From positions 1,798,001 to 1,862,000 of the forward strand of contig NZ_CP007174.1 of assembly GCF_000730285.1 (NCBI RefSeq): a stretch of 64,000 nt of DNA, written 5' to 3'. A program made the position numbers and the translations under genes. Positions 1-64,000 of this stretch are shown piece after piece (the stretch's first letter is position 1; the number at the start of each line of letters is the position of its first letter). A model generated the notes under the pieces. The model saw only the letters and a program-made list of their open reading frames with translations, made no database searches and was not told the origin of the DNA. This DNA comes from Candidatus Nitrososphaera evergladensis SR1 (GTDB taxonomy: Archaea; Thermoproteota; Nitrososphaeria; Nitrososphaerales; Nitrososphaeraceae).

Positions 1-351
1 TATTGGGAGCGCCTTTTTCTCGACTTCAAGCATCGCAAGCGCAATGGATGTGTTTGCACCGTCTGGCTTTATCAGAGGCGGCGCACCCAGTGACAGCTGC
101 AGCGCGCGGGCTCCAGTTATCCTTGCGCGCTCAAACCTTGTGAGCCACGGCAGACCAATGAGGATCTTGTTTCCTTGCGCCGGGACTTCTTTCAGCTCGT
201 ACTCTTGCTCTGAATAAGTCACCACCTCGTCGGCTGGGCGGTTCGACTTCTTGGTCTCCTCTACTTCCTCTTCCGCGCCCTTTTTACCCTTGGTCTTGGA
301 CACGGCAGACTTGCGTGCGGCAGGTTTTTTTGTAAAGCGCTTGATTACCAA
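1..351 (-). CDS. rpoK: DNA-directed RNA polymerase subunit Rpo6/RpoK (partial)
   Basis: Archaeal homologue of eukaryotic Rpb6 and bacterial omega, a small assembly subunit that clamps the largest RNA polymerase subunit. Read on the minus strand from a TTG at 351, the first part is a basic then acidic tail (Lys-rich, then EEEVEE). The conserved core follows: LTRFERARITGARALQLSLG, then the APPLIK turn and a helix rich in Ala and Leu. That core is diagnostic of the Rpb6/omega fold. The reading frame is still open at base 1, so the C-terminus is missing from the window. No ATG is available near the start; TTG is the first usable codon and fits the frequent TTG starts elsewhere here. The long charged N-terminal tail is typical of archaeal/eukaryotic forms. 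Identity is secure; the exact start is inferred. Confidence 0.9.
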   Translation of the reverse strand, partial: MVIKRFTKKPAARKSAVSKTKGKKGAEEEVEETKKSNRPADEVVTYSEQEYELKEVPAQGNKILIGLPWLTRFERARITGARALQLSLGAPPLIKPDGANTSIALAMLEVEKKALPI

Positions 352-462
352 GAATGTATGGAAAAGTTGGTTGCTATCTAATTAAATGTTGCGAATTTTT
401 CAAGATGCTTTTTTGCGGTTTTCCAGAAACATTTTCATTACATCGACGCTTTTTCAGTCGAT

Positions 463-846
463 GTGCAGGCTACTGGTGGTTCAGTGTCAAGGGTCCGGCT
501 GGTGGCAGAAGTTGCGGGCAAGGGCTCTGCAGAATGCGAGCTGGTGCGACACCTTGCGCCGCTGACCACGAGCGCGCTGCTGAAGGGTCTGCCTGTGCAG
601 GACAGAGTGCACAGGCTTGAGGACAAGTTCGTCTACATCGAAACCGGCCTTGTCATTGGCGCGGAAAAGGCAAAGACGCAGTTTAAGCGTGGCGACCTTG
701 CGTTTCTGCCGTCAAACGGCGCCATCTGCTTTATCATAAAGGACTGCACGACGCAGGCAATGAACGCAATAGGCAAAATAGTGAACAATATGGAAATTGT
801 CGAAGACGTGCAGACAGGCGACGTTATAGCCGTAAAAAAGTTATAG
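463..846 (+). CDS. Cyclophilin-like (TM1367-type) domain protein
   Basis: About 120 residues that look like the small beta-barrel 'cyclophilin-like' family of archaea and some bacteria, whose fold resembles cyclophilin but whose biochemical role is not established. Supporting features are the central stretch with paired strands (DKFVYIETGLVIGAEKAK), the RGDLAFLP segment and a C-terminal strand ending GDVIAVKK. The first residues (MQATGGS) are poorly conserved in character; a GTG at 484 is an alternative start giving a protein that begins directly with the first strand. It is divergent from rpoK and convergent with the S25e gene, three bases from its stop. No catalytic residue can be assigned from sequence alone. 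Confidence 0.6.
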   Translation: MQATGGSVSRVRLVAEVAGKGSAECELVRHLAPLTTSALLKGLPVQDRVHRLEDKFVYIETGLVIGAEKAKTQFKRGDLAFLPSNGAICFIIKDCTTQAMNAIGKIVNNMEIVEDVQTGDVIAVKKL

Positions 847-849
847 CTG

Positions 850-1167
850 CTACTTGACCTTCGCGTAGACCCTGTGGCCGCTGTACCCGCCGACCTTCTT
901 GACTACTCCCTTGGCTTCAAGCGTCTTGACAAGCGAATTTGCCACCGAGATCTTGACTCCTGCAGCCTTGGCAACCGACTGGACAGTGATCGCCTTCATG
1001 CCCTGGATGGCCTTCATGCCCTGGTTCTCGTCAATGGTTACCGCAAGCCTTTGCTTTTGCTGCGGCTTTTTCTTCTCTTCCTTTGCTGCCGGCTTTATCT
1101 CGCCTGCAGGCCCAACTGCCGTTCCCTTGTCCTGCTTTGCCGCCGGCTTGTTCTTGTTTCCGCCCAT
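850..1167 (-). CDS. rps25e: 30S ribosomal protein S25e
   Basis: Small-subunit ribosomal protein shared by archaea and eukaryotes, absent from bacteria. The protein has a Lys/Ala/Pro-rich N-terminal tail (MGGNKNKPAAK onwards) followed by a winged-helix domain with the segment VAKAAGVKISVANSLVKTLE and a C-terminal VVKKVGGYSGHRVYA. I chose the ATG at 1167 because the upstream in-frame extension to 1248 crosses the promoter region and does not look like S25e. A TATA-like AT run at about 1201-1212 lies upstream on this strand. An imperfect peptide duplication, GMKAI-Q-GMKAI, sits where the winged helix begins; the DNA shows an 18-base tandem unit. Confidence 0.85.
   Translation of the reverse strand: MGGNKNKPAAKQDKGTAVGPAGEIKPAAKEEKKKPQQKQRLAVTIDENQGMKAIQGMKAITVQSVAKAAGVKISVANSLVKTLEAKGVVKKVGGYSGHRVYAKVK
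992..1024 (-). repeat. 18-base in-frame tandem duplication inside S25e
   Basis: The 15-base block gccttcatgccctgg occurs at 992-1006 and again at 1010-1024, separated by atg, so the unit is 18 bases with 1.8 copies. In the protein it gives QGMKAI twice in a row. It keeps frame and adds six residues just before the first helix of the winged-helix fold. Confidence 0.9.
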
Positions 1168-1227
1168 ATCGTAATCTCTCTGGCTTGTTATCGATTTCCC
1201 CTTTAATATATTCATATTCAAAGAAAC

Positions 1228-1236
1228 CTTAAAACG
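1228..1236 (+). promoter_or_regulatory. TATA-like box of the DNA ligase gene
   Basis: The sequence ccttaaaac lies 22-30 bases before the GTG of the ligase, the spacing expected for an archaeal TATA box driving a leaderless mRNA that begins at the start codon. This supports GTG at 1258 as the true start. Confidence 0.5.
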
Positions 1237-1257
1237 GGAACCGTCCAAGCTCTAGCC

Positions 1258-3078
1258 GTGGATTTCCAGCCTCTGGTAGAGACGTTTGGCAAGATGGAGG
1301 AGACGTCCAGCAGGCTGGCCCTTACCGATCACTTGGTTGCACTGTTGAAAGAGACGCCGGCGGACCTGATAGACAAGGTGACGTACCTCATACAGGGCAA
1401 ATTATATCCAGACTATGAAGGCATAGAGATGGGCCTTGCAGAGCGCATGGCGCTCCGGGCAATAGCAAGCTCGTCAAGCAGGAGCATGTCCGAAGTTGAA
1501 GCGATTTACCGTAAGAAAGGCGACATTGGAGACGCCGCACGCGAGGCGATGGAGTCAAAGGGCCAGTCGACGCTGTTTTCAGAGCAGATGACGGTAGAGC
1601 GCGTCTATTGCACTTTTGATAAGATTGCCAAGACGACTGGCCCCGGGTCGCAGGAAACGAAACTGCGCCTTGTCGCAAGCCTGCTCAACGACTCTACGCC
1701 GGACGAGGGGCGCTACATCATGAAGTTTGTCATGGGAGCGCTCAGGCTTGGCATAGCAGATTACACTGTGCTTGACGCGCTTGCCATTGCGTTTACCGGC
1801 GACAAGGCAAACAGAAAAGTTCTGGAGAACGCCTACAACGTTTCAAGCGACCTTGGCACGGTTGCAAAGCTGCTTGCGACAAAAGGTCTTGCCGCAGTCA
1901 AGGCGGTGCAGATAACCCTGTTCAAGCCCATCAGGCCGATGCTTGCCGAGCGCGTTTCCACCGCTGAAGAGGCGATGGAGCGCATGGACAGCCGCGCGGC
2001 AATAGAATACAAGCTGGACGGCGAGCGGGTCCAGATCCACAAAGGCAGAGACCGCGTCGAGCTTTTTTCACGCAGGCTGGAAAAGATAACCGACCACTAC
2101 CCAGACGTCAGCAAGGCGGCAATGTCGCTTGCCTGCAAGGAGGCAATAATGGAGGGAGAGGTCGTGGCGGTAAACCTGCAGACGGGGGAATACCTGCCGT
2201 TTCAGCAGCTGATGCACCGAAGGCGCAAGCACGGAATCGAAGAGGCTATGGAAAACTACCCTGTGGTCATCAACCTTTTTGACATCCTCTACCTTGATGG
2301 CAAGAGCAGGACTGAACTGCCGTACGAAGAACGCCGCAAGCTCTTGGAAAAGACAGTCAAAGGCGCCAAGGACAACGGGATAATGCTGAAAATAGTGCCG
2401 CAGGTCGTTGCTACAGAGCCGGCAGAAATAGACCGGTTTATGGCCTCTGCGATAGAGAACGGCTGCGAAGGCGTCATGGTAAAGATGCCGTCAAGCACGT
2501 ACCGCGCAGGAGCCCGCGAGTACCTGTGGGTGAAACTAAAGCGCGAATACAGAACAGAACTTGCAGACACGCTTGACCTTGTCATCGTAGGCGCGCTGCA
2601 CGGTCGGGGAAGGCGCGTGGGCAAGTACGGCGCCCTGCTTTTGGCGGCGTACGACCCAAAGGAGGATATTTTCCGTAGCGTGACAAAGGTGGGGACCGGA
2701 TTTACTGACATACACCTTGACCAGTTTTACCGCGAGCTGGAAAAGCACGTGATACACCAAAAGCACGCCCGAGTGGACACGGGCATGAGCATGGAAGTTT
2801 GGTTTGAGCCTGTGATTGTTATTGAAGTCATTGCGTCGGAAATTACCCTGAGCCCGTCGCACATGGCGGCGATGGATGCCATAAAGGAAGGCTATGGCCT
2901 CGCACTGCGGTTCCCCAAGTTCACAGGGAAAATCCGCGACGACAAAGAGCCCGAGGGCGCAACCACCACTGACGAGATTGTGACCATGTACCGGCGCCAG
3001 CTAAAGATCCACTCGGAAGCTGCCAAGTCAAAAGAGCAAGAGAAAAAGAAAAAGGAAAGTGAAGAAGGAGAAGAATGA
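1258..3078 (+). CDS. lig: ATP-dependent DNA ligase
   Basis: Seals nicks during replication and repair by transferring AMP from ATP to an active-site lysine and then to the 5' phosphate. The protein has the archaeal three-domain layout: an N-terminal helical DNA-binding domain (residues 1-225), an adenylation domain, and an OB-fold near the C-terminus. Motif I is EYKLDGERVQIH with the nucleophile at Lys252. Later come motif IIIa-like VVINLFDILYLDG, motif IV EGVMVKMPSS, and motif V YLWVKLKREY. Length, 606 residues, is normal for archaeal ligases. The last 40 residues are a charged Lys/Glu tail, unusual but probably flexible. The GTG start is supported by the TATA box just upstream. Confidence 0.95.
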   Translation: MDFQPLVETFGKMEETSSRLALTDHLVALLKETPADLIDKVTYLIQGKLYPDYEGIEMGLAERMALRAIASSSSRSMSEVEAIYRKKGDIGDAAREAMESKGQSTLFSEQMTVERVYCTFDKIAKTTGPGSQETKLRLVASLLNDSTPDEGRYIMKFVMGALRLGIADYTVLDALAIAFTGDKANRKVLENAYNVSSDLGTVAKLLATKGLAAVKAVQITLFKPIRPMLAERVSTAEEAMERMDSRAAIEYKLDGERVQIHKGRDRVELFSRRLEKITDHYPDVSKAAMSLACKEAIMEGEVVAVNLQTGEYLPFQQLMHRRRKHGIEEAMENYPVVINLFDILYLDGKSRTELPYEERRKLLEKTVKGAKDNGIMLKIVPQVVATEPAEIDRFMASAIENGCEGVMVKMPSSTYRAGAREYLWVKLKREYRTELADTLDLVIVGALHGRGRRVGKYGALLLAAYDPKEDIFRSVTKVGTGFTDIHLDQFYRELEKHVIHQKHARVDTGMSMEVWFEPVIVIEVIASEITLSPSHMAAMDAIKEGYGLALRFPKFTGKIRDDKEPEGATTTDEIVTMYRRQLKIHSEAAKSKEQEKKKKESEEGEE

Positions 3079-3134
3079 ATAGCGGCAGGTTAAATACGGC
3101 CGCAGTCTGACAGTAGTCCTGTAGTAATAATAGT

Positions 3135-3443
3135 ATGAAGGTCTCGGAGCTGTGCACAATGATCCAGGATTCCATAAGGTCCGGGCGCTACCCGCTTGCG
3201 ACAGAGACAGAGAAAAAATTTGCTGGCGCAATACAGGTCATGCTGAAATCCGGCACTGACGACCTGAAGGCAAAGGACATTGCAGTCGAGGTCAGGGTGC
3301 ACGATTTGTACGTCGTCAACAATTACGTGCCAAACATCCAGCACCTGCCCGGAGTCATTGAAGCCGAAATTGTAGACTCGTACAGGATGATCTGCCGCAA
3401 GATAGACCGACTGGACAGCGGCGTGCAGCTGAAAAAGCTCTAG
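3135..3443 (+). CDS. Conserved hypothetical protein, thaumarchaeal type
   Basis: A 102-residue soluble protein with mixed helices and strands and no signal peptide or membrane segment. I do not recognise a characterised family. It lies 56 bases after the ligase on the same strand, has codon use like its core neighbours, and begins at a clear ATG. A possible TATA run (gttaaata, about 3088-3095) in the gap suggests its own promoter. Notable residues: a single Cys at 7 and a second Cys near position 87 (MICRK), with no metal-binding pattern. Function unknown. Confidence 0.65.
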   Translation: MKVSELCTMIQDSIRSGRYPLATETEKKFAGAIQVMLKSGTDDLKAKDIAVEVRVHDLYVVNNYVPNIQHLPGVIEAEIVDSYRMICRKIDRLDSGVQLKKL

Positions 3444-3575
3444 GATAGCAAAAGGTTCGTAGTCTTTGGAGAAAGAGTTCCGCATTCTGCTTGAGAAACT
3501 TTTAGACTAATTTTGAAGGCTCTCTAACTTTGTCTTGCGATCTATCATGGTGGATGCAGTTTCATAGGCCGCTGA

Positions 3576-3953
3576 TTATATCCAGCGAAGGACTGCTTCA
3601 ACAGTGTCACTGGGATTGGTATTGAAACATATTTTTGCAGATGGTGGTGCTTTTTGATGAATAATATTGATTATTTTCTCGAACATGTGGGTATGCTGCG
3701 GCAACGCCCTGATGCCCGCACCAATCAATATGCAATCAAATGTTTGTCGTGAAAGCGTGTTTGAGACAACGCTTTCAGCAGTCTCTCCAAGATCAACGAG
3801 ACAGCCTTGCACTTCGTATCCTAGTTCCTTTAATCTCTTGTCTGCGTCTTGTCCTGCCGCCTGCACCTTTTTGGCATCCCATCCGGTTGTCGATTTACTG
3901 AAATCAACCAACTTGGGGTCAATGCCTATCAAGAGAACTTTTTTCCTTGTCAT
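3576..3953 (-). CDS. Hypothetical Rossmann-like protein of bacterial type
   Basis: 125 residues beginning KKVLLIGIDPKLVDFS, followed by helices, the strand CLVDLGETAESVV, then DCILIGAGIRALP and a C-terminal ICFNTNP. The alternating strand-helix pattern with glycine turns suggests a flavodoxin- or Rossmann-like fold. I recall similar short proteins in soil bacteria such as rhizobia, so transfer from bacteria is likely; this recollection cannot be checked here. No cofactor motif is complete. It marks the start of an AT-richer stretch running to about 8.5 kb and overlaps a glycosylase remnant tail to tail. Confidence 0.55.
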   Translation of the reverse strand: MTRKKVLLIGIDPKLVDFSKSTTGWDAKKVQAAGQDADKRLKELGYEVQGCLVDLGETAESVVSNTLSRQTFDCILIGAGIRALPQHTHMFEKIINIIHQKAPPSAKICFNTNPSDTVEAVLRWI

Positions 3954-3988
3954 GCATTCATCTATGCCTTTTACTCTTTAACTTTTTG

Positions 3989-4425
3989 CGTTCTAGAGAT
4001 TGGGTTGTGAAAGCCATGTTCAAAATTGGATTTGCAAACAAGCCATGTAGCTTGTCTAAGAATGAGGGGCTTGCACTAACTGGGGCATATATGACTGCTG
4101 CTGTAAAATGTGCTTCTCCGCATAATGAACCAAATCCATTTGAAATATCAAACTGTTCACAACATCTTTTGGCAGAAGTACAGGTGCTGGAACAGACTAT
4201 ACAAGTTATTTTGACACTTGGAAAGGTTGCTTTTGACGCATATTGCAAACTATTTAGAATTGAAAGATTAGCATTTACTCATGGTGCCTGCTATCGCGTA
4301 GATGATCAAAAGACTTTATTGGCTTCATATCATCCAAGTAGCGAAATACTAGTACAGGGAAGCTAACATGGCAAATGTGGGTTGATGTCTTTAAAAGAAC
4401 AAGGTCACTAATAGCAAATAAATAG
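3989..4425 (+). pseudogene. Uracil-DNA glycosylase (family 5-like) remnant, truncated and frameshifted
   Basis: The reading frame gives RSRDWVVKAMFKIGFANKP, then GLALTGAYMTAAVKCASP, later LGKVAFDAYCKLF, a THGACY segment and ASYHPS. These are consecutive conserved blocks of family 5/UDGb-type uracil-DNA glycosylases. The N-terminal catalytic and iron-sulfur-ligand part is absent: upstream DNA belongs to the gene on the other strand. After SYHPS the frame runs into a stop at 4366, but two bases over the text continues as RNTSTGKLTWQMWVDVFKRT up to a stop at 4425, the normal C-terminus. So there is both a 5' deletion and a frameshift near 4335. A non-functional remnant is the simplest reading. 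Confidence 0.8.
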
Positions 4426-4508
4426 TTAATTTAAAATGGCTTATTGGGAATTACGTCACTGATACAATAGACAACATAAGACAAAGCGAGTGCTTATACC
4501 ATGCTCTC

Positions 4509-5566
4509 TCACTTTGTTTTAAACGCATAGCTGTAACTAGGGCTTACTACCTTCCCATGGTCTACAATAAGATAATCTCTTTCAATAGGGCGCCCACCAA
4601 AGAATCTGACAAGACAATCCTTTGTTCCGTCTGCATACCTCCTTTGTGCTTCCAGCGTGGTACCGGAATAATGTGGAACCATTGCTTGATTTGGCATACG
4701 CCGCCATGGATGGTCTCTTGGCGCGGGTTCGGGATACCAAACGTCACCTGCATAACCTGCCAAATGGCCCTTCTCTAGTGCCTCTACAAGAGAAAGAGTA
4801 TCAACGATCCTGCCTCGCGCACAATTAACAAGATATGCGCCCTTTTTCATACGGAAAAGAAGATCTCTGTTAAACAATCCATCCGTCTGGGGTGTCAAAG
4901 GAGCATTGATAGTAATGATGTCGGACTGTTCGACAAGTTGATCTAAAATGACATAACGTGTTCCAAGTACATGTTCTTCTACTGTACTCAAATGGTAATA
5001 GTCATAATATATCATTTTAACATCAAATGCCTTCAGTCTTTCGCATACACGTTGTCCAATCCTTCCCATTCCAAATATTCCCACAACTTTATCTTCCAAA
5101 TCATGTGCTTTTGCCGCAATTTCTGCAATATCCCATTTTCCTTCGGGAACCTGTTGTAAGCAGGAATGTAATTACGCACAAGTGCTAAAATATGCATCAC
5201 CACTTGCTCAGCCACGCTAACTACATTGCTACCGGTAATCTCGGCCATGATAATGTTGCGTGCAGCTGCTGCCTCCAAGTCAATATGATCAGAACCAACT
5301 CCTGCAGTTAGTGCCAACTTGAGTTTGGGAGCCTTTGAAATTCTTTCTTTAGTATCATAAGCTGGCCAAAACGGGGTGGTAATCAAAATATCGGTGGTAG
5401 GGAGTTGTTTGTCAAGCTCTGCTTCCTTGTCGGTTAATACAACAAATTCATGGCCTTGACTTTTGAGAAAATCTGTCAATCCTAAAGCATTCTCCGCGCA
5501 ACCCAAGAGCTCTGGCGTCTTTCTTGCTATTTCGCCCCCAGGATAGAGAACTGCTACGATTTTCAT
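4509..5566 (-). pseudogene. fdh: NAD-dependent formate dehydrogenase, interrupted by a frameshift
   Basis: Member of the D-2-hydroxyacid dehydrogenase superfamily, of the type that oxidises formate to CO2 with NAD. The upstream half (5566 to about 5153) has PFWPAYDT, LALTAGVGSDHIDLEA and the active-site Asn in ITGSNVVSVAEQVVMH. The downstream half has the dinucleotide site GIFGMGRIGQRV, NCARGRIVD (catalytic Arg), AGYAGDVWYPEPAPRDHPWR and the catalytic His in VPHYSGTT. These extended signatures fit formate dehydrogenase better than glycerate or lactate enzymes. Near 5153-5158 one base appears missing: the first frame reads YNRFPKENG while the shifted frame reads QQVPEGKWDIAEIAAKAHD, which joins the second half properly. 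It could be a recent pseudogene or a sequencing error. The family is mainly bacterial, fungal and plant. Confidence 0.85.
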
Positions 5567-6097
5567 AACTCTTTAAGTTAGAATAGTTTTCATGTAAGAG
5601 TTTGGTTCACGTCTTTTTAGCAAACATGATTAGAGAAACCCGTGAAGAATTGAATAGTTGGATATAAACGGCTCTTTCAGAATAAATAGTGACGGACGAA
5701 ACACGCTCACTGTTCTCCTTCCTCTACTTCCTCCTCCTCTTCCTCTTCGTCTTGTTCCTGATCTTCCACTTCATGTACTTCTTCGTTCGTTTCCTCTCTT
5801 TCAGCGTCTTTATTGCTACTACTGCTCATATGATGATTCGGTATACACATATCTGATACTTAACTGGCGAGTTAGAAACAATGTACACACTGGAATTCGC
5901 ATTTTTCCAAAACCAGCTTTTGATTGCCTGCAAGCCGTGTTAATGCAGCCTTCAAGTGAATGGGTCCGTCTATAACGCGACCCGAATCCGCCAACGCTGT
6001 ATATGCCTGCCCAAAGTGATTAACGTAAATTTCTATAGGATCTTTAGACGTGTTCGCTTGAGGAATGCCTTATATGGATTAGAGATGATCACAGTCT
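5567..6097. other. Intergenic stretch with one possible small acidic gene
   Basis: AT-rich spacer between the formate dehydrogenase and the Rieske fusion. Apart from the short acidic frame on the minus strand (separate entry) I see no credible gene. The forward frame across 5658-5975 is the complement of that Glu-rich codon run and has poor composition. A TATA-like ttatatgg at about 6070-6077 precedes the Rieske fusion by some 20 bases. Confidence 0.5.
5707..5829 (-). CDS. Possible small highly acidic protein (40 residues)
   Basis: From the ATG at 5829 the frame encodes MSSSSNKDAEREETNEEV, continuing almost entirely Glu, Asp and Gln to a TGA at 5707. More than half the residues are acidic and there are no aromatic residues, so it would be unstructured. 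The forward complement, Leu/Pro-rich, is less believable as a protein. Whether it is translated is unknown. An acidic tail protein could act as a nucleic-acid mimic or a chaperone-like peptide, but there is no evidence for either. Confidence 0.4.
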   Translation of the reverse strand: MSSSSNKDAEREETNEEVHEVEDQEQDEEEEEEEVEEGEQ

Positions 6098-7291
6098 ATG
6101 CCGAGGTACACTACGGCGTTAAGAAAAGGGGATTTGCAAGAGGGTAAACCCGTCAGGGTCGATGTTGGCGGTAAGGCAATCGTTCTTGTTATGGTATCCG
6201 GCAAGGTTTATGCGATGGATGCGGTTTGTTCGCACGAAGGGGGTCCGCTGGAAGATGGAACGATTGAAGAATACTCTCTTATTTGTCCCTGGCACCAAGG
6301 AATTTTTGACATACGTACGGCTAAAGCGTCTCCTGAAACTGATTGGGTTACGGACCTACATTCTTACGGAGTTGTCATCGAAGACAAAAGCGGATTGATT
6401 TCAATAGACACAAATCCCAGCGCGTCTAATTCGCCTAGTAGCGTGGGTGGCGGTGGTGGTGCGAGTCATGGTATCGCGCCGCAGGAAACCGCGGTTGCGG
6501 AGGAAGATGTAGTCGTGCCAGCACGACCGCTGAAATTCGAATTGAAGTTGCTGGAGAAAGTGTCTCATGCGGGAACGGATGTCATGTCCTTTAGATTTTC
6601 TCGTACCGATGACCAGGATAAGACTAGTAATAATAAGCTAAACTACAGAGCAGGACAGTATTCCGTAGTTGATTTGGGAACCAGAGAAGACCCGGAGGGG
6701 CCAACTCGCTCTTTTACGATAGCATCTTCGCCGACAGAAAAAGATGCTATCATGATTACCACAAGGATAAGGGACACGCCATTCAAGCAAAAGCTTTCAA
6801 AGTTGGAGGAGGGAACAGCAGTAAAAATCACAGCTCCTGCCGGCAAATTTACCCTTCCTGAAGAAGACTATTCAAGGCCATTGGTGTTTTTGTCAGGCGG
6901 AATAGGAGTGACCCCGTTTAGAAGCATGATAAAATATGCTTCGGACAAGCAGTTGCCCATAAAGATAACGATGTTCGATGCCAACAGAAATAAAGCAAAC
7001 ATCATATTCAAAGAAGAGTTTGACAGCTGCGCAAAAGCCAATGCCAAATTGAAGATTATCTATACAATTTCAGAGGAAGAGGCAAAAATTCCATCATCGG
7101 ATTGGAACGGCGAAAGGGGGTACATAGACAAGACAATGCTGACAAAATATTTAACGAAAGACGAGCTAGCCAATTCCATCTTTTACATATGCGGTCCTCC
7201 TGCCATGCTAAATGCCATGCGGCAGCTTCTGTCAGAAGAGATCAGGGTGCCTCAGGACAGGATCAAAATAGAAGTATTTACCGGCTACTAG
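6098..7291 (+). CDS. Rieske [2Fe-2S] - ferredoxin/NAD(P) reductase fusion
   Basis: One polypeptide joins an electron-entry module to a flavin reductase. Residues 1-105 form a Rieske-type ferredoxin domain with cluster ligands Cys44-x-His46 and Cys63-x2-His66 (CSHEGG, CPWHQG). A Gly/Ser-rich linker (about 108-125) follows. Residues 145-397 form a ferredoxin-NADP reductase-like unit: FAD-binding RSFTIASSP, NAD(P)-site GGIGVTPFRSM, YICGPPAML, and a C-terminal EVFTGY. It would pass electrons between NAD(P)H and an unknown partner, in the cytoplasm (no signal peptide or membrane segment). The ring-hydroxylating oxygenase that such reductases often serve is not present nearby. The ATG at 6098 starts directly at the Rieske strand. 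Domain identity is secure; substrate is unknown. Confidence 0.88.
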   Translation: MPRYTTALRKGDLQEGKPVRVDVGGKAIVLVMVSGKVYAMDAVCSHEGGPLEDGTIEEYSLICPWHQGIFDIRTAKASPETDWVTDLHSYGVVIEDKSGLISIDTNPSASNSPSSVGGGGGASHGIAPQETAVAEEDVVVPARPLKFELKLLEKVSHAGTDVMSFRFSRTDDQDKTSNNKLNYRAGQYSVVDLGTREDPEGPTRSFTIASSPTEKDAIMITTRIRDTPFKQKLSKLEEGTAVKITAPAGKFTLPEEDYSRPLVFLSGGIGVTPFRSMIKYASDKQLPIKITMFDANRNKANIIFKEEFDSCAKANAKLKIIYTISEEEAKIPSSDWNGERGYIDKTMLTKYLTKDELANSIFYICGPPAMLNAMRQLLSEEIRVPQDRIKIEVFTGY

Positions 7292-7464
7292 CGCATATGC
7301 GATGATCATCGCCACTCGTCATTATCTTGGAGTGTGCCACCGTAGCAAGAAAAGTGAAACCTATTAGTTGAGATGAACGTGGATTCTATTTTGCATCTGA
7401 TTTTTCTTCCTTTCTTGGCAAAGGCTTTTCGGCGTCTTCCTCTCCCTGTTTTATAAGCCTCTTT

Positions 7465-8040
7465 ATGGTAGCAATTGAAAAATCCGCATCCTCAAAAAAG
7501 AAGTGCAAATCTTCGGATCACCTTCGAAACTCTTTATTCCAAGATATACGCATAGGTAAAACATTGTCAAAAAGTAAGAATTCTCAGCCCGCGTCGGCAG
7601 ACGCTGAAGGGGTGTCGCCTCCCAGCAGAAGTGAGATTATTGCAGGATTAAACGAAGATCTTGCTAGGGAATACAAGTCGATAATTCAGTATGCGGTCTT
7701 TAGTTCCACATTAAAAGGACCGGAGTATGGAGATATTGCAGAGCAGCTAAAAAAACATGCCTCACAGGAACTTGCGCATGCGCTGGAAGTGGCTAGGCAG
7801 ATTGACTACCTGGGCGGAGACCCTACGGTGAAAAGCAAAGACGCGGAATTTTCGGACGATTCAAAAAAGATGCTAGAGATAGATCTTAGAGCAGAACAAG
7901 AAACTATCAAAAACTACAGGGAAAGGATTATTCAAGCAGAACGCGGTGGGGAATTTGCCCTTTCCGAAAAACTAAGAGGCATTATCGCGCAGGAGCAAGA
8001 CCATGAAATAGATCTCAAAGATGCACTCGGGCTGCGATGA
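7465..8040 (+). CDS. Ferritin-like/bacterioferritin-family di-iron protein
   Basis: Four-helix-bundle protein expected to bind two irons and either store or oxidise iron. The ligand pattern is complete: Glu69 (LAREYKSIIQY), Glu102-x2-His105 (QELAHALE), Glu144 (LRAEQETI) and Glu177-x2-His180 (EQDHEIDL). Spacing matches bacterioferritin and related ferritin-like proteins. Oddly, about 55 residues precede the first helix; they are Lys/Ser-rich and unstructured-looking. A TATA-like ttataagc sits only about 10 bases before the ATG, so translation may begin farther in. It follows the Rieske fusion by 170 bases on the same strand, in keeping with a redox/iron cluster. No heme-ligand Met can be confidently placed. 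Confidence 0.8.
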   Translation: MVAIEKSASSKKKCKSSDHLRNSLFQDIRIGKTLSKSKNSQPASADAEGVSPPSRSEIIAGLNEDLAREYKSIIQYAVFSSTLKGPEYGDIAEQLKKHASQELAHALEVARQIDYLGGDPTVKSKDAEFSDDSKKMLEIDLRAEQETIKNYRERIIQAERGGEFALSEKLRGIIAQEQDHEIDLKDALGLR

Positions 8041-8238
8041 TATTAAGATCCCAATTGCAATGTTTGAATCGCGTTATAGAAGTATCGCAATGATTGTTTA
8101 GGCGACGTTGAGTTCGATATCGCCCATCTGATAATTTCCATCACGCGAACACGTTGAAGGAATTCCTTTCTGTTGATACAAGATCTATCGTTTGAAGCAA
8201 GACGTTGTATGGTTATGTAATATAATCAGAACACAACC

Positions 8239-8469
8239 TTAACGAGATTTTATTACGGCATCCAGCTTCATGCCATCTTTTATCTTTAGTACTCTTTCGA
8301 AGGATATCTGCTCTCCCGTGTTTGGAAAGCGAAGCTCATACTCTAACGGGTCAAGCCCTGCTCTTTCTAGTATCTGTTCGGCAGTAAGGAATTCTTCACG
8401 TATTGGGATGTCCTTGAATCCGACTGTGACATTCTTTGCGCTTGGACCGTCTGTTACATCTGAAACCAT
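8239..8469 (-). CDS. Small beta-grasp protein resembling a multiubiquitin-type domain
   Basis: 76 residues: a short tail, strand VTVGFKDIPI, then LTAEQILERAGLDPLEYEL, a turn with FPNTGEQ, and a final VLKIKDGMKLDAV. The order strand, helix with an 'AGLDP' turn, strand, 'ikdGmkl' strand is like the single repeat of bacterial multiubiquitin domain proteins found beside E1/E2-like genes. This is a pattern judgement, not a search result. It ends IKSR with no Gly-Gly tail, so conjugation is not implied. It stands alone, without E1, E2 or peptidase genes in the window. Confidence 0.5.
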   Translation of the reverse strand: MVSDVTDGPSAKNVTVGFKDIPIREEFLTAEQILERAGLDPLEYELRFPNTGEQISFERVLKIKDGMKLDAVIKSR

Positions 8470-8652
8470 CTGTATGCATATTAATTATCTTGAAGGATTC
8501 AAATGATTTTCCAAGGGTGGCAACACATCATGCACATCTATCTATATATGGTCCTAATCATATTCTCCATCGCTTCTACCACCATTTGAAGAGATGTAGC
8601 GAATTCTTACCCTGCGATCTTGGTGGTGGCGGTTCTTTCTCATTCTGAAATT

Positions 8653-9345
8653 CTAGAATTCTTTGCCGCCTTCACTTTCTACCCTTGAAGCCATCTCGTC
8701 CAGCTCTTCCATGCCGCGGAATTTCTGGTACGTCAGTTTCTCAAGGGTTACAAGCAGGCTTTTCGCCGCGCGGAACTGGGGTATCTGCGGGTCGTCAATC
8801 TCGGCGTACAGTCCTATGCCCTGCAGGCCGGATTCCTTGGCAAGCCCAAGGATGAGGCCGTTAAAGCCCGTGATGAGCGACGAGCCGGGAGTGGGCTCTA
8901 GACCGAGGCGCTGGATCTGCCCTGCAAGCTCTTGTGTCGTTGCCGCAAAAAACGTCTTTGGGTTCTTGCCGTACTTTCTGTCGGTGTGAAAAGCGCCAAG
9001 CGTGTACACCAGCTGGGCGGAATACTGCCTTGCTATGCCGACGACGTCTTCGCACAAGTCGTAAAGTTCCTGGTTGGTCTGGGGTTGGCCCATCCCGCCT
9101 CCAAACACCACGACTGACCCGTCAGAGCCGTACCTGTACTCCCACCTTTCCCGCTGAAAGTCGATGTATCCTCCACTGTCAACGACATAGTTTGGGAACG
9201 GAATTGAGATTTGCCTGAATGGCCGCGTGCCGAGGCTTTTGTTGATAAAGTCGATGGCGATGCTCCCGACGTTGCCCATGTCCTGCATGGCCGCTATGAC
9301 TATGGGCTTGCGTATGTCTGCATCCTCGACCATGACGGCCTTCAT
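8653..9345 (-). CDS. Proteasome assembly chaperone family (PAC2) protein
   Basis: PAC2 family proteins help assemble 20S proteasomes; archaeal members are homologous to the eukaryotic assembly chaperone. Visible family features are the opening PIVIAAMQDMGNVGSIA, the segment RPFRQISIPFPNYV, VVVFGGGMGQP, and near the C-terminus the glycine-rich GSSLITGFNGLILGLAKESG followed by GLYAEIDDP. Length 230 is usual for the archaeal family. No signal peptide. It starts with an ATG and is transcribed away from a small gene of unknown function on the other strand. Confidence 0.85.
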   Translation of the reverse strand: MKAVMVEDADIRKPIVIAAMQDMGNVGSIAIDFINKSLGTRPFRQISIPFPNYVVDSGGYIDFQRERWEYRYGSDGSVVVFGGGMGQPQTNQELYDLCEDVVGIARQYSAQLVYTLGAFHTDRKYGKNPKTFFAATTQELAGQIQRLGLEPTPGSSLITGFNGLILGLAKESGLQGIGLYAEIDDPQIPQFRAAKSLLVTLEKLTYQKFRGMEELDEMASRVESEGGKEF

Positions 9346-9438
9346 TTGCGAGATACTTTCGCAGGCGCCTGATAAAAAGCAGCAGGTAATAACAATAAAA
9401 GATTAAAAATCAGGTCCTACTTTGTAGAAAAAAGAGAC

Positions 9439-9636
9439 TTGAGTACTGCTGGTAGCGACGGCAATAATAATGACAAAATTATCCTTTCAGACGACCACCG
9501 GGCGGCAATGGCAGGATGGAAGGCGCGGAAAGAACAGTTGCATCGCCAGCAGGAATCCGTATTCAAGGCAAACGACGAGGCAGAAAAGGTCAACCTTGTT
9601 TCCCTTTCAAAGAAAAAAAGAGAGACGGCTAGCTAG
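9439..9636 (+). CDS. Conserved small hypothetical protein, charged
   Basis: 65 residues starting at a TTG, with an acidic/Asn-rich opening and a helical middle ([20 protein letters not shown]) and a Lys-rich end. It overlaps the last four bases of the copA gene on the opposite strand. The middle looks like one amphipathic helix; no family is recognised. GC-rich codon use like the core genes supports translation. Confidence 0.55.
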
Positions 9637-12101
9637 CCCGCTGCAAGCCCTGGCCTCCACCTTTTGAGCGCAAGCGAGCTTGCAGTCACAGACACAGAGC
9701 TTGCCGCCATTGCAAGGCCCGCAAGCGCAGGATAGAGCAACCCCATCGCCGCGACCGGTATCAGAACGACGTTGTAGAGAAACGCGTACGCAAGGTTTTG
9801 CTTTATCTTGCCGACCGTCTTTCTTGCAATCTCTACCGCCGAAACCACGTCACGAATGTCGCTTTTTACAAGCACGATGTTTCCTGCCTCTATCGCAAGG
9901 TCGGTACCGGAGCCAATGGCCATCCCCACGTCGGCGGCAGTGAGGGCAGGCGCGTCGTTGATTCCGTCGCCTACCATAGCCACAATGCCGTTTTTGTTGC
10001 GTATCTCGTTTATTGCGTCTACCTTGCCGGACGGGAGCACCCCTGCATAGACGCGCTCTATGCCGACTTGCCGGGCTATTTCTTCGGCTGTCCTCCTGTT
10101 GTCGCCTGTCACCATCACCGGCTCGATGCCAAGGCCCTTGAGCGCCTCAATTGCCTCCCTTGCTCCCTGCTTTGGAGCATCCATCAGGCCGATGACTCCC
10201 ACAACGTCGCTATTTGCAGACACTAGCACTGCCGTCTTGCCCTGCGACTGCAGTTTTTCCACCACTGACTGCGCAGATGAACTGGTGCCCATGCCTGCCT
10301 CTTCCTCGATGAATTCTCTGCTGCCGACCCTCACCGTGACGCCATCCCATACTGCAGTCACGCCCATGCCGGGGGTAACCTGAAAGTCCGAGACTTCCTT
10401 TGGCTCTATTCCGGCGCCCTTGGCATGGCCGACTATTGCCTTTGCAAGCGGGTGCTCCGAGTAGTTTTCAGCAGTGGCGGCAAGGAGGAGCACGCCTGCA
10501 TTGCTGTCCTGCACGCTCTGGCCCTGCGCGCCAATCTCTTGCTTTAGCTGAATGACGTCAGTGACCTGCGGCCTGCCCTGCGTAAGGGTGCCGGTCTTGT
10601 CAAAGACGATGGCCTTGACCTTGCTGAGCGCCTCAATCGCGTCGCCGCTTTTGAATATCACGCCATGCGCGGCGCCCTTGCCCATGCCCACCATTATCGC
10701 GGTGGGAGTGGCAAGCCCAAGCGCGCACGGGCACGCCACAACCAGTATTGCTACCGCCGGGATTATCGCCGCCTCTGTACCGGCTGATGATGCTGCAAGC
10801 GCGTACCAGACGCCAAAGGTCGCAATGGCTACCGCCATCACCGCGTACGCGAAATACCCTGCTACTCTGTCCACGAGTTTTTGCATCGTCGGCTTTTTGC
10901 CCGTCGCCTCTTCGACCAGCTTTACCACCTGCGAAAGAAACGAGTCTGAGCCAACCCTTGTCGCCTTGACAAGGAGCACCCCTTCCCTGTTCACTGTGCC
11001 TCCGATCGCGCTGTCGCCTGATTTCTTGTGCACCGGCGCCGATTCGCCGGTCGCCATCGACTCGTCGACTGCAGATTCGCCCTGCACCACGGTCGAGTCG
11101 ACGGGTATCTTTTCTCCCGGCCTGACGATCATAATGTCGCCGGGCTGTATCAGTTCCACCCGAGTCTCGACTTCAGAGCCGTCTGCCTTTTTGACCCTTG
11201 CCGTCTTGGGCTGGAGCTCAAGCATCTTGCGTATCACCGCGCCTGTCTTGCCCTTTGTCTTTAGTTCCAGGTACTTGCCTAGCAGTATGAACGTAATCAC
11301 AAGCGACGAGGCGTCATAGTAGATGCCATGCCAAGTTGGAACAGGAAACGTGTTGTACGCGCTGAATGCGTACGTGGCCGTAGTTCCAAGGACTACGAGC
11401 GTGTCCATGTTGGCAGACTTCATCCTTGCTATCCTGAACGCGCCAGAGTAGAACCTGCCCCCTGTGACAAACTGGACTACCGAAGCTGCTGCAAACGCAA
11501 TGTACGCCGCCGCATTTGTCCCTGCAAGCGGCAGGAAAGAAAACACTTCGGGATAGCTGAACAGGACTGCTGGTATCGTGAATGCGACGCCGAGCAAGAA
11601 CAAGCCCTTGAGCTTGCGCGCCTCTATGTCGTGGGCGCTTGCCTGCGCGCTCTCTCCAATGACGCTGTAGCCATAGTCGCCCACCTTTTTGCGAATGTCC
11701 GCAAGCGACACGAGCGCGGGGTTGTACTCGACAAGCACCTGCGCGTTTCCATAGTTTGCAGATGCCGACCTGACGCCTTCCATCCTTGAAACGCCCTCTT
11801 CAAGCCTCTGGGCGTCTGCCGAGTCGGTTATGCCCCCTACCTTTAGCGACACCTTTTCATAGACTACCTTGTAGCCGACCTCTTCAATCGCCTTTTCAAT
11901 GTCAGGCAAGCCCACCTTTGCGGGGTCAAACTCGACTGCCGCCTTTTCGCTTGCGAGGTTGACCTCCACCTTTGACACGCCGTCAACTGTAGAAACGTGC
12001 CTCTGGATGGAATTGACGCACCCCGCGCAGTGCATCCCGCCTATCTTGAGCAGAGCTTTCTTGTTGTTGTTCTCTGCCTGGGTGCTTGCTTCTTTTTCCA
12101 C
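9633..12101 (-). CDS. copA: Copper-translocating P1B-type ATPase CopA
   Basis: Exports monovalent copper across the cytoplasmic membrane using ATP, protecting the cell and controlling copper supply, which matters in an organism rich in copper enzymes. Two heavy-metal-associated domains lie at the N-terminus. The first keeps its metal site (GGMHCAGC, Cys25 and Cys28). The second (about residues 84-145) has lost it, reading GGITDSAD. Membrane helices follow, then the TGES actuator loop, the transport motif Cys457-Pro-Cys459, the phosphorylated Asp501 in DKTGTLTQG, and the [11 protein letters not shown] hinge. The 822-residue length is normal for a two-HMA CopA. It starts at an ATG near an AT-rich gap before a small gene on the same strand. 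Confidence 0.96.
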
Positions 12102-12140
12102 GCCTGATTTGCCGGCAGCCGGTTATTTAATTACCGGACC

Positions 12141-12365
12141 TTACAATTGTAAAGTTTGTTGTTTTCTTGTAAATTCACGCAGTTCCTTTGCCTCTTCTCT
12201 GTACGCCTTGACTGTATGGATGCGGCCGTCAGGACACGCGACGGTCACGATGACGATATTGACTTCTGCGTCTGATGCAAACACTGCAGGCTGCACCTTT
12301 TGCACCTTGCATCCTTTATGCAGGAGCGCTTTTAGTTCGTCGATGGCTGTCGTCACAGACAACAT
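12141..12365 (-). CDS. Hypothetical small protein
   Basis: 74 residues with one N-terminal helix, a Lys/Val-rich segment and strands (VNIVIVTVACPDGRIHTV), then a basic helix. Two cysteines (KGCKVQK and VACPDG) do not form a metal motif. Transcribed ahead of copA on the same strand with a 39-base gap, so co-transcription with copA is possible. That would hint at a copper link, but nothing in the protein shows copper binding. Not recognised. Confidence 0.5.
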   Translation of the reverse strand: MLSVTTAIDELKALLHKGCKVQKVQPAVFASDAEVNIVIVTVACPDGRIHTVKAYREEAKELREFTRKQQTLQL

Positions 12366-12430
12366 TTCAGCGTCAAGGAGATAAAAAGCATTGAAAATTT
12401 ATTATTAGCCGCGCGCTTGCAAGTGACATT

Positions 12431-12679
12431 ATGTCGCTCTCGATGAATGACAAGCTCACTCTGCTCCAGTACGCCATAAACAAGTACGACTCGGAAAACA
12501 CCATCAAGGAAAAGCTCAACGGCATCCTGTCAACAAAGGATGTCGAGCGGGGAATCGACACCCTCATCGCAACGCAGAGGGTGCGCAGGATAGGCCCTGA
12601 CGTGATACAGAACAACGTCAGCCACACCGAGCTTCCAGAACTGCCCGACAACCTGAAGGAAATAGTTGACAGGATCTAG
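12431..12679 (+). CDS. Conserved small helical protein, possibly winged helix
   Basis: 82 residues: MNDKLTLLQYAINKYDSENTI, KEKLNGILSTKDVERGIDTLIATQRV, then RRIGPDVIQNN. The pattern of three helices followed by a short 'rvrRIGpdv' wing resembles a small winged-helix unit, though DNA binding is a guess. ATG at 12431 or a second ATG at 12443 (MNDKL) could be the start. Convergent with the agmatinase-family gene, overlapping by four bases. No characterised relative known to me. Confidence 0.6.
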   Translation: MSLSMNDKLTLLQYAINKYDSENTIKEKLNGILSTKDVERGIDTLIATQRVRRIGPDVIQNNVSHTELPELPDNLKEIVDRI

Positions 12680-13542
12680 GAAGTTTTCAAGCAGGCGATG
12701 CATTCTGTCAGTATCCTTGCGGCAAGGTTCGCCGTCAGGCCGTCTGCGTCATAGTCCGGCGACAGTTCCACGATGTCAAAGCCGGCGACGTCGCAATTGC
12801 TTATCGTGCCTGTCAGCAGGTACAGCAGGTCTGCGATTGTGACTCCGCCGGGGGAAGGCACGGACACGCCGGGCGCAAACGCCGGGTCGACGCAGTCAAG
12901 GTCGATTGAAATGTATACTCTGCTTCCTGCAACCTTTTCCCTTATCATCTGCGCGACCTTGTGGACGCCAAGGTCGGTGATGTCGATTGGCGTGACCATG
13001 GCAAGGCCCGCCTTCTTTGCATTTTCGATTTCTTCGGGCTCTGCCGCCCTTGTCCCTACAAGCATGCTTTTCTTGTAATCGACACAGTTTGCCGAGTCTG
13101 TCAGAACAGAGCCGTAATAGTTCCTTGCTGACGACACGAAATCGGGGTGCGCGTCAAAATACAGCAGTGCCACTTTGCGTCCTCCGCCGGCGACAGCCTT
13201 TAAAATATCAGTGGTAAGCGAGTGGTCGCCACCAAGCGTAACTGGGATCTTGCCCGCCTCGACTATTTTTCGCGCCTGCTCGTACACGGAGTTTCTCTGC
13301 ACGTTGCCTGCGTCAAAGATGCGCTTGTCCCCAAGCGTCCCGCGCATTGGAACGGTGGGTATCAGCCTGCCGTCACGTACAAAAAACTCGGATTCGTCAG
13401 ACGCGGCGCGGATGGTGTCCGGCGCGGTGCTCGTGCCCCTGCGCATTGCGTGCGACCTGGATTCGTCCGGCACGCCCATCACGACGATATTTGCATCGCC
13501 AAAACTCTTGGCGTTTGCGCGGTGGAACCTTGCCAACGCCAA
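12676..13542 (-). CDS. speB: Ureohydrolase, agmatinase/arginase family
   Basis: Hydrolyses a guanidino compound (agmatine, arginine or guanidinobutyrate class) to urea and an amine with a two-manganese centre. Metal-binding motifs are present in order: GGDHSLTTD, YFDAHPDFV, SIDLDCVDPAFAPG, and the Glu of DIVELSPDYD. Family motif spacing and the 288-residue length fit agmatinase-like enzymes. The product would feed polyamine synthesis, but family members differ in substrate and the sequence alone does not decide. The N-terminal 20 residues are basic; the ATG at 13542 is the first good start. Confidence 0.85.
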   Translation of the reverse strand: MALARFHRANAKSFGDANIVVMGVPDESRSHAMRRGTSTAPDTIRAASDESEFFVRDGRLIPTVPMRGTLGDKRIFDAGNVQRNSVYEQARKIVEAGKIPVTLGGDHSLTTDILKAVAGGGRKVALLYFDAHPDFVSSARNYYGSVLTDSANCVDYKKSMLVGTRAAEPEEIENAKKAGLAMVTPIDITDLGVHKVAQMIREKVAGSRVYISIDLDCVDPAFAPGVSVPSPGGVTIADLLYLLTGTISNCDVAGFDIVELSPDYDADGLTANLAARILTECIACLKTS

Positions 13543-13648
13543 ATACCATGTACTAACCTGCTTTTAACTTCGCACTCTGGACCGCGTGCGACCTCCACAC
13601 CGTACATGAATAAGCTTTAATTTGAGGCGGGAGCTGCCCCTCTCCCAT

Positions 13649-14509
13649 ATGTCCACAATGAAGTATATCCAGCTTGAACCGCACGGCGACATTGCCGTCG
13701 TCAGGATAAACAGGCCAGAGGCGCTCAACGCCATGAACGTTGACGTCATTTCAGAGCTTTCACGCACAATAGACATACTTGCCGCCGACGATGGCATAAA
13801 GTGCGTCATCATCACGGGCGCCGGCGAGCGCGCGTTCTGCGCTGGAGCCGACATCGCCTTCATGGTAAACATCGAGCCGATGGCCGCAGAGAAATACGCG
13901 TCAGCGGCGCAGGCGGTGCTTAACAAGATAGAAAAGCTGGAAAAGCCGGTAATTGCCGCTGTAAACGGCTTTGCGCTTGGTGGCGGCTGCGAGCTGGCTA
14001 TGGTCTGCGACATACGCATCGCATCCGAGAACGCCAAGATAGGCCAGCCCGAGGTAACAATCGGGATCCCGCCGGGATGGGGCGGCACGCAAAGGCTGTT
14101 GCGCATCGTCGGACCTGCAAAGGCAAAAGAGATGATCTACACCGGCAAGATGATAACTGCAGACGAAGCGGCGTCAATAGGGCTTGTCAACAAGGTAGTC
14201 AAGCTGGGCGCTGACGACCAGCTGCCGCCAGAGGCTCCAAAGGGCGACGCGGCCGCCGAAAAGGCACGCGCCGCAGAGGTGGCCAAGATACTCAACAAGA
14301 AACTGATGGCAGACTGCATGGCACTTGCCAAAGAGATAACGAAGAACAGCTTTACCGCCGTCAAGGTCAGCAAGATGCTCATAAACCGCGGCATGGACTC
14401 GGACATCGAGACGGGCCTGCGCCTAGAGATCTACGGCTGGGCACTCTGCTTTGCGCACGAGGACAGGAAGAACATGATGTCTGCCTTCCTCAACAAGGGC
14501 AAAAAGTAG
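13649..14509 (+). CDS. Enoyl-CoA hydratase family: 3-hydroxypropionyl-CoA dehydratase / crotonyl-CoA hydratase
   Basis: Crotonase-fold enzyme. The oxyanion-hole segments are GERAFCAGADIAFM and VNGFALGGGCELAMVCD. The catalytic glutamates lie in GGGCELAM and in GQPEVTIGIPPGWGGTQRL. The insertion of about 30 charged residues after NKVVKLG (residues about 185-215) and the C-terminal RLEIYGWALCFAHEDRK are distinctive. In Nitrosopumilus a homologous hydratase serves both dehydration of 3-hydroxypropionyl-CoA and hydration of crotonyl-CoA in the carbon-fixing cycle. This gene is the obvious candidate here; the assignment is by family resemblance. I chose the ATG at 13649 over a TTG at 13622 because the protein core begins there. 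Confidence 0.85.
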   Translation: MSTMKYIQLEPHGDIAVVRINRPEALNAMNVDVISELSRTIDILAADDGIKCVIITGAGERAFCAGADIAFMVNIEPMAAEKYASAAQAVLNKIEKLEKPVIAAVNGFALGGGCELAMVCDIRIASENAKIGQPEVTIGIPPGWGGTQRLLRIVGPAKAKEMIYTGKMITADEAASIGLVNKVVKLGADDQLPPEAPKGDAAAEKARAAEVAKILNKKLMADCMALAKEITKNSFTAVKVSKMLINRGMDSDIETGLRLEIYGWALCFAHEDRKNMMSAFLNKGKK

Positions 14510-14514
14510 AAGAA

Positions 14515-15483
14515 CTAGACTACTATACGCGCGCCCTTGCTTGGCCCGCAGGCAAAGGTCTGGCACTTGATGCCGACCTCCATAAAGCCTGCTTCCATCG
14601 CTTTTATCACTTGTTTTCTTTTTGTTTTCCCCTTTAGAAATGCAATCACTGAAGGGCCGGCGCCGCTGATAGTCACCGCAAGCGCGCCTGCGGCAAACGC
14701 GTTCTTCCTTACGCTGTCATAGCCGGGTATCAGGTGCTTTCTTGCAGGCTCGACAATTACATCGTTGTCGATCCCGCGTGCGATCATCTCCACGTCGCCA
14801 AGTGCAAACCCTGCAACAAGGGTGCTTGCGCCAGATACGTTGTGCACCGCGCTTTTCAGAGGCACTTCTCTTGGAAGCACACTCCTTGCCACTTCTGTCT
14901 TTTTGGCCGGCACAGGAATTGCCGGCACGGCCACCACCATAAAGAGGTCTTTTGGTGGCTCGATGCGGATGAATCTGATTCCGTCCTGCCCGACGCTTGA
15001 GATTATGAATCCGCCGAGCACCGACGCCGAGACGTTGTCGTAGTGGCGTGTCCCCGCACTTGCCACCTCGCCTTCGGCCGCATACTCGACCAGCCTGTTC
15101 TTGTCTAATTTTAGTTTGTAAAGGCCGTCAAACGCAACAGCTGCTGCGGCTGCAGACGCGGCACTTGAGCCCATGCCGTACCCTGCCGGCACGCCCTTTT
15201 TCACCACTATATCAAGGTCATCAGTGATGGAAAAGTCCTGCGCCATCTTCTTGATGACAAGCCCTGCCGAGTTGGACTCGGGAACAGACGGTATTGCGCC
15301 GTCTGACATTTTTATCGTTATATTGCTGTCTTTTCCTGCCCTCTTTGTTATCGTGACCCTGTCGTACCGGGCGTCAAGAGCAAGGCCAAAGACATCGTAG
15401 CCGGGGCCAAGGTTTGCAGTAGACGAAGGCGCAACGGCCGTGCAGGATGATGACGGTTTCTTTTTCACGGCCATGCTATCCAT
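14515..15483 (-). CDS. thrB: Homoserine kinase
   Basis: GHMP-superfamily kinase that phosphorylates homoserine on the way to threonine. Motif 1 is SSTANLGPGYDVFGLAL; motif 2, the phosphate-binding loop, is PAGYGMGSSAASAAAAA; motif 3 is LAVTISGAGPSVIAF near the C-terminus. The size, about 320 residues, is typical. The preceding GPN GTPase gene ends inside this start region: its stop at 15476-15478 overlaps both the ATG at 15483 and the ATG at 15474. Overlap implies an operon with translational coupling. A longer reading to 15510 is less likely. Confidence 0.9.
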   Translation of the reverse strand: MDSMAVKKKPSSSCTAVAPSSTANLGPGYDVFGLALDARYDRVTITKRAGKDSNITIKMSDGAIPSVPESNSAGLVIKKMAQDFSITDDLDIVVKKGVPAGYGMGSSAASAAAAAVAFDGLYKLKLDKNRLVEYAAEGEVASAGTRHYDNVSASVLGGFIISSVGQDGIRFIRIEPPKDLFMVVAVPAIPVPAKKTEVARSVLPREVPLKSAVHNVSGASTLVAGFALGDVEMIARGIDNDVIVEPARKHLIPGYDSVRKNAFAAGALAVTISGAGPSVIAFLKGKTKRKQVIKAMEAGFMEVGIKCQTFACGPSKGARIVV

Positions 15484-16231
15484 CCTCTCCCTGATTAAGG
15501 GTTCGGGCAAGGGCGGCCGCCACGTTTACGAGCCCGTTCATGGTCGTGCTGGAAACTGCGACGAGGCCGGGAGCAAAGCCGGCGCGAGTCATGCTCCTTG
15601 ACAGGTCTTTGCTCAAAAGTGAATACTCGGCGTCCTTTTCGCCGCTAAGTGCCGATTCCAGCGCCTGTGTAGAAGCCGCCCAGTCAAGTATGTCCTTCAG
15701 TCTTTCGATTACAAGATCGCGCTTGGTCAGCACGTTTATCTGCGCAGTTTTCAGGCGCAACTTTACCGCCGAGGCAAGGAGCGATATGGATACAAAGTTG
15801 ATGGGCGAAGAGACGAGCGTGCCGTCAAATGCAAACACCGTTGCCTTGTTGTCCGCCTGAAGGTTTGAGATGAAATAGGGTCCGCTTGCCCGGAACGCAA
15901 ACAGTTCTATCTGGCCCGGAGTGTCCACTATCAAGTAGTCGGGGTTTGCCTCGTCAACTTCTTGCTGGATCTCGTCAAGTCTGGTCGCCATCAGGTCGCT
16001 TGCCATGATGAGTGCGCCGTTGGGCCCAAGGCCATAGCTTTCCATGAGCGTGCCGATGTCGATGTAGTTGCGGATGTCAATGTCTGGCTCGTATGGAAGC
16101 GTGACTGCACCGGGGTCAAGGTTGAGGGTTGTCGGGTAGGCGCCTGTGTCTCTGTACCACTGCAACAGCCTTGAGGTCAAAAGCGACTTGCCAGAACCTG
16201 CAGTCCCGGTGACGAAAATGGCGTTTACCAT
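15476..16231 (-). CDS. GPN-loop GTPase
   Basis: Small GTPase of the GPN family, dimers of which in eukaryotes take part in RNA polymerase II assembly or import; the archaeal role is unsettled. P-loop FVTGTAGSGKS, the defining GPN insertion in LGPNGALI, and G3 VDTPGQIELF are all present. The base-recognition motif is TKRD. C-terminal residues after the G5 region (VAVSSTTMNG) form a short helix. The 251-residue length is right for an archaeal member. It overlaps the homoserine kinase start, so they are co-transcribed although their functions do not match. Confidence 0.9.
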   Translation of the reverse strand: MVNAIFVTGTAGSGKSLLTSRLLQWYRDTGAYPTTLNLDPGAVTLPYEPDIDIRNYIDIGTLMESYGLGPNGALIMASDLMATRLDEIQQEVDEANPDYLIVDTPGQIELFAFRASGPYFISNLQADNKATVFAFDGTLVSSPINFVSISLLASAVKLRLKTAQINVLTKRDLVIERLKDILDWAASTQALESALSGEKDAEYSLLSKDLSRSMTRAGFAPGLVAVSSTTMNGLVNVAAALARTLNQGEDG

Positions 16232-16313
16232 CTTTTTCTCTCTTTGTAGAGTGGGCGCTTTACGAAGTATATATCTGCTTTACACATCATTTCTGTCATC
16301 AGCCAACAAAAAA

Positions 16314-16703
16314 CTAGAATTCTAAAAGGCTTTTGACTTTGTCAAGCAGTTCGTCGTGGTTGTACGGCTTGGTGATGGGTAGGATCATCACGCTATCGTC
16401 GTGCATGGAGAAAATAAAAGTGTCAAGCATTTCGTAGCTGGTCATGACATACCCTGTCCTGCCAAACAGGTGGTCGCTTTCCTTTGTCATGCTCGCAAAC
16501 ACTTCTGCCCGCACGAACAACTTTTCAAGCTCCCTTGCTGGAGGGATTGGCACCCCCTGCCTGACATACCTGGCCTTCATCTCTCCCCTTGAAACGACCA
16601 CTGCGGCCTGAATGTTGCCGTGAAGGGCGACGAGGGCCTTGCAAATACCGGCGTAATCCGCGGCTTGAAAATCACATCTGCCTGCTGGATTAATGTTTCT
16701 CAC
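16314..16703 (-). CDS. Conserved hypothetical, roadblock/profilin-like fold suspected
   Basis: 129 residues with the pattern YAGICKALVALHGNIQAAVVVSRGEM, a middle region with GRTGYVMTSYEMLDTFIFSMHDDS, and VMILPITKPYNHDELLDKV. The alternation of a helix, a 'nIqaAvVvsrGe' strand pair and a final 'iLpiT' strand is seen in a thaumarchaeal family (DUF6659-like) related in architecture to roadblock proteins. This is recalled, not searched. Unlinked by operon to neighbours: it diverges from a membrane-protein gene. Confidence 0.5.
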   Translation of the reverse strand: MRNINPAGRCDFQAADYAGICKALVALHGNIQAAVVVSRGEMKARYVRQGVPIPPARELEKLFVRAEVFASMTKESDHLFGRTGYVMTSYEMLDTFIFSMHDDSVMILPITKPYNHDELLDKVKSLLEF

Positions 16704-16762
16704 AGGGGATCGCGACTGCCATTCGTTATTATATATACCTCCAAAACGTACAAAAAACGGCG

Positions 16763-17809
16763 TTGAACTGGAGAATCGCTGCTATCCCGGCGAGCATCGT
16801 CCCATTTATCATAATGTTCCTGACTACCAAAGTCTCGCCGCAGGACATATTTGCGGTCGGCCTTGTTCCTTTCGTAGCCTCTGCAGTTGCCGCAGTTGCA
16901 AGGATAATGCTCCAGGCGTACAGGTTCAAGTATTTCGTGCGCAAGTTCATCGGCTACGATGTAAGCTCGCCCGGCAAGACCATGGCGGCAAGGCTTGCAG
17001 GCGAGTTTGTCACCTACACAACGCCTTCGTACGTGGGAGGCGAGTTTGTCAGGATAGCGTGGCTGTCAAAAAACGGCGTGCCAACAGGCAAGGCCGCGTG
17101 GGTGGCCACGATGGAGATAATTGCCGACGTGTTTGCGGTGACTATACTTGCCTTTGTCGCCGGCGCACTTGCCATCTCCCGGGGCGGGACTGCTATCGGA
17201 GTTACCGTGCTTGTAGTCGCCCTGCCGACGTTTGCGTTCTGGCTCATCCTGATACTCTACTCGGCAAAACGCAACCTGCAGGTCCCAAAGTTCATCGACA
17301 GGATTGCCCGGCGCTTTGCAAAGGACAAGGCAGACAAGTACATCACCCAGGCCAACAAGGCCCTTGACGACCTGTGCACCATGAGCCGGGAGAACTTTTC
17401 TTCAAGCAAGGTCATCAAGCCGTTTGCAATCGGCCTTGCACTGACCTTTGCGTCGTTTCTTGCGTACGGCATCTCGTTCATGGTCCTTGCCGACTCGGTC
17501 GGGGTGGGAATAGGGATGTTTGACTCGCTCATGGCAGTGGCGGCGTCAAACGCCATTGCAAACCTGCCTATTACCATAGGAGGTTCCGGCCTTGCAGAAC
17601 TTGGCATCTGGGCCTACATCTCCAACCTCGCAAGCGTGCCAAACCTTGCCGCAATTGCCGCCGACTCGAAGCTCAGCGTAATCATCGCATGGAGGATAGC
17701 GACCTACCACGTGCCGCTTGTCATAATGTGGATCGCACTCATGAAGCTTGCAATAGGCAAAAGAGAAACGATGGTGCCTGCCGACGGCGAGAAGAAAAAA
17801 GAAGACTGA
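16763..17809 (+). CDS. UPF0104 / flippase-like integral membrane protein
   Basis: 348 residues with about seven or eight hydrophobic segments, a basic cytoplasmic loop (RRFAKDKADKYITQANKA) in the middle, and the conserved YVGGEFVRIAWLSKNG and NLPITIGGSGLAELG motifs. These are characteristic of the lysylphosphatidylglycerol synthase/UPF0104 transmembrane family, including archaeal AglD-neighbour proteins. The substrate is unknown: lipid or glycan flippase activity is a family-level suggestion. The TTG at 16763 is the first start and places the first membrane helix at residues 5-22. It ends one base before the next gene on the other strand. Confidence 0.8.
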   Translation: MNWRIAAIPASIVPFIIMFLTTKVSPQDIFAVGLVPFVASAVAAVARIMLQAYRFKYFVRKFIGYDVSSPGKTMAARLAGEFVTYTTPSYVGGEFVRIAWLSKNGVPTGKAAWVATMEIIADVFAVTILAFVAGALAISRGGTAIGVTVLVVALPTFAFWLILILYSAKRNLQVPKFIDRIARRFAKDKADKYITQANKALDDLCTMSRENFSSSKVIKPFAIGLALTFASFLAYGISFMVLADSVGVGIGMFDSLMAVAASNAIANLPITIGGSGLAELGIWAYISNLASVPNLAAIAADSKLSVIIAWRIATYHVPLVIMWIALMKLAIGKRETMVPADGEKKKED

Positions 17810-18265
17810 CTAGTCCTCGTCGCCCTCGCCATCTTCGCCGGCTGATGACGATGACGGGGCAGGCATATCAGACTCGACGTCCATGAGCGCCAGCTCCTTC
17901 ATCTCGAAATTGAATATGGCCTTCATGTCGAGGTTGAATTTCGTCTTTAGCAGTTCGGTGACCTTGTCGCTCAGGGGCGCGGTATAGACGTTTATCTTGA
18001 ACTCGTAGACAAAACCCTTCATGAGGTCGTTTATCTTGACCTCCTTTGGCAGGCTGATTCCCTCGATGATGACCCTGCCATCGGGCATCGGCTCGTATAC
18101 CTGTATGTCAAGCCTATAGTCTTTCTCGTATATCTCTAGTATGTATCCAGTCCTTGTCACGACCTCTGGCTTGCCAAACTGCGCCGACTTGATCTCGTCC
18201 TCTGCCCACTTGGGTAGCCCTTCCTCATTGCTCTGGGCCTCGGCGGTTTTTTTTGCTCTCGGCAT
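17810..18265 (-). CDS. Conserved hypothetical protein with acidic tail
   Basis: 151 residues: charged start, a beta-rich middle (RTGYILEIYEKDYRLDIQVY, GRVIIEGISLP), a C-terminal helix pair and a Ser/Glu/Asp tail. The composition is soluble and the codon use core-like. I do not recognise the family. It is divergent from cdvB, sharing the 136-base spacer, so it could be regulated together with the division gene. That is inference only. Confidence 0.6.
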   Translation of the reverse strand: MPRAKKTAEAQSNEEGLPKWAEDEIKSAQFGKPEVVTRTGYILEIYEKDYRLDIQVYEPMPDGRVIIEGISLPKEVKINDLMKGFVYEFKINVYTAPLSDKVTELLKTKFNLDMKAIFNFEMKELALMDVESDMPAPSSSSAGEDGEGDED

Positions 18266-18369
18266 TGTTGAATGCGTCGCATCTTGATGATTTAATGTTT
18301 TCCAATGCCGGCCGCTGATGCGCGCGTGTCTACAAAATATTACTACTTGGTTGTCTAATTATGACATTT

Positions 18370-18377
18370 CTATTTAA
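18370..18377 (+). promoter_or_regulatory. TATA box for cdvB
   Basis: ctatttaa, 24-31 bases before the cdvB ATG, the spacing of a leaderless archaeal promoter. No Shine-Dalgarno sequence lies between. Confidence 0.6.
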
Positions 18378-18401
18378 CGTCGTTTTCCAAGGCTAGCAGA
18401 C

Positions 18402-19052
18402 ATGACGAGCTTCAGCAATAACTGGGTCAAGGACAATAAATCGACGATGTCTGAGAAGATAAAGGAAGGTCTCGGACCTCAACAACCACTGAAACCGAGG
18501 ATCGAGTTCGCAAAGAACAAGATCCAGGCACAAAACCAGAAACTGGATACTATTCTTGAGAAACTCAAGGGCAAGGAAAAATCCTTGTTCAACCAGGTAG
18601 TTTCCGCGCTCCAGAGGCACGACACGCAAGCAGGCAAGATGGTCTCAAACGAGATTGCGCAAGTGAGAAAGACTATCAAGATGATCTCACAGCTCAAGAT
18701 GGCGCTTGAGCAGATACAGATGCGCCTTGAGACGACCATCGACCTTGGCGACGTGATGGTGGCAATCGGCCCGGCAATGGGTGCTCTCACGAGAGTGAGG
18801 TCAGGCCTTGCAGGCGTGATGCCAGAAGTCGACAGGGAACTGGGCGAGATAAACGGCGTGTTCAGCGACATCATGATGAACGCTGGAAGCATGGGCAACA
18901 CCTCGTTTGCCTTCGACGCATCAGGCGAAGAAGTCGACAGGATCCTTGCAGAGGCCGGCGCAGTCGCAGAGCAGAGGATGACCGAGAGCTTCCCGGATGT
19001 CCCGGTGGGCTCTGGCGCATCAAGGTCGTACGCAGGCGGAAACTCGCAGTAA
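18402..19052 (+). CDS. cdvB: CdvB / ESCRT-III-like cell division protein
   Basis: Forms filaments that constrict the membrane during thaumarchaeal cell division. The 216-residue protein is the Snf7-type helical bundle: a basic first helix (KPRIEFAKNKIQAQNQKLDT), a long hairpin with KGKEKSLFNQVVSALQRHDT, then IAQVRKTIKMISQLKMALEQ, and a C-terminal acidic helix ending in a Gly/Ser tail. Charge distribution (basic N-terminus, acidic C-terminus) matches ESCRT-III. Thaumarchaea often carry several CdvB paralogues; neither CdvA nor CdvC (Vps4-like) is beside this copy. No MIM motif for CdvC is evident by eye. Confidence 0.88.
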   Translation: MTSFSNNWVKDNKSTMSEKIKEGLGPQQPLKPRIEFAKNKIQAQNQKLDTILEKLKGKEKSLFNQVVSALQRHDTQAGKMVSNEIAQVRKTIKMISQLKMALEQIQMRLETTIDLGDVMVAIGPAMGALTRVRSGLAGVMPEVDRELGEINGVFSDIMMNAGSMGNTSFAFDASGEEVDRILAEAGAVAEQRMTESFPDVPVGSGASRSYAGGNSQ

Positions 19053-19097
19053 GCGAGTTCCCTCCCCTTTTTCCTTTCTTTTCTTTTTCTAATTTTC
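19041..19097 (+). terminator. Hairpin plus T-rich tract at the end of cdvB
   Basis: AACTCGC at 19041-19047 and GCGAGTT at 19053-19059 form a perfect 7-bp stem with loop AGTAA; the cdvB stop codon TAA is in that loop. A pyrimidine run rich in T follows from 19063 to 19097. Archaeal termination mostly relies on T tracts; the hairpin makes this look like a bacterial-type intrinsic terminator. Confidence 0.6.
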
Positions 19098-19237
19098 TAA
19101 AAAATAATTAACTTTAGATTTTCTTGCATTGCAAGATGTAGTCAGACCAGGAGTAATAGTATATGCAACATTCCTTGTAGCACAAGTCGAGAATATCTTT
19201 TCGTTTCTACTCGAAAACAACTCGAATATGACTGTGC

Positions 19238-19825
19238 ATGAGAAATAATACATTTATCAACAACACCAATACGCATATGGTTATGGGTAGTCTTCATGGC
19301 AAGACAGAAACTATAGCTTTTAGGCTGGATACCTCAATGATTGAAAGACTAAGAAATGAGGCAAAACAGAAGGAGATAAGCCTTAACGCTCTTGCCGGAC
19401 AGATTTTCAAACAACACATAGACTGGCATTCTAATGCAGCAAAGGCGGGATTCTTGACGGTCAGAAGGGGACTGATAGTAAAACTGCTAGAATTGGCTAC
19501 AGACAGCGAGCTAGTCAAGATAGCTGAATACATCGCCAAGAAAGAGACCAAGAATTTTGTCTTGATGCTAAGAAATGAGTACAATATAACGTCTGTTCTG
19601 GATGTGGTAGAAACCTGGATAAGGATAGCCGGCTATCCATATAGACATGAAGTGAACTACTCCAAGCATTTCTATACCATCCAACATGACATGGGGAAAA
19701 AGTGGTCGCTCTATATCTCAAACCAGTATCAGTTCATGTTTGAGGATTTTGGACTAAAGAAAGTAGATTTTGAAATTACTGACAGTGTGATCTCTTTCAC
19801 TGTAGACACCGAGAACATGGTATGA
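19238..19825 (+). CDS. Hypothetical protein with N-terminal ribbon-helix-helix-like segment
   Basis: 195 residues. After a short leader, residues about 22-55 read TETIAFRLDTSMIERLRNEAKQKEISLNAL (shown in part): a strand followed by two helices, the layout of a ribbon-helix-helix DNA-binding domain. The rest alternates helix and strand, ending with ITDSVISFTVDTENM, and has no recognised motif. ATGs at 19277 and 19283 are alternative starts closer to the strand. AT-rich composition unlike cdvB marks the start of an accessory stretch. Likely a small regulator of unknown target. Confidence 0.55.
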   Translation: MRNNTFINNTNTHMVMGSLHGKTETIAFRLDTSMIERLRNEAKQKEISLNALAGQIFKQHIDWHSNAAKAGFLTVRRGLIVKLLELATDSELVKIAEYIAKKETKNFVLMLRNEYNITSVLDVVETWIRIAGYPYRHEVNYSKHFYTIQHDMGKKWSLYISNQYQFMFEDFGLKKVDFEITDSVISFTVDTENMV

Positions 19826-19911
19826 CTGTGCATACCATTTTTCTTATTTTTGCTTACCCAAGTCACTCGATTAATGAAGAGTTTCATACAGTTATTTCAC
19901 ACCTAGGGGAT

Positions 19912-20094
19912 TTATTTCACAGTCAGAGACCGACCCGGTTCATGGGGATAAATGAATCTCTCGCCATGCCCACATGTGCACAAGTACTTTGGACTGCTAT
20001 ACTGTTCCCTCATAATCTTGCCACACAACGGACACATTGGGCCCTCTTCTTCGGGGACAGATTTCTTTCGATTCAGGCTTGAATTTGCGGTCAT
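19912..20094 (-). CDS. Small zinc-ribbon-like protein
   Basis: 60 residues with CPLCGKIM and, 13 residues on, CTCGHGERF, giving four cysteines in CxxC and CxC arrangement plus a nearby His. Such mini zinc ribbons are common in Thaumarchaea. No further homology seen. Confidence 0.45.
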   Translation of the reverse strand: MTANSSLNRKKSVPEEEGPMCPLCGKIMREQYSSPKYLCTCGHGERFIYPHEPGRSLTVK

Positions 20095-20104
20095 TCGCTA
20101 GATG

Positions 20105-20691
20105 TCACACACTCACCTTATGTACGGAAGTGGTCTTAGGCTTGTAGTACGCAAAGACTGCCTCGTATCCTTGACTCAAAATAACATCCTTGCGGATTTG
20201 TTGGATTTTCGACTTGGGGATATCAAACCTATAATGGTGGTGACCAAGAACAAGAATGCTCTTGTCGGCGTCTATTATCACATGACCGAGGAACTGGCCG
20301 TCTCGACTCTTTACCTTTCTACCAACTAACAATTTTGTGTGCAATTCCTTGGAGTTTGACCTGTCAGCCCTCTTTGACATCCTCGCCAATCCGGAAACGG
20401 GGAGGGCAGCTTCCCTGCTTTTCTTGTAGCGCCTCGCGATTTCATACAAAGGCAGCCCTATCAAAACCGTATCTTTTGTGCTTAGGATCTCTGATTTGAG
20501 TATATCATACCTGTCATCTCCCTCACCAAATACAACTATGACATTTGGTGTTTCTAATACTACCTGACCTATATGTGGGGTATCTAAACCACTAACCTCT
20601 CTAAATAGTAATTTCTCAGGGTAGACGATTTCTTGTCGCCTCCTATAAGTATGTAATTTCGATTATTCCCAAACTCCTTGGTGGCTGACAT
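20105..20691 (-). pseudogene. PRC-barrel-like protein with frame-disrupted N-terminal half
   Basis: The downstream frame ends with a PRC-barrel-like unit: ELHTKLLVGRKVKSRDGQFLGHVII, LVLGHHHYRFDIP and IRKDVILSQG (the first shown in part in two pieces of one strand pair). This type of beta-barrel occurs in ribosome-maturation and photosynthetic proteins. That frame stays open and protein-like upstream of the TTG at 20464, reading DTPHIGQVVLETPNVIVVFG, but without any start codon. A different frame begins at an ATG at 20691 with MSATKEFGNNRNYILIGGD. The two join if one base is restored around 20610-20630. So either a frameshift broke a longer gene or translation now begins at 20464. Confidence 0.5.
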
Positions 20692-20914
20692 AATTTCGAT
20701 TTCCAAGAATCTTCGCTGCAAATATCTTTGTCTTTTTGCTTCTTGCTCTAGTCCGGAGAAGGCAATTACAGCACGGACAGTGTTTGGAATCGGTCTTCAA
20801 ATAGACTGTGCAAACCATGCACTTTTTCAGACCCTCTACATAAGGGCTAGTTGAGAATCCTATTTTCTTTGCTTGAATGGCTTTGCATAGCTCCTTACAC
20901 TTCTTTCCCGGCAT
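20663..20914 (-). CDS. Small zinc-finger protein, thaumarchaeal type
   Basis: 83 residues: MPGKKCKELCKAIQAKK, then KCMVCTVYLKTDSKHCPCCNC with a basic LRTRARSKK tail. The cysteine pattern CxxC-x11-CxCC suits one zinc ribbon, and the basic tail suits nucleic-acid binding. I recall many Nitrososphaera proteins with this opening and a 'CPCC..RLRT' ending, of unknown role. It overlaps the start of the frame-disrupted gene downstream by 29 bases. Confidence 0.65.
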   Translation of the reverse strand: MPGKKCKELCKAIQAKKIGFSTSPYVEGLKKCMVCTVYLKTDSKHCPCCNCLLRTRARSKKTKIFAAKILGNRNYVSHQGVWE

Positions 20915-21178
20915 TCTTGATCACCAAGGTTCCTATAAGGTTCCATCGAAATTTTGCCATACAAACAGGCCAGAGCCATGGTGGATTCTGTCTATATGCA
21001 TGGACAGTTTTATGCTATTTTCAAACCTGGATATACTATGTGGATATCGAGAACCTTGCGTATGTTTTCTCACGCTGCACAATGTCCTGTGCACTAGTTT
21101 TATGAGTGAGGTTTGCTCTGCAATACTCTGCAAACTTCAAGCTTAAGTCAATTTGTGACAGACCGGAACAAGAAGAAC

Positions 21179-22228
21179 ATGAAAGCTGCTGTTTATCGAT
21201 CACATGGCAAAGATCCCAGACAAGTTGTAAGGATCGAAGATATTGATGTACCAAAACTAAAATCCAACGAAGTCCTTATAAAAGTTGAGGCTTCGGCCTA
21301 TAACTACAACGACCTCTGGGGAATATGGGGAGAGCCTATCAAGATTCCGCTCCCTCATATCTCGGGATCCGATGTTGCAGGTACAGTGGTCGAAGTCGGG
21401 GATGAGGTTTCCAAGATAAAAAAGGGCGACCGGGTGGTTTCTCACCCTAACCTGACGTGTAGAGTATGCTACGAGTGCACGTCGGGCCGAGAATATGATT
21501 GCAAAGATCGGCTTGTATGGGGATTTCAAACCGGGCCGCTTTGGGGTGGATTTGCTCAGTACACCCACCTGCCAGAAGTAAATGCGGTCAAGCTACCAGA
21601 TAATGTATCATTCAACGATGCTGCTGCCATTTCGATGGTTGGGATGACCGCATGGCACATGCTGGTAACAAGAGCAGGGATTAGGCCCGGCCAGACGGTA
21701 TTGATAATGGGCGGAGGAAGTGGCATGGGAATAGCTGGCATACAGATTGCCAAGCTGTTCAATTGCGAAGTTATCGCTACTGCCGGTAACAAGGAGAAAA
21801 TGGACAAGTGTATTGAGCTTGGTGCCGACTATGTCGTGAACCACCGCGAAGATGGCTGGCATAGGAAAGTGCGAGATATTACAAACAAGTTGGGAGTAGA
21901 CGTAGTCTATGAACACATAGGCAAGACGGTATTTCCGCAGGAAATTGGACTTTTGAAGATGGGTGGTACTCTGGTTTCAACAGGCGCTACGACAGGATAT
22001 GACTCGACAATCGATCTGAGATACCTTTTCTTCAGAGGCATAAACATCCTTGGAGCCACACAGGGGACAAGAGCTGGCCTAGAAGAGGTCATCAAATGGG
22101 TTAGCAAGGGCAAGATAAAGGCAGTCATTGACACGATCCTTCCCTTCAGCAATATGATAGAGGGTCATGTAAAGATGGCAGACTCGCAGCTGTTTGGGAA
22201 GATACTGACCACTCCTCAGAGGTTGTAG
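21179..22228 (+). CDS. Zinc-type alcohol dehydrogenase / quinone-oxidoreductase-like MDR enzyme
   Basis: Medium-chain dehydrogenase/reductase, 349 residues from the ATG at 21179 (MKAAVYRSHG). The N-terminal catalytic domain has the NYNDLWG turn and GSDVAGTVVEVG. A lobe with CRVCYECTSGREYDC could hold a structural zinc. The nucleotide-binding domain has MGGGSGMGIAGIQIAK, then ATAGNKEKMDKCIELGADYVVN. The usual GHE of catalytic-zinc ADHs is replaced by GSD, so catalytic zinc is uncertain. NAD(P)-dependent alcohol, aldehyde or enone reduction are the alternatives. It is 13 bases ahead of a carbonic-anhydrase-like gene and may be co-transcribed. Confidence 0.85.
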   Translation: MKAAVYRSHGKDPRQVVRIEDIDVPKLKSNEVLIKVEASAYNYNDLWGIWGEPIKIPLPHISGSDVAGTVVEVGDEVSKIKKGDRVVSHPNLTCRVCYECTSGREYDCKDRLVWGFQTGPLWGGFAQYTHLPEVNAVKLPDNVSFNDAAAISMVGMTAWHMLVTRAGIRPGQTVLIMGGGSGMGIAGIQIAKLFNCEVIATAGNKEKMDKCIELGADYVVNHREDGWHRKVRDITNKLGVDVVYEHIGKTVFPQEIGLLKMGGTLVSTGATTGYDSTIDLRYLFFRGINILGATQGTRAGLEEVIKWVSKGKIKAVIDTILPFSNMIEGHVKMADSQLFGKILTTPQRL

Positions 22229-22241
22229 AGGTTGTCAGGCA

Positions 22242-22625
22242 ATGACAGGTTTTAGATTTGGAACCGCAATAAACTGCATTGACGGGAGGACTCAGCAAGT
22301 TGTGATAGACTACATGAAACAGAGTTTTGGAGTTGATGGCGTGGACATGGTGACGTTTCCGGGCGCGGACGGAATGTTATCAAACTGGGAACGCTCGGAA
22401 GATTTAGCGCTCATAAAACAAGCGACTTCTATATCCACAGAAAGACATGGTTCAAAAGTGATAGCGGTGGTAGGACATCACGATTGTGCAGGCAATCCGG
22501 GAAACAAAGAACATCATTACGCGCACATAAGGAGGGCAGTTCAGGAAGTCCACTCGTGGAAGTTTCCAGTGCAAATCATCGGACTTTATGTCAACGATAA
22601 ATGGAAAATCGAGGAGGTAAGATAA
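22242..22625 (+). CDS. Beta-carbonic-anhydrase-like protein
   Basis: 127 residues carrying the zinc-ligand pattern of beta-carbonic anhydrases: Cys12-x-Asp14-x-Arg16 in NCIDGRTQ, and His79-x2-Cys82 in VVGHHDCAGNP. In true enzymes Cys, His and Cys bind zinc and the Asp-Arg pair gates the site. It is much shorter than a classical enzyme (about 200 residues) and lacks the N-terminal arm. Similar short archaeal proteins exist. CO2 hydration is plausible, but other zinc chemistry is possible. The next 180 bases before glmS hold nothing I can identify. Confidence 0.65.
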   Translation: MTGFRFGTAINCIDGRTQQVVIDYMKQSFGVDGVDMVTFPGADGMLSNWERSEDLALIKQATSISTERHGSKVIAVVGHHDCAGNPGNKEHHYAHIRRAVQEVHSWKFPVQIIGLYVNDKWKIEEVR

Positions 22626-22811
22626 TCATAATGACTCAGGACTATCTTGGAGTTAGGTTTTGTACCCGATTGTATGCTTCAGGATAGCTCATGTTATTGC
22701 ATATTGCGGACATAGAAGTAGTCAAGCTTGAATCTTCGTGTCTGTGCAGCGGATTATGCAACGCTTTTGTTGCATTGGACGCTCGAAGGGAGCGATTTTC
22801 TCACATAATTA

Positions 22812-24575
22812 TTACTTTACCGTCACTGACTTTGCCAGGTTCCTCGGATAGTCGGGATCGGCGTTCTTGGCAAGCGCGAGATAGTACGCGAGCATCTGTA
22901 GTGGTATCACTTCAACTATTGGATAGAATGCCTCTTCTGTCATGTGCGGTATTTCGACCCAGTGGTCATAGACCTCGCTCCCCGCGTCCGATATCCCGAT
23001 GACGCTTGCGCCCCTTGCCTTTATCTCGTGTGCGTTGGAGAGCGAATCGTTGTAAGTTGCGTCGCGGGGGTTGAGGAGTATCACGAGCGTGTTTTTCTCC
23101 ATCAGCGCAAGTGGCCCGTGCTTTAGCTCGCCGGCCGCCACGCCCTCTGCGTGCACGTACGCAAGCTCTTTCAGCTTTAGCGCGCCTTCAAGCGCTATGG
23201 GGTAGTGGGTCGACCTGCCAAGGAGGTAGATGTCGTTTACCTGCTCCATCTTGCTGGCCATCTTTTCGATGGCAAGCTGGCTTGACGCGATGACTTTTTC
23301 AACAGCCTTTACAAACTCGGCCTTTTCGCCGGCGGCAAGTGTGTCCGGCGCAAGACTTGATACAATGTTGTAGACAAGCGCAAGCTGGCCGGTAAAGCTC
23401 TTTGTAGCTGCCACTCCGATTTCCGGCCCGCAGTTGACCGACAGGAATGCGTCGCTTGCCCTTGCAAGCGAAGACGTGGTGACGTTTACAATGCCAAGTA
23501 TCTTGGCGCCCTGCTTCTTGGCGATCTTGACTGACTCTAGGACGTCTGCAGTCTCGCCGCTCTGGGAAAACGCCACGAGCGCCGAGCCTTCGTCAAGACC
23601 CACAAGCCCGTCCTGCGCCTCACTTGACATGACAGTCTCGGCGCGAATCTTGGCATAGCGGGCAAGCATGTGCTTCATTATCAGAGCAGAATGATAGCTG
23701 GTGCCACTTCCGGTGATGTAGACGCTCTTTGCATCTGACAGGACCTTACAGAATTTTTCCATCATGGCCTCGTCCTGCCTCGCCGCGTTTGCGACCGTGA
23801 CGCGCTGGTCGTTTATCTCCTTTAGAGTGTAGTGCGCGTACTTGCCCTTGTCGACCTCTCCAAGCTCCCAGGCGACCTGCGTTATCGGGTGGGCGACGGG
23901 GTTTCCGTCAAAATTGAAAATCTCCATCTTGCTTCCGTCGACAAGCACGATGTCATAGTTGTCAAGGAATATCGCCTTGTCCGTGTACTGTAAAAAGCCA
24001 AGCACGTCTGATGAGATGAAATAGCCGTCGTTTGCGACGCCGATGATGAGCGGCTCCTCGTACCTTGCGCCTGCAATCGTGCCGTCCTGGAAAACTGCTA
24101 CAAAGGCGTACGTGCCCTTCAACCTCTTGCATGTAGCCGTAAGCGATCCCTTGATGCCCCTGTCCGCGTGTACTTCCAGAAGGTGGGCTATGACTTCGCT
24201 GTCCGTCTCACTTGAAAAGACGTGCCCTGTTTTAATGAGCTCTTCCTTTAGTTCCTTGTAGTTTTCAATGATGCCGTTGTGGACAACTGCAATGTTGTTC
24301 TTGCAGGCCGAGTGCGGGTGCGCGTTGCTGTCAGTCACGCCGCCGTGCGTGGCCCACCTTGTGTGCCCTATTCCTATCATGCCGGACATGGCGCTGATGT
24401 TGAGGCTCTTGCTGACCTCTGCCACCTTGCCGGTGCCTTTTTTCACCAGAATGTCGCCGTCCTTGAACGTGGCTACACCGACACTGTCATAGCCTCTGTA
24501 CTCCATCCTCTTCAGGCTGTCAACTAGTATGGGTGCCGCGGACTGCTTGCCTTTGTAGCCGATGATTGAACACAC
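22812..24575 (-). CDS. glmS: Glutamine-fructose-6-phosphate aminotransferase
   Basis: Makes glucosamine-6-phosphate, first step to UDP-N-acetylglucosamine for glycan synthesis. The N-terminal glutaminase domain must begin with Met-Cys, because the processed Cys is the nucleophile. The ATG at 24584 would give MICVCSIIGY, but the GTG three codons on gives Met-Cys-Ser-Ile-Ile-Gly-Tyr, so I place the start at 24575. Also visible are EYRGYDSVG, HTRWATHGGV and the FSSETDSEVIAH gate. Two SIS domains follow with TGSGTSYHSAL, SSEAQDG and the C-terminal LAKSVTVK characteristic of GlmS. Length 587 fits. Confidence 0.95.
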   Translation of the reverse strand: MCSIIGYKGKQSAAPILVDSLKRMEYRGYDSVGVATFKDGDILVKKGTGKVAEVSKSLNISAMSGMIGIGHTRWATHGGVTDSNAHPHSACKNNIAVVHNGIIENYKELKEELIKTGHVFSSETDSEVIAHLLEVHADRGIKGSLTATCKRLKGTYAFVAVFQDGTIAGARYEEPLIIGVANDGYFISSDVLGFLQYTDKAIFLDNYDIVLVDGSKMEIFNFDGNPVAHPITQVAWELGEVDKGKYAHYTLKEINDQRVTVANAARQDEAMMEKFCKVLSDAKSVYITGSGTSYHSALIMKHMLARYAKIRAETVMSSEAQDGLVGLDEGSALVAFSQSGETADVLESVKIAKKQGAKILGIVNVTTSSLARASDAFLSVNCGPEIGVAATKSFTGQLALVYNIVSSLAPDTLAAGEKAEFVKAVEKVIASSQLAIEKMASKMEQVNDIYLLGRSTHYPIALEGALKLKELAYVHAEGVAAGELKHGPLALMEKNTLVILLNPRDATYNDSLSNAHEIKARGASVIGISDAGSEVYDHWVEIPHMTEEAFYPIVEVIPLQMLAYYLALAKNADPDYPRNLAKSVTVK

Positions 24576-24704
24576 GCATATCATTTCAATTAGGAGCTTA
24601 AAACGCTTATGAATAGAGTCTCTAACCGCTACAAAAAATGTTATAATTGTTTGTGCGTAAAACTGCCATTATTCATCAACAAAAGTTTATACCACTATAA
24701 AGAA

Positions 24705-24712
24705 TTATATAA
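24705..24712 (+). promoter_or_regulatory. TATA box for the HTH/S-layer-like gene
   Basis: ttatataa ends 26 bases before a TTG at 24738. This spacing fits a leaderless transcript and decides in favour of the TTG over an ATG at 24609, which lies upstream of the promoter. Confidence 0.7.
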
Positions 24713-24737
24713 TTCTATACAGCATATCTGTATCGCA

Positions 24738-25700
24738 TTGGCACGCAAGTCGCTTGTTTCAGTTTCGGATTATGACGGCCAGGCATCGGCAAAGAAAATA
24801 ACCGTGTTTAGAGACGTGGCGCAGATGCGCGTACTGTCAAATCCTGTGGCGTGGCGCATCATGGAACTCTTGTCAAAGGAGCCCATGTACCCCGCGCAGG
24901 TTGCAAAGGAGCTGCGCATACACGAGCAGAGCGCGTATTATTACATCCGGCGCCTCTTGCGCGCCGGCGCCGTAGAAGAGGCGGGAAGCAACCTTGTACG
25001 GGGTGGGACGGCTAGGCTGTACCAGGCGTCAAGCCCTGCGTTTGGGATAGAGCTTGACTGGGGCGAGACTGTGGTGGAAGCGCCCGGCGCCGGCCGCCAT
25101 CGTGGCGCTCTGAGGTTCTTTGAAGGGTTTGTCCATGACGGCGTCTTTGACGGCCTCATCGTGGTCGGGGCGCCCGAGCCTCACGGCCAGTACAAGTCGT
25201 CTGCAAGGGACGGGCACTATGCCGTGCATCTTGCGTTCTTTCTTGGCAAGGTGTCAGGAGTCATGCCTGCAGAGTTTGCAGTCAAACTAGACGTTGACGC
25301 CAAGGCGGAAAAAGTTCTTTCTGGCAGCAACCTTGTGTCGATAGGCGGGCCGGGCACAAACATCGTGACTGCCGAGTTTAACCGGTATCTGCCGATACGC
25401 TTTGACGAGGAGAACTTTTGGTCCGGCCTTGTCGATGGCGCCGGCAGGCGGTACAGCCAGGACAACCACGGTCTGATTGCCAAGATAAAGAACCCTTATG
25501 ACAACGGCAAGTCAAGCGTGATAGTTGTTGCAGGCGTCAGGTCAGCCGGCACGAAATCTGCGGTAATTGCACTGACAAACTATGGCGAGGAGATATTGAA
25601 AAGATATAAGAGCAAAGAAGACTGGGCCCTTGTCGTGCAGGGCTTTGACATGGACGCCGACGGAAAAATAGACCACGTGGATGTCGTAAGCAACAGCTAG
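24738..25700 (+). CDS. ArsR-type winged-helix protein with S-layer-like C-terminal domain
   Basis: About 320 residues. The first 90 contain a winged helix: RVLSNPVAWRIMELLSKEPM, YPAQVAKELRIHEQSAYYYI, then a basic wing. The remaining 230 residues are beta-rich and resemble the C-terminal domain of archaeal S-layer proteins, with GSNLVSIGGPGTNIVTAEFN and IKNPYDNGKSSVIVVAGV being the most telling blocks. There is no signal peptide, so this is an intracellular regulator that borrowed a surface-protein fold, or a domain shared by both. The TATA box sets the TTG start. Convergent with rps4, overlapping by four bases. Confidence 0.7.
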   Translation: MARKSLVSVSDYDGQASAKKITVFRDVAQMRVLSNPVAWRIMELLSKEPMYPAQVAKELRIHEQSAYYYIRRLLRAGAVEEAGSNLVRGGTARLYQASSPAFGIELDWGETVVEAPGAGRHRGALRFFEGFVHDGVFDGLIVVGAPEPHGQYKSSARDGHYAVHLAFFLGKVSGVMPAEFAVKLDVDAKAEKVLSGSNLVSIGGPGTNIVTAEFNRYLPIRFDEENFWSGLVDGAGRRYSQDNHGLIAKIKNPYDNGKSSVIVVAGVRSAGTKSAVIALTNYGEEILKRYKSKEDWALVVQGFDMDADGKIDHVDVVSNS

Positions 25701-26221
25701 GATGCTGGTGCTGCGCCGCCACCTTCGCCTGCTGCCTGTGCCGCCGGAAGCTCGACGTGGAGGAGTATCTTGGCCTCCTCATCCGTCTTGACGATGTAGC
25801 CTGGCCTGTTGATCTTTCGGTTGCCTATCGAGACGTGGCCGTGGCTCACTACCTGACGCGCCTGCGACGCAGACTTTGTCCCCATCCTCTTCATGACTAT
25901 TGTCTGGAGCCTGCGCTCAAGCAGGTCTTCTACCTTTAGTCCGAGAATGTCATCAAGCGTCGCGCCCTCCTTTACAAGGCCGATCCTTGACAAAAAGTTA
26001 AGGAGTCTTTTTTCCTTCTCTGACCTTGCCTCCGTCGAGAGTGCAAGCAGTGCTCGCGCCTGGTTTCTGACCCTTGCCATCTCTGTCTGGGCCTTCCACA
26101 GCTCGCGCTTGTTTCTCAGGCCGTACGAACCCATGATATAAAGTTCAGCGTTAAGCTGGTCTGTAGTCCAGATTCTCCTTGGACGGTGGAACAGTTTCTT
26201 TTGCTTTCGTGGATCTCCCAT
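25697..26221 (-). CDS. rps4: 30S ribosomal protein S4
   Basis: Primary 16S rRNA-binding protein. Starts MGDPRKQKKLFHRPRRIW, archaeal style, followed by helices and an S4 RNA-binding domain: ERRLQTIVMKRMG, then SASQARQVVSHGHVSIGNRK and PGYIVKTDEE. The 174-residue length is normal for archaea. C-terminus is Ala/Gly-rich. It lies 19 bases after rps13 on the same strand, the usual archaeal order rps13-rps4. Confidence 0.95.
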   Translation of the reverse strand: MGDPRKQKKLFHRPRRIWTTDQLNAELYIMGSYGLRNKRELWKAQTEMARVRNQARALLALSTEARSEKEKRLLNFLSRIGLVKEGATLDDILGLKVEDLLERRLQTIVMKRMGTKSASQARQVVSHGHVSIGNRKINRPGYIVKTDEEAKILLHVELPAAQAAGEGGGAAPAS

Positions 26222-26240
26222 TCATGACACCTCTCTATTG

Positions 26241-26909
26241 TTACTTTTTCGCCGGCTCCTTTGCGCCCGCTGCTGGCTTGGCTGCTGCCGGTGCCGCCGC
26301 TCCTCCTCCTGCTGCCGGTTTTGCGGCTCCAGCTGCCGGAGCTGCTGCGCCCGCTGCTGGCTTGGCTGCTGCCGGTGCTGCCGCTCCTCCTGCCGGCGCG
26401 GCTCCAGCTGCTGCCGGTGCTGCGCCTGGGACCATCTTGGTCTTCTTCACTCCGACTGCCCCGCCCTTTCTGCCTGTGGTCCTCGTGCGCTGGCCTCTCA
26501 CTCTCAGGCCAAACATGTGCCTGTAGCCTCTCCAGCTCATGACCGTCTTTTCGCGGTCAACGTCGTTGCCAATTGCAAAATCAAGATCAGAAGTAATCAA
26601 GTGGTGCGTCGCGCCCGAGTCCATGTCCTTCTTGCGGTTCAGGTACCACTCTGGCACGCCGAACTTGGTCGGATTAGAGATTGCTTCTTCTATCTCGCGC
26701 AGCTCCTTCTCTGTCAGGAATCCTACGCGCATGTTTGGATTAACGTTCAGCGACTGCGTCAACACTTGAGCAAAATTGTAACCTACGCCTTTAATCTCGC
26801 TGATGGCCACAAGCAATTTCTTGCTGCCCTCAACGTCCTTTCCGGCGATTCTGAGTATGTGTTTGTACTCCGAAGCGGACAAATCATATTCACGGCGTAC
26901 ATTCGGCAA
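26241..26909 (-). CDS. rps13: 30S ribosomal protein S13 with Ala/Pro-rich C-terminal extension
   Basis: Contacts the P-site tRNA at the subunit head. The protein begins at a TTG (MPNVRREYDLSASEY); the longer ATG frame to 27011 adds a stretch unlike S13. The helix-two-turn-helix core is clear: ILRIAGKDVEGSKKLLVAIS, GVGYNFAQVL, then WRGYRHMFGLRVRGQRTRTT with the basic TGRKGGAVGVKKTK end. After that comes an unusual tail of about 65 residues made of APAAAKPAAGA-like repeats (26244-26440). The tail is coded by repeated GC-rich blocks and may be flexible, as in some thaumarchaeal ribosomal proteins. Confidence 0.93.
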   Translation of the reverse strand: MPNVRREYDLSASEYKHILRIAGKDVEGSKKLLVAISEIKGVGYNFAQVLTQSLNVNPNMRVGFLTEKELREIEEAISNPTKFGVPEWYLNRKKDMDSGATHHLITSDLDFAIGNDVDREKTVMSWRGYRHMFGLRVRGQRTRTTGRKGGAVGVKKTKMVPGAAPAAAGAAPAGGAAAPAAAKPAAGAAAPAAGAAKPAAGGGAAAPAAAKPAAGAKEPAKK

Positions 26910-27094
26910 TAAAAACCATGCTAGGCGTGCGGGCACAAAAACAATGCAATATTTACAACAAATGGCCGCTGCGCCTGTCTGCCCGTACTCTTTATTGAAG
27001 TTCAACGGCAATTTTGTAAAAATATTTTATTCTGCTGCGCGGTTTGATTCAGGTAAATCGTTATAAACTGAACACTCCCATACAAGTAGGAACG

Positions 27095-27220
27095 ATGCCG
27101 TCAAAGAAAGAGGTTCCGCTTGCGCCAAGACTTGTAGTATCCAAGCGTGCCAAGACCGCGGAGGATCTGGAAAACGAGGAATACTTGCGCCAGCTGGAAC
27201 TTGCAATAGAAAATCACTGA
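27095..27220 (+). CDS. Small conserved protein (41 residues)
   Basis: Frame ATG to TGA encoding MPSKKEVPLAPRLVVSKRAK and then a helix TAEDLENEEYLRQLELAIEN. Codon use is core-like GC-rich, and a TATA-like cgttataaac is located about 30 bases upstream (27058-27067). It is divergent from rps13. A basic N-terminus and acidic helix suggest a small nucleoprotein-associated peptide. No family name known to me. Confidence 0.6.
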   Translation: MPSKKEVPLAPRLVVSKRAKTAEDLENEEYLRQLELAIENH

Positions 27221-27336
27221 TCAAGATAACATTGAATAACTGTAAATTTCAAGAGCCAGCCCGTAAAAGGCAGGTAATGTCCAGAGCTATCTTATAGTTC
27301 TGAATTGTTTTATAGTTCACTACCCGCATAACGACA

Positions 27337-27933
27337 GTGTCATGTACACTTGACGATCTCAAAACTGCCGCGTCTAGCGAAGGGGTAAACCTAATTCCCT
27401 TTTCAGACCTTCGCAAAGAAGCCACATCAATCGCTGATGATATAGCGCGCAGAAAGGAAGAGGTAGATACTAAGGGCAACGTACTGACAAGTCAGAAAGA
27501 CAGCAAACTTTGGGATATAAAGCAGCTAAATGAAAAAATTGCAAACGAAGAAAAAGTAGAAGCAACTTTGCGCCGTCAAGACGACATTGATAAATGGAAA
27601 AAAGAGATTGAAGACCTTAATGGTAAAGTAAAGGACATCAACAGTCAATTGGACACGGTCCTAGATAGTGCAAGGCGACTCTATGACCTCCGTGTCTCGT
27701 TGCGAGAATGGTTTGATAAAGCTAAAAGATTGTTGTCCGACCTAAAGAGCAACCCCGAGCGGGCCTTGGGAAGTAATCCCTCTGATGAAAACAAGAAGGA
27801 GTTGGAACGCTGCGCCAATGAAATCATCAGCCGAATCGAAAGGGGTGAAAGCGGTCACAAAACAGCAGAGGATCAAGTTAAAAGACAGGTAGAGAAGCTC
27901 AAGGAAGCGCTCGACAAAACAGAATACAAATGA
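27337..27933 (+). CDS. Coiled-coil hypothetical protein
   Basis: 198 residues starting at a GTG (MSCTLDDLKTAAS). Almost all helical with heptad-like spacing from residue 30 to the end (for example KQLNEKIANEEKVEATLRRQ and KKEIEDLNGKVKDINSQLDT), rich in Lys, Glu, Asp. A TATA-like gttttatagt lies 22-31 bases before the GTG, indicating a leaderless transcript. No conserved motif; it might be a structural or SMC-like accessory protein, but this is unsupported. AT-richer than the flanking genes. Confidence 0.6.
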   Translation: MSCTLDDLKTAASSEGVNLIPFSDLRKEATSIADDIARRKEEVDTKGNVLTSQKDSKLWDIKQLNEKIANEEKVEATLRRQDDIDKWKKEIEDLNGKVKDINSQLDTVLDSARRLYDLRVSLREWFDKAKRLLSDLKSNPERALGSNPSDENKKELERCANEIISRIERGESGHKTAEDQVKRQVEKLKEALDKTEYK

Positions 27934-28020
27934 TAATGAACACATGCATGTCAGGCAGGAATTCTCAATATCATTGAGTATCTTTAAATTTGCGAGGGAC
28001 GAAAACAGCCCGTCTCACCA

Positions 28021-29673
28021 ATGAGCAGCAGCAAGATAGAAGAAACAGTCCACCGTTCTTACACTTCAAAGCCGAAGTATTCCGAGATCATGCCCGGCGT
28101 ACCAGAAGACTACAAGCAGCTAAAGACGCTTGGCGACCTTTTGAAGATCAACTACAAGCACGTAACAGTAGAGGAGCAACTGCGCGGCAACCTAGTTGCC
28201 AAGCTCAAAGCCGGCGAGCACCCGTACCCCGGCATCATCGGTTATGACGATGACGTTGTGCCGGCAGTAAACCGCGCCATACTCTCAGGCCACGACGTCC
28301 TGCTTGTGGGCCAGATCGGACAGGCCAAGACCAAGATAGCAGAGGCCATTGCCAAGAATCTGCTATCTCCCATCCCTGTCGTGCGCGGGACCGTCACAAA
28401 CGACATACCGACCTCGATGCCTGAAGAGCACCTCGCCGCGCTGCTGGCAGAAAAAGAAGTCGTCAGGACCGTCCCCGAGTTTACGGTATCAAGAGAGTGC
28501 GAGGACATTATCCGCCAGGACAAGCTAGAAACAAAAATCGACTGGCTCTCTGGCGCAGACAGGTTCAAGTACATCCTTTCAACGCCTGATATTTCAGTAA
28601 AGGACCTCGTAGGGCAAATTGATGCTATCAAGATAGCGAAAAAGGGAGTCGAGCTGTACAGCATGGAGTCGTATTCGGCAGGCCAGCTCTTGCAGGCCCG
28701 CCACGGCATCCTCTGCATTGATGAACTTCCGGTGCTCGACCCAAGAAAGCAGGTGTCGCTTTTGAGTGTGCTTCAGGAGGGCAGGTTTACCACCGGCGCC
28801 TACCCCGTAGTGTTCAAGCCCGATGTCAAGATAATAGCCACTGCAAATCCGATTGACTATACCCACTCGGGCAAGATAATCGAGCCGTTGTTTGACAGGC
28901 TCAAGAGCCACGTCGACACGCATTACCCCAAGACGGTAAACGACGAGATGCTGATTATAACGCAGGAAACAAGGGTCGCAGATCCAAAGAACGTATTTCT
29001 TCCGGTCTTTATCGTAAAAGCAATTGCCAAGATAACGCAGGCGACTCGCGCCCACCACGACGTAAACCACGACAAGGGAGTCAGCGTCAGGATGGCGGTG
29101 CACTCGATGGAGATGATGATAGGGGAAGCCGAGCGCACGCGCTCTATCATCTATGGCATCAAGGCCGTTCCGCGCTTTTGCGACATACATTGCATACACC
29201 AGTCGTCCAAGTTTGAGCTTGCCGAGATGGAAGACACGCGTGAAAACCGCAGGAACGTGCTTGACTCTGTCATCGACGCCACGTTAAAGGAAGTGTCGCT
29301 AGAGTACGTGGACAAGATATCGCCGGATCAGATAGCCAAGATGAAGACCGAGTTTGCCAAGAACAAGGCGTTCCAGGTGTCGCAGGTCCTGCCAGGCGGC
29401 AAAAAGGCCGACACTTCTGATTACGAGTCGCAGCTCACAAAATTCCCGGCGCTCAAGGCGGCGGTCGCAGAGACCTTGTCTGCAATAAAGGACGAGCAAA
29501 AGCAGCTTGCCGAGCGGGCAAAACAGCTTGGCATCAGGACTGACAGCATCGCGCTTTCGGACCTTGACGGCGAGTTTACCGCTTCAGTCACAGAAGTGGT
29601 CCTTGAGGGCCTGCGCCACATCCAACCCCCGCTCCTTGACAAGAAGGACAACAGCTATGCCCTCGCCCAGTGA
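28021..29673 (+). CDS. MoxR-type AAA+ ATPase (magnesium-chelatase I-like)
   Basis: AAA+ ATPase expected to act with a VWA-domain partner to insert cofactors or remodel proteins. Walker A GQIGQAKTKIAEA, Walker B ILCIDELPVLDPRK with sensor 1 ATANPIDYTHSG, and an Arg finger region in PLFDRLKSHVDT. Between Walker A and B lies a beta-hairpin insert, as in the chelatase I/MoxR clade. The C-terminal 150 residues are helical and charged. It overlaps the next gene by 17 bases, and a TATA-like ctttaaatt (27982-27990) stands upstream. Thaumarchaea carry such pairs; the client is unknown. Confidence 0.85.
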   Translation: MSSSKIEETVHRSYTSKPKYSEIMPGVPEDYKQLKTLGDLLKINYKHVTVEEQLRGNLVAKLKAGEHPYPGIIGYDDDVVPAVNRAILSGHDVLLVGQIGQAKTKIAEAIAKNLLSPIPVVRGTVTNDIPTSMPEEHLAALLAEKEVVRTVPEFTVSRECEDIIRQDKLETKIDWLSGADRFKYILSTPDISVKDLVGQIDAIKIAKKGVELYSMESYSAGQLLQARHGILCIDELPVLDPRKQVSLLSVLQEGRFTTGAYPVVFKPDVKIIATANPIDYTHSGKIIEPLFDRLKSHVDTHYPKTVNDEMLIITQETRVADPKNVFLPVFIVKAIAKITQATRAHHDVNHDKGVSVRMAVHSMEMMIGEAERTRSIIYGIKAVPRFCDIHCIHQSSKFELAEMEDTRENRRNVLDSVIDATLKEVSLEYVDKISPDQIAKMKTEFAKNKAFQVSQVLPGGKKADTSDYESQLTKFPALKAAVAETLSAIKDEQKQLAERAKQLGIRTDSIALSDLDGEFTASVTEVVLEGLRHIQPPLLDKKDNSYALAQ

Positions 29674-31078
29674 TAAAGTACCACCGGGAAGCAAGAAATT
29701 CGTCTACTTTGCACTGGACGACGACAGCCAGAGCCAGCAGCAACAACAGCAGCAAGAAAAGGGTGGCTCGGAACTTCCAAAAGACGTTCTGGACAAACTG
29801 CTAAAGGCGATAGGCAGGGAGGCCCTGCGCGAAAAGACGCCTTCCTTGCAAGAGCTTGAGCAGAGCCTGCAGAACGCCATGTCGCAGCAGATGTCAAGCG
29901 AGCAACAAGGTCAACAGCAGGAAAAAGAGCAACAGCAGCAGAGCTCGCAGTCGGGCAGCCAGGTACAAGACGGCGACGGGATGCCGCTTGTGCGCCAGCT
30001 CATACAAAAAGGCTACCTGAAGGACTCGCCCAAGTGGCTTTCAAGCAAGGGCTTTGTCAACATCGGCGGCAGGATACTGAGCGACGTGATGAAGGCGCTC
30101 AAAGCCGGCGAGTACGGGATGCACGAGACGCACGACTATGGGCAAGGATCGATAGTGCTTGACACGAGCAAAAAGTACGAGCCCGGCGACGACATCCGGC
30201 TCTTAAACGTGCCAAAATCGTTGCTGAACACCATCCAGCGCTCGTTCAAGGACGGCAAGGAAGTAAAGCTTCCCCTGCAAATAGACATGGAGGACTTTGA
30301 AGAATATGAAACGATGCAGGACGTGCGCGTGGCAATAGTCTACTGCATCGACCTTTCGTCTACCATGCGCTATTCCACGATGTATGGCGACATGAGCAGG
30401 ATAGAGGCGGCAAAACGCGCACTGTGGAGTTTGTATCTCTTGAACCGCAAGTTCTTTCCCTCCGACTCTGTGTACATTGTAGGCTTTGGGGCGCTTGCGT
30501 CAAAGGTCCTGCCGCAGGACATCCCGTACCTGAAAACGTTTGAGCCCGGCTCTGACTTTTTGCACTATACAAACTACCAGGCGGCATTTCGGCTTGCAAG
30601 CAAGATCCTGCAAAAAGACGGCGCAGAAAACAAGCGCATCGTGCTTGTCACAGACGGCCACCCAAGCGCGTGCTTTATCGACGACAAGAGCGAGCAGGAC
30701 AAGATTCTGTCGCAGAGGCCGTACTCGCACTTTTACACGCCTGACAAGGACACCCTTGACACGGTCAAGGCAAACCAGAGCATGAACCTTGACGTTGCGT
30801 CCGGTGAGCTGGTATATCTGTGCTACCGCTACAGGCAGGTGGACCAGTACATCGGCGAGCGCACCATAGTGGAGGCGAAAAAGTGCCACTCTATGAAGAT
30901 AGACATTGACACCATCATGATAAGCGAAGAAGACTCGCTGCTTGGCTACGTAAATGAAATGGAAAAGTACGTGAAGGGCAGGTCGTACTACATCAATCCT
31001 GCTGAAATTGATAAAGTGCTTCTGACAGACTATTTGAGCAACAAAAAGCAGCAGACTATCCGGAGCCATTCATACTAA
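29657..31078 (+). CDS. VWA-domain protein, partner of the MoxR ATPase
   Basis: 473 residues from the ATG at 29657 inside the ATPase gene. Residues about 20-30 and 80-105 are Gln-rich (QSQQQQQQQEK and SSEQQGQQQEKEQQQQSS), a flexible linker. The C-terminal half is a von Willebrand A fold with the metal-ion site: VYCIDLSSTM (DxSxT-type), VLVTDGHPSA at the fourth strand, and a conserved core. Chelatase D-like and MoxR partners have this layout. With the 17-base overlap the two proteins are surely co-translated. The glutamine runs come from CAG/CAA repeats and may vary in length among strains. Confidence 0.85.
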   Translation: MPSPSDKVPPGSKKFVYFALDDDSQSQQQQQQQEKGGSELPKDVLDKLLKAIGREALREKTPSLQELEQSLQNAMSQQMSSEQQGQQQEKEQQQQSSQSGSQVQDGDGMPLVRQLIQKGYLKDSPKWLSSKGFVNIGGRILSDVMKALKAGEYGMHETHDYGQGSIVLDTSKKYEPGDDIRLLNVPKSLLNTIQRSFKDGKEVKLPLQIDMEDFEEYETMQDVRVAIVYCIDLSSTMRYSTMYGDMSRIEAAKRALWSLYLLNRKFFPSDSVYIVGFGALASKVLPQDIPYLKTFEPGSDFLHYTNYQAAFRLASKILQKDGAENKRIVLVTDGHPSACFIDDKSEQDKILSQRPYSHFYTPDKDTLDTVKANQSMNLDVASGELVYLCYRYRQVDQYIGERTIVEAKKCHSMKIDIDTIMISEEDSLLGYVNEMEKYVKGRSYYINPAEIDKVLLTDYLSNKKQQTIRSHSY

Positions 31079-31442
31079 ACTCATTGTATGAAATATACGC
31101 GCCAAACTTTAAAACCTCTTTCAAGCAGGTTCTCGACAGCCAAAGTTTAGCACGTATCCTATTCAAGCTCGGGGAGATCACTCTTCCCCAGAAGAGAAAC
31201 ATGCGCTACACGGAATAAGCCCAAGATTGAGAAGAATTTTTACTTCTTAAAAATATAACGAAGCTACTATCGAGATTATAATAATTGTACATTGACAGCC
31301 CAAGATACTGGTAATTAGCTTACCTTGGTTCTTTCTATAAAATACCTATATAGTGCCGTGTATATGGCAATGTGGTATGCAATTGCCACTCTGGGCAAAA
31401 GAGGAGAATTCTGATGTTCTATAAGGTATCTGTCCAATTCTA
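31079..31442. other. Intergenic region with possible structured RNA
   Basis: 364 bases with no credible reading frame. A TATA-like actttaaaac at 31106-31115 is followed 25-35 bases later by a weak hairpin (ggggaGATCACTCTtcccc, 31171-31189). A second AT-rich hairpin (agaag-aatttttа-cttct) lies near 31230-31249. These could delimit a small transcript of about 100 bases, but nothing matches a known RNA. Just before the protease gene another TATA-like run, ataaaatacctatata, is at 31337-31352. Confidence 0.3.
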
Positions 31443-34400
31443 ATGGGAATCATTGTATTTTCTGTCTTCGCCAGCGCTAATTCTAGTTTGGCATTTGCGG
31501 TGCCTACTGCGAATCCTGATCCAGAATCCCTCGTCGAATCAAAAGTAGCGATCGAAAGATCTTTTTCCACACCACTGCTTAGGTTTAACGGCGAAACTGC
31601 CGCACAATTAATGCAGAAGATAACCTGGTTTCCAAATGGGACAACCGCGTTATCTGATGACCAAGGCAGCCAATTTACATTCACATTGGATCTCGCCGAC
31701 TCTTCATTTGTACTCTTAAGCAATAGCACAATGATTGATCAGAAAGTGCTTGGAAAAGATCACCAATATGATATAGTGTGGAAGCCCCTTAGAAATTCTG
31801 ATGGTGCGATAACCAAATACAAGTTTGATATCGTCGGAACCAGCGCTAACGGCCATACAATCAAGTTGCTGCTAAGCCCACAGCAAGAAATCACGGTCAA
31901 TGACGATAGCTTCCTATCGCTCTCCAAGAATTATAATTCAAACTCGACTTCTCTGTTTGGTGTTGGACTTGACTGGTCGGATGCTACTTCCGCAGGGCAG
32001 CCGATTGCGTATGACAGCGAAGAGAGGACAATAAACATCCCCGTTGGTAAATCCTACTTTATCGATCCTACTACTATCTCAACGATAACAGCGGTACTTT
32101 CGCCGGGTTCGTCAGATTATTATGAAGGCGAAAGGCGTGAGGTGCGGATTGGAAACGTCCTCTTCATGTTCTACTTTGATGGTTCCAATATAGTGTATAG
32201 ATCTTCTTTGGACTTTGGCGCGACATGGAGTAGCGCGACCTCTTCAGGCTCAGGAGTCATCAACGGCGATGTCCACAGATATACCGTAACGACAGAAAAC
32301 GTTACAGGCACAAATTACGTCACTCTTCTTTATTTCAAGACCTCCGGTTCCAACACAAACTTTTACGGGAAGAGGGGGACTGTTGGTTTGAACACTATCA
32401 CATGGAACAACGAAACCTCCATGTTCTCTGCGCCAAACTTTGCCTCCTGCGGAACGAGCGTATGCGCTGCCAGCGTAGGAGCTGTCGACACAAGCGGCAT
32501 CATGTATGCCGCGTTTAGGTGGATTCCTTCGGGAGCTTCGTCTTACCAGTATCAGATAATGAAATCCGCCAATGGCGGATTAGGATGGAATACGTCGCTT
32601 AGCCAGATACCCGCTGACGTAGGGACTCGTATTGAGATGTTCTTGACGCCACTTGCGTCCGGAAAGATGCTTTTTGGATACATGCGGTATACTACTGATG
32701 ACATAAAATACAGACTATGGGACGGCACTGGATGGTCCGCAGAGAATACAGTTGGCAATATAGGCTCAACGGCTAATACCATCAAGCACGTGTCGGCCGA
32801 TAGTGATGGAGTCAAAAAGGCTTATGTCGCTTACCTTACCGGTGGCAACTCAGGTTCGATAAAGATAGCGAAATGGGGAAACGACGGTTCTTGGCTAGGT
32901 AACGAGACAGCCGATAGTACGCTGTCGCACACACTTCCATCAATCACCATAACAAACGATGGAGTAATTCATGTCTATAGTCTCTCTGGAAACAAGGTTT
33001 ACGACACAACAAAGATCCTTAATTCTTGGCAAACCCCTACAAATCCATTCGGGACAACCTTCACGTCTCCGGCACAGCTTACCTCCGGCTCAGGCTATCC
33101 TATGGCCTTGTGGATAGAAGGTTCATCATCGCCATTTAACCTAAGGTTTGACAGGACTGATTGGGATGTGGATCGGGACGGAATATACAACAACTGGGAG
33201 GTCAATGGGATCGATTCAAACTGGGACGGAACCGTAGACTTTTTACCCTCCTCAAGTCAGGCCCACAAAGACATTTTTGTAGAGATCGACTATATGCAAA
33301 ATCACCAACCAGATTCCGGCGCGATAAATAATGTGACTAACGCATTTGCTAACGCCCCAATCACCAATCCCGATAGTACCACTGGCATCACATTGCATCT
33401 AAACCTGGATGAACAAGTTACCCATAGTGATACAACATCTTGGCCGACTGGATTCAATTCGATTAAGCCAACGCATTTCGGTACGGCAACCGAGCGGGCA
33501 GCAGCCAATCATGACAATATTCTTAATGCGAAGAAGAAAATCTACCACTATAATTTGTGGGTACATAGCATTACTCTTAACGGTCCGAGTGGGGTCGGAG
33601 AGCTACTTGGCAATGACTTCATGGTCTCGATGGGAAGCTATAATGCTTCAAATCCAAGCCAAGACCTTGCGGGAAGCAGGGAGCACCAAGCTGGCACGTT
33701 AATGCACGAGCTAGGCCATAACCTAGGGCTTCATCACGGTGGGGGCGTCGATATCAATTGCAAGCCTAATTACCTGAGCGTGATGAACTATGCTTTCCAG
33801 CTGCCGACATTTGTTTCTGATAGGCCACTCGATTATTCCAGATCCCAATTGTTAACACTCGACGAAATTAATCTCGATGAACTCGATGGAGTATCTGCAA
33901 GCACTCCATCAGGCTTAAAAACAGTTTATGGCAAGCCTGGTGACTTTCCGGTAGTTAGTGACCCTGTACCTACGGGTCAGGGGATCGACTGGAATCGCGA
34001 CGAGTTTCTTGGTGATGATGGTGTGGAACAAAGCATCAACTTTTTCGATATTCCCGATTGCGATAGCTTAGATCTTACATCATTGACTGGATATAATGAT
34101 TGGGCAAATGTCCAGCTCGCATTCACTTCATCCGGAACATATGCCAATGGTACAAGCGTAAAAGTAGTCGACAACGAGATGACAAGGGAAATAGTCCAGA
34201 AGATGCAGCTGATGACGCTTGATACGATTGACCATTTACTGCAGAATGCGAATGCTACATCATTCCGTGATACTAATGATGCTGCCGCCGAGAAGAAAAC
34301 TCTTCATGATGTCCTTGATAATCCGGTTTCTGGCGCAAAAGCCGCTGTTCGCCAAGATAATTATGGGAAGGTTGTAGCTATACTAGAGAGAATTCGCGCA

Positions 34401-34523
34401 AAACTTGACGCCTCAGTCGGAGGTGACCCACACGATGATATGATTGTTAACCAGAAAGAGCAGACGCGCATCCTGCAGCAGTTAGACAATGTCATAACTT
34501 CTTTCAAAAAAGCATGGCAATAA
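31443..34523 (+). CDS. Large secreted metzincin-type zinc metalloprotease
   Basis: 1026 residues. The first 20 (MGIIVFSVFASANSSLAFAV) form a signal peptide. Residues about 40-200 and 210-560 are beta-rich; the latter has repeated 'Asp-box-like' blades (NVLFMFYFDGSNIVYRSS, SANGGLGWNTS), like a sialidase-type propeller. A calcium-binding DVDRDGIYNNWE element follows near residue 575. The protease site is HELGHNLGLHH: His755, Glu756, His759, Gly762, His765, matching the full HExxHxxGxxH metzincin pattern. The Met-turn LSVMNYAF is downstream. After the catalytic unit comes a helical tail. Probably an exoenzyme acting on protein outside the cell; substrate unknown. AT-richer than core genes, suggesting accessory origin. 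Confidence 0.8.
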   Translation: MGIIVFSVFASANSSLAFAVPTANPDPESLVESKVAIERSFSTPLLRFNGETAAQLMQKITWFPNGTTALSDDQGSQFTFTLDLADSSFVLLSNSTMIDQKVLGKDHQYDIVWKPLRNSDGAITKYKFDIVGTSANGHTIKLLLSPQQEITVNDDSFLSLSKNYNSNSTSLFGVGLDWSDATSAGQPIAYDSEERTINIPVGKSYFIDPTTISTITAVLSPGSSDYYEGERREVRIGNVLFMFYFDGSNIVYRSSLDFGATWSSATSSGSGVINGDVHRYTVTTENVTGTNYVTLLYFKTSGSNTNFYGKRGTVGLNTITWNNETSMFSAPNFASCGTSVCAASVGAVDTSGIMYAAFRWIPSGASSYQYQIMKSANGGLGWNTSLSQIPADVGTRIEMFLTPLASGKMLFGYMRYTTDDIKYRLWDGTGWSAENTVGNIGSTANTIKHVSADSDGVKKAYVAYLTGGNSGSIKIAKWGNDGSWLGNETADSTLSHTLPSITITNDGVIHVYSLSGNKVYDTTKILNSWQTPTNPFGTTFTSPAQLTSGSGYPMALWIEGSSSPFNLRFDRTDWDVDRDGIYNNWEVNGIDSNWDGTVDFLPSSSQAHKDIFVEIDYMQNHQPDSGAINNVTNAFANAPITNPDSTTGITLHLNLDEQVTHSDTTSWPTGFNSIKPTHFGTATERAAANHDNILNAKKKIYHYNLWVHSITLNGPSGVGELLGNDFMVSMGSYNASNPSQDLAGSREHQAGTLMHELGHNLGLHHGGGVDINCKPNYLSVMNYAFQLPTFVSDRPLDYSRSQLLTLDEINLDELDGVSASTPSGLKTVYGKPGDFPVVSDPVPTGQGIDWNRDEFLGDDGVEQSINFFDIPDCDSLDLTSLTGYNDWANVQLAFTSSGTYANGTSVKVVDNEMTREIVQKMQLMTLDTIDHLLQNANATSFRDTNDAAAEKKTLHDVLDNPVSGAKAAVRQDNYGKVVAILERIRAKLDASVGGDPHDDMIVNQKEQTRILQQLDNVITSFKKAWQ

Positions 34524-34561
34524 CTACGGGTACAGCCATCTAGAATGAGGATTCAACATCC

Positions 34562-34569
34562 TTTAATAT
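34562..34569 (+). promoter_or_regulatory. TATA box for the secreted beta-propeller gene
   Basis: tttaatat lies 22-29 bases before the TTG at 34591, supporting a leaderless transcript and separate transcription from the protease gene ending 39 bases earlier. Confidence 0.55.
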
Positions 34570-34590
34570 CTAGTTGACGCCTCAGGATCG

Positions 34591-35820
34591 TTGCGAGTCG
34601 CTCTTGCGACTGTGTTCGGCATCTTGTTGTTTGCTCTTCTGTCAGGAGTACGACCTTCTTTCGGTCAGCAGCAGGATGATGATCAGAATTTTGCAAATAT
34701 ATCAGCTGAGCGGGTCATATCTCTTGGGCACACTTTTAGTGCTCTAGATATTGGAATAGACCTATCTGGACAGATCCTCTTCTTAACAGACCGCAGTAAT
34801 AGAACACTAGTACTTTATGACTTAGAAAACAATGTCACGAAGAGCATAGACGTAGAGCATTATACATCTATGGTTGCGGTCGATTCAGCAACCAAGAAGG
34901 CATATGTCACGAACGGATGCGACTGTCCTGCGGCACATGACGTGACTGTAATAGATTATTCTAAAGGAGTCGGATCTGCTAAGGTGGAAGCCACTATCAC
35001 AAACGTGAGCAAAAGAGCATCGCCAATCGCGATCAACGATGACACCGGCAAGATATATGTCGGCTCCAGTTCAAACGCCCTGACTGTGATAGATGGCACT
35101 ACAAACAAAGTTGTCGGCACGATAGGAGAGGGAAGGATCAATGTTTCGGGAATAGACATCAACCCAAAAACCAATCAAGTCTATGTAATTGACAATAGTA
35201 CAACATTGTACAAGATAGATGGCGCAACAAACAAAATTCTTGGCAATATTATGATCGGACTTCCTTCTTCAGCTCCTAAAGAAGGAGGCAACGAAGGAGA
35301 TAGTAGTAAAGGCAGATTAATTCCGACGGCAATTGCGGTTAATCCAAACACGAATGTAGTATATGTCATCAATCAGAAAGTGCCCAAGCCTATTCCACTC
35401 GGAGAAGAAGCGCCTTTGTTTAATACTGCATACCTGGTTGCAGTAAACGGCACGTCCAATACCATAATTAACCCTAACATCGCCACTCTGAATAGTATTG
35501 ATTTCGACATAGCAGTAAACAATGATACGAATACAGTATATGTGCTAGGTCTTCGCAACACCGGACTCATTAAAGTTGATGGTACTACAAACAGTGTATC
35601 TCTCGAGCAGGATTTCTCTGATCTGAAGGATTCCTTTCGTCACGTTGTAGTTGATGAAAGTACGAACAAATTCTATCTGTCAGGCCGGACTGGTATCTTT
35701 GAAGTGTCAGAGAATAACAACAAGGCAAACGCACCAGAGTTTCGTGACTTTGTCATGCTAATACCCGCGCTTGCAATCGCAGCGGCGGTGATAACTACGC
35801 GTTTACTAAGAGAGTTCTAG
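34591..35820 (+). CDS. Surface-anchored YVTN/YncE-like beta-propeller
   Basis: 409 residues. Signal peptide VALATVFGILLFALLSGVRP, then repeats of about 45 residues with the YVTN-family pattern: KKAYVTNG, GKIYVGSSSNALTVIDGTTN, NQVYVIDNSTTLYKIDGATN, NVVYVINQKV, NTVYVLGLRN, KFYLSGRTG. A C-terminal hydrophobic helix (DFVMLIPALAIAAAVITTRL) with basic LLREF end anchors it in the membrane, leaving the propeller outside. Function is probably binding of protein or polysaccharide. It follows the metzincin gene on the same strand; together they may be a cell-surface module. The N-glycosylation sequon N-x-S/T is frequent, as usual for archaeal surface proteins. Confidence 0.8.
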   Translation: MRVALATVFGILLFALLSGVRPSFGQQQDDDQNFANISAERVISLGHTFSALDIGIDLSGQILFLTDRSNRTLVLYDLENNVTKSIDVEHYTSMVAVDSATKKAYVTNGCDCPAAHDVTVIDYSKGVGSAKVEATITNVSKRASPIAINDDTGKIYVGSSSNALTVIDGTTNKVVGTIGEGRINVSGIDINPKTNQVYVIDNSTTLYKIDGATNKILGNIMIGLPSSAPKEGGNEGDSSKGRLIPTAIAVNPNTNVVYVINQKVPKPIPLGEEAPLFNTAYLVAVNGTSNTIINPNIATLNSIDFDIAVNNDTNTVYVLGLRNTGLIKVDGTTNSVSLEQDFSDLKDSFRHVVVDESTNKFYLSGRTGIFEVSENNNKANAPEFRDFVMLIPALAIAAAVITTRLLREF

Positions 35821-36080
35821 CTTGATTAATGCTGAGTTGGATATACAATAAGACGGCCGATAGATTTGCGCGGGAAGCCTGCCTCGGAGTCTGACCTCTA
35901 GGCGCTATTACTTTTACATAAGCGGGCCAGTCGACAGCGAATTTTTATAAAGCCCGGCCAATAGACAATTAACTAAAAACAGGTATTCTCATTTGGCATC
36001 CGATTTTTGGTTAACTCATTTACCTTTTAGTTTGAACCATCTGGCGATCACTAAACTTAATATAATGAGATGAATTTGCT

Positions 36081-36755
36081 TTGTCTACGCAACGAAACAT
36101 GCTGGCTGTTTTTGATGTAGAAGGCGTTCTACTCGACGCCGAATATCTTCCCGTCCTCGCCTCGATTATGGGACCTGAAAAGGAAAAGGAGATCTGGGAC
36201 ATTACCAAGGCCGGCATCCGCGGCGAGATAAACTGGGAGGAAGGCCTTGTCAGGCGCGTCCATGCCCTGCGCGGCATCGACCATGACAAGGCAAAAGAGA
36301 TCGCCGAAAACCTGCCCATAATGCCCGGAGCAAAAGAGCTGTGCAGCGCGCTAAAGAACGCGGGATGGAGAATGATTGCTGTCTCTGGCGGCTTTACCAT
36401 AATCACCGACAGACTGAAGCATGACCTTGGCATTGACAAGATATTCTCAAACGAACTGATATTCAAGAACAACAAGCTTGAAGACGTAAAACTAAACGTC
36501 ACGTCGGACAAGGCGGCCGCCATCAAGTCCACGGTACAGGAATGGGGCGTGCGCAGGGACGACATCGTGGTGGTAGTCGACGGCGCAAACGACCTGAAGC
36601 TGTTCGCGCTTGCAGGCTATACCGTCGGCTTTTGCCCGGTGGAGATAGTGAAGGAAAGGGCCGACGACACCATCGAGCGACGCGACCTGAGCCTGCTTTT
36701 GCACTTGCTGGAGAAAAAGTACGGCAAGGCCGTGCTTGCCACAACAAGCAAATAG
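36081..36755 (+). CDS. HAD-family phosphatase, phosphoserine-phosphatase-like
   Basis: 224 residues with the HAD pattern: motif I FDVEGVLLDAEYLP, motif II AVSGGFTII, motif III around TSDKAAAIKS, and motif IV VVVDGANDLKLF. The SerB-type cap is inserted after motif I. The second acidic position of motif I is Glu (DxE) rather than the usual Asp (DxD), which in HAD enzymes is the general acid. So activity on phosphoserine is less certain. The first start is a TTG at 36081; an ATG at 36099 (MLAVFDVEG) is equally possible and close to the usual N-terminus. A TATA-like ttaatata at 36057-36064 stands upstream. Confidence 0.8.
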   Translation: MSTQRNMLAVFDVEGVLLDAEYLPVLASIMGPEKEKEIWDITKAGIRGEINWEEGLVRRVHALRGIDHDKAKEIAENLPIMPGAKELCSALKNAGWRMIAVSGGFTIITDRLKHDLGIDKIFSNELIFKNNKLEDVKLNVTSDKAAAIKSTVQEWGVRRDDIVVVVDGANDLKLFALAGYTVGFCPVEIVKERADDTIERRDLSLLLHLLEKKYGKAVLATTSK

Positions 36756-36799
36756 TAACTTTGCATGTTTATATCGCAACTTCATGCAATTGATGAACG

Positions 36800-37192
36800 T
36801 TGGAAAAAAGAAGGCGCGTTTCATCCGGCACAAAGTGGGAATCTGCAGTAGGGTATTCCCGGGCAGTTCGCGCAGGCTCTGTGGTACACGTTTCGGGAAC
36901 GACAGCGACTGACGAAGAGGGAAACATTGTCGGCATCGGCGATCCGTACGTGCAGGCCGTGCAGGCCATAATGAACATCGAGTCCGCGCTCTTGCAGCTT
37001 GGATCAAGCCTGGAGGAGGTAGTAAGGACGCGGATATACGTAAAAAACATCGGCGACTGGGAAAAGATAGGCGCGGCTCATGCCAAGTTCTTTGACAAGA
37101 CGCGGCCTGCAACATCGATGGTTGAGGTCAGCCGGTTCATCGACCCCGACATCCTTGTCGAGATAGAGGCAGAAGCAATCTCTGGCCAATGA
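36800..37192 (+). CDS. RidA/YjgF-family protein
   Basis: 130 residues. RidA proteins remove reactive enamine/imine intermediates released by PLP enzymes. Typical elements: [51 protein letters not shown], and the C-terminal VEIEAEA. The key Arg in [10 protein letters not shown] is present. Starts at a TTG right after a short spacer of the HAD gene, so co-transcription with it is likely. Confidence 0.88.
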
Positions 37193-37243
37193 TAATAATC
37201 GGCTAGTTTTTGTAACCCGTAATATCATCCTCATCTATCTGCG

Positions 37244-38017
37244 TTGCCTGCAATAATAACAGTCATCCCTGTCAAAGTCAATGGCGACATTGCACCCAAG
37301 AGCGACCTTGGCTCGACAATCCTTGAATCGCTTGGCGCAAATGGCATAGAGCTGCAGGACGGCGACATCTTGGTAGTCGCGCAAAAAGCCGTATCAAAGG
37401 CGGAGGGGCGCATCATCGACCTGGCAAAGGTCAAGCCGTCAAGGAAAGCAATCCGTCTTGCCAAGGAGCTGCATAAAGACCCCCGGATAGTGCAGCTGAT
37501 ACTGGACGAGGCAAGGGAAATAGTGACTATAAAAAACGGCATCATTATCACAGAGACAAGGCACGGCTTTATCTGCGCCAATTCGGGAGTTGACCAGAGC
37601 AACCTTGCCAGAGACAATGCCGCCATACTGCTTCCGGCCAACCCGGACTCTTCTGCAAGGAGGCTGCGCGAGTTTGTCAAAAAGCAACAAAACAGGAATG
37701 TTGCCGTGGTAATAACCGATACTTTTGGCAGGCCGTTTCGGGAAGGCCAGACAAACATCGCAGTTGGGGTTGCCGGCATCAAGCCCATCAAGAACTATAT
37801 CGGAAAAAAAGACATGTTTGGCAGGAAACTGCGCGTGACTGAAATCGCAGTCGCAGACGAAATAGCGTCGGCGGCAGAGCTTACAATGGGAAAATCCGCC
37901 GGCATCCCTGTTGTACTGGTGCGCGGCTATGAATTCGAGCATGTCAGCAGGGCATCCGTAAAAGACCTGTTGCGGCCAAAAAAGCAGGATATTTTCCGGC
38001 ACACAGGCAATCGTTAA
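37244..38017 (+). CDS. cofE: Coenzyme F420-0:L-glutamate ligase
   Basis: Adds glutamate residues to F420-0 using GTP, finishing the deazaflavin cofactor used by thaumarchaea. Family motifs include DGDILVVAQKAVSKAEGRI, the SGVDQSN element, ITDTFGRPFREGQTNIAVGVAG and DEIASAAELTMGKSAGIPVV. The 257-residue size is normal. Starts at a TTG following ridA. The last residues are basic. Other F420 genes are not in the window. Confidence 0.93.
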   Translation: MPAIITVIPVKVNGDIAPKSDLGSTILESLGANGIELQDGDILVVAQKAVSKAEGRIIDLAKVKPSRKAIRLAKELHKDPRIVQLILDEAREIVTIKNGIIITETRHGFICANSGVDQSNLARDNAAILLPANPDSSARRLREFVKKQQNRNVAVVITDTFGRPFREGQTNIAVGVAGIKPIKNYIGKKDMFGRKLRVTEIAVADEIASAAELTMGKSAGIPVVLVRGYEFEHVSRASVKDLLRPKKQDIFRHTGNR

Positions 38018-38106
38018 GTACGTCTGAAACAAAAAATTGCAACCCGGATGAGCAGCGACAAATGTTTTACACAAGAATCAGGCAAACACGTGCACGTACG
38101 CGCTTT

Positions 38107-38964
38107 TTACTTTCCTGTTTGCTTTGGAACTTCTAGATCTACAAACTTTATCAGTTCATCGTTTGCCTTTTCCTTTTCTTCGATGTTTAATCCGTGCCCG
38201 CTATTCTCAAACCTGACCAATCTTGAGCCTTCTATTCCCCTGTTCATTACATTTGCAAGATCAAAAGGACAGATCTTGTCGTTAACGCCGTGAAATATTG
38301 CCACTGGCAACTTTCTTTCGCTGATTTTCCGCATGTCATCACGGAGATCCGCATCACGCAGCTCTTCCAGACACTTTACTGTGGCGTACGGCGATGCCTG
38401 CATGTTTATTGCAAACAGCCAGTTCCTAGTCTCTTGGCTTTGGGAGTCTTCGCTGCGAAAAAAGATCTTGATAAAATCGTGGACCATCTTTGCCCTGTCG
38501 TTTAAAGACTGCGCGATAAGGCTGTCGCAGTCTGACTTGTCAAGGCCGTATGGAAAGTCCTCCCTTTTTGTAAAACATGGAGCGGCCGCGCCCATGAATA
38601 TAACTTTTGAAATTCGGCCAGAAGAAAGGTACTTGGCGGCATGGTGCATTGCTATTGCGCCTCCCATCGAGAACCCAACTAGCGTTACGCCATGCAAATC
38701 AAGCGCAGTCATTACATCCTCAATATCGTCCGCAAATGTATCGTAAGTGTATTCTCCATACCATGGCTTGTCCGACCTTCCAAAGCCTCTGAGGTCCATG
38801 CCAATGCAGCGATATCCTTTCTTTTGCAACTGCATGAATTGATATTCAAACATCCCGTGGCTCGGCCATCCGTGGATAAACACTATCGTGGGTTTGCCGC
38901 CTGTTCCTTTCCGCGTGTCTTCCACGTAAAGCGATACCTCGTCGTTGACCTTGACCAGGGACAT
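38107..38964 (-). CDS. Alpha/beta-hydrolase fold enzyme
   Basis: 285 residues. Oxyanion-hole HGWPSHG, strand TLVGFSMGGAIAMHHA with nucleophile Ser99, a late acid near GVNDKICPFD, and catalytic His in NSGHGLNIEE. The lid region is helical (residues about 130-190). The architecture matches the esterase/perhydrolase/haloperoxidase-type branch; no substrate can be named. It is transcribed toward cofE, so is not in its operon. ATG start at 38964 is clear. Confidence 0.85.
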   Translation of the reverse strand: MSLVKVNDEVSLYVEDTRKGTGGKPTIVFIHGWPSHGMFEYQFMQLQKKGYRCIGMDLRGFGRSDKPWYGEYTYDTFADDIEDVMTALDLHGVTLVGFSMGGAIAMHHAAKYLSSGRISKVIFMGAAAPCFTKREDFPYGLDKSDCDSLIAQSLNDRAKMVHDFIKIFFRSEDSQSQETRNWLFAINMQASPYATVKCLEELRDADLRDDMRKISERKLPVAIFHGVNDKICPFDLANVMNRGIEGSRLVRFENSGHGLNIEEKEKANDELIKFVDLEVPKQTGK

Positions 38965-39123
38965 GCCAAGAAGAGTGCGTGTGTGTAAATTAATGGGTTT
39001 TGCAAATTAATTCAGGTGGATTGTCAGGTGGCAAAAATAATGATGCTTCTGCAGCGATTTTCATTTTTTCGATGTATTATGCTGTGCAAATCTATCATTT
39101 TTTCAACACAAAACCTGTAGTTA

Positions 39124-39143
39124 GGAAAAGCCAAGGCTTTTCC
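39124..39143 (+). promoter_or_regulatory. 20-base palindrome upstream of the tusA TATA box (candidate operator)
   Basis: GGAAAAGCC and GGCTTTTCC form a perfect 9-bp inverted repeat with an AA spacer. The element ends 8 bases before the TATA sequence ttaatata at 39152-39159. That is the place where an activator or repressor would control the tusA-cysteine synthase operon. It is not at a gene end, so a terminator is unlikely. Confidence 0.55.
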
Positions 39144-39151
39144 AAAAACAC

Positions 39152-39159
39152 TTAATATA
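39152..39159 (+). promoter_or_regulatory. TATA box of the tusA operon
   Basis: ttaatata within cacttaatataacg, about 34-41 bases before the tusA ATG, giving a short leader of roughly 10 bases. Confidence 0.6.
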
Positions 39160-39192
39160 ACGCTGTTGTCAAGTATTCCTGTTCATTAGTAT

Positions 39193-39441
39193 ATGAGTAC
39201 CAGCAGTAGTAGCAGCCCAACAAAGTCAATTGACGTGAGGGGACTTTACTGCCCCGAGCCTGTCTTCCGGACAAAGATGGAAATTGAGCGCCTGTCAATC
39301 GGCGATGTCTTGAAAATAGTCGCCGACGACCCGGAATCCGAGGAAGACATTTCAAGGTGGGTCAAGCGCAACGGCCACGAGCTTTTGGCCATCAACAAGA
39401 CCCAGAAGGACCTGGAGTTCATAATCAAAAAGGCGAAATAG
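39193..39441 (+). CDS. tusA: TusA/SirA-like sulfur carrier protein
   Basis: 82 residues. After a Ser-rich leader comes the family signature IDVRGLYCPEPVFRTK: the Cys in CPEP carries a persulfide in TusA proteins, and transfers sulfur to acceptors. Then IGDVLKIVADDPESEEDISR and a final helix-strand. It is five bases upstream of a cysteine synthase, so a role in sulfur handling for cysteine or cofactor synthesis is a reasonable guess. The family is also involved in tRNA thiolation and regulation, and this gene alone cannot distinguish them. Confidence 0.88.
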   Translation: MSTSSSSSPTKSIDVRGLYCPEPVFRTKMEIERLSIGDVLKIVADDPESEEDISRWVKRNGHELLAINKTQKDLEFIIKKAK

Positions 39442-39446
39442 GAAAA

Positions 39447-40457
39447 ATGACAACAACCGCAGCAGTTGCAAGCCCGGACGTTGTGCAGCGCATCGGCCAG
39501 ACTCCACTTGTAGAGCTAAAATCGTTTTCAACAAAGAACGTCAAGATGTACGCAAAACTTGAATGGCACAACCCGTTTGGCTCTGTCAAGGACCGCGCCG
39601 CATACTGGATGATAAAGGACGCTGAAAAGCGCGGCATCTTGAAAAAAGACAAAAGCATAATCATCGAGCCAACGTCCGGCAACACCGGCATTGCACTTAC
39701 CGGCATCGCAACTGCGCTTGGCTACAAGGTGGAAATAGTAATCCCAGAAAAGGTAAGCGAGGAGACGAAAAACATCCTGCGGCACCTTGGCGCGACCCTG
39801 CACGAGACCTCTGACGACCTGTGCCCAAGGGTAGGCGCAGGCACCGACCAGAGCATCGCACTTGCCAAGGCAATTTCCAAGCCAAGGCCTGACATTTACT
39901 ACATGCCAAACCAGTACGAGAACGATGCCAACTTTCTTGCCCACTATGAAAGCACGGGGCCTGAAATCTGGAAGCAGACAAACGGCGCCATCACCCATTT
40001 TCTGACAGGCTGCGGCACCGGCGGTACGATAACTGGCACGGCGACGTACCTGAAGGAAAAGAACAAGAGCGTCAAGGTAGTGGCAGTGCAGGCGCAAAAG
40101 AACCACCTGTTACAAGGACTGAGGAACTTTGAAGAGTCGGCAATGCCTGACCTGTTCAAAAAGCGCCAGTCGGTGGTGGACGAGTGGTTCACCGCGACAA
40201 ACAAGGGCTCGTTTGATGCGGCAAGGCTGCTTGCGGAAAAAGAGGGACTCCTTGTGGGGCCTTCGTCTGGCTCTGTCATGGAGTCAATGCTTGCAACCGC
40301 GCAAAAGATGGACTCGGGCGTGCTCGTAGGGATATTTGCAGACGACGGCCGCAAGTTCAAGAGCCTCTACGTGCGCGAAGGCGTCTTTGCCGAGCAGGAG
40401 TATGACCGTGCCCTGAAAAACGCCAGGCACATGTCGAGCCTGGCCTACAGCCTCTAA
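39447..40457 (+). CDS. cysM: Cysteine synthase (PLP-dependent beta-replacement enzyme)
   Basis: 336 residues from the ATG at 39447. PLP lysine sits in NPFGSVKDRAAYWM. The substrate/phosphate motifs are EPTSGNTGIALTGIA and GCGTGGTITGTATY. It forms cysteine from an activated serine (O-acetylserine or O-phosphoserine) and sulfide or a sulfur carrier. The C-terminal extension after GPSSGSVMES is typical. Which activated serine is used is not decidable by eye; the closeness of tusA suggests carrier-bound sulfur may be the donor. Annotated cysM/cysK family with equal uncertainty between the two. Confidence 0.88.
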   Translation: MTTTAAVASPDVVQRIGQTPLVELKSFSTKNVKMYAKLEWHNPFGSVKDRAAYWMIKDAEKRGILKKDKSIIIEPTSGNTGIALTGIATALGYKVEIVIPEKVSEETKNILRHLGATLHETSDDLCPRVGAGTDQSIALAKAISKPRPDIYYMPNQYENDANFLAHYESTGPEIWKQTNGAITHFLTGCGTGGTITGTATYLKEKNKSVKVVAVQAQKNHLLQGLRNFEESAMPDLFKKRQSVVDEWFTATNKGSFDAARLLAEKEGLLVGPSSGSVMESMLATAQKMDSGVLVGIFADDGRKFKSLYVREGVFAEQEYDRALKNARHMSSLAYSL

Positions 40458-40527
40458 ACTGAACTAGAGTATTCTTCTAGTGGATACAAACATAAGCTCA
40501 ATAGGCTGAATCAACAAGCAACGTGTG

Positions 40528-41700
40528 ATGCGCCATTCCCTGACAGCAATGGCTCTGTCAGCAGCATTGGTGGCGTTTCTTGTTTTTGCAGGGATGCTTC
40601 AAAACGTCTTTGCGCCTATTCCGCTCATTGAACAACTTCAAGGATACCTTGATCCTGAGACAAAACTGTACGTGGGCATGGGCGAAATCGTCAACTATTC
40701 TGCAGACAGCTATCCTATGGGAAACGTAAAACTGGACCTAGAGTTTCAGGGCGACAATGGCCGCGTGCATTATTCAGAGCCGACCGTAACCAACCTGCTT
40801 CCTGTCAAAGGTGGCTTTAGCATCCCGCCGGGGATGGCTCTGCCGTTTGTCATAGTCTTGAATGATACCAGTCTTTCTTCCAAGGTAAAGTCAATCGAAG
40901 ACGTAGCTTCTCAAACAGGAAGCGGCACATGGAAGCCTGCCGACTTGGTGGTTACGCCCGGCCAAATCCATTCAATATCTGAAAGCGAGTTTGACGGAGT
41001 GAAATACAAGACGTGGGCCATAGAGGGAACAATACTCAACAATTACACCCAGCCTACCACACACGTCTACGTTGTGGCTGGCATACACGAAGGCTACAGG
41101 CTGGTTGGAGTTGCAGGCTACTCGCAAAAGGACAAGCAGCCACTCACGCTAGGTGGGATGGAGAAAAAGAATTTCACACTGTATGCGACGATGCCGGCAA
41201 ACGTCAATCCAGACCGCGTCAACTTTCTCGCCGAATCTGACGATTCTTCAATGATGCGGGACAATTACCTGCCAATCCTGTCAAAGTACAGCGTTAATGG
41301 CGTGCCTGTAGGCTCTGTCGATAATGTTATCATCGATAACAAAACTGTCACTTTTACCGCTGAACTTTCAAACTTTGCAAGAAAGGACGTGGATTTTGAT
41401 GTGGTGTTTCAGGTGCTAAAGGTGCCGTTTAGCGGGCAGTATGGCAACACAATAAACGATGACTTGCTTTTGCAGCAAAGCACCACCGCAGACCTGCAAG
41501 TCCTTCACTCGTCAATAAACGCGCTAGGTACTGCCACGGTTGACTATTCATGGACGGCTGACTCAGGCGGCTACTATGCGTACGCGATTTATGTTGTAAA
41601 TGACTTGGACTCGCCAAAGATGCTTTCGAAACCTTTCATGTACAAGGTGTCCGGCTATCCTCCGCGCTTTTTGGCAAGCGACATGCTGCACGTGAAATAA
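40528..41700 (+). CDS. Secreted hypothetical protein, beta-rich
   Basis: 390 residues. N-terminal signal peptide (LTAMALSAALVAFLVFAGM). The mature part has Ig-like strands such as WAIEGTILNNYTQPTTHVYVVAG and VTFTAELSNFARKDVDFDVV, with repeating Asn-x-Ser/Thr sequons. No catalytic motif, no C-terminal anchor. Similar two-domain secreted proteins of unknown role are frequent in Thaumarchaea. The GTG at 40525 directly before the ATG is an alternative. Starts 70 bases after the cysteine synthase and may share its transcript. Confidence 0.6.
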   Translation: MRHSLTAMALSAALVAFLVFAGMLQNVFAPIPLIEQLQGYLDPETKLYVGMGEIVNYSADSYPMGNVKLDLEFQGDNGRVHYSEPTVTNLLPVKGGFSIPPGMALPFVIVLNDTSLSSKVKSIEDVASQTGSGTWKPADLVVTPGQIHSISESEFDGVKYKTWAIEGTILNNYTQPTTHVYVVAGIHEGYRLVGVAGYSQKDKQPLTLGGMEKKNFTLYATMPANVNPDRVNFLAESDDSSMMRDNYLPILSKYSVNGVPVGSVDNVIIDNKTVTFTAELSNFARKDVDFDVVFQVLKVPFSGQYGNTINDDLLLQQSTTADLQVLHSSINALGTATVDYSWTADSGGYYAYAIYVVNDLDSPKMLSKPFMYKVSGYPPRFLASDMLHVK

Positions 41701-41708
41701 AAGTTGAA

Positions 41709-42665
41709 TTACTTTTTCTTGTTGTTGCTGTGCCTTTTTTCAGAAAGCCACCTTTCGACGTCGATTGCGGCCATGCAGCCAAATCCTGCGGCAGTGACTG
41801 CCTGCCTGTAGCGGTGGTCGTGGACGTCGCCTGCTGCAAACACGCCCTCGACGCTTGTCCTTGTATTTTCCTTGAGAACCATATAGCCCTTGTCGTCAAG
41901 CTCCACCTGGTCCTTAAATATCGACGTGTTGGGCTCATGGCCGATAGCAACAAAGAGGCCTCCTGCCTTGACCGTCGTCTCTTTGCCCGTTTTCAGGTTC
42001 TTTAGCGATACCGTGGCGACCTTTTTGTCGCCCTTGATGTCGGTGACGACGTTGTTCCACAGGAACTCGATCTTGGGGTTCTCCTTTGCCTTTTCCTGCA
42101 TTATCGCGCTTGCGCGCAGGGTATCGCGCCTGTGCACGAGTTTTACAGACTTGCCAAACTTTGTCAGAAACGTTGCCTCCTCCACTGCAGTGTCTCCGCC
42201 GCCAACGACCACAATGTCCTCGCCCTTGAAGAATGGACCGTCGCACGTTGCGCAGTACGAAACGCCCCTGCCTCCAAACTGCTGCTCTGCAGGTATGCCG
42301 AGTTTCCTGGGCGACGCGCCGGTGCAGATAATGACTGCGTCAGAGTCGTACGTTTCAGAGTGGGTGGTTATCTTGAATGGCCTCTGCTTGAAATCGACCT
42401 GCGTGACTTCGTCGTCTATGATTACTGCGCCAAAGCGCTCGGCCTGCTGGCGCATGTTCATCATAAGCTCCGGCCCGAATATGCCGCTTGGAAATCCGGG
42501 ATAGTTCTCGACCTCGCTTGTGGTCATCAGCTGGCCGCCAGGGAGCGTGCCGGAGATTACAAGGACTGAAAGTTTTGCGCGGGAGGTGTAAACGCCGGCC
42601 GTATAGCCTGCGGGACCCGAGCCAATTATAATGACGTCGTAATGCTTTTGAATGGTTTCGGCCAA
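41709..42665 (-). CDS. trxB: Thioredoxin reductase
   Basis: Reduces thioredoxin with NADPH through FAD and a redox disulfide. FAD site VIIIGSGPAGYTAGVY, active-site SYCATCDGPFF (Cys-Ala-Thr-Cys), NADPH site VVVGGGDTAVEEATF followed by LVHRRD, and C-terminal GVFAAGDVHDHRYRQAVTAAGFGCMAA. I place the start at a TTG (42665), because an attattaag TATA box lies 29-37 bases upstream (42694-42702), downstream of the ATG at 42755. The 318-residue product fits the bacterial/archaeal low-molecular-weight enzyme. Confidence 0.93.
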   Translation of the reverse strand: MAETIQKHYDVIIIGSGPAGYTAGVYTSRAKLSVLVISGTLPGGQLMTTSEVENYPGFPSGIFGPELMMNMRQQAERFGAVIIDDEVTQVDFKQRPFKITTHSETYDSDAVIICTGASPRKLGIPAEQQFGGRGVSYCATCDGPFFKGEDIVVVGGGDTAVEEATFLTKFGKSVKLVHRRDTLRASAIMQEKAKENPKIEFLWNNVVTDIKGDKKVATVSLKNLKTGKETTVKAGGLFVAIGHEPNTSIFKDQVELDDKGYMVLKENTRTSVEGVFAAGDVHDHRYRQAVTAAGFGCMAAIDVERWLSEKRHSNNKKK

Positions 42666-42795
42666 ACTGGTCAGGCTGATTTTCGGTTGACCTCTTAATA
42701 ATCCGTTCGGAGGGTGGTTTTGTATTATTGTTGTTAGATTATTTGCATTAAACATCTAAAAAACCTGAAGAATTTATATCGACAACTAGACACGG

Positions 42796-43536
42796 TCAAA
42801 TCATTCCTTTTGCAGCAAGCCGGCGGTTGAATTTATTGGCAAGCGACCTGTGTTTTAGACAGAGCATTGGATTTTCCACCTGCGTGCGTATCAGATCTTC
42901 CTGCCAGTGGGCGTTGTACAGCCTGCAGGCGTCGCTTTCGCAGAAAGGCTCGCCGTCGGCGACAAAGAAAAACAGCGCCTGAAGCACATAGCCTGCAGCG
43001 ACTTCTGTCATCCTCTTGTCGCCATAGTCGATGAACCTGCCTGCAAGTTTTTTCTTTAGCGAATTGATGTCAGCACCGAACTGAGAAATGTAAAACTCCC
43101 TTGGCTTGGCAGGCGCTTCCACGATGCCCGTGGTCGAAATTATCGACGGCGTCCCGCATATCACCGCCCTTGCGTGGTAGCGCCAGTCATCTTCTGAAAA
43201 CGTGCACGTCAAAAGGTCTGTGAATATTATGTGAACATCTGTCTGAAACGCCGGCGCAAGAATGCGCTGGAGCTCAAAGCCGTCGTACAACGCCGTCGGC
43301 CTGCCGTACAGGTCGAAATCCTGGTGCTCTTTTGGCTGGCGCTCAAACGGCTGTTTTATTTCAGAAACCCTTGCGCGCTCGATGTCTATTCTGTGATGCT
43401 CAAAGAAGAACGGCTTGCAAACGTCAAGAATGCAGTTTGTAAAGACCTGCGCCACGTCACTGATTATCCTGTCAAGATCAATTCCTGATGATGAAGAGGG
43501 CTCGGGGTAAAAGTGGACGCGGTGGAAATCCAACAA
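42796..43536 (-). CDS. Conserved hypothetical protein, thaumarchaeal
   Basis: 246 residues, globular and mixed alpha/beta, beginning MLDFHRVHFYPEP. Notable is the C-terminal part with FCESDACRLYNAHWQEDL and NPMLCLKHRSLANKFN; the Cys/His pattern could bind a metal. I recall a thaumarchaeal family (DUF6775) described as a putative metallopeptidase with similar ends, but no HExxH motif is present, so I leave the function open. Codon use is core-like. It lies 130 bases from trxB on the same strand. Confidence 0.6.
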   Translation of the reverse strand: MLDFHRVHFYPEPSSSSGIDLDRIISDVAQVFTNCILDVCKPFFFEHHRIDIERARVSEIKQPFERQPKEHQDFDLYGRPTALYDGFELQRILAPAFQTDVHIIFTDLLTCTFSEDDWRYHARAVICGTPSIISTTGIVEAPAKPREFYISQFGADINSLKKKLAGRFIDYGDKRMTEVAAGYVLQALFFFVADGEPFCESDACRLYNAHWQEDLIRTQVENPMLCLKHRSLANKFNRRLAAKGMI

Positions 43537-43753
43537 AAAGAAAAGAGGAGAATCGGTATTTTACTTTGTCTTGATCTTGGGCAGGTTTTATTATTATCAC
43601 TTGGATGATACTGAGAGTTGTTTTGCCCTGTCAATAGAAAGCATGAGTAATAAGGCAAGTCTTGACTCCGTAAAATAATGTCGCTCCGCGTGAGAAATAC
43701 AGGTGTTTATATGGCAGACCTTCCTACTGTAAGATAGTCATCCCGTTATAGTA

Positions 43754-44695
43754 TTGCAAGTTTCAACACTCTGTTCTGTTTGCAATCGCAACAGTCTGGT
43801 TTCAGACCAAGAATCTGGCGAAGTTGTCTGTAGTAACTGCGGTCTGGTATTGTCAGATAAGGCGTCAGAAACCCGCGCAGAATGGCGCGACTTTGGCTCA
43901 GAGTCGGAAAAGAGGATCCGGACAGGTAGACACACTTCACTGGCAAGACATGATATGGGATTATCCACAACCATTGGCAAGACAAACAGGGATGCAAGCG
44001 GAAGGCTCATTGATGCGGAAAATCGCCATATGATTGACAGACTGAGAGTGTGGGACCATCGGATACAACTCGGTGCACCTTCTGAAAGAGGTCTGACAAA
44101 GGCTTTCGACGAACTGAACCGGACACGGGTAAAGCTGAGTCTATCAGAGACGATGGTAGAAAAAGCAGCTTATCTTTACAGAAAGGCCTATGAGAGGAAG
44201 CTGGTACGGGGAAGGAGCATCTCTTCACTCCTTGGGGCGTGCATTTACTTGGCGTGTAGAGAACTGGATACACCTATAACGCTCAAGGATATCACCGCTG
44301 CCGGCAATATCAAACGACGGGATGTTTCGCGGAGTTATAGGCTCTTACTTACTGAACTTGACATCAAAGTCCCACTGGTTGATCCGATGAGGTGCGTTGC
44401 CAAGATAGCAAACAAGGCGCAGCTAAACGAGAGGATTCTCAGACAGGCATTATCTCTTATGCGCGACGTTGCTGGAACCGGGGTGCAGGTTGGTAAGGCG
44501 CCAATGTGCTTTGCCGCAACAGTCCTTTACATTGCCTGCAGAAAAAGCGGCAGCAACATAACGCAGAGAAACATTGCTGAAGCAGCTGGAGTGACTGAAG
44601 TCAGCATCAGAAACAGGGTAAGAGAATTCACAAAAGGGCTTGATTCGATCGACACCACTACCGCTGTCCCTTCAAGTCCAATTTCTGACGCTTGA
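43754..44695 (+). CDS. tfb: Transcription initiation factor TFB
   Basis: Bridges TBP at the TATA box with RNA polymerase. The N-terminal zinc ribbon has Cys7-x2-Cys10 and Cys26-x2-Cys29 (CSVC, CSNC). The B-finger/linker contains RAEWRDFGSES, and two cyclin-like repeats follow (residues about 110-195 and 205-295), the second ending with the HTH EAAGVTEVSIRNRVREF. At 313 residues it is a complete factor. TTG start; a gtttatatgg TATA box lies about 45 bases upstream. Nitrososphaera-type genomes have several tfb genes; this one is in an AT-rich accessory stretch and may be a specialised paralogue. Confidence 0.93.
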   Translation: MQVSTLCSVCNRNSLVSDQESGEVVCSNCGLVLSDKASETRAEWRDFGSESEKRIRTGRHTSLARHDMGLSTTIGKTNRDASGRLIDAENRHMIDRLRVWDHRIQLGAPSERGLTKAFDELNRTRVKLSLSETMVEKAAYLYRKAYERKLVRGRSISSLLGACIYLACRELDTPITLKDITAAGNIKRRDVSRSYRLLLTELDIKVPLVDPMRCVAKIANKAQLNERILRQALSLMRDVAGTGVQVGKAPMCFAATVLYIACRKSGSNITQRNIAEAAGVTEVSIRNRVREFTKGLDSIDTTTAVPSSPISDA

Positions 44696-44932
44696 TTTTT
44701 ACGGTGAGTTATATGTGCGTGCGACATTTATTACATTGTGAATATGGACTATGCAGTCTTCTTTTTCGGCATTGGCCATGCCAATAGTAAACTCACTAGG
44801 AGCATCTGGCTACCCTGCGCTGCAGACCTTCCTATCGCACATATTGGATAAAAATAGACTCTTCTATTCTGGGAAGAGGCTGTTCTTTATTCTCTTGGCC
44901 GCGGTAACTTTTGAAATGCTCGAAGAAGTGTT

Positions 44933-45100
44933 TTAAAAAAGCAGCAGAAAGGTTTGTTTGTACGAATCGAACTGTGGATGGAAAAGATTCCACATCCCGT
45001 CCATCAGTCCGTCCCTTTTTTCATCATACGTCAAGTCTTTGACACTGTCAAGTCCAATTGCGGGAGACGAGGGCCAATTAGTGATGCCAAGCTGTAACAC
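44933..45100 (-). CDS. Possible small protein (55 residues)
   Basis: GTG start, MLQLGITNWPSSPAIGLDSV, a helical charged middle, and a hydrophobic end FLLLF. A TATA-like cgatataag (45126-45134) lies 26-34 bases ahead of the GTG, the leaderless spacing common in this window. It overlaps the tail of an untrusted forward frame. No known relatives. Real expression is unproven. Confidence 0.35.
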   Translation of the reverse strand: MLQLGITNWPSSPAIGLDSVKDLTYDEKRDGLMDGMWNLFHPQFDSYKQTFLLLF

Positions 45101-45180
45101 GACATTTCTTCATTGATGTTTCTTCACTTATATCGACAAAAGTGTAAGAATGAGTTGTCGTGAAGGCAGGAGGCAGGGTT

Positions 45181-45198
45181 GGAGATCGAATCATCTCC
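45181..45198. repeat. Small inverted repeat (hairpin)
   Basis: GGAGAT and ATCTCC flank a six-base loop. It lies 19 bases beyond the end of the minus-strand gene at 45218-45532, so it may help end that transcript, although no T tract follows on that strand. Confidence 0.4.
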
Positions 45199-45217
45199 TC
45201 CTATATTACCAAAGCTG

Positions 45218-45532
45218 TTAAAACACTATTCTAGGTTTAATGAAGCGGCTCTCAATCTCCTCCAACCTCTGCATTGAGCCGTTACCTTTCCTTAGCTCAG
45301 AAAAAGAAGAATCATCATGGACCTTTCGTAGCATACGGACGACCTCTTTTTCTGTCACCCCGTGCTTGACATCGTATTCTATTTGTCTGCAGATGTGGTT
45401 CAGTCCGCCGTATTTCTTGTGATTCCTTTTCTCAAAAGCAGAAGCAGTTTCAGATAGGCCCTTTACGTACTTTACAACGGTCTTTTGCATGTGTTCAACA
45501 TGCCATTCTTTCATTGGAAAACTATTTTGCAC
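45218..45532 (-). CDS. Hypothetical helical protein
   Basis: 104 residues with a basic first helix (HMQKTVVKYVKGLSETASAF), a KKYGGLNHICRQIEYDVKHG segment and VTEKEVVRMLRKVHDDSSF. Soluble, basic, mostly helical. A second start, MKEWHVEHM at residue 7, is as likely as the first. Not recognised; the pattern of short basic helices is compatible with a nucleic-acid or partner-protein binder, but nothing more can be said. Confidence 0.45.
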   Translation of the reverse strand: MQNSFPMKEWHVEHMQKTVVKYVKGLSETASAFEKRNHKKYGGLNHICRQIEYDVKHGVTEKEVVRMLRKVHDDSSFSELRKGNGSMQRLEEIESRFIKPRIVF

Positions 45533-45615
45533 AGAAAACTTACCGGTAAAAGTAGCACAAGCCCGCTTATAACTCCAGCTTACGAGTTTGGAAGCAGTTG
45601 CATATCAAAAAACCT

Positions 45616-46647
45616 TCATTGCAGGGCACTGGCATACAAGCTATACAGATTTCCAGTCTTGCTACCTACGTAGCTCCAGACCTCGGGAGGGAGAGGTAAT
45701 AGCTCGAACAAGCCTTTCTGTCGCTCATCCAATACGTCGTACACATATTGGCCAATTACAATTTGATTTGGTTGTGCAAGACCTGTAATCTTGGATGCCA
45801 TGCTAATAGTATAGCCAAGAATATCCTGGTGCGCTTTTTTCGTGTTTATCTGTCTATCGTCAATGACTAAAGACTGAACATCCCATCCGTATTGCACCAC
45901 CACGTTTTCTCCCACGTCTATTCCGATACGAACCTCAAGTTCAGGGTAGCCTTCTTGATTCAGGATGACGTTGAATCCTTCTTTCACTGCCCTGACCATA
46001 GACCTTGCACAGTGCATTGCATTTGTGCACGGCATGTACGGATTAGATTTATCCGGAACGACAAAAAATGCAAGTATTGCATCACCCAAGTACTTTAGCA
46101 CATGCCCACCGTATGCCGATACCACAAGGGACATTTCATGCGTAAACCCGCGGATTATAGCGGCTAACCTGTCTACTGGCAGCGTCATTGAGAGCTTTGT
46201 AGAGCCCACTATGTCAATGTACAGTATCACGAAAGTAGCTTTAGATTCGGCCATTTTTTCAAGAACGCTTTGCGTGTCTTCATTTGATATGTTAAATTCC
46301 ATTTCTCCTTTCAATGACTTCCACATTGCCAGTTGAGCCGACTTGATGATGTTCTCTATGTTGACAACTGCATCAAGGTAAAACATTCCTATTGAAGATG
46401 TATCTGAGGCCTGTTTGATGGATTTTCTTTTCTTCTCATCTTCTGCTATGGCATCTTTTATGATGCTATCGACTTCTTCTCTGCTAATATCAAGCTGCAT
46501 TGCAATTGTGTCTGGAAAAAGGCCTGCATGGTACAGATTCATTGCAGCTTGCTTTGTTGTTGCTCTCAATCTGGACTCGTGCACCTTTGTTGAGCATATT
46601 ATTGCATTCTCATTCTTATTAATACGTCGGCTGCCGTACCCTTCCAT
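45616..46647 (-). CDS. Class III nucleotide cyclase homologue
   Basis: 343 residues. An N-terminal helical part (residues 20-60, including MQLDISREEVDSIIKDAI) resembles a small HTH. The C-terminal two-thirds is a class III adenylate/guanylate cyclase domain: metal Asp in ILYIDIVGSTKLS, the second metal Asp in YLGDAILAFFV, and RIGIDVGENVVV. At the position where active cyclases carry Asn and Arg (pattern V-N-x-A-x-R), this reads ISMASK, Ser and Lys. So catalysis could be weak or lost. No membrane segment. I use the ATG at 46647; the TTG two codons earlier is an alternative. Cyclase-like proteins occur in several Nitrososphaera, function unproven. Confidence 0.75.
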   Translation of the reverse strand: MEGYGSRRINKNENAIICSTKVHESRLRATTKQAAMNLYHAGLFPDTIAMQLDISREEVDSIIKDAIAEDEKKRKSIKQASDTSSIGMFYLDAVVNIENIIKSAQLAMWKSLKGEMEFNISNEDTQSVLEKMAESKATFVILYIDIVGSTKLSMTLPVDRLAAIIRGFTHEMSLVVSAYGGHVLKYLGDAILAFFVVPDKSNPYMPCTNAMHCARSMVRAVKEGFNVILNQEGYPELEVRIGIDVGENVVVQYGWDVQSLVIDDRQINTKKAHQDILGYTISMASKITGLAQPNQIVIGQYVYDVLDERQKGLFELLPLPPEVWSYVGSKTGNLYSLYASALQ

Positions 46648-46911
46648 GATCAATTCACCATATTGTTTGTCCTACGGAATATCGCGTCAGTACAGCAGCT
46701 TGAGGGCATCTGGAAATCAAAATCAATCAGAACAATTTAATGTACTGCCATCATACAGGGTATGTTTAACGCTTTGGCCCTTGGTTTTGCCTATGCATTC
46801 ACAATCTGGCAGCAAGCGCATCGTTCTTTTCAGGCGTAAGATGCGAGTGTCGGCTAGGCTGATCTTCTTCTATAACCTGATTTTGTTTGCACACTTTTCT
46901 TTGTAGAGTTT

Positions 46912-47013
46912 TTGCTTCTCTTTCTTATTTTTTCCATCGTTATTGCTATCACTTTAGTAGGAGCGTTGTTGTACTTAAGAATGCATGATGGTGATGTCGA
47001 TGATGGCATCTAA
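46912..47013 (+). CDS. Possible single-membrane-helix micro-protein (33 residues)
   Basis: TTG start; LLFLIFSIVIAITLVGALLY is a clean transmembrane segment followed by RMHDGDVDDGI, an acidic end. The T-rich DNA also gives such hydrophobic frames by chance, so this is weak. No promoter can be assigned. Confidence 0.22.
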   Translation: MLLFLIFSIVIAITLVGALLYLRMHDGDVDDGI

Positions 47014-47108
47014 ACTTCTCAGATAAGGTGCTTGTCCAAGCAGAGCTGGATAAGACCTTGTCTCGCAAGTAAATGCTGTGAATGTTGTTGCTTGTTTTTT
47101 TTGCACAA

Positions 47109-47116
47109 CTTAATAG
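47109..47116 (+). promoter_or_regulatory. TATA box for the stand-alone RAM-domain gene
   Basis: cttaatag lies 24-31 bases ahead of the GTG at 47140. It decides against the longer frame starting at 47032, whose first 36 residues are Cys-rich and not domain-like. Confidence 0.5.
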
Positions 47117-47139
47117 ACGCTTACGTCAGATCATATAAT

Positions 47140-47367
47140 GTGACTTCTGCAATCGTGCTACTTAATTGCCGTTTCCCTTTTGATGCTAGGATTATCGATG
47201 AGCTCAACAAGTTGTCCGCCGTAACTTATGTTTACAGAACATCGGGGATCTATGACTTGATATTGAAGGTTACTGCAAATACGGAAAACGAACTTCATAA
47301 AACAGTTGGCACCGAGATAGGCACAATCCGCAATGTCGATTCTATTCTCACAATGGTTATTGCCTAG
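47140..47367 (+). CDS. Stand-alone Lrp/AsnC ligand-binding (RAM) domain protein
   Basis: 75 residues from the GTG: TSAIVLLNCRFPFDARIIDE, then YRTSGIYDLILKVTANTENE and IRNVDSILTMVI. This is the beta-alpha-beta-beta-alpha-beta RAM domain of Lrp/AsnC regulators, with the GxYD signature in the middle. There is no DNA-binding helix-turn-helix. Such small proteins may bind amino acids and pair with full-length Lrp regulators. A second, frame-disrupted copy exists at 51348-51598. Confidence 0.75.
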   Translation: MTSAIVLLNCRFPFDARIIDELNKLSAVTYVYRTSGIYDLILKVTANTENELHKTVGTEIGTIRNVDSILTMVIA

Positions 47368-47459
47368 AAAAGCGTCAGATGGCCGCATGTGCTCAAGCGC
47401 AGTGCCGCCACATTTCTGTAGATTCGCATATGGTCATATGCTAAATTCTGGAAAGAACA

Positions 47460-48563
47460 TTATGCACCACGTATCCCTTGCGACACAAGTATGGAGTAGC
47501 ATCCCAAGCCGCATTCCTCGCACAAGGGCTTCATGCTCTTGGCGTCAGCGCTGCCAATGCAGCAAGGCTGCTTTACTCTTCCCATATGGTCAAGCGATAG
47601 TATTGCCCACGACGGGCAGTCTACAGGTGTTGTGCCGGTGCCTCCCCAATTGCCTTTCATGAGCGATAACTGCTTGACCGGATTGACTACAAAATCTGGA
47701 TATTTTCTCTTCATCTCAATAAGTTTGTCGACAACCTGATTTCGCACAACTCCAAAGGGGAGCATCAATGGATCTCCCTTTACAAAAGGTGTGTGGAACT
47801 GAAAACCAATTTTGTTTACTTTTCCCCTCCATTCTTCTATCAATTCTTCAACAGTCATGTAGTTTAGCGAGTTTATGGTCATAGAGATCCAAATGTCAGT
47901 CCATGCAGGCCTTCCGTCGCGGTCTGGGCCTGCAACGTAGTCCAGTATGTTCTTCTTTGTCATGGCATATGACCCTTCTCCTCTTATACTGTCATGCACC
48001 TTCTCGGTTCCATCCATCGACACCCAGTAGAAATACAGCCCGTTAAAGCGTCTTAGCGGAAAAGTCGCGTTTGTCACAACACAGACCCTGCGAGGCATTT
48101 CCTTGCAAAAGATCTCTATGACATCTGGCCGTAATGTAGGCTCACCTCCGACAAGCGTGGTGACAAATATCTTTTGTTTATTGAATTTGTCCCTGATGAT
48201 TCTGCGCCAGTCTTCGGCTGTCAAATCTTGTTCGCCTTTCTTGCGGTTGAGCCACCAGTAGCAGTGCGTGCAGTGCAGGTTGCAAATGTTGTTGACGTCT
48301 ACAGAGCCGTACATGGGCTGCTTGCTCTTGAAAAGGCGATAAGCGATAATCTTTTTGAAAATGCTGATGTAAAAGGGCATCTCCCGCAGCAGTTCTGTTA
48401 TGCCGCGACCGTAGATCAGGTTTACCACGGTATAATATAGGTCTCTTTCTGATAATAAAGAGTCTCTGTATACATGGTAACTCTCATATGAAAAAACGAA
48501 CAAAGACCCTTTTGTCAACAAAAACAGAAAATGGCTGATTTGTAAATCTTCGGCGCTCGGCAC
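47460..48563 (-). CDS. Radical SAM protein with SPASM-like C-terminus
   Basis: 367 residues. The radical SAM cluster motif is NNICNLHCTHCYWWLN (Cys94, Cys98, Cys101: CxxxCxxC). Also GGEPTLRPDV, a GGE SAM-binding site, and VTNATFPL. A C-terminal cysteine group, DCPSWAILSLDHMGRVKQPC and then CEECGLGC, looks like an auxiliary cluster domain (SPASM-like). Sequence style is close to radical SAM enzymes that modify lipids or peptides, but no substrate can be named. The first 60 residues are unusual in being helical and hydrophobic. GTG start; ATG alternatives lie farther in. Confidence 0.82.
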   Translation of the reverse strand: MPSAEDLQISHFLFLLTKGSLFVFSYESYHVYRDSLLSERDLYYTVVNLIYGRGITELLREMPFYISIFKKIIAYRLFKSKQPMYGSVDVNNICNLHCTHCYWWLNRKKGEQDLTAEDWRRIIRDKFNKQKIFVTTLVGGEPTLRPDVIEIFCKEMPRRVCVVTNATFPLRRFNGLYFYWVSMDGTEKVHDSIRGEGSYAMTKKNILDYVAGPDRDGRPAWTDIWISMTINSLNYMTVEELIEEWRGKVNKIGFQFHTPFVKGDPLMLPFGVVRNQVVDKLIEMKRKYPDFVVNPVKQLSLMKGNWGGTGTTPVDCPSWAILSLDHMGRVKQPCCIGSADAKSMKPLCEECGLGCYSILVSQGIRGA

Positions 48564-48807
48564 ATAGGAGGACCGAAGACAGAAGACTAGTTCATCAAAT
48601 CAAAGAGTCCCGGCGACGTATTGTTAGTATCTTGATGATAGATTTTGTGGGGAAGTCCGCTTATGCCATTCTTGATTCACTTATTGCGATTTATCACACT
48701 TCTATTGAGTCGATGTTTAAAAATATCTGGCATCGCCAGTTCAGAAACAACTCTGCATGAGCATGGATATATGGTAGGTCATGTCATAATAAGACAGTAG
48801 ATTCTAA

Positions 48808-49101
48808 ATGTCAAGAATCCAGATATTTAAAAGGAACTCGACTTTCGTGGATCTACCAGATCTAGTAGAGGAGATAAGTAACATCGGGCTGGAAGAGACT
48901 TTGAAAAAATACTACAACCCACCATTCGAACACGATGCCAAGAGTATAGTTGCAGGTCCTAGTTTCATGCACTACCTGAACCGGCTATTCAAGACGCAAA
49001 TAGCTGCGGGAGACATCTTACAATTTGAATCGAGCGACTATCACAAGTATTTCATGTTCTCACCAACTGGAACATGGGATGAGATAATCAAGCTACAATA
49101 A
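48808..49101 (+). CDS. Hypothetical small protein
   Basis: 97 residues: a strand IQIFKRNS, helical LPDLVEEISNIGLEETLKKY, and a beta-rich tail YHKYFMFSPTGTWDEIIKL. Single domain, no metal or membrane motif. The preceding 240 bases hold only a 41-codon frame (48635-48760) of doubtful value. Not recognised; AT-rich codon use places it in the accessory stretch. Confidence 0.5.
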   Translation: MSRIQIFKRNSTFVDLPDLVEEISNIGLEETLKKYYNPPFEHDAKSIVAGPSFMHYLNRLFKTQIAAGDILQFESSDYHKYFMFSPTGTWDEIIKLQ

Positions 49102-49246
49102 AACGCACAAATATGCGAATGTTTGTTCTTTTGCTTGACGGAAATCACAAACAAGACTCCTGTAGAATTGGATAATATGCAACTCATCAAGATCCTGCTT
49201 AACTAAATTAAGTCGTGGTTATATGCCAGTTAAATAACTGATAATA

Positions 49247-49426
49247 ATGTCAAGACCTTTTAGAACAACGCCGATACAAGTCAAGAGGAACCACTCTCCC
49301 GGAGATTGTGGCATATGTTCAGGAACCGCGACAACAGAAGCCTTATTCGAGTTGAGAGGCTGTATAGTAGTTCGGAAATATTGTGACAAGTGCCTGCCTG
49401 ATGCAGAGTATGAGGTGCCTCTGTAG
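49247..49426 (+). CDS. Mini zinc-ribbon protein, paralogue 1
   Basis: 59 residues, ATG to TAG. Pattern: MSRPFRTTPIQVKRN, then CGICSGTATTEALFEL, then YCDKCLPDAEYEVPL. Four cysteines in two CxxC knuckles 22 residues apart make a zinc ribbon. Two more copies with the same order (CxxC, T-x-E-A/V-LF, RYCDxC, ending near E-x-P) occur at 51726-51908 and 56012-56200. A small conserved family of unknown role. Confidence 0.65.
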   Translation: MSRPFRTTPIQVKRNHSPGDCGICSGTATTEALFELRGCIVVRKYCDKCLPDAEYEVPL

Positions 49427-49509
49427 CAGAGAAAGTCTCGTTTATCTGGGGATTTTTAGAATCTATAATGGATATGTGGACTTTTGGCCATACATCATTT
49501 GAAATTCCA

Positions 49510-49686
49510 TCAATTAGCTTCGCCGTACCAATCTTTCCTACTCCCTACCAGGGATACGATTCTACGGTAAAAGTCCTCAAGCTCGTATAATGATAAATTC
49601 AAACTCTTCAAGGTATTGATATCTAATCCAAGCACTCGGAGGTTTTCATAGATTTCTTTTTTTATTATTTCTTCATCCAATTGCAC
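49510..49686 (-). CDS. Possible small helical protein (58 residues)
   Basis: GTG start: MQLDEEIIKKEIYENLRVLG, then LDINTLKSLNLSLYELEDFY and RRIVSLVGSRKDWYGEAN. Amphipathic helical periodicity and balanced charges look like a genuine peptide rather than a random frame. A stop codon lies three codons before the GTG, so the start is well bounded. No known family. Confidence 0.45.
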   Translation of the reverse strand: MQLDEEIIKKEIYENLRVLGLDINTLKSLNLSLYELEDFYRRIVSLVGSRKDWYGEAN

Positions 49687-49807
49687 AGCATATACTCAAC
49701 TTACCTCCATTCTGATGGCTACAATCAATACTATTCGATAATAGTCAGTTGTCCCTGTAGTTAAACTTGCGGGGTATTGCGCACTTTCTGACTTCTAATT
49801 GTGTCCG

Positions 49808-50059
49808 TCAACTATTCTCTAATGCATCCAGCTCGGCTCGAAGGATTGTGTACGCTCTGGAAACCGAGTTTCCTTATCTGATACCTTTTTGCCTTAATGC
49901 AATTTCGACTAACAGCTTGTTGATGTTGCAAGGTGCTGTCTTGAACATCCGTTGTGTTGCTTCAGCTGTAAGCTTGATAATCGGATTGCACTTGTATGAT
50001 ATGCGGCGGGCATTCCTCCTCAAATGGTCGACTATTCTTTCTTCTATTCTATCGACCAT
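49808..50059 (-). pseudogene. Small helical gene with premature stop
   Basis: ATG at 50059, MVDRIEERIVDHLRRNARRI, then APCNINKLLVEIALRQKGIR followed by a TAA (49874-49876). The same frame continues after that stop as GNSVSRAYTILRAELDALEN and ends at a second stop at 49808. The residues on both sides read as one helical protein, so the first TAA looks like a nonsense mutation. Alternatively a 61-residue protein is the native product. I recall similar short thaumarchaeal proteins, which cannot be verified here. Confidence 0.4.
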
Positions 50060-50420
50060 TAAATACTAACTTGGACTACTCCAAGATAACCAAGCTAGCA
50101 CTTTAGAGAGAGGGAGAGGCAGCAAATTACGAGAGCCATCCATGTAAATATTACAATCTCGGTCATGCAATTTTTGCTTAAATACGAGTAATGTGTATAT
50201 TATTTTGATGAATAGAAGAATGCGGTTTTCCCAAGGTGGCAAATGTGAATGCATTTGTCATAGCAGGCCAAATACCGACTACTGCGGTTATTGTTCGCAG
50301 TCTCACAGAAGATTTGTACGCTAACTCTCGGTGATATTGGCATAATTTAGCTACTGCTGACTTTATGATGGCAAACATTTTGACTCTGTCTGGGTTGTCG
50401 CTTTGTGTAGCTCCACAGTT

Positions 50421-51047
50421 TCAATCTTTTTTCCTACTTGACAGCTGTACAATAATTGATTTCAGTTTGTGTATGCCGTACCCTGTTTTGGCCGATATTG
50501 CCATTGCGTCCTGCACTCCGAGGTCATCTGCAATTTGTGATATTGCCTCTTCAGAACCCATCACCTTGTCGCACTTTGTAAAGACCACTAGAACCTTGGA
50601 CCCATTCGCTTTCAGCTCTTTCAGAATATTCATGCATGTGATGTACTTTATACGAATGCTTCGCATGTCCTCCGATGCATCTATCAAAAGAAGCACCAGT
50701 GCGGCTGTCAGCGATTCCTCAAGGGTCGATTTGAAAGCGTCTATCATGTACGTCGGAAGCCTGCTGATGAAGCCGACTGTATCTGTGAGCAAAATGTCAT
50801 TGCTGACGGTGCCGCCAACCCGGAATGCCTGGGTGGTAGTAGAAAGTGTCGTGAATAGACTGCTCGAAGTCTCCCTATGTTCTTCCGTAAGCAAGTTGAA
50901 AAGTGTGCTCTTGCCACAGCTCGTGTACCCTACCAGAGATACAACGGGAAGGTTGTCCTTTGCCCTCTGATGGTGGTCCAGCCGCTTATAAGAATCTTCT
51001 AATTTTTGCTTATAACTACTTAATCTTGGCCATAGGCCAAAATCAAA
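50421..51047 (-). pseudogene. hflX: HflX-type GTPase remnant: G domain without N-terminal domain or start codon
   Basis: The frame encodes a complete HflX G domain: P-loop VSLVGYTSCGKSTLFNLLTE, the switch-region threonines in STTTQAF, DTVGFISRLPT, FTKCDKV, and a C-terminal helix. Upstream text KLEDSYKRLDHHQRAKDNLP is the usual pre-P-loop coiled coil. But from the P-loop back to a stop at 51048 there is no ATG, GTG or TTG, and further in-frame stops occur (for example at 51093). The HflX N-terminal domain of about 180 residues has no room, because another gene ends at 51348. The first TTG, inside the P-loop helix, would give a useless GTPase. A decayed gene is the likely reading. Confidence 0.75.
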
Positions 51048-51347
51048 TCACGCACTGCGCAAAAGCAGAAAGGACAAGTCTGCGGATGTTGCTTATGATA
51101 AATGAACATATTCAGCCAGATGCCCCAGAATTTCCTTGACGATCTCCTGGCGTTTTATCTGCCTCCTCCTGCAACCTGACGTAACTGTTTACTGATGTTT
51201 GACCTTTTCCCTGTCTCCGTTAAACCAGTCGCAGTTAGAGTGCAAATTGATGCATCTTCCAATCCTTTTCTTGCCCGCTCAAACACACATACACACGTAT
51301 ATCTTGTGAGAAAATCCTTTCCTCAGAGCGTCTTCAGCTACTTTTCC
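51048..51347. other. Spacer between HflX remnant and RAM-domain gene
   Basis: About 300 bases. A minus-strand 43-residue frame (51155-51286, GTG start, containing LTETGKRSNISKQL) is conceivable but unsupported. The segment 51280-51300 is a (CA)-rich run. Nothing else seen. Confidence 0.35.
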
Positions 51348-51598
51348 TCACTTTGATTGCCAGTTATCCAGTTCTCCGGCGACAATCATAGTCAAGCATG
51401 ACCTGACGTTGGCGATGAGGTGAAACTTTCTAACTATGCCCATTATTCCATCGTTTGAATCGGTGTGAAGCTTGGCCACTATGTCATAGATTCCTGAAAC
51501 ACCTGTAGCTTCAGAAACGCCAGAAATTGCTCTCATATCATCCAATACATTTTTTTCTGATCCAATATCGCAATTCAAAAAACAAAAGCAAGTGTCAT
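51348..51598 (-). pseudogene. Second stand-alone RAM-domain gene, frameshifted in a T6 run
   Basis: The main frame gives LNCDIGSEKNVLDDMRAISG, TGVSGIYDIVAKLHTDSND and NVRSCLTMIVAGEL, a Lrp/AsnC RAM domain like the one at 47140-47367. Its natural start, ATG at 51598 (MTLAFVF), is in another frame: it runs into a TGA just after six Ts. Adding one T would give MTLAFVFLNCDIGSEK, an ideal first strand. A TATA box (cttttatag, 51619-51627) stands 21-29 bases ahead of that ATG, so the ATG is the intended start. Whether this is a mutation, a homopolymer sequencing error or slippage cannot be told. Confidence 0.65.
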
Positions 51599-51725
51599 GA
51601 TTAGGTTATGTTCCACTACTATAAAAGGCCAGTAGCAGATCCTTCGAGGGAAGAATGATAGCGGAAGCGAAATTTGATGCTTTTATGCGTGAAACGCATT
51701 TAAGCGGATTGATACTGCAGCTGCA

Positions 51726-51908
51726 GTGGCAAAACCGTTTCAAACAAGACCTGCGGCGGTAGGCACAAAGGGAACTAAAGGATTCTGCGTTTTGTGTGCG
51801 GCGACTGCAACAACAGAGGCGTTATTCAAGCTAGAGGGTGCGACTTTGGTTCAGAGATACTGTGACCAGTGTCTTATAAAGGCAAACTACGAGCTTCCAC
51901 GAAACTAA
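51726..51908 (+). CDS. Mini zinc-ribbon protein, paralogue 2
   Basis: 60 residues from a GTG: MAKPFQTRPAAVGTKGTKG, then FCVLCAATATTEALFKLEG and RYCDQCLIKANYELPRN. The same arrangement as the copy at 49247-49426: an xPFxTxP opening, CxxC, TTEALF, YCDxC and a final E-L/V-P. Zinc binding is expected; function unknown. Confidence 0.65.
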   Translation: MAKPFQTRPAAVGTKGTKGFCVLCAATATTEALFKLEGATLVQRYCDQCLIKANYELPRN

Positions 51909-52064
51909 TCAGTTGGCTTTAGTTCATTTTAGCACGTATATCCCTCCTAGATGGCTTGCGGCCTATGGGTGCTTTGGCAGCAGCCGCTGCGATAACTTAG
52001 CCAGACGGTGAATTGCCATCGTATCGCATAGAACTCGCCAGCGGTGATTGGCGCTTTCGATTTA

Positions 52065-52574
52065 TTATCTGATTTGAGAGCCGTCTATTGCATCCATTAT
52101 AACCTGTGCACCACGAGTGCCAAAATTTGCCTTGCAATAGTTTTCATTACGCAATTTTGAGTCAAGTTTGCCCGCCTTGATAAGAGCTGAGAGCCTGTTC
52201 ACAGCAGTTAGGAAATTTATCGACGACGTCCATGTCAGAATGACTTCGCATTTGTCGCATACCTGCATCTTTGCATTGCGTGCAAATATCTCGCCGCAAA
52301 AGACACATGTACCGTACACCATTGATTTCCCTGTACGTGGCGCGTTTATGCCAAAATGGACCATATTGAAGCAACCACGACACAGGTGCTTTGCGCATTT
52401 CAGGCAGCTATGATATTCTTCTTCTTTGTTGCAGGATTCACAGAGAACCAAAGACCATCGCTCTATCCTCTGATCTCTCTGTACACTCCATCTCGGAACT
52501 CTAGAAAATTGATTTCCGTGTTGTCCGTGCTCGCTCCCAGCTGCTTTTTTGTTGCAAGGTTTGACGGACTGCAA
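52065..52574 (-). CDS. Multi-cysteine zinc-finger protein, possible downstream part of a frameshifted gene
   Basis: The reliable part begins about residue 43: VLCESCNKEEEYHSCLKCAK, LCRGCFNMVHFG, later YGTCVFCGEIF and MQVCDKCEVI. Four CxxC knuckles imply two or more zinc sites of B-box or ribbon type. The first 40 residues overlap the previous gene in another frame and are of poor quality; a TTG at 52451 is a good alternative start that leaves 12 bases between genes. Alternatively the two frames were once a single protein, since the upstream gene ends abruptly where this domain begins. Confidence 0.5.
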   Translation of the reverse strand: MQSVKPCNKKAAGSEHGQHGNQFSRVPRWSVQRDQRIERWSLVLCESCNKEEEYHSCLKCAKHLCRGCFNMVHFGINAPRTGKSMVYGTCVFCGEIFARNAKMQVCDKCEVILTWTSSINFLTAVNRLSALIKAGKLDSKLRNENYCKANFGTRGAQVIMDAIDGSQIR

Positions 52575-53110
52575 TCATACCCGTAGGAGGATGAATAATA
52601 CGCACTGCGCACGCTCGGATACGCTGCAAAGACATCGTTCATTATGCTGAGGAAATTGTTAAGCGACTTGGCGTCAGTTGCGCTTCTGCTTGCGTCATTA
52701 TTTTGCATGCCTACAGCCACCAGCTCTTCTGTGCTGCGACTAAAGATACAGACATCGAAAATGTATTCCTGATCTGACCTGCCATGAAGCTTGTCGGACA
52801 ATACAAACTTGTATGAAACAGGAGGAAATTTTGTGGATAGTAACACCGCGAATCTGAACCTTGAAGAAGAGTCATCACAATCGAGAAAAATCTGCTTTAG
52901 CTGAATCAGAGATTGGTCGTTCATTCTAGATATCAATGAAGGTTTCTTGCTTCTTCCATGCACTTCTCTTGTACCGCTGACAACGTCGCCACAATTGCAC
53001 TCTTCTGCCACAAGCTGCAAGATCTGAATAGGAATGCGATAATTTGCAAGACGGGACTCTATCTTCAGTCGTTCTTTTTGAGATAATAACCGCTGTTCAA
53101 CTAGGGACAA
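52463..53110 (-). CDS. Hypothetical protein upstream of the zinc-finger gene
   Basis: 215 residues, TTG start. A basic helical N-terminus (QKERLKIESRLANYRIPIQI), a CNCGDVVSG element, a mixed middle with YKFVLSDKLHGRSDQEYIFD and ELVAVGMQNNDASRS, and an end INFLEFRDGVYRE. The middle, with DVCIF, EELVAVGMQ and a conserved Asp/Asn pattern, is reminiscent of a restriction-like nuclease or sensor fold, but I cannot assign it. AT-rich TATA-like sequence abuts the start. See the next gene for the possible frameshift. Confidence 0.5.
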   Translation of the reverse strand: MSLVEQRLLSQKERLKIESRLANYRIPIQILQLVAEECNCGDVVSGTREVHGRSKKPSLISRMNDQSLIQLKQIFLDCDDSSSRFRFAVLLSTKFPPVSYKFVLSDKLHGRSDQEYIFDVCIFSRSTEELVAVGMQNNDASRSATDAKSLNNFLSIMNDVFAAYPSVRSAYYSSSYGYDCSPSNLATKKQLGASTDNTEINFLEFRDGVYREIRG

Positions 53111-53164
53111 ATATATTAAATCTATACAACATGGCGACTATTAAACCCGGGTATGTAGGCCTCT

Positions 53165-53686
53165 TCATCCAAACAGCCTTGTTGTAATCAAACCGATAAA
53201 ATATACTGTGGCGACAGCCTTGACGATTTTGCCGGCTGTCATTGCTATCGTAAACTTGCGAAAATCATAGCTCTTTGCTCCTGCTATCATGATTATAATA
53301 TCGCCAAAGACAGGAATCCACGGGGCTGCAACCAAAGCAAGCCATCCGTACTTTGTTAATATTTCATGACTCTTTTTATTCTGCTTGTTTTCCTCTTGGC
53401 TCTTGGGTTTCAAGAAGCGAAATACTTTGTCTCCTGACTTGCCGATAAAGTAGCTGAGAAATCCTCCAGCAACAGTACCCGCAGCCAGAGTAAGGAAAAC
53501 TAGGAACTTGTCCTGACCTGCTGCCAAAAGAGCCGATACTGCAATCTCTATTGGGAGAGGCAAAGCAGTAGACGCAAGCACGCTATTGACGAAAAGCCCT
53601 GTAAGGCCAAATTCTATAAAGATTGGATTGGTTGCAAGCTTGCTAATTATTTCCTGCACATACTGGAGATATTGGTCAACAATCAC
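53165..53686 (-). CDS. DedA/VTT-domain membrane protein
   Basis: 173 residues with about four or five hydrophobic segments. Characteristic VTT features are GLFVNSVLASTALPLPIEIA, AGTVAGGFLSYFIGKSGDK and YGWLALVAAPWIPVFGDIIIMIAGA, followed by a final membrane helix TAGKIVKAVATVYFIGLITT. DedA/SNARE-associated family proteins act in lipid scrambling or membrane homeostasis. Both half-helix regions with Pro/Asp are visible. Cell-membrane location; no operon partner nearby. Confidence 0.8.
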   Translation of the reverse strand: MIVDQYLQYVQEIISKLATNPIFIEFGLTGLFVNSVLASTALPLPIEIAVSALLAAGQDKFLVFLTLAAGTVAGGFLSYFIGKSGDKVFRFLKPKSQEENKQNKKSHEILTKYGWLALVAAPWIPVFGDIIIMIAGAKSYDFRKFTIAMTAGKIVKAVATVYFIGLITTRLFG

Positions 53687-53919
53687 CTCTTGTTCACTTC
53701 CAACAACAACTCTGATGCAGAGGTCTCATGTTCTGTTCCTAGTTCCTAGTGATATCTGACCCTTGTGAATAGTTAAATGCGCCAGCTATTTCACTCCTAT
53801 AACACCGGCTATCTTTTCCTCCATTGCATTTTTGGGCATTAAATGGACGGTTAAAGCGACTGGCAGATAATAACCCCTCTGGCAGTATGGAAAAGGAGAA
53901 AACCTTCTGATGGTCGATT

Positions 53920-54204
53920 CTACCTGAGCCTACTCTCTTTTGGCCTAAGCGCCCCAGCAACTTCATCGTATGCTTTACGAAAGGCTCTACCCTTTTCGGT
54001 AGTTCGGTACAACCTTGTTTCTGCTGCATATTCCAGCATGCCGTTGTCTATTAGAATTGCAAGATATTGTTTTAGCTGCTGTAGTGAAACAAAGGATTTG
54101 TACATTATCATTGTCTGATTAACCTCTCCGCCCTCTGCTTCTTCAAGCATAGCAGAAAGAATTTGGTGTACACTTCTATTTTTCATTATATTTTTTCGAC
54201 TCAT
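53920..54204 (-). CDS. Small winged-helix DNA-binding protein
   Basis: 94 residues: KNRSVHQILSAMLEEAEGGE, NQTMIMYKSFVSLQQLKQYL, IDNGMLEYAAETRLYRTTEK, GRAFRKAYDEV. This sequence of three helices plus a YRTTEKG wing is the common thaumarchaeal single-domain winged helix (HTH_45-type). Expected to bind DNA as a dimer; target unknown. A strong family resemblance but no operon clue. Starts at ATG. Confidence 0.75.
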   Translation of the reverse strand: MSRKNIMKNRSVHQILSAMLEEAEGGEVNQTMIMYKSFVSLQQLKQYLAILIDNGMLEYAAETRLYRTTEKGRAFRKAYDEVAGALRPKESRLR

Positions 54205-54383
54205 TCTATAGTGGCAGAAGTGATACTAATGATGATCTATAGCTGACGCAGAAGGATAGGGCCGAGTATCGTTCTTCTGTCTTCATCATTCGGTGGACAG
54301 GGCCATAAAACAATCCAAATCATCAAACCCTAAGCTCATCTAAAATTTGAATAAAAAGGAAAAGTGGGGTAAGAAACGTAGTC

Positions 54384-55205
54384 TTACTTGCGCCCGCCCG
54401 AGCTTATTTTCGGCGGGTTTGGCATCTCCTTCAGCTTGCCAAGCGCCACTTCTGCCGCCTTTTTGCCAGAGAAGAGCATCGCTCCAAAGGTCGGACCCAT
54501 CCTCGGAAGGCCGTGCGTCTCAGTGACTGACATGCCTGCCGCAATGAGGCCTGGAAACACCTCGCCGGTAAAGTTGACTACGTTGTCCTCGCTTCCCTCA
54601 ACCCACATCGGGTCCATGCCCTTCCACTTGACATATCCGCGGTCCATCAAGCGCTTTACTGCCACAGAGTCGTGGCCGGACGCGTCGATCACCAGCTTGC
54701 TTTCAAGGGCAACCGGGTCCACGCACGTGATGTTCCTTGGAAGCGCGGAAACTGGCATCCAGTTCACTACCACGCCGGCGACGCGCTTGTTCTTGAGCAC
54801 AAGGTCGTCAAATTTTGTAAGCTGGAGGAACCTTACTCCTGCATCACATGCAGACGCTATCAGTTTAGAACATGCGTGCGGGCCCCACGTTGCATAAAGG
54901 CCGTCGCTAATCTTTCTGTATGGCACGCCAATCTCGTCCCAGAGCTTTTGCGCCGGTGCCCTCACGGTGACGGGATTCATCATGTATCCGCCCACCCAGT
55001 AGCCGCCTCCGATGTAGTTGTTCTGCTCTACTATCAGGGTGCGCACCCCCGCCTTGGCAAGGTCGCGGCCTGCGGTAAGACCTGCGGGTCCTGCGCCGAT
55101 GATAATGACATCAGAATCGACAAACTCGTTCATGGTCTCGTTAAACATCTGGGCAATCGTCCTCGTGATCTCTTTCTCGCTAGCGTCTGAGAATATCTTG
55201 GCCAT
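54384..55205 (-). CDS. thi4: Thiazole synthase Thi4
   Basis: Makes the thiazole moiety of thiamine from NAD and glycine. The FAD/NAD site is VIIIGAGPAGLTAGRDLA; then EQNNYIGGGYWVGG, GPHACSK, and GLPRMGPTFGAMLFSG at the C-terminus. A cysteine, Cys161 (NITCVDPVAL), sits at the position that in yeast Thi4 donates its own sulfur; methanogen enzymes have His there and use sulfide. The Cys form suggests the suicide, single-turnover type. DASGHDS is the neighbouring conserved block. 273 residues, ATG start at 55205. No THI riboswitch was noticed upstream. Confidence 0.92.
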   Translation of the reverse strand: MAKIFSDASEKEITRTIAQMFNETMNEFVDSDVIIIGAGPAGLTAGRDLAKAGVRTLIVEQNNYIGGGYWVGGYMMNPVTVRAPAQKLWDEIGVPYRKISDGLYATWGPHACSKLIASACDAGVRFLQLTKFDDLVLKNKRVAGVVVNWMPVSALPRNITCVDPVALESKLVIDASGHDSVAVKRLMDRGYVKWKGMDPMWVEGSEDNVVNFTGEVFPGLIAAGMSVTETHGLPRMGPTFGAMLFSGKKAAEVALGKLKEMPNPPKISSGGRK

Positions 55206-55401
55206 TATTGCTAGCTGATGCTGGTGGATATTAATAGATTGAGATTGTTATTGGCCACAAGAATCATGGCTAATGGCAAAAAATACCCACTTGCTCTCTC
55301 TTGACTATGGAAGCATGTCTTGGTCGTTATTAAAGCTGCCATCCTTTATGCGTATAGGGACAAGAGCAGTAAATGTACATAGTAGCAAGGCCGACAAATA
55401 A

Positions 55402-55557
55402 TTGGAAAAAAAGGAGGGCGCCACCTACGATCGGCACAAGTTAATAGAACTTGGAATAAACCCCGAGCTCTTGAAAGACCTGAACGACGAGCAGGCAAAA
55501 GAGCTTCTAAAGGCAATCATCTATCTTATAGTCAAAAAGCAAGATGGCTACGCATGA
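55402..55557 (+). CDS. Small conserved helical protein (51 residues)
   Basis: TTG start: MEKKEGATYDRHKLIELGIN, then PELLKDLNDEQAKELLKAII and YLIVKKQDGYA. Amphipathic helices and GC-rich codon use mark it as a probable gene. It is divergent from thi4 with a 196-base spacer. No family known to me. Confidence 0.55.
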   Translation: MEKKEGATYDRHKLIELGINPELLKDLNDEQAKELLKAIIYLIVKKQDGYA

Positions 55558-55580
55558 AAAAAACGCTAGTAGAATAGTAG

Positions 55581-55940
55581 TTATGCATGACTTGCTATCA
55601 TGATGTATTTTGCAAAGTCGCCAACCCTTGAATAGGTGGCATAATGATCAAGGTCAAGCTCTGATTGCACCTTTTCACAGACGTCTGCGAGAAACTTTTC
55701 GCCCAGCGGCCCAATCAACCCGATAAAGGCGCGCTCAAAAACTGCAGGGTGCTCAACTATCGCTGTCCTAATGTCAATCTTATTGTTCAAATAATTCTGG
55801 GTTATTTTCTTTATCAGCAGATCATAGACGCTCCATCCAAAAGTCTCCTTGAGACCAGACAATACAGCATCTGCTATCGCTTCCTGACGGGGCCTTAATG
55901 CCATGATTATGTCGCCGTCTATAGTGTCAGGAACAAGCAT
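55581..55940 (-). CDS. Hypothetical, NitrOD5-like helical domain suspected
   Basis: 119 residues, mostly helical: ALRPRQEAIADAVLSGLKET, FGWSVYDLLIKKITQNYLN, EHPAVFERAFIGLIGPLGEK. The order 'Gl.et.G.svy.lli' then 'hP..Fe.aligP.G' resembles the small helical output domain (NitrOD5) found in thaumarchaeal signalling proteins; from memory, unverified. It lacks a sensor or DNA-binding part. Its relation to neighbours is unknown. Confidence 0.45.
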   Translation of the reverse strand: MLVPDTIDGDIIMALRPRQEAIADAVLSGLKETFGWSVYDLLIKKITQNYLNNKIDIRTAIVEHPAVFERAFIGLIGPLGEKFLADVCEKVQSELDLDHYATYSRVGDFAKYIMIASHA

Positions 55941-56011
55941 TTAACCTTTATTGGGTATTCCTATACAGGAATGATACAGGACACGCGCTTGTACAATATC
56001 GGTTGTTTTGC

Positions 56012-56200
56012 TTAGTACCGTGTGTTTGGAATTTCGCACTCCGCCTTGGATGAACATTCATCGCAATATCTCCGAAGCATCAGAAACTCGCCCGTCTTGA
56101 ACAGCACTTCTTTCGTAGCCAAGGCGTTGCATGAAATACAGTATTGGAAGGCTCTACCCTTCCTTTGTACTATAGATCTTATTTGATATGGCTTTAGCAT
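56012..56200 (-). CDS. Mini zinc-ribbon protein, paralogue 3
   Basis: 62 residues, ATG start: MLKPYQIRSIVQRKGRAFQ, YCISCNALATKEVLF, RRYCDECSSKAECEIP. It retains CxxC, ATxEVLF, RYCDxC and the E-I-P ending of the other two copies, with the most diverged N-terminus. Same predicted zinc-ribbon fold and unknown role. The following 270 bases before the inositol-phosphate synthase gene hold nothing recognised. Confidence 0.65.
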   Translation of the reverse strand: MLKPYQIRSIVQRKGRAFQYCISCNALATKEVLFKTGEFLMLRRYCDECSSKAECEIPNTRY

Positions 56201-56469
56201 GAGAGATTAGCTAAAGTACCGTATTAAAAACTCTAAGCATACAAAACACAAGAACTATTGCACTGAGCGAATCTTATTGCATCTTCGAAGGGAATCTAGT
56301 TGTACAAAAGACGCAGCTGCGCTTATACGCGCAGTGCCGATATTCAATACGTGTTGAAGTTAAAAAGCACGTTTCTTTCATTTTTCTTTTGGCAAGTGTG
56401 ATTCCTGCAGCGTTGCATTGGAAACACCATCATATGATGATGTCCATTATATGTTACTGAAGAACATTT

Positions 56470-57498
56470 CTACGTGAACATCTCGACAAAGTCGGCATAG
56501 GCCTTGCGCACCTTGGCCTTCTTTGGCGGGTTCTTGAATCCGTACGCGTTTATCGCTGGCACCTTCTTGGCGACCGGGATTTTGGCCATCGACGCCCTGA
56601 CCACATCGATAAGCACGTTGCCGGCGTTTGCTCCGTCACTTGTCCTCAGAGTCAGGTCCATGATTATCTTGCTTCCAAGGAACCCCTCGCTTGACATCCA
56701 GTAATAGCTGTTGCGCGAGTCGCCAAGGAAATCGGTGTATTCAGTCGTGCCCGCCACGGACTCGAACTCGTACGGGGCTTCCATGCCTATTGCGCCAGTC
56801 TTCATGCCGCGCTTTAGCATCTTTATGCGCTCGTCCATCGTGCGCTTTGTCTCTTCGCTTCCGCCGACGTCTAATTGATAGCTTTTGCTGACGTGCACGC
56901 CCCGCTCTACCATAAAGTCGATCATGCCTTTGTGAAAGGCCGTCCCGCCAAACTGACTGAGGAGGTCATCGCCGGCAAGCACCAGCTTTTTTTGCGCAAA
57001 CTTGGCCGCAAGCGGAGAATTTGCAAGTTTTGCCGGAGTCGCGTTGACAAACGACGCGCCCGCCTTTAATGCGGCTCTGGCGTATTCTGCAGATGACTTG
57101 TCCATGCCTGACGATATCAGGTTCAGGACAATGTCGGCACGAGAATCTTCAAGCGCCCTTGCAAAATCTGGTGGGCTGGTTGTCGCAGGTTTCTGCCCAT
57201 CATAAGCGTTGTCAAGCGCAAGCCCCGCATCGACAGACACCTTGGATGAAACTTCGCAGTACTTTTTCGTGCTTGAAGTTGCAACCTCTGCAAGCGGCCT
57301 GCCGACCTTGGCTGGATTGACATCAAAGGCGGCAACTATTTTCACGTTTGAAGGGTGAAAGCCTGCCACCTTTTGGTGCCACAGGCCGACAGCGTTCTTT
57401 GAATTGTTGCTACTACTATTGCCATAATATTGTACACCCTGGACAAAAGTTGCTCCTACATTGCCTACGCCAATGACGGCAACCCTGATGTCTGCCAT
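56470..57498 (-). CDS. ino1: Myo-inositol-1-phosphate synthase
   Basis: Converts glucose-6-phosphate to inositol-1-phosphate with NAD, for inositol-headgroup lipids. The archaeal/bacterial short form of the family is recognised by AVIGVGNVGATFVQG, SGMDKSSAEYARAALKAGAS, LAGDDLLSQFGGTAFHKGMI and QLDVGGSEET. 342 residues. GC-rich, core-like codon use; transcribed with the TPR gene on the same strand, whose coding region ends 28 bases upstream. Assignment is confident; the exact start is the ATG at 57498. Confidence 0.92.
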   Translation of the reverse strand: MADIRVAVIGVGNVGATFVQGVQYYGNSSSNNSKNAVGLWHQKVAGFHPSNVKIVAAFDVNPAKVGRPLAEVATSSTKKYCEVSSKVSVDAGLALDNAYDGQKPATTSPPDFARALEDSRADIVLNLISSGMDKSSAEYARAALKAGASFVNATPAKLANSPLAAKFAQKKLVLAGDDLLSQFGGTAFHKGMIDFMVERGVHVSKSYQLDVGGSEETKRTMDERIKMLKRGMKTGAIGMEAPYEFESVAGTTEYTDFLGDSRNSYYWMSSEGFLGSKIIMDLTLRTSDGANAGNVLIDVVRASMAKIPVAKKVPAINAYGFKNPPKKAKVRKAYADFVEMFT

Positions 57499-57525
57499 TT
57501 GTGAGGCAATAAAGTAGGTGAAGAT

Positions 57526-58659
57526 TTAATCTTTTGCTGGCTTCGTTACTGGACCCTGGCGCACCTTCATGTCAATTCTGCCTATCATGTCGATCATGGC
57601 AGCTTTGTTGGCGTTGAGGTATTCCTGGCCCCTGTCGCGAAGTTTGATCTGCGCAAGCCTCAGGTCGCGGTGCTCCTCAAAGAACTGCTCTATCATGGCG
57701 CTTCCGTGCTTGGCAGGACTTATCAGCTCGTCAAAACACTGCTTGGTTGCTTCCAGGTCGCCGTGCTCAACTGCCTCTTTGGCCTTGCCGAGGACCTCGC
57801 TGATGTCCTTGAGCTGCTGTACGGGGGCAGACACTTGTTTTTCCTTGCCAAACAGGCCGACGCGCTTTGTGACGCCGATCTTGGCGGCGATGTCTCTTGT
57901 AATCTCGTAGTACTCCTCCATGCCGGTGATGTTGCGCTTTTCCCTCTTTGTCAGCAAGCCCTTCATTGTCAGCCTCATTATCGCGTCTTCGACTTCGATC
58001 TTGTCGATGCCGGTCAGCCAGACAATCTTGCCGACATAGTCGTAGCCCTGCCTGATCGATTCTAGGACGACAACTTCGATAATCCTGCGAAATCCTTCTT
58101 CTGCGCGGGCGTTTTCAAAGTCTCTGTCCTTGACTGCCTTGCGCGCGTTTGCAATGTCTATTTCAATAGAACGCTTTAACGATTCAAGGCCCTCGTCAAC
58201 CTTGCCTGATAATGTAAGATAGCAGGCCCTGTTGTACCACGCCATGCCGTCGTTTGGGTCGATGTCTATTGCCTTTTCGCAGCATTCAATGGCCTTCTCG
58301 TGGTTCTTTAGCTTGTAGTACGCCAGGCCCTTGAGGTTCCACGCCTCTGCGTTGTTGACGTCGACTTCAAGCGCCCTGTCGTAGGAAGAAATTGCAACGG
58401 TGTATTCGCTCATATGAAAGTGCGCGTATCCTTTCTTGACCCACGCGTCTACGTACTTGGGGTCGATCCTAAGCGCCAGCTCAAAGCACCTTACGGCGTC
58501 GAGCATCTTGTCGTTGGACATGTAGTTCTGTCCCTTCTTGAACAGGTCGCGCTTTTGGAATTCAGCGTCTGAGTAATTCGGAACCTGCTCGCGCTCGGAA
58601 CGGGCTTCCTCGTCCTTTTTGCTGCTACTATTGCCCTTTCCAAAGAATCTGCCCATCAA
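57526..58659 (-). CDS. TPR-repeat protein with C-terminal winged-helix-like region
   Basis: 377 residues. After a Ser/Lys/Glu-rich leader, four TPR units run from about residue 38 to 172: SNDKMLDAVRCFELALRIDP, KYVDAWVKKGYAHFHMSEYT, NAEAWNLKGLAYYKLKNHEK, NDGMAWYNRACYLTLSGKVD. A region with GIDKIEVEDAIMRLTMKGLL and a basic KREKRNITGMEEYYE follows, like a winged helix. The last 80 residues form helices with KDISEVLGKAKEAVEHGD. Such proteins scaffold partner proteins; the partner is unknown. It is in the same direction as ino1. Confidence 0.8.
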   Translation of the reverse strand: MMGRFFGKGNSSSKKDEEARSEREQVPNYSDAEFQKRDLFKKGQNYMSNDKMLDAVRCFELALRIDPKYVDAWVKKGYAHFHMSEYTVAISSYDRALEVDVNNAEAWNLKGLAYYKLKNHEKAIECCEKAIDIDPNDGMAWYNRACYLTLSGKVDEGLESLKRSIEIDIANARKAVKDRDFENARAEEGFRRIIEVVVLESIRQGYDYVGKIVWLTGIDKIEVEDAIMRLTMKGLLTKREKRNITGMEEYYEITRDIAAKIGVTKRVGLFGKEKQVSAPVQQLKDISEVLGKAKEAVEHGDLEATKQCFDELISPAKHGSAMIEQFFEEHRDLRLAQIKLRDRGQEYLNANKAAMIDMIGRIDMKVRQGPVTKPAKD

Positions 58660-59083
58660 TCTAAGCTGACCCAGATCGAAGATAAATAGATTATGACTGC
58701 AGAAAACTCGAATCTAATTTTATCACGAAAATCGTTGCAGGCGCCAGAAACTAGCAAAAACTGGCGGAAATTGTCTAGGAAAGATTATGATAAATATCTT
58801 ATAGAATAGTCCTGTGCCGCTTTTCGGCGCGTTACGGGAAAGAGAAAATGCATCCACACACGTGCGCACACATACACATCTCTGCATCCGTGTTTTTGTG
58901 TGTGCGTCACCTACTCCCTGCCGAGCGGCAGGCAATCGAGAATATATTATCTTGCGGTCCTGACACACAAAAAAGGCGCTCTGTTGCAAATACGTGTTCC
59001 ATTGCAGAGTGAGAAAGTTGCCCCTAAACACATTCTGGAATCAGAGTTGTCTATTTATACTCAACATGCGCGATCTGCTATAC
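58660..59083. other. Intergenic region with several hairpins, possible small RNA
   Basis: Divergent-type spacer, 424 bases. A TATA-like gataaatatc is at 58788-58797; then come the hairpin gtgccg-ctttt-cggcgc (58813-58829), a CA-rich arm (58854-58878) opposed by a TG-rich arm (58891-58907), and ctgcc-gagc-ggcag (58917-58930). Together they could form a folded RNA of about 120 bases. No match to 5S, SRP or RNase P RNA by eye. It might simply be simple-sequence DNA. Confidence 0.3.
59052..59059 (+). promoter_or_regulatory. TATA box for the following small gene
   Basis: tatttata lies 25-32 bases ahead of the ATG at 59084, supporting that start over ATGs at 58994 and 59066. Confidence 0.6.
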
Positions 59084-59377
59084 ATGGCCGAGGCAAAAGA
59101 CAGGATCGAGTTCAAGATGCTGGAACACGAGAGCGTCGGCGACGACACGGTATCCTTCAAGCTCGAGGACGGCACTATCGTCAAGGTAAAGGTGTCGCTA
59201 GAACGCGTCGGGATTGCTACCAACTATAGAAACCCTGATGGCACGCCGCACTACGCGGTCAACTCGGCAGTCAAGGTCTACATTATACCCGCTGACAAGC
59301 GTTTCACGATGCCAAAAAATCAGGTGTCCGGCGCCGCAGCGCCGCAAGAGCGGCCCTCGCCAAGCCACATCACATAA
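59084..59377 (+). CDS. Conserved hypothetical protein
   Basis: 97 residues: MAEAKDRIEFKMLEHESVGD, TVSFKLEDGTIVKVKVSLER, then a Pro-rich tail. Four or five strands suggest a small beta-barrel. No motif. It is 57 bases ahead of the isopentenyl phosphate kinase gene on the same strand, but that gene has its own TATA-like box. Confidence 0.6.
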   Translation: MAEAKDRIEFKMLEHESVGDDTVSFKLEDGTIVKVKVSLERVGIATNYRNPDGTPHYAVNSAVKVYIIPADKRFTMPKNQVSGAAAPQERPSPSHIT

Positions 59378-59395
59378 CCCGGCGGCAAATCAAAA

Positions 59396-59404
59396 CTTTA
59401 AATC
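59396..59404 (+). promoter_or_regulatory. TATA-like box for the isoprenoid operon
   Basis: ctttaaatc, 30-38 bases before the ATG of the kinase at 59434, in the gap after the preceding gene. Confidence 0.45.
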
Positions 59405-59433
59405 GGCTACGCAATACACGCTTTTTACCAAAA

Positions 59434-60216
59434 ATGCAGAAACTTGCACTTGTCAAGCTGGGAGGCTCTGTCATCACCTTCAAGGACAAGGCACTTACAG
59501 CAAACACTGGCGCAATAGATGGCATATCCGGCGCACTTGTACAGCTTGACATGCCTGTCATTGTTGTCCACGGCGGGGGGTCTTTTGGCCACCACTGGTC
59601 TGTGCAGTACGACATGCACACCAAGCCTGCGCCCTACGACCCGCACGGAGTGGCCGTGGTGCACGAATCGATGATTGCGTTAAACCAGATAATCGTAAAT
59701 TCCATGATAAAGGCAGGCGCAAACCCGTACGCCGTTGCACCCTGCATGTTCACGACGGGCCATAAAGCGATTGCAGCAAAGGTAAGGCAGCTGTACGAAA
59801 TGGCCAAGGCAAACAACGTAATCCCTGTCACGTTTGGCGACGTGGTCCACATGGGCGGCCGGAAATACTCTATTCTTTCCGGCGACGCGCTGATGTCCAT
59901 CATCGCAAAGGTGCTAAAGCCGTCAAGGGTCATATTTGCCACCAACGTCGACGGCATTTACCGGGACATGAAGACGAGGGAACTCGTACAGGAGCTAAAG
60001 TCGGCAAGGCGGAATGGTGATCCCGTGGAGTTCTCAAAGACGGCCGGCGCCGACGTGACGGGCGGCATGCAGCGCAAGGTAAGGGAAGCATTTAAGATTG
60101 CATCTATGGGTATGGATGTCGTGCTGGTAAATGGGCTTTATCCTGAGCGCATAGTCCAGGCGGCGCACGGCGAGGTTCAAACAGGCACCGTAGTAGTAAA
60201 GAAGGGGAGGAAATAA
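59434..60216 (+). CDS. ipk: Isopentenyl phosphate kinase
   Basis: Phosphorylates isopentenyl phosphate to IPP, last step of the archaeal mevalonate route variant. Amino-acid-kinase fold: LVKLGGSVITFKD, the nucleotide loop VVHGGGSFGHHWSVQY with the substrate His, TGHKAIAAKV, and GDVVHMGGRKYSILSGDAL; then VDGIYRDM and ADVTGGMQRKVREA. 260 residues. It heads the run ipk-fni-idsA-gltX, six bases before the next gene. The Gly/His-rich loop distinguishes it from other amino-acid kinases. Confidence 0.94.
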   Translation: MQKLALVKLGGSVITFKDKALTANTGAIDGISGALVQLDMPVIVVHGGGSFGHHWSVQYDMHTKPAPYDPHGVAVVHESMIALNQIIVNSMIKAGANPYAVAPCMFTTGHKAIAAKVRQLYEMAKANNVIPVTFGDVVHMGGRKYSILSGDALMSIIAKVLKPSRVIFATNVDGIYRDMKTRELVQELKSARRNGDPVEFSKTAGADVTGGMQRKVREAFKIASMGMDVVLVNGLYPERIVQAAHGEVQTGTVVVKKGRK

Positions 60217-60222
60217 CAACAG

Positions 60223-61311
60223 TTGCCCGACGCCGACGTGCCTTCTGACATTGAAATAATAAAGCAGCGCAAAAAAGACGGAATAGACATTCCTCTGCAA
60301 AAAGACGTGCAGGCCCGCGCGACATCGACGTATCTCGAATACGTAAAACTGGTGCACAACGCGCTCCCGGAGCTTGACTATGACGACATCGACCTTTCGA
60401 CCACGTTTCTAGGCCACAGGTTTTCTGCGCCGTTGATAATCGACTCGATGACCGGCGGCACCGACGAGGCGACCGTTATAAACGGCAGGCTGGGCGAGCT
60501 GGCAGAAAAGTACGGCCTTGGCATGGGACTTGGAAGCCAGCGCGCAGGACTGAAAAGCGAGGAGCTGGCATCCACTTATTCGGTTGCAAGAAAGAACGCG
60601 CCAAACGCGTTTTTGATAGCAAACATTGGAGGCGCGCAGCTGGCCAAGGGACTGTCTGTCGATGACGCAAGAAAGATTGTCAGGATGATACGGGCAAACG
60701 CGCTCGTCGTCCACCTTAACCCGTTGCAAGAGCTGGTGCAGCCAGAGGGCGAGCCCCGCTATAGGGGCGTCTATGCAAAGATTGTAGAGCTTGTCAAGAG
60801 CATGGACGTGCCGGTGATTGTCAAGGAAGTGGGGGCAGGCATCTCGCGTGAAGTCGCAATAAAACTGGAAATGGCCGGCGTCTCTGCGATAAATGTCGCT
60901 GGATCTGGAGGGACAAGCTGGGCCGGTGTGGAAAAGCTGCGCGCAGACATGGTTAAGGATCGCAAAAAGGCGCGCCTTGGCGAGATGTTCTGGGACTGGG
61001 GCATACCAACTGCCGCAAGCCTAATTGAAGCGCGGAAAGCCGTCAAAGTTCCGCTTGTCGCGTCGGGCGGGCTCAGAAACGGCCTTGAAGTCGCAAAATG
61101 CGTCGCGCTTGGAGCGAGCATGTCTGCGATGGCGTATCCATTCCTAAAAGCCGCGGCGCAGTCGAGGGAGGCGCTTTTCGAGTTTGCAGACTCTGTTCTG
61201 GCAGAACTTCAAAGCGCGATGTTCCTTGTAGGAGCCGCAAACGTGCGCGCACTTGCCAGCTCAAGGTATATATTGACAGGAGCTTTAGCACAAGAGGTTA
61301 GCCGCGCATGA
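60223..61311 (+). CDS. fni: Isopentenyl-diphosphate delta-isomerase, type 2
   Basis: FMN- and NADPH-dependent isomerase converting IPP to DMAPP. Family blocks: IDSMTGGTDEATVINGRLGE, GLGSQRAGLKSEELAST, NIGGAQLAKG, HLNPLQELVQPEG, VIVKEVGAGISREVA, GSGGTSWAGVE and SGGLRNGLEVAKC. 362 residues from a TTG at 60223. Its stop overlaps the idsA start (ATGA), showing translational coupling. Confidence 0.95.
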   Translation: MPDADVPSDIEIIKQRKKDGIDIPLQKDVQARATSTYLEYVKLVHNALPELDYDDIDLSTTFLGHRFSAPLIIDSMTGGTDEATVINGRLGELAEKYGLGMGLGSQRAGLKSEELASTYSVARKNAPNAFLIANIGGAQLAKGLSVDDARKIVRMIRANALVVHLNPLQELVQPEGEPRYRGVYAKIVELVKSMDVPVIVKEVGAGISREVAIKLEMAGVSAINVAGSGGTSWAGVEKLRADMVKDRKKARLGEMFWDWGIPTAASLIEARKAVKVPLVASGGLRNGLEVAKCVALGASMSAMAYPFLKAAAQSREALFEFADSVLAELQSAMFLVGAANVRALASSRYILTGALAQEVSRA

Positions 61312-62315
61312 AGGCAAGCAGCATGAAAAACGAACTTGATTCGTGCGCTTTTGTCGTCAACGAGTTCCTGCTTTCACAGCTTGACGGCAAGCCAAAAGCG
61401 CTGTATCAGGCTTCGTCCCATTACATCAGGTCAGGAGGCAAGCGCCTGCGGCCGTTCATGGTAATCAAGAGTTGCGAGCTTTTAGGTGGCGTAGTAAAGC
61501 GCGCCCTTCCAGCGGCAGGCGCGGTGGAACTCGTGCACAACTTTACGCTCGTCCATGACGACATCATGGACAACGACGAGATGCGCCACGGAGTTGCGAC
61601 CGTGCACCACCAGTACGGGCTCCCGCTTGCAATCCTTGGCGGAGACATACTCTTCTCAAAGGCGTTTGAGATCCTTTCCTACAGCGGAAGAAAGGTCGGA
61701 ATCGGCGAAAAAGAGATAACAGAGATGGTCGGCCGCCTTGCAAACTCGTGTACCGTCATCTGCGAGGGCCAGACAATAGACATCGACTTTGCCTCAAACA
61801 CAAAATTCCCAAGCGAGAGCCAGTACATTGACATGATAGGCAAAAAGACCGCCGCGCTCTTTGAGGTGTCGTGCGCAATGGGCGCCCTGTCGTCGCCAAA
61901 TCCCAGCAGCAAGGACGTGGACAGCCTTGCCTCGTTTGGCAGGAACATCGGCGTGGCGTTTCAGCTGGTGGACGACCTTATCGGGGCGATAGGCGACCCC
62001 AAGGTGACGGGCAAGGCCGCCGGAAACGACATCCGCGAGGGCAAAAAGACGCTTCCGATACTGCTTGCGCTGCGCAAGGCCAAGGGCGACGAGCGTGACA
62101 AGCTGATGAAGGTGTTTGGATCAAAGGCCGCCTCCGCGCAGGAGATAAAAGATGCAGTCAAGGTCGTGTCGGACATGGGAATCGACGAAGACGTGAGAAA
62201 CGCGGCGCGGCAGCACATGGCCAAGGCGCTTGGCTCCATTGAAGGCTATTCAAACGCCGACGCAAGGCGCTCGCTCCAGTTTGCCGCAGATTTTATTGTC
62301 GGCAGGAGTCTGTAG
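61308..62315 (+). CDS. idsA: Geranylgeranyl diphosphate synthase (polyprenyl synthetase)
   Basis: Trans-prenyltransferase joining IPP units onto DMAPP to GGPP for archaeal ether lipids. First aspartate-rich motif LVHDDIMDNDEMRHG; second FQLVDDLIGAIGD; also RSGGKRLRPFMV and GGDILFSKAF. 335 residues. Residues before the first motif (LVHNFTLVHDD) are bulky at the position controlling chain length; the exact product length is not read here. Starts with ATG overlapping the previous stop by four bases. Confidence 0.94.
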   Translation: MKASSMKNELDSCAFVVNEFLLSQLDGKPKALYQASSHYIRSGGKRLRPFMVIKSCELLGGVVKRALPAAGAVELVHNFTLVHDDIMDNDEMRHGVATVHHQYGLPLAILGGDILFSKAFEILSYSGRKVGIGEKEITEMVGRLANSCTVICEGQTIDIDFASNTKFPSESQYIDMIGKKTAALFEVSCAMGALSSPNPSSKDVDSLASFGRNIGVAFQLVDDLIGAIGDPKVTGKAAGNDIREGKKTLPILLALRKAKGDERDKLMKVFGSKAASAQEIKDAVKVVSDMGIDEDVRNAARQHMAKALGSIEGYSNADARRSLQFAADFIVGRSL

Positions 62316-62320
62316 ATCTG

Positions 62321-64000
62321 TGCCGCTTGACAGCGAGATAGAAAAACTTGCCAGGACGCTTGCGCTGAAAAACGCGCTAGAGCACGGAGGCAAGGCGGCG
62401 TTTGACGCCGTGATTTCAAAGTTCATTGGATCGCGCCCTGACAAGCGCGCCGAAATAAAATCGCTGATACCAGAGATAAAGGCAGTAGTGCAGGCGGTAA
62501 ATGCCATGCCTGCCGCAGAGCAAAAGGCGCTTCTGGAGCAGCTTGCACCCGGCGAACTAGAAGCCAAAAAAACACACGCCGAGTCCGGCCCGCGCCTTCC
62601 GCCGCTTGAAGGCGCAGTAATGGGGAGCGTGGTGACGCGGTTTCCTCCAGAGCCAAACGGCTACCCGCACATAGGACACGCAAAAGCCGCGATAATCGAC
62701 GAGGAGTATGCCCGCATGTACCAGGGAAAACTGGTACTGCGCTTTGACGACACCAACCCGCTCAAGGAAAAGCTGGAATACTATGGCGCAATAGCAGAAG
62801 GGCTAAAATGGCTTGGAGTAAAGCCCGACATTGTAAAGAACACTTCAGACGACATTTCAAAAATCCACGAGCTGGGAAAAAAGCTGGTGGAGGCAGGCGG
62901 CGCGTACGTGTGCACTTGCAGCCAGGACAAGATCCATGATTTGCGCGCAAAGGGCTTGCCGTGCGAATGCCGGCTGCTTGACCATTCAACCGCGCTTGAC
63001 AGGATGGGCAGGATGTTTGACGGCTCGTACGAGCAGAACCAGGCCATAATCCGCTTCAAGGGCGACATGGCAGACCAAAACACCGCAATGCGCGACCCTA
63101 CGCTATTTCGCATAATCGAAGGCGCGCATCCTCTGCTTGGAAACAGGGTCAGGGTGTGGCCCACGTACGACTTTGCCGCGCCCATAGAAGACAGCCTCGA
63201 CGGCGTGACGCACGCCATGAGGACCAAGGAGTACGAGTTGCGCAACGCGCTGTACTATGCGATACTTGACAGGCTTGCCATGCGCACGCCGGTGATGATC
63301 GAGTTTTCCCGCCTGGAATTTGAAGGGATACCCGTGTCAAAGAGAAAGATCCGCCCGCTCATAGACAACGGCACGATATCAAGCTGGGACGACCCGCGCC
63401 TTCCGACGCTTTCTGCGTTTAGGCGCCGCGGCTTTGTGCCAGAAGCGATACGCAAGTTCGTTCTGTCGCTTGGAATCACGCTTGCAGAAACCAAGCCGCC
63501 GTTCGAGTCGCTTGAGGCATACAACCGCAAAGTAATCGACCCGACCTCCATGCGCCTTTTCTTTGTGCGCGACCCTGTTGAAGTGCAGATTGAAGGCGCA
63601 GCGCCGATGGAGGTGACGCTCAAGAACCACCCGACCGACGCGTCTTTGGGCTCCAGAAAGGTAAGGGTGTCTGACAGGGTATACATTGCAGGCGAAGATG
63701 CTGCAAACCTGAAGGCAGGCGACGAGGTGCGCCTCATCGAGCTTTACAACATCCGCATAAAGCAAATCATAAAACAAGAAGGCGGAAAGGTGGCGTCAAT
63801 CGTAGCCGAGGTCGGCGGAGACGAAATCCGCCAGTCGATGCCCAAGATCCAGTGGATTGCAAAGAATGATATAGTTGAGTTTAAGGTTATGATTCCCAAG
63901 GAACTGTACATAGGTGAGGAGTACAATACGAAAAGCCTTGAAATAGCAAAAGGTGGGGCAGAGTCGTTTGCGGCCGCCCTTGCGCCCGATACCTGCGTCC
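62321..64000 (+). CDS. gltX: Glutamyl-tRNA synthetase (partial at the window end)
   Basis: Charges tRNA-Glu; archaeal-type, related to GlnRS. GTG start five bases after idsA. The N-terminal 90 residues are a helical domain; the catalytic core starts VVTRFPPEPNGYPHIGHAKA, containing the HIGH motif in PHIGH. LRFDDTNPLKEK, the class I second motif VSKRKI (KMSKS equivalent) and the beta-barrel anticodon domain follow. 560 codons are seen and the frame is open at 64000. Archaeal, not bacterial, in style (FPPEPNGY and DDTNP). It shares the operon with isoprenoid genes, a coupling that may be only positional. Confidence 0.95.

Follow-up and report, generated by a model that had tools for sequence, protein, structure and literature searches.

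The genome of Candidatus Nitrososphaera evergladensis SR1 contains a frame-broken gene for an NAD-dependent formate dehydrogenase (FDH) on the minus strand at positions 4509–5566 of the window, the 64,000-nucleotide stretch analyzed here. The gene has a base composition foreign to its surroundings, groups phylogenetically with FDHs of other Nitrososphaeraceae, bears the mark of past purifying selection and lies beside a second decayed gene. We give slightly better than even chances to the account as a whole, namely that a stand-alone NAD-dependent FDH was horizontally acquired from low-GC Nitrososphaeraceae and recently disabled by the loss of a single base.

Read through the break, the gene encodes 352 amino acids, from an ATG at 5566 to a stop codon at 4509–4511. 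Two overlapping open reading frames cover it on the minus strand, 5033–5566 (177 aa) and 4509–5099 (196 aa), and the coding frame of the latter extends upstream as far as the break. Homology to FDH follows the first frame up to residue 138 and the second from residue 139. The 5′ part (5153–5566, minus strand, residues 1–138) corresponds to the catalytic domain, and the 3′ part (4512–5153, minus strand, residues 139–352) to the NAD-binding domain. At the frame-change site (5150–5156, minus strand), base 5153 is claimed by both codon 138 and codon 139; since both codon series would need it, one base appears to have been lost there. Orthologues compared at this site have one uninterrupted frame, and the SR1 gene carries no further obvious damage besides the break and a substitution at residue 280. 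The sequence-only reading had reported both open reading frames at these coordinates, a single missing base near 5153–5158 and a continuous FDH-like protein once the frames are joined. The coordinates are right, the frame changes at the edge of the proposed range, and the joined protein is continuous, scoring 483.7 bits against the NCBIfam equivalog model for NAD-dependent FDH.

This score exceeds the 329-bit cut-off of the model and is more than twice that of the next family, while the halves scored singly reach 290 and 177 bits, both under the cut-off. Together with a score of 402 bits against Arabidopsis FDH, it excludes a chance match. The best relatives in the Protein Data Bank are likewise FDHs, from Arabidopsis, Staphylococcus and others, at 52.6–55% identity, and similarity to the known enzyme (EC 1.17.1.9, formerly 1.2.1.2; NF005750; 2NAC/2NAD, 3JTM, 6TTB) extends over the full length at 53–55%. 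A phylogeny of the joined protein had been suggested as a check on its family; in a tree that includes nine 2-hydroxyacid dehydrogenases, all FDHs, SR1 included, fall on one side (SH-aLRT 97). Family score, tree and frame analysis thus agree on a metal-free NAD-dependent FDH with a one-base break in a thaumarchaeon, and by its sequence the gene is assigned to this family within the D-2-hydroxyacid dehydrogenase superfamily.

The residues expected of such an enzyme are largely in place. The extended loop of FDHs carries a PF[HW]P motif (PMC6303947), present in SR1 as PFWP at residues 65–68. The formate-binding Asn114 and Arg251 and the catalytic His299, equivalent to Asn146, Arg284 and His332 of Pseudomonas FDH, are all kept, as is Asp189, the equivalent of Asp221, which governs NAD+ specificity. 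Ile122 of the known enzyme corresponds to Val90, and several intact orthologues also have Val there. Besides the broken frame, a further difference from known FDHs lies at the equivalent of Gln313, a residue hydrogen-bonded to the catalytic His and implicated in the wide pH optimum of Pseudomonas FDH (PMC10127272), which is Glu280 in SR1 (codon at 4728–4730, minus strand). The earlier statement that both halves carry all catalytic blocks therefore holds for PFWP, Asn114, Arg251, His299 and Asp189 and needs correcting for the conserved Gln.

Among the aligned sequences, Glu occupies this position only in SR1 and in two archaeal MAGs with an intact frame (L013 and L014), and the closest relatives of the SR1 protein retain Gln. 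A single clade of the three Glu carriers is rejected (p 0.0045), so that, as far as these analyses show, the Glu originated separately in SR1 and in L013/L014. The two MAG sequences also have His instead of Pro just before the catalytic His (VHHYSGTT). To our knowledge, the substitution had hitherto been known as a laboratory mutant; Tishkov et al. (1996, FEBS Lett.) reportedly engineered Gln313Glu in the Pseudomonas enzyme and found a shifted pH dependence of formate binding. It is conceivable, though we regard it as unlikely, that a natural functional variant with Glu in place of the near-universal catalytic Gln has evolved repeatedly in archaeal FDHs; if true, the variant would link formate binding to pH or broaden the substrate range. 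The change also bears on whether the protein is, or was becoming, a D-2-hydroxyacid dehydrogenase-like enzyme instead of an FDH, since with it the Glu-His pair of the hydroxyacid dehydrogenase superfamily is back in place, separately in SR1 and in the two MAGs. This seems very improbable, given that the FDH-specific PFWP loop, Asn114, Arg251 and His299 are retained, that the nearest relatives retain Gln and that the tree position is within the FDH clade.

The composition of the gene sets it apart from the window. Its GC content at third codon positions is 0.33–0.40, compared with 0.61 ± 0.09 for 48 window genes, and lies near the 0.36–0.39 of Nitrosopolaris-group FDHs. It sits in a low-GC stretch (3250–8500; GC 0.37–0.48 versus about 0.57 outside) that also holds a uracil-DNA glycosylase (UDG) remnant, a Rieske/ferredoxin-reductase fusion and a ferritin-like gene. 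The fusion gene (6098–7291, plus strand) joins a Rieske [2Fe-2S] domain to a ferredoxin-reductase-like FAD/NAD module and has a 75% identical paralogue at G000:C1:2853962-2855128.

Phylogeny leads to the same group of organisms. The closest relatives of the SR1 FDH come from low-GC Nitrosopolaris-type genomes (L009, L039–L041, L050), and in the tree SR1 groups with L009, L041, L042 and L050 (support 99/95). The FDH of the same-genus genome G008 is 77% identical to SR1 and is not the closest, and a clade uniting these two copies is rejected (AU p = 6.6e-5). Gene order around FDH is not shared between SR1 and the orthologues. A conserved operon or C1 gene cluster was likewise not found; the recognizable neighbors in relatives, named by eye from sequence, are housekeeping genes such as aconitase, a FEN1-type nuclease, isopropylmalate dehydratase and Asn-tRNA synthetase. 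The simplest account is a single-gene transfer into the SR1 lineage from a low-GC, Nitrosopolaris-like member of the Nitrososphaeraceae, with the direction of transfer inferred. Differential loss of old FDH copies is a possible alternative, which explains the composition of the gene less well than transfer does.

Compared with its closest orthologue, L009, the SR1 FDH has dN 0.070, dS 0.65 and dN/dS 0.108; the differences by codon position number 27, 21 and 110, so that third positions account for 110 of the 158. Most of the divergence accrued under purifying selection. Only four SR1 substitutions occur at positions invariant in the other Nitrososphaeraceae rows. The idea that selection has been strongly relaxed along the SR1 branch was rejected, as Tajima tests exceeded 3.84 with only two of seven outgroups. 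Purifying selection over most of the divergence and the four substitutions at invariant positions imply that any loss of function would be recent. The scarcity of other damage counts against a pseudogene, whose decay could only have begun very recently.

Whether the break is biological or an error in the assembly turns partly on the genes around it and elsewhere in the genome. The disabled FDH would adjoin a second pseudogene in the low-GC stretch, the UDG remnant (PF03167; 3960–4422, plus strand), which lies 3′ of FDH on the opposite strand. It is 5′-truncated, with its N-terminal third missing, and its frame changes between the HPS and NTxTG motifs. This truncated and frame-broken neighbor favors real decay of the FDH, and we lean slightly toward a biological break. 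The competing view, to which we assign a substantial but somewhat lower probability, holds that FDH is intact in the organism, full-length with Glu280, and that the base was dropped through a mistake in assembly or consensus calling when this PacBio genome was produced in 2014. A single clean lesion and a dN/dS of about 0.11 would fit it, as would the assembly procedure, in which Celera was used to assemble the PacBio reads and Ion Torrent contigs served for comparison (PMC4084955). It is a live alternative because the main SR1 UDG gene (L106, around G000:C1:74891-75560, minus strand, at about 75 kb) is full-length and otherwise intact, 91% identical to a same-genus homologue, and also has one clean frameshift, as would be expected if indel errors persist in the PacBio-based assembly; the frameshift in this gene is either genuine, making it another broken gene, or itself an artefact of assembly. 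Against such an error in FDH stand the PacBio depth of about 179x (PMC4084955), the true truncation of the UDG remnant and the replacement of the catalytic Gln. A coding-potential scan of limited sensitivity also confirmed no further split genes among candidate pairs in the window and 200 kb sampled elsewhere, the candidates checked being separate genes or lacking matching families.

The overlap of the open frames and the conservation of both halves could also be reconciled with programmed ribosomal frameshifting that joins the two frames into a protein. We consider this very improbable: the orthologues compared use one frame at the site, and inspection of the sequence around the break shows no canonical slippery heptamer. 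We know of no frameshifting in the FDH family.

An intact enzyme of this homodimer type would convert formate and NAD+ to CO2 and NADH by direct hydride transfer, the chemistry described for the family (PMC6303947). In the intact relatives, it probably removes or uses formate that is made in the cell or enters as formic acid. The sequence-only reading had proposed past use of formate as an electron source or its detoxification. As an electron source, outside formate finds no support in SR1 beyond the gene itself, since the genome lacks an FNT-family formate transporter (PF01226) and the gene has no conserved operon; the gene is, moreover, interrupted. Among 20 genomes, PF01226 occurs only in G011, which has no FDH, and in G026. 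Handling of internally formed formate and use of outside formate are equally likely in SR1, and both supplementation and detoxification have been raised for Ca. Nitrosocosmicus exaquare (PMC5398378).

The sequence-only reading had described FDH of this type as mainly bacterial, fungal and plant. Its presence in a thaumarchaeon is not surprising, because the enzyme was reported from ammonia-oxidizing archaea (AOA) in 2017, 2021 and 2024. These reports cover N. exaquare (PMC5398378), Nitrosopumilales clades together with 'certain NS representatives' (PMC8397731), and Nitrosomirales (PMC10811736); moreover, our search of 400 genomes from the class recovered an FDH in 31. Within the genus, this search recovered it only from SR1 and G008. 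The SR1 genome paper does not mention formate (PMC4084955).

About a dozen other Nitrososphaeraceae genomes have intact orthologues, 77–87% identical to the SR1 FDH and including those reported earlier (PMC5398378, PMC8397731). Like the SR1 gene, they are single genes without evident operon partners; they differ in being mostly intact with Gln, whereas the SR1 copy is interrupted and occupies another chromosomal location. Interruptions also occur in Nitrosopolaris wilkensis (L041/L051), G026 (L016), G038 (L017) and a Rubrobacter plasmid (L070), all within the first ~52 residues, and a Nitrosocosmicus MAG (L048) has a strongly decayed second copy at 5421–6060, directly upstream of an intact FDH. 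The FDHs of Nitrosopumilaceae sediment clades (PMC8397731) belong to the same family but were acquired separately and branch within the proteobacterial type; a single clade of all AOA FDHs is accordingly rejected (AU p 4e-5).

As far as these searches show, it is new that the SR1 copy is broken, that its composition is foreign and that its catalytic Gln has been replaced by Glu. The SR1 FDH alone leaves the view of thaumarchaeal energy metabolism unchanged. It adds one more broken case to formate oxidation in soil AOA, a patchy accessory trait that has been repeatedly gained and perhaps repeatedly lost, within an enzyme acquired separately in two archaeal families. The occurrence of Glu in two lineages, in turn, provides naturally occurring variants with which biochemists can examine how the pairing of His with Gln determines the pH range of FDH.

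Follow-up and report, generated by a model that had tools for sequence, protein, structure and literature searches.

Two genes reading in the same direction and separated by 67 bases, one for a 1026-residue protein with a metzincin-type zinc site and one for a 409-residue YVTN/YncE-like propeller protein, lie within a 64,000-nucleotide stretch (hereafter the window) of the Candidatus Nitrososphaera evergladensis SR1 genome, which is a single contig of 2.95 Mb with 50% G+C (PMC4084955). Both open reading frames were as the initial annotation had given them. Its description of the larger product, with a zinc site, a Met-turn, and a calcium-binding element, was also borne out, but an internal β-propeller (residues 228–574) had been overlooked (Table 1). 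According to our models, the protease runs from a signal-like N terminus through a β-rich domain, a lectin-like propeller, the calcium element, and the metzincin catalytic domain to a helical tail. In a fold comparison of the model, the C-terminal helices matched generic helical proteins only. A profile search for the catalytic domain gave a single match in the window's own genome. The protease was not described in the literature that we searched, and neither protease nor peptidase appears in the main text of the Ca. N. evergladensis genome paper (PMC4084955).

Table 1 Features of the protease–propeller locus, in positions counted from the first nucleotide of the window
Feature	Position	Strand	Basis
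SD-like GAGGAG (31401) and 9-codon ORF (MFYKVSVQF, then stop) from ATG 31414	31401..31442	+	Sequence
Metzincin protease gene, 1026 aa	31443..34523	+	ORF call; Pfam Reprolysin_5 above cut-off
Signal-peptide-like N terminus MGIIVFSVFASANSSLAFA, AxA-type cleavage, without basic n-region	31443..31499	+	Sequence
Predicted N-terminal β-rich domain, aa 36–152	31548..31898	+	Model, low to middling confidence
Predicted lectin/sialidase-like β-propeller, aa 228–574	32124..33164	+	VIA Z 25.9 to PLL2 lectin; Foldseek
TSP3-like calcium motif DWDVDRDGIYNNWE (D575, D577, D579)	33159..33218	+	Alignment; TSP3_bac in relatives
Predicted metzincin catalytic domain, aa 608–800	33264..33842	+	Model pLDDT; Z 10.7 to adamalysins
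Zinc site HELGHNLGLHH (H755, E756, H759, H765)	33705..33737	+	Conservation in alignments
Met-turn CKPNYLSVMNY (M781, Y783)	33759..33791	+	Conservation in alignments
Predicted C-terminal helical region, aa 915–1025	34185..34517	+	Model
YVTN/YncE-like propeller protein, 409 aa, N-terminal signal-like segment	34591..35820	+	ORF call; NF052280
PEF, hydrophobic segment, and R (PEF-type anchor signal)	35734..35817	+	Sequence; below curated model cut-offs

The catalytic residues were invariant in all 14 archaeal sequences aligned, and H755, E756, H759, H765, K774, N776, S779, M781, and Y783 were almost invariant in an alignment of 74 sequences that included bacteria. This near-invariance indicates that the HExxHxxGxxH site and the Met-turn did not arise by chance and are real, as the initial annotation had held. 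The calcium-binding element that it had also named is D575-x-D577-x-D579-G; D575 and D577 were invariant in 55 aligned N-terminal parts, and TSP3_bac matched in four relatives. Judged from the alignments, this element is a hallmark of the protease family. The protease passed the Pfam gathering score for Reprolysin_5 by a margin of 0.4 bits (27.4 against 27), whereas most of the relatives scanned fell under this cut-off. Two structure models were built, one of residues 566–1026 from an alignment of 14 sequences (pLDDT 65) and one of the whole protease from an alignment of 74 sequences, in which pLDDT was about 90–98 across most of the catalytic domain. The best match of the first model was TM-1 (VIA Z 10.7, 3.7 Å over 166 residues), and its other top structural matches were nearly all adamalysins or ADAMs. 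Foldseek ranked profragilysin first for the catalytic model, and a profile search against the PDB gave serralysins as the best match for the protease (E 8e-4). The predicted structure therefore recovers the metzincin fold.

The internal propeller resembled the PLL2 lectin of Photorhabdus (VIA Z 25.9, rmsd 3.0 Å over 304 residues) and, in a Foldseek search, a bacterial sialidase (E 8e-11). Photorhabdus PLL lectins are seven-bladed propellers. Two further propellers of the PLL/sialidase-like type, without a protease, are encoded in the same genome (47% and 39% identity). Binding of sugar by the propeller of the protease may be suggested by this resemblance, which is one of fold, at approximately 11% identity. 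The propeller also carries an Asp-box, SLDFGATW. Sialidase activity was considered and dropped because the FRIP motif is absent, with no RIP tripeptide in the protease sequence, and because the conserved arginines of the propeller are spaced differently from the sialidase arginine triad.

At the N terminus, the signal-like stretch MGIIVFSVFASANSSLAFA is followed by VP after the predicted cleavage point. The better ribosome-binding sequence of this region belongs to the 9-codon ORF, which is in a frame other than that of the protease and whose TAA stop overlaps the protease ATG (TAATG). This arrangement hints at either a frame break or an unusual initiation. A one-base change of frame would fuse the 9-codon ORF and the protease start into a more usual signal peptide. 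Secretion or export of the protease appears plausible from its sequence, with an unusual N terminus.

The neighboring 409-residue protein matched NF052280 with an E value of 1.7e-11 and 43.5 bits, well under the equivalog cut-off of 400 bits, and matched TIGR02276 in part; these matches concern propeller repeats only. Its signal-like start, YVTN/YncE-like repeats, and terminal PEF, hydrophobic segment, and arginine agree with the proposal in the initial annotation that it is a signal-peptide propeller with a C-terminal anchor. The PEFG-CTERM model (TIGR04296) did not match this protein. The sequence PEF, a transmembrane segment, and basic residues terminate all three propeller orthologues, namely, those of the window and of two other genomes of the genus, G042 and G041. 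A thaumarchaeosortase (TIGR04297) is encoded in the window's genome, where it scores 382 bits (cut-off 250), and likewise in each of the seven good genomes that represent the genus. Several archaeal relatives of the protease bear a PEF(G)-type tail of their own, and one of these exceeds the PEFG-CTERM cut-off (35 against 25 bits). Because of these tails, we suggest that the partner propeller, rather than the protease, may carry the anchor in the lineage of the window.

The pairing of the two genes is kept in G042 and G041 within unrelated flanks, which upholds the association first proposed for the window. In both genomes the propeller homologue comes after the protease and reads the same way; the protease and propeller have 76% and 55% identity, respectively, in G042 and approximately 30% and 28% in G041, where the stop of the protease and the start of the propeller overlap as ATGA. 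Apart from one weak match, between an ORF in the flanks and a remote region of the window, no other shared neighbors were found among the three loci. In G042, an insertion of 1.25 kb, which follows residue 708 or thereabouts, and frame breaks near 891–935 disrupt the protease, and the propeller gene beside it is intact. It follows that the propeller can outlast an active protease and that the pair, which is retained patchily, is dispensable. As for the insertion itself, a known mobile element was rejected: no transposase-like ORF was seen in it, it is present in a single copy in G042, and it had no match in the window's genome.

One pattern scan with an alignment as the query recovered 492 related loci from the genomes of bacteria and archaea. 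The best 80 of the 492 include Acidobacteriota, Planctomycetota, Myxococcota, Actinomycetota, Pseudomonadota, Bacteroidota, Cyanobacteriota, and Nitrososphaerota, among others. A single-sequence scan of genome contigs found no relative, whereas the alignment query did; phage records gave no match to the protease. In bacterial relatives, the N-terminal module is replaced by PD40, RCC1, NHL, FG-GAP, or BNR propellers, by a β-helix, or by DUF4114, and such interchangeability is what a targeting module would be expected to show. We found no curated Pfam or NCBIfam model that fits the family, the Reprolysin, M10, M66, and archaemetzincin models being near or below their cut-offs. These sequence comparisons place the catalytic module in a large bacterial–archaeal family without a curated model of its own. 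In a phylum-wide sample, matches to the family occurred in 28 of 397 genomes, the strong ones in Nitrososphaerales only (families f1 and f2), and the window's family has the protease in 15 of 70 genomes. The listed Nitrososphaerales carry this putatively extracellular metzincin type patchily. A maximum likelihood tree grouped 57 of the 58 bacterial rows as one set (SH-aLRT 96), and the archaeal rows fell outside this set together with one alphaproteobacterial MAG. Because of this placement, in an unrooted tree, the archaeal proteases may represent an old branch rather than a recent import. Recent transfer from bacteria is unsupported by the same unrooted tree.

The fold, the conservation of the active site, the domain order, the pairing, and the presence of the sorting enzyme were computed; we infer export, activity, substrate, glycan binding, docking of the two proteins, and benefit. 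We consider it rather probable that the larger gene encodes an exported, calcium-stabilized, and lectin-guided zinc endopeptidase with a cell-anchored PEF propeller as its partner. The lectin/sialidase-like propeller would tether the enzyme to surface or extracellular material, glycosylated or otherwise, and the TSP3-like calcium element would join this propeller to the catalytic domain, which would cut protein with H755, H759, and H765 as zinc ligands and E756 as the general base. The co-inherited neighbor would be exported, adopt a YVTN propeller fold, and stay at the membrane by means of its PEF-type tail, which is probably processed by the thaumarchaeosortase of the genome. This partner would most likely retain the protease itself, or else the substrate or products of the protease, at the surface of the cell, and its tail would stand in for the PEF(G) tail borne by some archaeal protease relatives. 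The cell might gain peptides or ammonium, or might remodel its own S-layer. The initial annotation had proposed that the pair could digest or bind protein outside the cell, which is a reasonable inference and is sharpened by the lectin-like propeller within the protease. More tentatively, the two proteins might form a split, sortase-linked surface protease, in which a lectin-guided metzincin lacking an anchor of its own docks on the PEF-anchored propeller and enables soil ammonia oxidizers to cleave glycoproteins at the cell surface, for peptides and ammonium or for contact with other cells; the catalytic module would then be the archaeal branch of an uncharacterized bacterial–archaeal peptidase family.

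Other explanations of the locus were also weighed. The protease could be a free secreted scavenger that breaks down protein of the environment for nitrogen, and the YVTN propeller an unrelated or merely co-expressed surface protein. The protease sequence itself has no anchor, stand-alone forms of 500–600 residues without a PEF-anchored neighbor occur in other Nitrososphaeraceae (L005, L010, and L011), and a scavenging role has been proposed for the exported proteases of a sponge ammonia-oxidizing archaeon (PMC6790972). However, the pair is retained in three genomes whose flanks are unrelated, and in one of them the genes overlap, which leads us to regard this explanation as unlikely. We likewise doubt that the enzyme acts on the surface of the archaeon itself rather than on foreign protein, as in S-layer turnover, maturation of PEF-anchored proteins, or biofilm. 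Such a function would be consistent with the PEF(G)-anchored relatives, which would face the S-layer, and with the paralogous lectin-like propellers that occur without a protease in the same genome, but an essential housekeeping role is hard to reconcile with the patchy distribution within the family and with the broken G042 copy.

It is also conceivable, but quite improbable, that the protease gene is decaying or inactive, with a frame-broken start, like its insertion-broken orthologue in G042. Both the better ribosome-binding site of the out-of-frame 9-codon ORF and the insertion and further frame breaks of that orthologue point in this direction. Against decay, the remaining 1026 codons are open, all of the catalytic residues are retained, and the ATG at 31443 with the hydrophobic, AxA-ended stretch would in principle suffice for export.

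Soil ammonia-oxidizing archaea are usually regarded as ammonia-fed autotrophs. If the endopeptidase is indeed exported and tethered to the surface, protein or glycoprotein would become a testable substrate or contact surface for soil ammonia oxidizers. The analysis also flags a large peptidase family of 492 loci with a recognizable signature and swappable N-terminal repeat modules.

Comparison with known systems places the protease among the metzincins. The adamalysins/ADAMs (M12B), which are the nearest solved catalytic folds, share the HExxHxxGxxH site and Met-turn with the protease; however, the identity is approximately 15%, the signature of the window's family, GLxHGG...KPNYxSVMNY, is distinct, and the disintegrin and cysteine-rich domains of M12B had no Pfam match in the protease. 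The serralysins (M10B) and fragilysin (M10C) are alike by the PDB profile search and the Foldseek rank, respectively, and neither RTX repeats nor the serralysin model matched the protease in Pfam or NCBIfam. The initial annotation had called metzincins scarce in archaea, a view that does not hold because, of 151 genomes of the phylum, 84 have archaemetzincins that exceed the curated cut-off; no archaemetzincin over the cut-off was among the Nitrososphaerales genomes listed. Archaemetzincins are small and have a four-cysteine consensus around the zinc site (PMC3427221). They are archaeal metzincins like the window's protease, but the latter scores 11.1 bits against the archaemetzincin cut-off of 145. 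An exported M72 metalloprotease of the sponge ammonia oxidizer Ca. Nitrosospongia ianthellae was detected in a metaproteome (PMC6790972). Set beside the window's protease by description alone, it is likewise a large, putatively exported metalloprotease with adhesive repeats from an ammonia-oxidizing archaeon, but it has 2027 residues and Hyaline repeats. The propeller within the protease has the same fold as the Photorhabdus PLL lectins and sialidase propellers (Z 25.9), whereas the identity is approximately 11% and the sialidase FRIP motif is absent. The partner protein has repeats like those of the YncE/YVTN propellers, to which it adds a C-terminal PEF anchor.

Upstream of the metzincin protease lies a short ORF (MFYKVSVQF); its stop codon, TAA, shares bases with the start codon of the protease in the sequence TAATG. 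Two readings fit this arrangement: translation of the two frames is coupled, or the signal peptide has been split by a frame break of one base. The window encodes another protein with a signal-like N-terminus, for which only weak family matches (CARDB-like) were obtained. The genome of the window also carries, at L028, a paralogue of the lectin-like propeller without the protease; because a second frame overlaps its end, this paralogue may be a frame-broken longer protein.

The protease orthologue of G042, a related Nitrososphaera genome, is interrupted by a single-copy insertion that holds a 236-aa ORF on the opposite strand and gene fragments, and it contains additional frame breaks. In the tree, the alphaproteobacterial MAG protein of L065 clusters with metzincins of archaea, a placement that points to either transfer or a misbinned contig. 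The L087 protein looks foreign to Klebsiella pneumoniae, and this locus is probably a mislabelled bin.

Coordinates of the features described
Sequence	Positions	Feature
Window	31401-31445	SD-like GAGGAG and 9-codon ORF
Window	40525-41700	391-aa protein
L026 (G042)	7893-9141	1.25 kb insertion in the protease orthologue
L028	6029-9284	Propeller paralogue
L065	3288-6710	Alphaproteobacterial MAG protein
L087 (MAG labelled Klebsiella pneumoniae)	3936-7367	PD40-metzincin-TSP3-HYR protein

Archaemetzincin above the curated cut-off was detected in neither the window's own genome nor the other Nitrososphaerales genomes listed, whereas across the phylum it was present in over half of the genomes sampled (84 of 151).
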